A stretch of 12,519 nucleotides of DNA. Source: an uncultured Hippea sp. (GTDB taxonomy: Bacteria > Campylobacterota_A > Desulfurellia > JAADFJ01). The stretch is taken from the NCBI GenBank assembly GCA_913009315.1, contig CAJVZA010000059.1:1-12519 (forward strand). The letters are read 5' to 3'. Both the position numbers and the translations under genes were made by a program. Below, piece by piece: positions 1 to 12,519 of the stretch (the stretch's first letter is position 1; every line of letters starts with the position of its first letter). Below the pieces are notes generated by a model. That model was given only the letters and a program-made list of their open reading frames with translations. It did not search any database and was not told where the DNA came from.

Positions 1-113
1 CATCGTAAGCATTTTCCCCCTCCGTCATTGCGAGCGAAGCGAAGCAATCTCACCACAGGCAGGATGCCTATGATACACTGAGACTGCCGCGGCCTACGGC
101 CTCGCAGTGACAG
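1..113. repeat. Extragenic palindromic repeat, copy 1 (complete unit)
   Basis: Bases 1-52 are repeated exactly at 151-202. Within this copy, gtcattgcgag (24-34) can pair with ctcgcagtgac (101-111), and gcaatctca (44-52) can pair with tgagactgc (79-87), each with one wobble. The whole unit can therefore fold as one long imperfect hairpin. Bases 55-71 form a smaller nested hairpin (acaggca/tgcct). No reading frame is supported. The window begins inside the direct repeat, so its true left edge is not visible. Confidence 0.8.
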
Positions 114-150
114 AAGGAAAAGGTCATTGCCTTGGATATTTTCTCTCTGT

Positions 151-236
151 CATCGTAAGCATTTTCCCCCTCCGTCATTGCGAGCGAAGCGAAGCAATCT
201 CAGTTTCTTCAGTGTATCACAGGCATCCTGCCTGTG
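151..236. repeat. Extragenic palindromic repeat, copy 2 (rearranged)
   Basis: Bases 151-202 are a perfect 52-bp copy of 1-52. The adjoining 28 bp at 209-236 are the reverse complement of 54-81 with one mismatch, so the second half of the unit is inverted relative to copy 1. Bases 219-235 (acaggca-tcc-tgcctgt) make a perfect 7-bp hairpin with a 3-nt loop. The closing arm of copy 1 (101-111) has no counterpart here. This is a typical mosaic of short dispersed intergenic repeats. Two copies 150 bp apart do not make a CRISPR array. Confidence 0.8.
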
Positions 237-283
237 TCTGACGTAGACAGAAATGCTCAGGACTTATGTCTTCAGTCATAAAT

Positions 284-311
284 TTGCCAAAGTACCACTT
301 TATGTTATAGT
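284..311 (+). promoter_or_regulatory. Sigma-70-like promoter, possibly giving a leaderless mRNA
   Basis: A -35 box TTGCCA (284-289) and a -10 box TATAGT (306-311) are separated by 16 bp, and each differs from consensus by one base. The usual start point, 7 nt past the -10 box, is base 318, the A of the ATG of the following gene. No Shine-Dalgarno sequence lies before that ATG, which fits a leaderless transcript. The hexamers are seen; the start point is inferred. Confidence 0.55.
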
Positions 312-317
312 TTAAGT

Positions 318-1583
318 ATGCCGTTTTATAAAGCCCTCGAAGAGCTGTATAATCAGGAGAAAATCGCCAAAAGAGTATATCATTATGAGATAAAAAAAGT
401 CGAAGATAAAGATTTGGCAATTTTACTCAGGTTTATCTCCAAAACAGAACAGCTGCATTCAGATATGCTCAGAGAACTTTTAGCTTCTGCAGGTATCGAG
501 CCCGAACCTGATACTCAACGAACTAATGATGCAGTCAGATTGGTATCAACATTGCTTAACGATAAAGATATACTCCGGTTTAACCAGATTCTTGAAGCTC
601 AGGCAGCAATAAGCTACCGAAAATATGCAAATATTGCTCCGGATGAAAAGTCAAAAAAGATTTTACTTCAGATAGCAGAGGACGAGAAATACCATGAAAA
701 TCGCTTTTCTGTTATGCTTGCTGCCATCAAAAATCGCGAGGACAAAGAAGGCGATCCGTTGTATGTTTTTGAGAAAACGGTCGATGAAGGAAAAAAACGT
801 CTTTCCAGATCAGCGCTTGAGCTGCTTTTTTCGGGAATAATAGGCGGAATAAGTGTAACGCTCGGAGCGCTTGCTTCCGCTGCGGCATCAGGCGGAATAG
901 CAAATCAACAAATCAGTTTAATAGTAGCATCGGTTATTCTTCCACTCGGGTTTTTCATTTTAAAACTGACAAACACCGATCTTTTTACGGCAAATTTTTT
1001 AATTCCGATTACCCCTATTTTAGAACGTGACGGAGAAATTTCCAAATTACTAAGATTATGGACAATAACATATATCGGTAATTTTCTTGGTGTTGCGATA
1101 ATTCTGGCACTTATAGCGATCGGAGGAATCGCTTCCGTTGGGATTTTCGCAAAAGCACATTTTATCGAGCTTGCAGACTACAAAATGCATCGTTCCATCA
1201 TAGAAACATTTATCAGTGCGATATTTGCAGGCATGCTTATGACATTGATGACATGGCTGGTTTTGGCAGTAAAAGACAGAGTGGCAAAACTGATAGCAAT
1301 CTGGATAATTATCTTTATGATAGGCATTGGCTCGCTGACACATGTGGTGCTTTCTTCAGCTGAAGTTTTTATAGGAGCGATAGCCGGAGCACCATTTAAT
1401 ATGATAGATTGGGTTATAAAACTCGGTATTCCGGGAACAATAGGAAATATAATTGGAGGGACGATCTTTATAGCTACTCTCTATTATCTGCATATTCTGC
1501 ACAGCAGGAGAGATCTTACTGATTACAGAAGGCACAAAAATGCCGTGCTGTATGAAGCCATAAGAAAACGTATAAAACTTTAG
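318..1583 (+). CDS. Ferritin-like domain fused to FNT (formate/nitrite transporter, YfdC-like) membrane channel
   Basis: The 421-residue protein has two parts. Residues 1-140 look like a rubrerythrin/ferritin-like four-helix bundle: E44-x-x-H47 and E123-x-x-H126 are the two Glu-x-x-His pairs of a di-iron site, with Glu14 (or Glu9) and Glu93 as likely remaining ligands. Residues 165-395 are a six-helix membrane domain of the FNT family. It has the LF-containing break (TDLFTAN, 220-226), the second break with the pore histidine (THVVLSSAEV, His342) and the GTIGNIIGG motif at 373-381. FNT proteins are pentameric channels for small monovalent anions such as formate and nitrite; the YfdC subgroup has no firm substrate. 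The known analogue of this design is MbfA, a ferritin-like domain on a VIT1 iron exporter, but here the membrane half is FNT. The ATG at 318 lacks a ribosome binding site. The gene stands alone, so coupling of iron, redox or peroxide sensing to anion flux is inference. Confidence 0.8.
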   Translation: MPFYKALEELYNQEKIAKRVYHYEIKKVEDKDLAILLRFISKTEQLHSDMLRELLASAGIEPEPDTQRTNDAVRLVSTLLNDKDILRFNQILEAQAAISYRKYANIAPDEKSKKILLQIAEDEKYHENRFSVMLAAIKNREDKEGDPLYVFEKTVDEGKKRLSRSALELLFSGIIGGISVTLGALASAAASGGIANQQISLIVASVILPLGFFILKLTNTDLFTANFLIPITPILERDGEISKLLRLWTITYIGNFLGVAIILALIAIGGIASVGIFAKAHFIELADYKMHRSIIETFISAIFAGMLMTLMTWLVLAVKDRVAKLIAIWIIIFMIGIGSLTHVVLSSAEVFIGAIAGAPFNMIDWVIKLGIPGTIGNIIGGTIFIATLYYLHILHSRRDLTDYRRHKNAVLYEAIRKRIKL

Positions 1584-1605
1584 TCGGCAAAATTACAAAC
1601 TGTTG

Positions 1606-1760
1606 CGAAACTACTGCACAATGAACGCTTTCACAGAAGTCAAATAAACAGCAAGATTTAGAAATTGAAACTTGACGAACTAACCGGTAATTATGCAGAA
1701 GTTTGTCTTGACCGTAAAAAGCTGATATTGCTGCGAAATTGCTTACTGTACAGCGATCTC
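1606..1760. repeat. Degenerate long relative of the hairpin element at 3222-3274
   Basis: This gap between the FNT fusion gene and the terminator has no supported gene. It shares three ordered blocks with the compact hairpin at 3222-3274: actgcacaat (1613-1622 and 3230-3239), ttcacag (1630-1636 and 3247-3253) and gcttactgtacag (1741-1753 and 3253-3265). Here about 105 bp separate the second and third blocks, whereas in the compact copy they abut. The outer ends (gaaactactgcac and gtacagcgatctc) are imperfect inverted repeats. It is probably a decayed small mobile element; the family is not recognised. Confidence 0.45.
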
Positions 1761-1812
1761 TTCAAGTAACACTAATAAAACAATCATATGTTACTGCTGC
1801 CGCCTAAAGGAC

Positions 1813-1865
1813 AAAAAGAGAAAGCATTGTCTGACTGCGTAGGAACCTTAACACTTTCTCTTTTT
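1813..1865. terminator. Bidirectional terminator between convergent genes
   Basis: aaaaagagaaag (1813-1824) pairs perfectly with ctttctcttttt (1854-1865), leaving a 29-nt loop. The + strand ends in a run of T, and because the left arm begins with A's the - strand does too. It lies between the stop of the + strand FNT fusion gene and the stop of the - strand EamA gene, where a shared terminator is expected. The stem is AT-rich, so its efficiency is uncertain. Confidence 0.6.
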
Positions 1866-1873
1866 TGCCGAGA

Positions 1874-2749
1874 CTACGTTTGATGCGTAAGGTGAGTTAT
1901 AAGAAAAACGGCGCCGACAATAATCAGCACTCCTCCGGATATATTTATTAGACTCAAACGCTCATTAAGAAATGCGGCAGCAAGAATTAAAGTTAAAACA
2001 GATTCGCCGTTTGTCAGCACGGAAACCGTTGAGATAGGAAGATGTCTGAACGCCAGATATTGGAACCCTTTTGACAGGTATGCTCCCATTATTCCTGCAA
2101 TGCAAATAACTATAAAATAACCGATTTGCGGTACATGAAAGTTTCCTTCTGACAAGGCAGCACTCAGAAAAAAAAGTGCGATAAAAAATGAACGCCATAC
2201 GGTTAATGCAATCATATCAACCGATGCCGCAACCCTTCTTACCAGATACGCCTGCAGAGCATAACTCACAGAAAATATACTCATCCACAGCACACCCTGA
2301 AAATCAACATGTCCGCCTTTATAAACAACAAGTATACTGCCTATAATAGTTCCAACTACAGCAATCCATGCTGATTTGGCGAATCGCTCCTTAAGTAGAA
2401 TAACTCCGGCAGCTACGGTAAAAATTGTTTGCATTTTTGCAAGCAGTGATGTAGTGGCAGCGCCTGCATGATCTATCGACAAAAACCAGAAATAAGCGCC
2501 TACTATTGTTAAACCAGATAGCACAACTATTAGGAATAGGTGCGTCTTAAGTTCATAAAACAGATCTATTTTTATAAAGATTTTCGATGATATCATGCCG
2601 GTCAAAAAAGCTGCAGAAAAGTAGATTCCCATAAGGGAGTAGATATTTACAGAGCTTACTGCAAGTTTCGTAAGGATATACATCAAGCTTGCGGCAACTA
2701 TACTTGCTGCCGTGTAGATGTACCCCTTTTTGTCGCTGAGATCTGTCAC
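1874..2749 (-). CDS. EamA/DMT-family membrane transporter
   Basis: The 291-residue protein is almost entirely hydrophobic, with about ten predicted membrane helices in two homologous halves (roughly residues 8-140 and 150-287). This is the standard layout and length of the EamA (RhaT/YdcZ-like) drug/metabolite transporter superfamily. Supporting motifs are the Gly/Ala-rich helix with a charged end (ILLKERFAKSAWIAVVGTIIG, near 117-137) and its counterpart in the second half (AFLNERLSLINISGGVLIIV, near 260-280), both typical ends of EamA repeats. Members export or import amino acids, sugars or other metabolites; the substrate cannot be told from sequence. The start is GTG at 2749 with no clear ribosome binding site. 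It is monocistronic and convergent with the FNT fusion gene. Confidence 0.85.
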   Translation of the reverse strand: MTDLSDKKGYIYTAASIVAASLMYILTKLAVSSVNIYSLMGIYFSAAFLTGMISSKIFIKIDLFYELKTHLFLIVVLSGLTIVGAYFWFLSIDHAGAATTSLLAKMQTIFTVAAGVILLKERFAKSAWIAVVGTIIGSILVVYKGGHVDFQGVLWMSIFSVSYALQAYLVRRVAASVDMIALTVWRSFFIALFFLSAALSEGNFHVPQIGYFIVICIAGIMGAYLSKGFQYLAFRHLPISTVSVLTNGESVLTLILAAAFLNERLSLINISGGVLIIVGAVFLITHLTHQT

Positions 2750-2892
2750 AATAAATAGATTTGCAAGTTTTTTAGGTTTTGAATAAATATTGCAGCAATT
2801 AGCATCAAATGAATTTTTAGAAGAGTAAATGTTTTAGAAGACTGGAGCGGCAATACAAAAATCTTTGATATGATAAACATCGGACTAAACTC

Positions 2893-3168
2893 CTATATAT
2901 CGAGAGCTGATTGCGAAATAAATACTGCCGTCATCTTTTCAAAGACTTCACGATTCGCCCGTTTTGCATTTTTGTCAATGCCGCTGCCTCCCGTATGATA
3001 TACGGCCATGTCAACTCCTTCGCCTAACAGAAAATCGTTTACGACATCAGTAAATACACAGGCTGAAATTATTGCCGTATTACCTGAAATAAACTTAGCG
3101 ATTAAGTTCGGATATATCATTTTCATTGCAGACAGCTTATCTGAAATTGATAAAAAGTGAAGCGGCAA
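2893..3168 (-). pseudogene. Doubtful short frame, perhaps a decayed response-regulator receiver fragment
   Basis: The frame could encode up to 91 residues, starting at TTG (3168) or at ATG (3126), with no Shine-Dalgarno sequence before either. The stretch around YPNLIAKFISGNTA, then LGEGVD, then REVFEK loosely recalls the last third of receiver domains of hybrid kinases (YP-x-ISGYTA, EGV, REVL-K). The phosphoacceptor half and the usual conserved Lys-Pro are absent. It may be a remnant of a longer gene, or simply an open frame. The region is bounded by two similar short stretches (2845-2880 and 3160-3196). No function is proposed. Confidence 0.25.
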
Positions 3169-3221
3169 TGCGATACGAAAATGATATAGATAAAATCTTA
3201 TAATATATGCAGTTTATAATA

Positions 3222-3274
3222 ATGAGACCACTGCACAATAAGCATATTCACAGCTTACTGTACAGTGGTCTCAT
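3222..3274. repeat. Compact MITE-like inverted repeat
   Basis: Two 21-bp arms (3222-3242 and 3254-3274) are inverted complements with only two mismatches, around an 11-nt loop. The arms begin atgagaccactg and end cagtggtctcat. The flanks are AT-rich. No T-run follows directly, so a Rho-independent terminator is not the best reading. A diverged, longer relative lies at 1606-1760, which points to a small mobile element or the joined ends of an insertion sequence. It lies 80 bp upstream of the nar promoter. Confidence 0.65.
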
Positions 3275-3353
3275 AATACAAATGATCGTTATATTGATGC
3301 CCTTTTATTATAATGATTATTACTTTGGAAAAAAATAAAATATTAATTAACTG

Positions 3354-3380
3354 TTGACAAGCTCAAAGAAATTCTATAAT
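3354..3380 (+). promoter_or_regulatory. Promoter of the nar operon
   Basis: TTGACA (3354-3359) and TATAAT (3375-3380) both match the sigma-70 consensus exactly, but the spacer is only 15 bp, shorter than the 17-bp optimum. A short spacer often goes with dependence on an activator or altered promoter geometry. The -35 box overlaps a TTGA-N5-TCAA dyad (3354-3366). A strong ribosome binding site, aaggagg (3403-3409), lies 8 nt before the first gene. Predicted +1 is near 3387, giving a leader of about 30 nt. No canonical FNR site was found. Confidence 0.6.
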
Positions 3381-3417
3381 CTTTATAAAGTTAAATAGCA
3401 GTAAGGAGGGTAATACA

Positions 3418-3924
3418 ATGATTTCTAAGCTGTTTTCAGGAATAATCATCATGCTTGTTGCTCTATCCGGGGTTAATCTGTTTGCAGACGTTCCGCCTGC
3501 TTTGCCGGAAGCGGCAACGGCAGGAATAAAACTTTTTACCGGTCAAAAACCTTTTGAAAATGGAGGAGCGGCATGCATATCCTGTCACTCTGTTAATTCC
3601 ATTAAGGCGGCAGGCGGCAGTTTAGGTCCCAATCTTACAGCTGTATATAAACAGCTCGGTAAAAACGGACTAAATATTGTACTCAAATCCGTTCCGTTTC
3701 CCACTATGAAACCTGTTTATAAAAACAGACCGATAACGAAAAAGGAAAGAGCCGGTATCATATCTTTTTTACGCTACTCATCCGAATCGAAAACCAATAG
3801 AAATAAAGGACAGGATCTGTTCATGTATGCAGCGGCGGTTTTTGCCATTCTTATAATTTCTATGCCGATCATATGGAGAAATCGTCTGTCCGGCGTTAGG
3901 CGCGCTCTTATAAAAAAGGCTTAA
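3418..3924 (+). CDS. Membrane-anchored monohaem c-type cytochrome of the nar operon
   Basis: The 168-residue protein starts with a Sec signal peptide (hydrophobic 5-20, likely cut after LFA at 23). It has a single haem c site, CISCH (Cys53, Cys56, His57), and Met97 in PTMKP as a probable sixth ligand. A helix at about 134-153 is followed by a basic tail, so the haem domain faces the periplasm and the C-terminus lies inside. It is the first gene of the nar operon, 16 bp before narG, with a strong ribosome binding site. Thermus has a c-type cytochrome, NarC, encoded before narG and serving as an electron-transfer subunit, but NarC is di-haem. A similar role at the NarI side of the complex is inferred here. 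It could instead supply electrons to another periplasmic reductase. Confidence 0.85.
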   Translation: MISKLFSGIIIMLVALSGVNLFADVPPALPEAATAGIKLFTGQKPFENGGAACISCHSVNSIKAAGGSLGPNLTAVYKQLGKNGLNIVLKSVPFPTMKPVYKNRPITKKERAGIISFLRYSSESKTNRNKGQDLFMYAAAVFAILIISMPIIWRNRLSGVRRALIKKA

Positions 3925-3940
3925 AAAGGAGGCAGGCTAA

Positions 3941-6900
3941 ATGGGATGGATAAAAGATATAACCAATCCTAAGCTAAGGCAGTGGGAAGAATTTTACAGA
4001 AACAGATGGCAGCACGATAAAATAGTGAGAAGCACGCATGGGGTTAACTGCACAGGAGGATGTTCATGGGGTGTTTATGTAAAAGACGGCGTTGTAACAT
4101 GGGAACTGCAGCAGACGGATTATCCTCAATTTAGTAACGAACTTCCGCCGTATGAGCCGCGCGGATGCCAGCGCGGTATCTCTGCGTCATGGTATGTTTA
4201 CAGCCCTATAAGAGTAAAATATCCTTATATCAAAGGAGTGCTTTTAGATTTTTGGCAGGAAGCCGAAAAGACGCACGATAATCCGGTGGATGCATGGGCA
4301 TCAATTGTTGAAGATGACAAAAAGCGTTCAAGGTATCAGAAGGCAAGAGGCAAAGGCGGATTTCGGCGCACCAAATGGGACGATGTAATTAAAATAATTG
4401 CGGCCTCATGCTTATATACAGCTAAAAAATGGGGGCCTGATCGCGTTTTCGGTTTTTCTCCGATTCCTGCCATGTCATTCTTTTCGTTTGCCGCCGGAAC
4501 ACGATTTTCGCAGCTTTTCGGAGGAGTTCATCTAAGTTTTTATGATTGGTATTGCGATCTTCCTCCTGCATTTCCTGAAATCTGGGGTGACCAGACTGAT
4601 GTTGCAGAAAGCGCGGACTGGTATAACGGTAAATTTATCGTTGTTATGGGAACAAATCCCAATATGACCAGAACTCCCGATGTCCATTTTTTAGCCGAGG
4701 CACGGCACAACGGATCCAAACTTGTTGTTATATCTCCTGATTTCAGTCAGGTTTCAAAATATGCAGACTGGTGGATTCCGACAAAGGCCGGACAGGACAC
4801 AGCTTTTTGGATGGCTGTCAATCATGTGATTCTGAAAGAATTTTATGCGGACAGAACCGTTCCTTATTTTGTCAGTTATATAAAACAGTATACAGATATG
4901 CCGTTTCTCATAGAACTTGAAAAAAATCCGGTAAGCGGCAACTACAGAGCGGGACAAAATGTCAGAGCCAACAGGATTTCCCGCTACGGCGATATTGAAA
5001 ACGGAGATTGGAAGTTTTTAATCTATGATCAAAACAGCAATGAACCGCGTATGCCTAAAGGCACGGTCGGTTTTAGATGGGATAAAAAAGAGACTGGAAA
5101 ATGGAATCTTAAGCTTGAGGACGGATTAGATAACAGCCCGATAGATCCGGTAATCAGTTTTAAAGATGAATACGATGAAGTTATCCCGATTTCTTTTAAC
5201 GATTTTGCGGACAAAAGAGAATCGATCAGGAATGTTCCGACAAAACGATTAAAGACAAAAGATGGTGATATAACGGTTGCCACCGTATTTGATCTGATCA
5301 TGGCTGAATTCGGCGTTTCTATGGGTTTTGGAGGAGACTATCCCTCCGATTACGACGATACAAAGCCTTATACGCCTGCATGGCAGGAAAAGATTACGGG
5401 AATCGGGAGAAAAACCGTCATACGATTTGCCCGCGAATTTGCAGGAAATGCCGAGCATACAAACGGAAAATCAATGGTGATCATAGGTCCCGGGATAAAT
5501 CATTGGTACCACAACGATCAGGGATACAGGGTTGCCGCTACTGCGCTGCTGCTTACCGGATGCCCCGGCAATAACGGCGGAGGAATGAACCATTACGTGG
5601 GCCAGGAAAAGCTTGCACCGGCTGCACCATGGGGAGCTATCGCTTCAGCGGGAGACTGGATAAAACCCCCGCGTTTTCAGCAAGCGCCGACATGGCATTA
5701 TATGAATAGCGATCAGTGGCGATATGAGGGAGATTTTACGGAATATGCATCTGTGCCTAAAAATGCCAAATGGGCAAAAGGACATGTTGCAGATCTTATA
5801 AATGATGCAGTAAAAATGGGTTGGATGCCGTCCTATCCGCAGTTTGACAAAAATCCTTTTGAAATTGTAAAAAATGCCAGAAAAGATGGAGCGCAAAGCG
5901 ATTCCGATGTTTCTAAATATATCATTGATCGGCTCAAATCGGGAAAACTGAAATTTGCCATAGATTCTCCCGATTCAAAAGAGAACTGGCCTAGAATCTG
6001 GATGATTTGGAGAGGCAATGCAATCGGCACAAGCGCCAAAGGGCATGAATATTTCCTGCGTCATTACCTCGGGGCGTCAGATAATATGATTTCAAACGAG
6101 CGGGCAAAAGATAGTGTAAAAACGGTAATGTTCAGTGAGCCTGCTCCGCGGGGAAAGATGGATCTTGTCATAGATATTAATTTTAGAATGGATACATCGG
6201 CTCTGTATTCCGATATAGTGCTGCCTGCAGCGATGTGGTACGAGAAAAACGATCTCAATACTACCGACATGCACTCATATATTCATCCGCTCGGACAAGC
6301 TGTCAATCCCTCATGGCAGGCGAAATCAGATTGGGAGATCTTTAAGCTGCTTGCAAAAGAGGTAAGCAAACTGTCGAAATATGCTTTTAGCGAACCTGTT
6401 GAAGACTTGGTAATGTCGCCGCTTATGCATGATAGTCCGGATGAAATCTCTCAGACTAAGGTAGAAAAATGGCATAAAGACGAGTGTGAGGCGATTCCGG
6501 GCAAAACCATGCCGCACTTTAGTATAATCAAGAGAGATTATGCAAACTTATATAACCATTTCATATCATTGGGACGAAACGTACGCGACAAAGGTATCGG
6601 GGCTCACGGAGCGCATATACCTGTCAAAAAATTTTATGATAATCTGATGCAAAGTCCGGTTGGAGGAACTGTTGATCCGAGACGTACAAGATGCGTTGAA
6701 TGGAATGGAGAAAAATATCCAAGCCTTGAGGATGTCATAGATGCTGCCAATATCACGCTTTATCTTGCTCCCGAGACCAATGGCGATGCCGGCTATGAGG
6801 GCTTTAAGTTTATGGAGAAAAAGACCGGAGTTAAACTTTCCGACCTTGCCAGGCAGAGAGGCAGAAAGCTGAGCTTTCTCGAGCTTCAGCAGCAGCCGCA

Positions 6901-7588
6901 AAGACTTCTGACCAGCCCCTGCTGGTCGGGCAACAGTAATGACGGCAGGGCTTATTCGGCATGGACGCTAAATAAAGAACGTCTCATTCCGTGGCGCACA
7001 TTGACCGGAAGACAGCATATATATCTTGATCATCCATGGTTTATCGATTTCGGTGAGAATTTTCCGGTATATAAACCTAAATTTGATTGGAAGTCGTTGG
7101 GAGATCTGCGAAACTCACCCGATGGAATTGGTGCAGAAAAATTTAACCTTATTACTCCTCATGGAAAATGGCATATTCATTCAACATATGGGGATACATT
7201 AAGAATGCTGACACTGTCAAGAGGTATTGAGCCATGCTGGATTAGCGAAAAGGATGCCGAAAGAATGGAAATAAATGATAACGATTGGCTGGAGGTATAC
7301 AATGACAACGGGGTTGTGGTTACGAGAGCTGTTGTAAGCTCGAGAATTCCCTCCGGAACCTGCTGGATTTATCATGCGACCGAGCGCACTATTTCCGTGC
7401 CCAAATCCCCTTTGCGCGGCAATAAACGAGCCGGAATGAACAATAGTTTGACAAGAACACGACTGAATCCCGTTCTTCTTGCCGGAGGTTACAGTCAATT
7501 TACCTATTCTATGAATTATTGGGGGCCGACCGGTATAAATCGCGATTCGTTCGTTGCAATTAGAAAAATAGATAAAGTTACCTTTTAA
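3941..7588 (+). CDS. narG: Respiratory nitrate reductase alpha subunit NarG
   Basis: The 1215-residue catalytic subunit carries bis-MGD molybdenum and one [4Fe-4S] cluster and reduces nitrate to nitrite with quinol electrons delivered through NarI and NarH. The N-terminus holds [15 protein letters not shown] with the cluster ligands His33, Cys37, Cys41 and Cys76 (EPRGCQRG). These match E. coli His49, Cys53, Cys57 and Cys92 at a constant offset of 16. The molybdenum ligand is Asp206 in [10 protein letters not shown], at the position of E. coli Asp222. Collinear blocks run to the end, including [47 protein letters not shown] and the C-terminal molydopterin-binding region. Length is close to the E. 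coli protein (1247). There is no twin-arginine signal, so it is cytoplasmic, unlike archaeal or NxrA-type periplasmic enzymes. The ATG is preceded by aaggagg. Confidence 0.97.
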
Positions 7589-7603
7589 CGATACCGTCAT
7601 CAA

Positions 7604-7609
7604 AGGAGG
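7604..7609 (+). promoter_or_regulatory. Ribosome binding site that decides the narH start
   Basis: aggagg is followed by two tandem ATG codons at 7611 and 7614. The first is only 1 nt away and the second 4 nt away, so 7614 is the more workable start. With that start, all narH cysteines fall at exactly the E. coli residue numbers. Confidence 0.6.
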
Positions 7610-7613
7610 AATG

Positions 7614-9131
7614 ATGAATATACGAACACAGATTTCAATGGTATTTCATCTTGATAAATGTATCGGCTGCCACACCTGCAGCATCGCCTGCAAAAATCTC
7701 TGGACTGACAGAAAAGGCGCTGAATATATGTGGTGGAATAATGTTGAGACGAAACCCGGGACCGGCTATCCCACTAAATGGGAAGAACAGTCAGAATACA
7801 AAGGCGGCTGGGAAATAAAAGGTGATATACTCAAACCTAAGATGCGCGGCAGATGGAACAGACTGCTTAATATTTTCAGCAGTCCGCCAATGCCGACGAT
7901 TGACGATTATTATGAGCCGTGGACATACAGATATGAAGACCTTTTTAATGCACCTGAGGGAGATGATCAACCGACAGCTAGACCGATATCGTTAATTACA
8001 GGGGAACCGATAAATATTGAAGCGGGACCGAATTGGGATGACGACCTGAGCGGATCTACAATATATGCCAGAAACGACCCTAATCTTGAAAGTCTAACCG
8101 ATTTGGAAAGGGAACAGCTCAACGAGCTTGAGCGGCTGGTATTTTTTTATATTCCCAGAATGTGCAACCACTGCCTGAATCCTGCGTGTGTTGCCACCTG
8201 TCCGTCGGGAGCGATATACAAACGCGGCGAAGACGGTATAGTTCTGATTGATCAGAAAAAGTGCCGCGGCTGGAGAATGTGCGTCTCAGGATGCCCGTAT
8301 AAAAAAAGCTACTACAACTGGAATACGGGAAAATCTGAAAAATGCATTCTCTGCTTTCCAAGACTTGAGACAGGTCAGGTTCCGGCCTGTATGCATTCCT
8401 GTGTAGGCCGCATCAGATATCTTGGAGTAATGCTTTATGATGCAGACAAGATAGAGGACTCTGCAAAGGTTTCGGATGATAAACTCGTTGATACCCAGCT
8501 TGATACGATTCTTGATCCTTTTGATGAAAAAGTGATAACTGCAGCAAAAGCTCAGGGTATATATGATGAGGTTATTATTGCCGCTCAAAATTCTCCTACC
8601 TACAAATTTGTAAAACAATGGAAAGTAGCGCTGCCGCTTCATCCTGAATTTCGAACTTTGCCGATGCTTTTTTATGTGCCTCCGCTTTCTCCAATCATCG
8701 CAAAGATGGAAAGCGGAAAATTTGATGTGGTAAATGCCGATAGCACAGCTCAGACCGATCATCTGCAGCTTTTTCATTCGCTGGCAGATTCGCGCGTTCC
8801 TATAAAATATCTTGCCTCTCTTTTTTCTGCAGGTGACACAAGCAAGATTGATCATATTTATAAAAAACTTATTGCCGTACGCCTTTATATGAGAAGCATT
8901 ACGGTCGGTGACGTAACTCAGGATGATCTTAAAAAGGCTTTTGAGACGGGCAATACCAATGCCGAAGAAGCCGTTATGATCTATAGATTAACATCGCTGC
9001 CTAGTATAGATGAGCGTTTTGTCATACCTCCTATGTATAGAGAAGAGGCAATCGAAAGCTTCGGAGATGTATACGATCATAAGTCAGGCATAGGATTCGG
9101 TTTTATGCAAAAGGCTGAAAGAAGGCTATGA
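7614..9131 (+). CDS. narH: Respiratory nitrate reductase beta subunit NarH
   Basis: The 505-residue iron-sulfur subunit passes electrons from the NarI haems to NarG on the cytoplasmic face. Counting from the ATG at 7614, the cluster residues are Cys16, 19, 22, 26; Cys184, 187, 192, 196; Cys217, 223, 227; and Cys244, 247, 259, 263. Trp220 sits in CRGWRMC, the mark of the [3Fe-4S] cluster. These numbers are identical to E. coli NarH and predict three [4Fe-4S] and one [3Fe-4S] clusters. Length is normal (E. coli 512). An alternative ATG lies one codon upstream at 7611. It follows narG by about 25 bp, and its stop overlaps the narJ start as ATGA. Confidence 0.97.
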   Translation: MNIRTQISMVFHLDKCIGCHTCSIACKNLWTDRKGAEYMWWNNVETKPGTGYPTKWEEQSEYKGGWEIKGDILKPKMRGRWNRLLNIFSSPPMPTIDDYYEPWTYRYEDLFNAPEGDDQPTARPISLITGEPINIEAGPNWDDDLSGSTIYARNDPNLESLTDLEREQLNELERLVFFYIPRMCNHCLNPACVATCPSGAIYKRGEDGIVLIDQKKCRGWRMCVSGCPYKKSYYNWNTGKSEKCILCFPRLETGQVPACMHSCVGRIRYLGVMLYDADKIEDSAKVSDDKLVDTQLDTILDPFDEKVITAAKAQGIYDEVIIAAQNSPTYKFVKQWKVALPLHPEFRTLPMLFYVPPLSPIIAKMESGKFDVVNADSTAQTDHLQLFHSLADSRVPIKYLASLFSAGDTSKIDHIYKKLIAVRLYMRSITVGDVTQDDLKKAFETGNTNAEEAVMIYRLTSLPSIDERFVIPPMYREEAIESFGDVYDHKSGIGFGFMQKAERRL

Positions 9132-9712
9132 AACAATCCTCCGTATTTTCCGATAAGCAATTTGTACTGAGGGCGTTTTCTACCCTTATAGATTATCCTG
9201 AATCAAAAGAGAGTCTTGCCGATCAGTTAGAGATATTAGACAATAATTTTGTTTCAGATAGTAAGAATAGAATCAAACCATTAAAAAAGTGGATGAATAG
9301 TCAGTCGCTGGGATCTCTTCAGGAAGCATATACCGGAATTTTTGATATAAACTCTCTCTGCTCTCCGTATATAGGATATCATCTTTTTGGTGAAGATTAC
9401 AAAAGAAGTCTGCTGCTTACAGGATTAAAGGAAAAATTCAGGCTTTTTGGATTTGACCAGCCCTATGATGAGATGCCCGACCATCTCTCTGTTGTTCTGA
9501 AATTTTTGTCTACTTTGACCGATGAGGGCTTTTACAGCGAACTTATAAAGGAAGCGCTGGAACCTTCCGTAGAGAAAATGCTCTCGGAAATAAATCCTGT
9601 CGAGACGAATGACGATAAAAGCAGCAATGAAATGTCCACCCGAAATTTTTATGCATCGATATTGGCTGCTTTGAAAAATTTTATAAAATCGGAGGTAAAA
9701 AATGACCAATAG
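9128..9712 (+). CDS. narJ: Nitrate reductase assembly chaperone NarJ
   Basis: The 194-residue protein belongs to the NarJ/TorD-like family of all-helical redox-enzyme maturation chaperones. It binds the NarG N-terminus and assists cofactor insertion and membrane docking of the NarGH pair; it is not part of the final enzyme. The diagnostic core is visible: Y-T-G-I-F-D (near 68-73), PYIGYHLFGEDYKR (80-93), then L-KEKFRLFGF and MPDHLSVVLKFLS (116-128), which follow the NarJ consensus of Tyr-Phe-Asp, PY-GYHLFG and PDHL-LEFL. The sequence is otherwise diverged and slightly shorter than E. coli NarJ (236). Its ATG overlaps the narH stop by 4 bp and its end overlaps narI by 11 bp, indicating translational coupling. 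Confidence 0.92.
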   Translation: MKQSSVFSDKQFVLRAFSTLIDYPESKESLADQLEILDNNFVSDSKNRIKPLKKWMNSQSLGSLQEAYTGIFDINSLCSPYIGYHLFGEDYKRSLLLTGLKEKFRLFGFDQPYDEMPDHLSVVLKFLSTLTDEGFYSELIKEALEPSVEKMLSEINPVETNDDKSSNEMSTRNFYASILAALKNFIKSEVKNDQ

Positions 9713-10361
9713 TTTTTTATTTATTGCGTTTCCGTATCTATCGGTAACAATAGCCGTAATATTTACTGTTTATCGATTTACAACCGACAGATACTCCTAT
9801 TCGAGCTACTCATCGCAGTTTTTGGAAAACAAAGAACTCTTCTGGGGTTCCGTGCCGTGGCATTACGGAATAATTATTATTCTGCTGCTCCATATTTTTG
9901 CCCTTATCATACCCGGTGCATACAGATGGCTGCTTGCCGGCAGCAGAATTGAACTGTTTGAATCAATAGGACTCGGCTTGGCATTCCTTTCATTTGTCGG
10001 TCTCATTATACTGGCCGTAAGAAGACTATCCGACAGCAAGGTTACTGCGGTAAGTTATGCAACCGACTGGCTGCTTCTGTTTCTTTTTCTGTTTCAGGTG
10101 GGAAGCGGAATCTATATTGCACTCACATACAGATGGGGCAGTCTATGGTATCTCAATACCATTGTTCCATGGATCTGGTCGCTTTTCAGTTTTACTCCGG
10201 ACAGCAGCTATGTTGTCGTTTTGCCCATGATTGTAAAGCTGCATATCCTGAACGCATTTTTTCTGATTGCCATTATCCCTTTTACACGGTTGGTGCACAT
10301 TATTTCTGCACCGATTCCGTATTTATGGCGGCCTTATCAGATAGCAAGATGGTATAAATAA
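9702..10361 (+). CDS. narI: Respiratory nitrate reductase gamma subunit NarI (cytochrome b)
   Basis: The 219-residue protein has five predicted membrane helices (about 5-25, 52-72, 88-106, 123-142 and 172-196). It oxidises quinol at the membrane and holds two b haems that feed NarH. The four axial histidines are present in the family pattern: His54 and His64 in helix 2 (VPWHYGI and LLHIFA), and His181 and His199 in helix 5 (KLHIL and LVHII). They match E. coli His56, His66, His187 and His205. Length is normal (E. coli 225). The ATG lies inside the end of narJ with its own site ggagg (9691-9695). Confidence 0.96.
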   Translation: MTNSFLFIAFPYLSVTIAVIFTVYRFTTDRYSYSSYSSQFLENKELFWGSVPWHYGIIIILLLHIFALIIPGAYRWLLAGSRIELFESIGLGLAFLSFVGLIILAVRRLSDSKVTAVSYATDWLLLFLFLFQVGSGIYIALTYRWGSLWYLNTIVPWIWSLFSFTPDSSYVVVLPMIVKLHILNAFFLIAIIPFTRLVHIISAPIPYLWRPYQIARWYK

Positions 10362-10379
10362 ATTTTTCGGAGGAAACCG

Positions 10380-11690
10380 ATGAGCGTTAATGATTTGATG
10401 AAAAAATATAACTTGAAGGGAAATCCCAAGTTAGGTCTTACCGCTGCAACCTGGGGATTTTTTATAGGCTTTGCTGCCGTTGCTTTGTATGGACCTGCAG
10501 CAAAGGAGTTCAAAACAATAATGCATTTAACAGGTGTACAAGTTGGGTTGCTTGTTGCCGCTCCAATGCTTACCGGATCTCTGATGAGAATTCCATTTGG
10601 CGCATGGGTAGATAAGGCAGGCGGCAAAAAACCACTTTCTATTCTTCTTGGATTGGGAATAATTGGTATGATTGGATTATCTGTAGTTCTTTTTGCGCTT
10701 TATCCCAATCATCTTAATGCAAGTGATTATCCGCTCATTCTTTTCTTTGGTTTTTTGAGCGGTTGCGGTATAGCGACATTTTCTGTTGGAATACCTCAGA
10801 CATCTTATTGGTATCCGCAATCGAAACAGGGTGTAGCTCTCGGATTATACGGAGGATTGGGCAACACAGCTCCCGGCATATTTACAATACTTTTGTCATT
10901 TGTTCTTCCTATTGCAGGTCTTGCGCACTCTTATTATATCTGGCTGATATTGCTTGTTATAGGAACATTAATCTACCTGTATATCGCTCATGATGCCTAT
11001 TTCTTTCAACTTGTGCATAAAACCGGGAGAGAGAAAGCAATCAAGATTTCAAAAGAACTCGGGCAGGAGTTGATACCGAGCGGAAAGGTAATGGAATCGC
11101 TAAAAATATCTGCAGGCAAATGGCGTACCTGGGCTCTTGTAACACTCTATTTCACCTCATTCGGAGGATTTTTGGCGCTTACTGCATGGTTTCCTACATA
11201 CTGGAGAATATTTCATGGATTCGACATAGAAATGGCAGGCCTTCTCGGCGGTGTAGGCTTTTCTCTCCTTGCATCCTTTGTAAGAATATACGGCGGAAAT
11301 CTTAGTGATAATCTCGGTGGAGAAAAAGTTGCGATAGGAAGTTTTTCTCTTGTTTTAATCGGTGCGCTGTTTTTGACAATTTCAAGCGCGTTTGCGCCTG
11401 ATTTAATAGGAGAACTTTTTATAGGTACAGGAATGGGAATGGGCAATGCAGCAGTATTTAAACTTGTTCCCAGATATGTACCGGAATCCGTAGGAGGTGC
11501 TTCCGGATGGGTCGGAGGACTTGGAGCATTCGGCGGATTTGCCGTACCTCCGATTCTCGGCATTTTTGTTGACAGAATGGGTCAAGTTGGATATGCAAGA
11601 GGATTTATAGTATATATACTGCTTGCCGTAATCTGTATTGCCGTAGCATATCTGCTGAGAAGTTCACGAAAAAAGATAGGAGTTGCATAG
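10380..11690 (+). CDS. narK: NarK-type nitrate/nitrite transporter (MFS, NNP family)
   Basis: The 436-residue protein has about twelve membrane helices with a central cytoplasmic loop (about 205-248). The nitrate-signature motif GGLGNTAPG (158-166) and its second-half counterpart GGASGWVGGLGAFGGF (372-387) identify the nitrate/nitrite porter family. Arg70 in LMRIPFG and Arg302 in FVRIYGG occupy the places of the two substrate-binding arginines of E. coli NarK (Arg89, Arg305). It could import nitrate with protons (NarK1 type) or exchange nitrate for nitrite (NarK2 type); sequence alone does not decide. It lies 18 bp after narI with ggagg (10369-10373) placed 6 nt before ATG. The amber stop is followed in the same frame by the PAS sequence. 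Confidence 0.94.
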   Translation: MSVNDLMKKYNLKGNPKLGLTAATWGFFIGFAAVALYGPAAKEFKTIMHLTGVQVGLLVAAPMLTGSLMRIPFGAWVDKAGGKKPLSILLGLGIIGMIGLSVVLFALYPNHLNASDYPLILFFGFLSGCGIATFSVGIPQTSYWYPQSKQGVALGLYGGLGNTAPGIFTILLSFVLPIAGLAHSYYIWLILLVIGTLIYLYIAHDAYFFQLVHKTGREKAIKISKELGQELIPSGKVMESLKISAGKWRTWALVTLYFTSFGGFLALTAWFPTYWRIFHGFDIEMAGLLGGVGFSLLASFVRIYGGNLSDNLGGEKVAIGSFSLVLIGALFLTISSAFAPDLIGELFIGTGMGMGNAAVFKLVPRYVPESVGGASGWVGGLGAFGGFAVPPILGIFVDRMGQVGYARGFIVYILLAVICIAVAYLLRSSRKKIGVA

Positions 11691-12161
11691 ATAATATATG
11701 AAAGAATTATTGATCAGTCTCCGGTCGCCATAATTTATCTGAAAAAAGATGGAAAGATCGTTGTTTGGAATAGAAAAGCATCGGAACTCCTCGGATATTC
11801 CTCCGAAGATGCCGTTGGACAATCGATTGATTTAATTATTCCGGAGCGGTTTCGCGCTGCTCACAATACCGGCTATGCCAAAGCCATTGTGGAAGGAAAG
11901 AGTAAGTTTGAGGGAAACAGTCCCATGAAAGCAAAGGCCGTGAAAAACGATGGCACCAAACTTATTATCAATGTCAGGATGAGTATGGCGTTTACATCTG
12001 TATTATTAAGACTTGAGGAAAAGATTGATAATCTTGAGAATGAGAATAAGGCGTTAAGAGACCTTGTTCAAATACAGCTTACTGAGATGAAAAATATGCT
12101 CCCGAAACCTGCCGATGATAACACAGGTAAAAGCAGGAAAAAGCCGTTCTGGAAGTTTTAG
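11691..12161 (+). CDS. PAS-domain protein with coiled-coil tail; start codon missing or non-canonical
   Basis: Reading on in the narK frame directly after its TAG stop gives 156 residues. Residues 3-105 form a PAS fold: ERIIDQSPVAIIYL, KIVVWNRKASELLGYS, AVGQSIDLIIPERFRAAH, then NDGTKLIINVRMSM. Residues 107-138 are a heptad-rich coiled coil (LLRLEEKIDNLENENKALRD), and the tail is basic. PAS domains sense ligand or redox state or mediate dimerisation; no output domain is visible. There is no ATG, GTG or TTG in frame until GTG 11889, which would discard most of the PAS domain. ATA at 11691 lies 8 nt after aggag (11678-11682) and could be a rare start. ATG at 11698 is one base out of frame; one extra G at 11700 would give M-E-R-I-I-D. 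A small narK-linked sensor is likely, but intactness is unsure. Confidence 0.65.
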   Translation: MIYERIIDQSPVAIIYLKKDGKIVVWNRKASELLGYSSEDAVGQSIDLIIPERFRAAHNTGYAKAIVEGKSKFEGNSPMKAKAVKNDGTKLIINVRMSMAFTSVLLRLEEKIDNLENENKALRDLVQIQLTEMKNMLPKPADDNTGKSRKKPFWKF

Positions 12162-12205
12162 TGAACAATAATTGACCTCCCGCTTTATCAATCTTTCCCT
12201 TAATA

Positions 12206-12225
12206 CCTCTTCCTTTAGGGAGAGG
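12206..12225. repeat. Short strong hairpin after the nar operon
   Basis: cctcttcc (12206-12213) pairs with gggagagg (12218-12225) around the loop ttta, with one G-T wobble. It lies 45 bp beyond the PAS stop and just past the end of the toxin remnant on the other strand. It lacks a T-run on the + strand, so it may act as an mRNA 3' end stabiliser or be another intergenic repeat. Confidence 0.4.
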
Positions 12226-12239
12226 AGGATGTCAAGCTG

Positions 12240-12329
12240 CTATTTGAACAGTTCGCTATGCGAGCCTATGCGGGTAAATATAATCTGCTCGTCTTTCGCC
12301 TGACTTCGCCCAAACACTACATAGATTCA
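12240..12329 (-). pseudogene. C-terminal remnant of a YafQ/RelE-like toxin
   Basis: On the - strand, bases 12326 down to 12240 encode 28 residues ending IIFTRIGSHSELFK and then TAG. The ending (R-x-G-S-H-S-E-L-F) is the characteristic C-terminus of YafQ-type mRNA interferases of type II toxin-antitoxin systems. In frame, a TGA at 12329-12327 closes it upstream, and no start codon or antitoxin gene is visible. The frame beyond the TGA can be followed to about 12376, where the insertion element begins. The toxin gene was probably truncated by mobile DNA and has decayed. Confidence 0.5.
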
Positions 12330-12333
12330 GATA

Positions 12334-12363
12334 AAAGTACCATAGATGCTATGGTTGTACTTT
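12334..12363. repeat. Hairpin next to the insertion element
   Basis: aaagtac (12334-12340) and catag (12341-12345) pair with gtacttt (12357-12363) and ctatg (12349-12353), with a 3-nt bulge (12354-12356) and the loop atg. It lies between the toxin remnant and the inferred left edge of the insertion sequence. Its role is unknown. Confidence 0.4.
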
Positions 12364-12399
12364 AACTCGGATTTGTAGTGCCTACTGAAAAGTTAGCTC

Positions 12400-12427
12400 T
12401 TGACATTGTATTTAAATTCGGTATAAT
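12400..12427 (+). promoter_or_regulatory. Transposase promoter, perfect sigma-70 hexamers
   Basis: TTGACA (12400-12405) and TATAAT (12422-12427) both match consensus exactly, with a 16-bp spacer. The expected +1 is 12434, the A of the transposase ATG, so the transcript would be leaderless, as proposed for the gene at 318. Confidence 0.65.
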
Positions 12428-12433
12428 GCTTAT

Positions 12434-12519
12434 ATGTTTGTAAGAGTAAAAAGTACACCGAAGAGTCCGAGAAGATCGGTTCAGATTGTTCAGTCCTTCA
12501 GAATAGGCTCCAAGGTAAG
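12434..12519 (+). CDS. IS1634-family transposase, N-terminal 28 residues (runs off the window)
   Basis: The visible frame starts MFVRVKSTPKSPRRSVQIVQ and continues SFRIGSKV to the end of the window. The opening MFVRVK-TP-SPR-SVQIVES-R-G-KV is typical of IS1634-type (DDE) transposases. The catalytic residues are not included. The ATG follows a consensus promoter and has no Shine-Dalgarno sequence. Confidence 0.7.
   Translation, partial: MFVRVKSTPKSPRRSVQIVQSFRIGSKV

Follow-up and report, generated by a model that had tools for sequence, protein, structure and literature searches.

A ferritin-like, predicted di-iron domain fused to a YfdC-type FNT channel in an uncultured Hippea sp. and in a second bacterial phylum

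The fusion gene and its two domains

The window (the whole 12,519-nucleotide stretch analyzed, from contig CAJVZA010000059.1 of an uncultured Hippea sp.) contains a gene encoding a four-helix domain followed by a membrane channel domain. Its main features are as follows:

318..1583, + strand: fusion gene, predicted ferritin-like di-iron domain plus YfdC-type FNT channel (421 aa, ATG start, single open frame)
318..755, + strand: ferritin-like (rubrerythrin/bacterioferritin-like) four-helix domain, residues 1-146 (Pfam, PDB profile, model of the domain)
765..1490, + strand: FNT channel domain, residues 150-391 (PF01226, 4.2e-53; PDB FNT 6vqq, 1.3e-20)
765..812, + strand: putative FNT N-terminal amphipathic (gating) helix, residues 150-165 (start of the FNT Pfam match; role by analogy with FocA, PMC11841067)
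1491..1580, + strand: residues 392-421, a basic C-terminal tail predicted to be cytoplasmic, with a conserved R-hydrophobic-[RK]-L at its end (fusion alignment)

A preliminary description of this DNA had proposed a ferritin-like/FNT fusion, and separate domain searches of the two halves bore this out. In a whole-protein Pfam scan, Rubrerythrin (PF02915) matched residues 84-146 with an E-value of 1.9e-9; searched alone, the N-terminal half scored 39 bits against this family (cutoff 22.8), and residues 1-146 gave weaker matches to Ferritin_2, COQ7 and DUF2383. A profile built from the N-terminal halves of eight fusions matched bacterioferritins in the PDB (9viw, 2.2e-14; 9qq4, 8.8e-10; 1nf4, 4.5e-8), as well as encapsulated ferritins and sulerythrin. 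When modelled alone, the N-terminal domain formed four main helices and a short linker helix (pLDDT 82.6). Foldseek searches with this model returned a list composed mostly of bacterioferritins, but with E-values of at least 0.067 and TM-scores of about 0.47, and the Z values obtained with VIA (7-8.7) were in the range expected of helical bundles. Since these fold matches lie within the helical-bundle background, the ferritin-like assignment is carried by the sequence profile and not by the model. A full-length AlphaFold model computed from two sequences was unusable (pLDDT 41.6) and was discarded.

The membrane half (residues 150-391) matched the FNT family (Form_Nir_trans, PF01226) with 180.6 bits (cutoff 34.6), while the NCBIfam fnt subfamily model matched at 4.8e-29, under its cutoff for a typical member. 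The only solved structures matching this half were FNTs: 6vqq, LCIA (6e-17) and FocA (8e-9). Assignment to FNT rather than VIT1/CCC1 had been set beforehand as a test of the fusion, and no Pfam match to VIT1/CCC1 was detected in the protein at E ≤ 10. At the level of sequence, the N-terminal half likewise withstood the second test set there, that of a ferritin-like character. The FNT hallmarks read from the translation in the preliminary description are all present, namely the LFT break (residues 222-224), the pore His342 and the GNIIGG motif (376-381). Alignment to solved FNTs suggests that this half forms a homopentamer with six TM helices per subunit and broken TM2 and TM5. We have very high confidence in this architecture; the combination of a ferritin-like, predicted di-iron domain with an FNT channel is real, conserved and, among the genomes searched, rare.

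Within the N-terminal domain, the following predicted di-iron ligands, each invariant in eight fusions, were recognized:

357..359, + strand: E14, helix 1
447..458, + strand: E44-x-x-H47, helix 2
594..596, + strand: E93, helix 3
684..695, + strand: E123-x-x-H126, helix 4

The two Glu-x-x-His pairs noticed at the outset are those of helices 2 and 4. Together with E14 and E93 they compose the canonical E / ExxH / E / ExxH set, all six residues of which are invariant in the eight full-length fusions of two phyla, at 38-80% protein identity; Y21 and Y100 are likewise invariant. The ligand set suggests that the N-terminal domain binds iron. Rubrerythrins and bacterioferritins share the four-helix di-iron bundle and the same order of ligands. 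The fusion differs from them in the absence of a rubredoxin domain and in its attachment to a membrane channel; being attached in this way, its ferritin-like domain would not be able to form a 24-mer cage.

Distribution, conservation and genomic context

Of three genomes from the window's genus, two contain the fusion (congener locus L001/L003, 80% identity), as do eight of the nine genomes of another phylum, that of G045, at 38-43% identity (38-42% for the full-length proteins) to the protein of the window. The ninth genome, which lacks it, is 71% complete, and in G065, also of the second phylum, the gene is cut off by the end of its contig. These ten are the genomes with the fusion among G000-G543; the other FNT-bearing genomes have the channel alone. 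In this survey, which covered bacteria, the fusion was not found in any of the roughly 530 other genomes searched, and there was none among 136 from the phylum of G034. None of the 56 FNT matches on plasmids covered 80% of the query, and the single FNT match on viral contigs lacked a ferritin-like domain. An assembly artefact was ruled out, as the fusion lies on independent contigs of independent genomes. A literature search, which fell short of most subscription journals and left domain databases unchecked, yielded no report joining FNT with a rubrerythrin or ferritin-like domain; within the searched literature we found no description of the fusion.

Comparison with the congener gave dN/dS values (NG86) of about 0.10 for residues 1-145 and 0.05 for residues 150-421, which are rough because dS is saturated. 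Both halves look to be under purifying selection. The N-terminal half has evolved faster than the FNT half, both across the phyla (31-35% vs 41-46% identity) and relative to the congener (dN of 0.21 vs 0.09). Such a difference would be expected if the fusion were a loose one, with the ferritin-like domain serving in assembly or as an iron store tethered to the membrane, and the channel working independently of it. We regard this as very unlikely, given that the fusion has been retained in nearly all sampled genomes of one phylum with its six ligands intact in the full-length copies, and that the FNT half contains additional invariant residues specific to the fusions (see below).

The neighborhoods of the fusion gene are diverse. 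In the window it is followed by a convergent EamA transporter gene, after which come a c-type cytochrome gene, narGHJI and a gene for a NarK-like MFS transporter. The congener shares the convergent EamA gene, beyond which lie DUF218-like and macro-domain-like ORFs, and has a radical-SAM-like ORF upstream (read by eye). In the second phylum the neighbors, also read by eye, vary by genome (NAD kinase-like, radical-SAM-like/TilS-like, PEPCK-like, GAPDH-like, macro-domain/P-II-like), and no nar, fdh or nir genes were seen beside the fusion. A link to nitrate reductase was therefore rejected: since the nar neighborhood is not conserved, either in the congener beyond EamA or in the second phylum, its presence is incidental, and the nitrate reductase operon nearby, to which attention had first been drawn, carries no weight as a functional clue. 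The lack of a conserved operon partner fits a general homeostatic role. A scan of the regions upstream of seven fusion genes for the Fur consensus, the one motif scanned, revealed no more Fur boxes than in shuffled sequences.

Some minor features were also recorded. Positions 26-51 and 176-201 of the window contain a REP-like 26-mer, CATTGCGAGCGAAGCGAAGCAATCTC, present in 25 copies in the genome at ≤1 mismatch (0 for the reversed control). Elsewhere in the same genome (L015 1264-1573; G000:C63), between flagellin-like and TRAP-transporter-like genes, lies a truncated duplicate of window positions 76-390 (87% identical DNA), which covers the stretch upstream of the fusion gene together with its first ~26 codons. 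In G045 (L004, around 2640), an apparent one-base deletion in helix 2 splits the fusion gene and leaves the missing N-terminal piece in another frame; this may be a sequencing error or a real pseudogene.

The channel half and comparison with MbfA

In a tree of 41 FNT domains, the clade comprising E. coli YfdC (TC 1.A.16.4.1) and the fusions splits from the FocA/NirC types with 100/100 support. Within it the fusions form one group, weakly supported (80/24), which is compatible with a single origin but does not show it. As judged from the phylogeny, the FNT half is a member of the orphan YfdC-type clade and not a FocA or NirC. The following positions of the pore region were compared:

963..965, + strand: K216, at the position of FocA V83, beside the pore loop and eight residues ahead of the LFT threonine (invariant in fusions; found in none of the 31 other FNTs compared)
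981..989, + strand: omega-loop LFT, with T224 = FocA T91 (alignment, FNT comparison)
1182..1184, + strand: K289 = FocA K156, a vestibule lysine (kept in fusions and in 24/24 classic FNTs, absent from 7/7 other YfdC-clade proteins)
1341..1343, + strand: pore His342 = FocA H209 (fusion alignment)
1443..1460, + strand: GNIIGG motif, TM6 (translation)

In FocA numbering, the fusions have Phe79, Gly172, Ile/Met202 and Glu216, as is YfdC-like, and do not share the FocA-type pore residues F202, N172 and N254. When set against the YfdC feature list of PMC5525234, they show Gly172, an aromatic residue at 79 and a non-Phe residue at 202. Omega-loop Glu92, which shows at least 90% conservation among YfdC proteins, is found in the second-phylum fusions (LFTEN, YfdC-type) and is replaced by Ala in the window and its congener (LFTAN). 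All fusions have N, Q or H instead of a basic residue at 86 and Leu instead of an aromatic one at 254, and for this reason they are placed in the YfdC-type clade and not considered typical members. They differ from YfdC also in keeping K156, in having Lys at 83 and Arg at 159, and in bearing a folded ferritin-like domain where YfdC proteins have an N-terminal segment averaging 42-55 residues (PMC5525234). Formate or nitrite, suggested earlier as substrates, found no support, as the tree and the pore residues place the FNT half away from the formate/nitrite channels.

Arg at FocA position 159 (R292), like Lys at 83, is essentially confined to the fusions, and the equivalents of T91 and H209, which constitute the FNT proton relay, are invariant in them. 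The FNT half carries a net positive charge, compared with -9 for E. coli YfdC. The retained K289, the fusion-specific K216 and R292 and the positive charge favor an anion or weak acid over Fe2+ as substrate.

These features bear on an unlikely reading in which the fusion is an MbfA-like iron exporter on another scaffold: at the cytoplasmic face the ferritin-like domain would load and oxidize Fe(II), and export of the iron would fall to the FNT half. Against it stand the lysines at FocA positions 83 and 156, the positive charge, the intact His/Thr relay and the loss of Glu92 in the window and congener. Acidic residues at both the Glu92 and Glu216 positions of the second-phylum fusions would suit a cation, as would a computational study, cited in a review (PMC10789880), which suggests neutral or cationic substrates for YfdC-alpha.

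MbfA (membrane-bound ferritin, an iron exporter; NF045676) is itself a close parallel in layout, since it combines an N-terminal four-helix ferritin-like domain, bearing the full di-iron ligand set, with a membrane transport domain. A ferritin-like domain joined to a transporter is thus a known kind of protein; the difference lies in the membrane partner, which is VIT1 in MbfA and FNT (4e-53), with no VIT1 match, in the fusion. The preliminary description had drawn exactly this distinction, which stands. VIT1 is a dimer, whereas the FNT fusion is expected to be a pentamer. NF045676 matched the N-terminal half of the fusion weakly (7.5e-5).

The cytoplasmic N-terminal ferritin-like domain of MbfA is needed for iron transport (PMC7762939), which favors iron export by the fusion as well. 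Among the proteins fetched, the nearest non-fusion ferritin-like domain was that of a ferritin-VIT1 protein (L061, 37 bits), with those of L014 and L062 also scoring, a modest resemblance. Moreover, none of the three genomes from the window's genus yielded a VIT1 match. In several second-phylum genomes, however, a ferritin-VIT1 protein coexists with the fusion and provides another candidate for iron export there. To our knowledge, no FNT has been shown to pass a metal cation. The broader notion of an FNT converted to iron handling, whose ferritin-like domain either feeds Fe(II) into the YfdC-type pore or fills with iron through it, is in our view unlikely; if true, the protein would be a counterpart of MbfA that arose by convergence on an unrelated scaffold. 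It would then also be the first FNT to have a metal as its substrate, and would hint at what the orphan YfdC channels carry.

Ferritin-VIT1 (MbfA-like) proteins were encountered in other lineages (L014 847-1902, L061 1039-2157, L062 1468-2709). That of L062 comes from the window's own class; a review places MbfA in alphaproteobacteria.

Proposed role of the di-iron domain

In FNT channels, gating and substrate supply act through the cytosolic N-terminal helix, the point of fusion here. PMC5572259 gives the N-termini (and C-termini) of FNTs as cytoplasmic, and by this topology the ferritin-like domain would lie on the cytoplasmic side. The N-terminal helix of FocA is the docking site of PflB, a cytosolic enzyme that presumably gates the pore and delivers the anion, and removal of this helix disrupts formate translocation in vivo (PMC11841067). 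The FNT match of the fusion starts at residue 150, no more than about ten residues after ferritin helix 4 ends, which would place the di-iron domain where PflB acts on FocA. Both systems have a cytosolic partner at the FNT N-terminal helix; the partner of FocA is a glycyl-radical enzyme, and that of the fusion a covalently attached di-iron protein.

We tentatively favor the reading (probability roughly 0.4) that a di-iron module gates or feeds a YfdC-type channel for a small weak acid or anion. The protein would form a YfdC-type FNT pentamer bearing one ferritin-like domain per subunit on its cytoplasmic face, each fused to the N-terminal helix that gates the pores. This domain would most likely bind Fe(II) and react with O2 or peroxide, and either its state would control, or its chemistry would feed, passage of the weak acid or anion through the pore. 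Two observations count against this reading, namely the computational suggestion of neutral or cationic substrates for YfdC-alpha and the lack of an iron- or peroxide-responsive operator upstream in the Fur consensus scan. Our confidence in this mechanism is moderate to low, with both the gating and the substrate class being inferred. Gating by iron or peroxide state, as put forward at the outset, is a reasonable hypothesis.

A peroxide-handling unit, in which a rubrerythrin-type domain reduces or senses H2O2 and an aquaporin-like YfdC-type pore passes a neutral reactive species or the product, seems distinctly unlikely. Rubrerythrins are peroxidases and the ligand set agrees, and a neutral substrate is among those suggested for YfdC-alpha in the review (PMC10789880). 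However, unlike the separate full-length rubrerythrins of the same genomes, the fusion has no rubredoxin domain, it scores modestly against Pfam Rubrerythrin, and the PDB profile search ranked bacterioferritin higher.

YfdC represents a large FNT subfamily without a known substrate, and the di-iron fusion ties this type to iron or redox chemistry. The fusion offers a single polypeptide in which metal-state gating is directly testable through mutation of four or six residues.

Further relatives of the channel half were observed. A viral contig (IMG/VR; L060 3001-3768) encodes a YfdC-clade FNT without a ferritin-like domain, and the window protein is matched in its FNT half by the PHROG family phrog_12662 (function unknown; 3e-24). 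In L005, a YfdC-clade FNT gene (1567-2460) lies directly downstream of a beta-carbonic-anhydrase-like gene (883-1500), and a bicarbonate link is possible for this branch of the clade.
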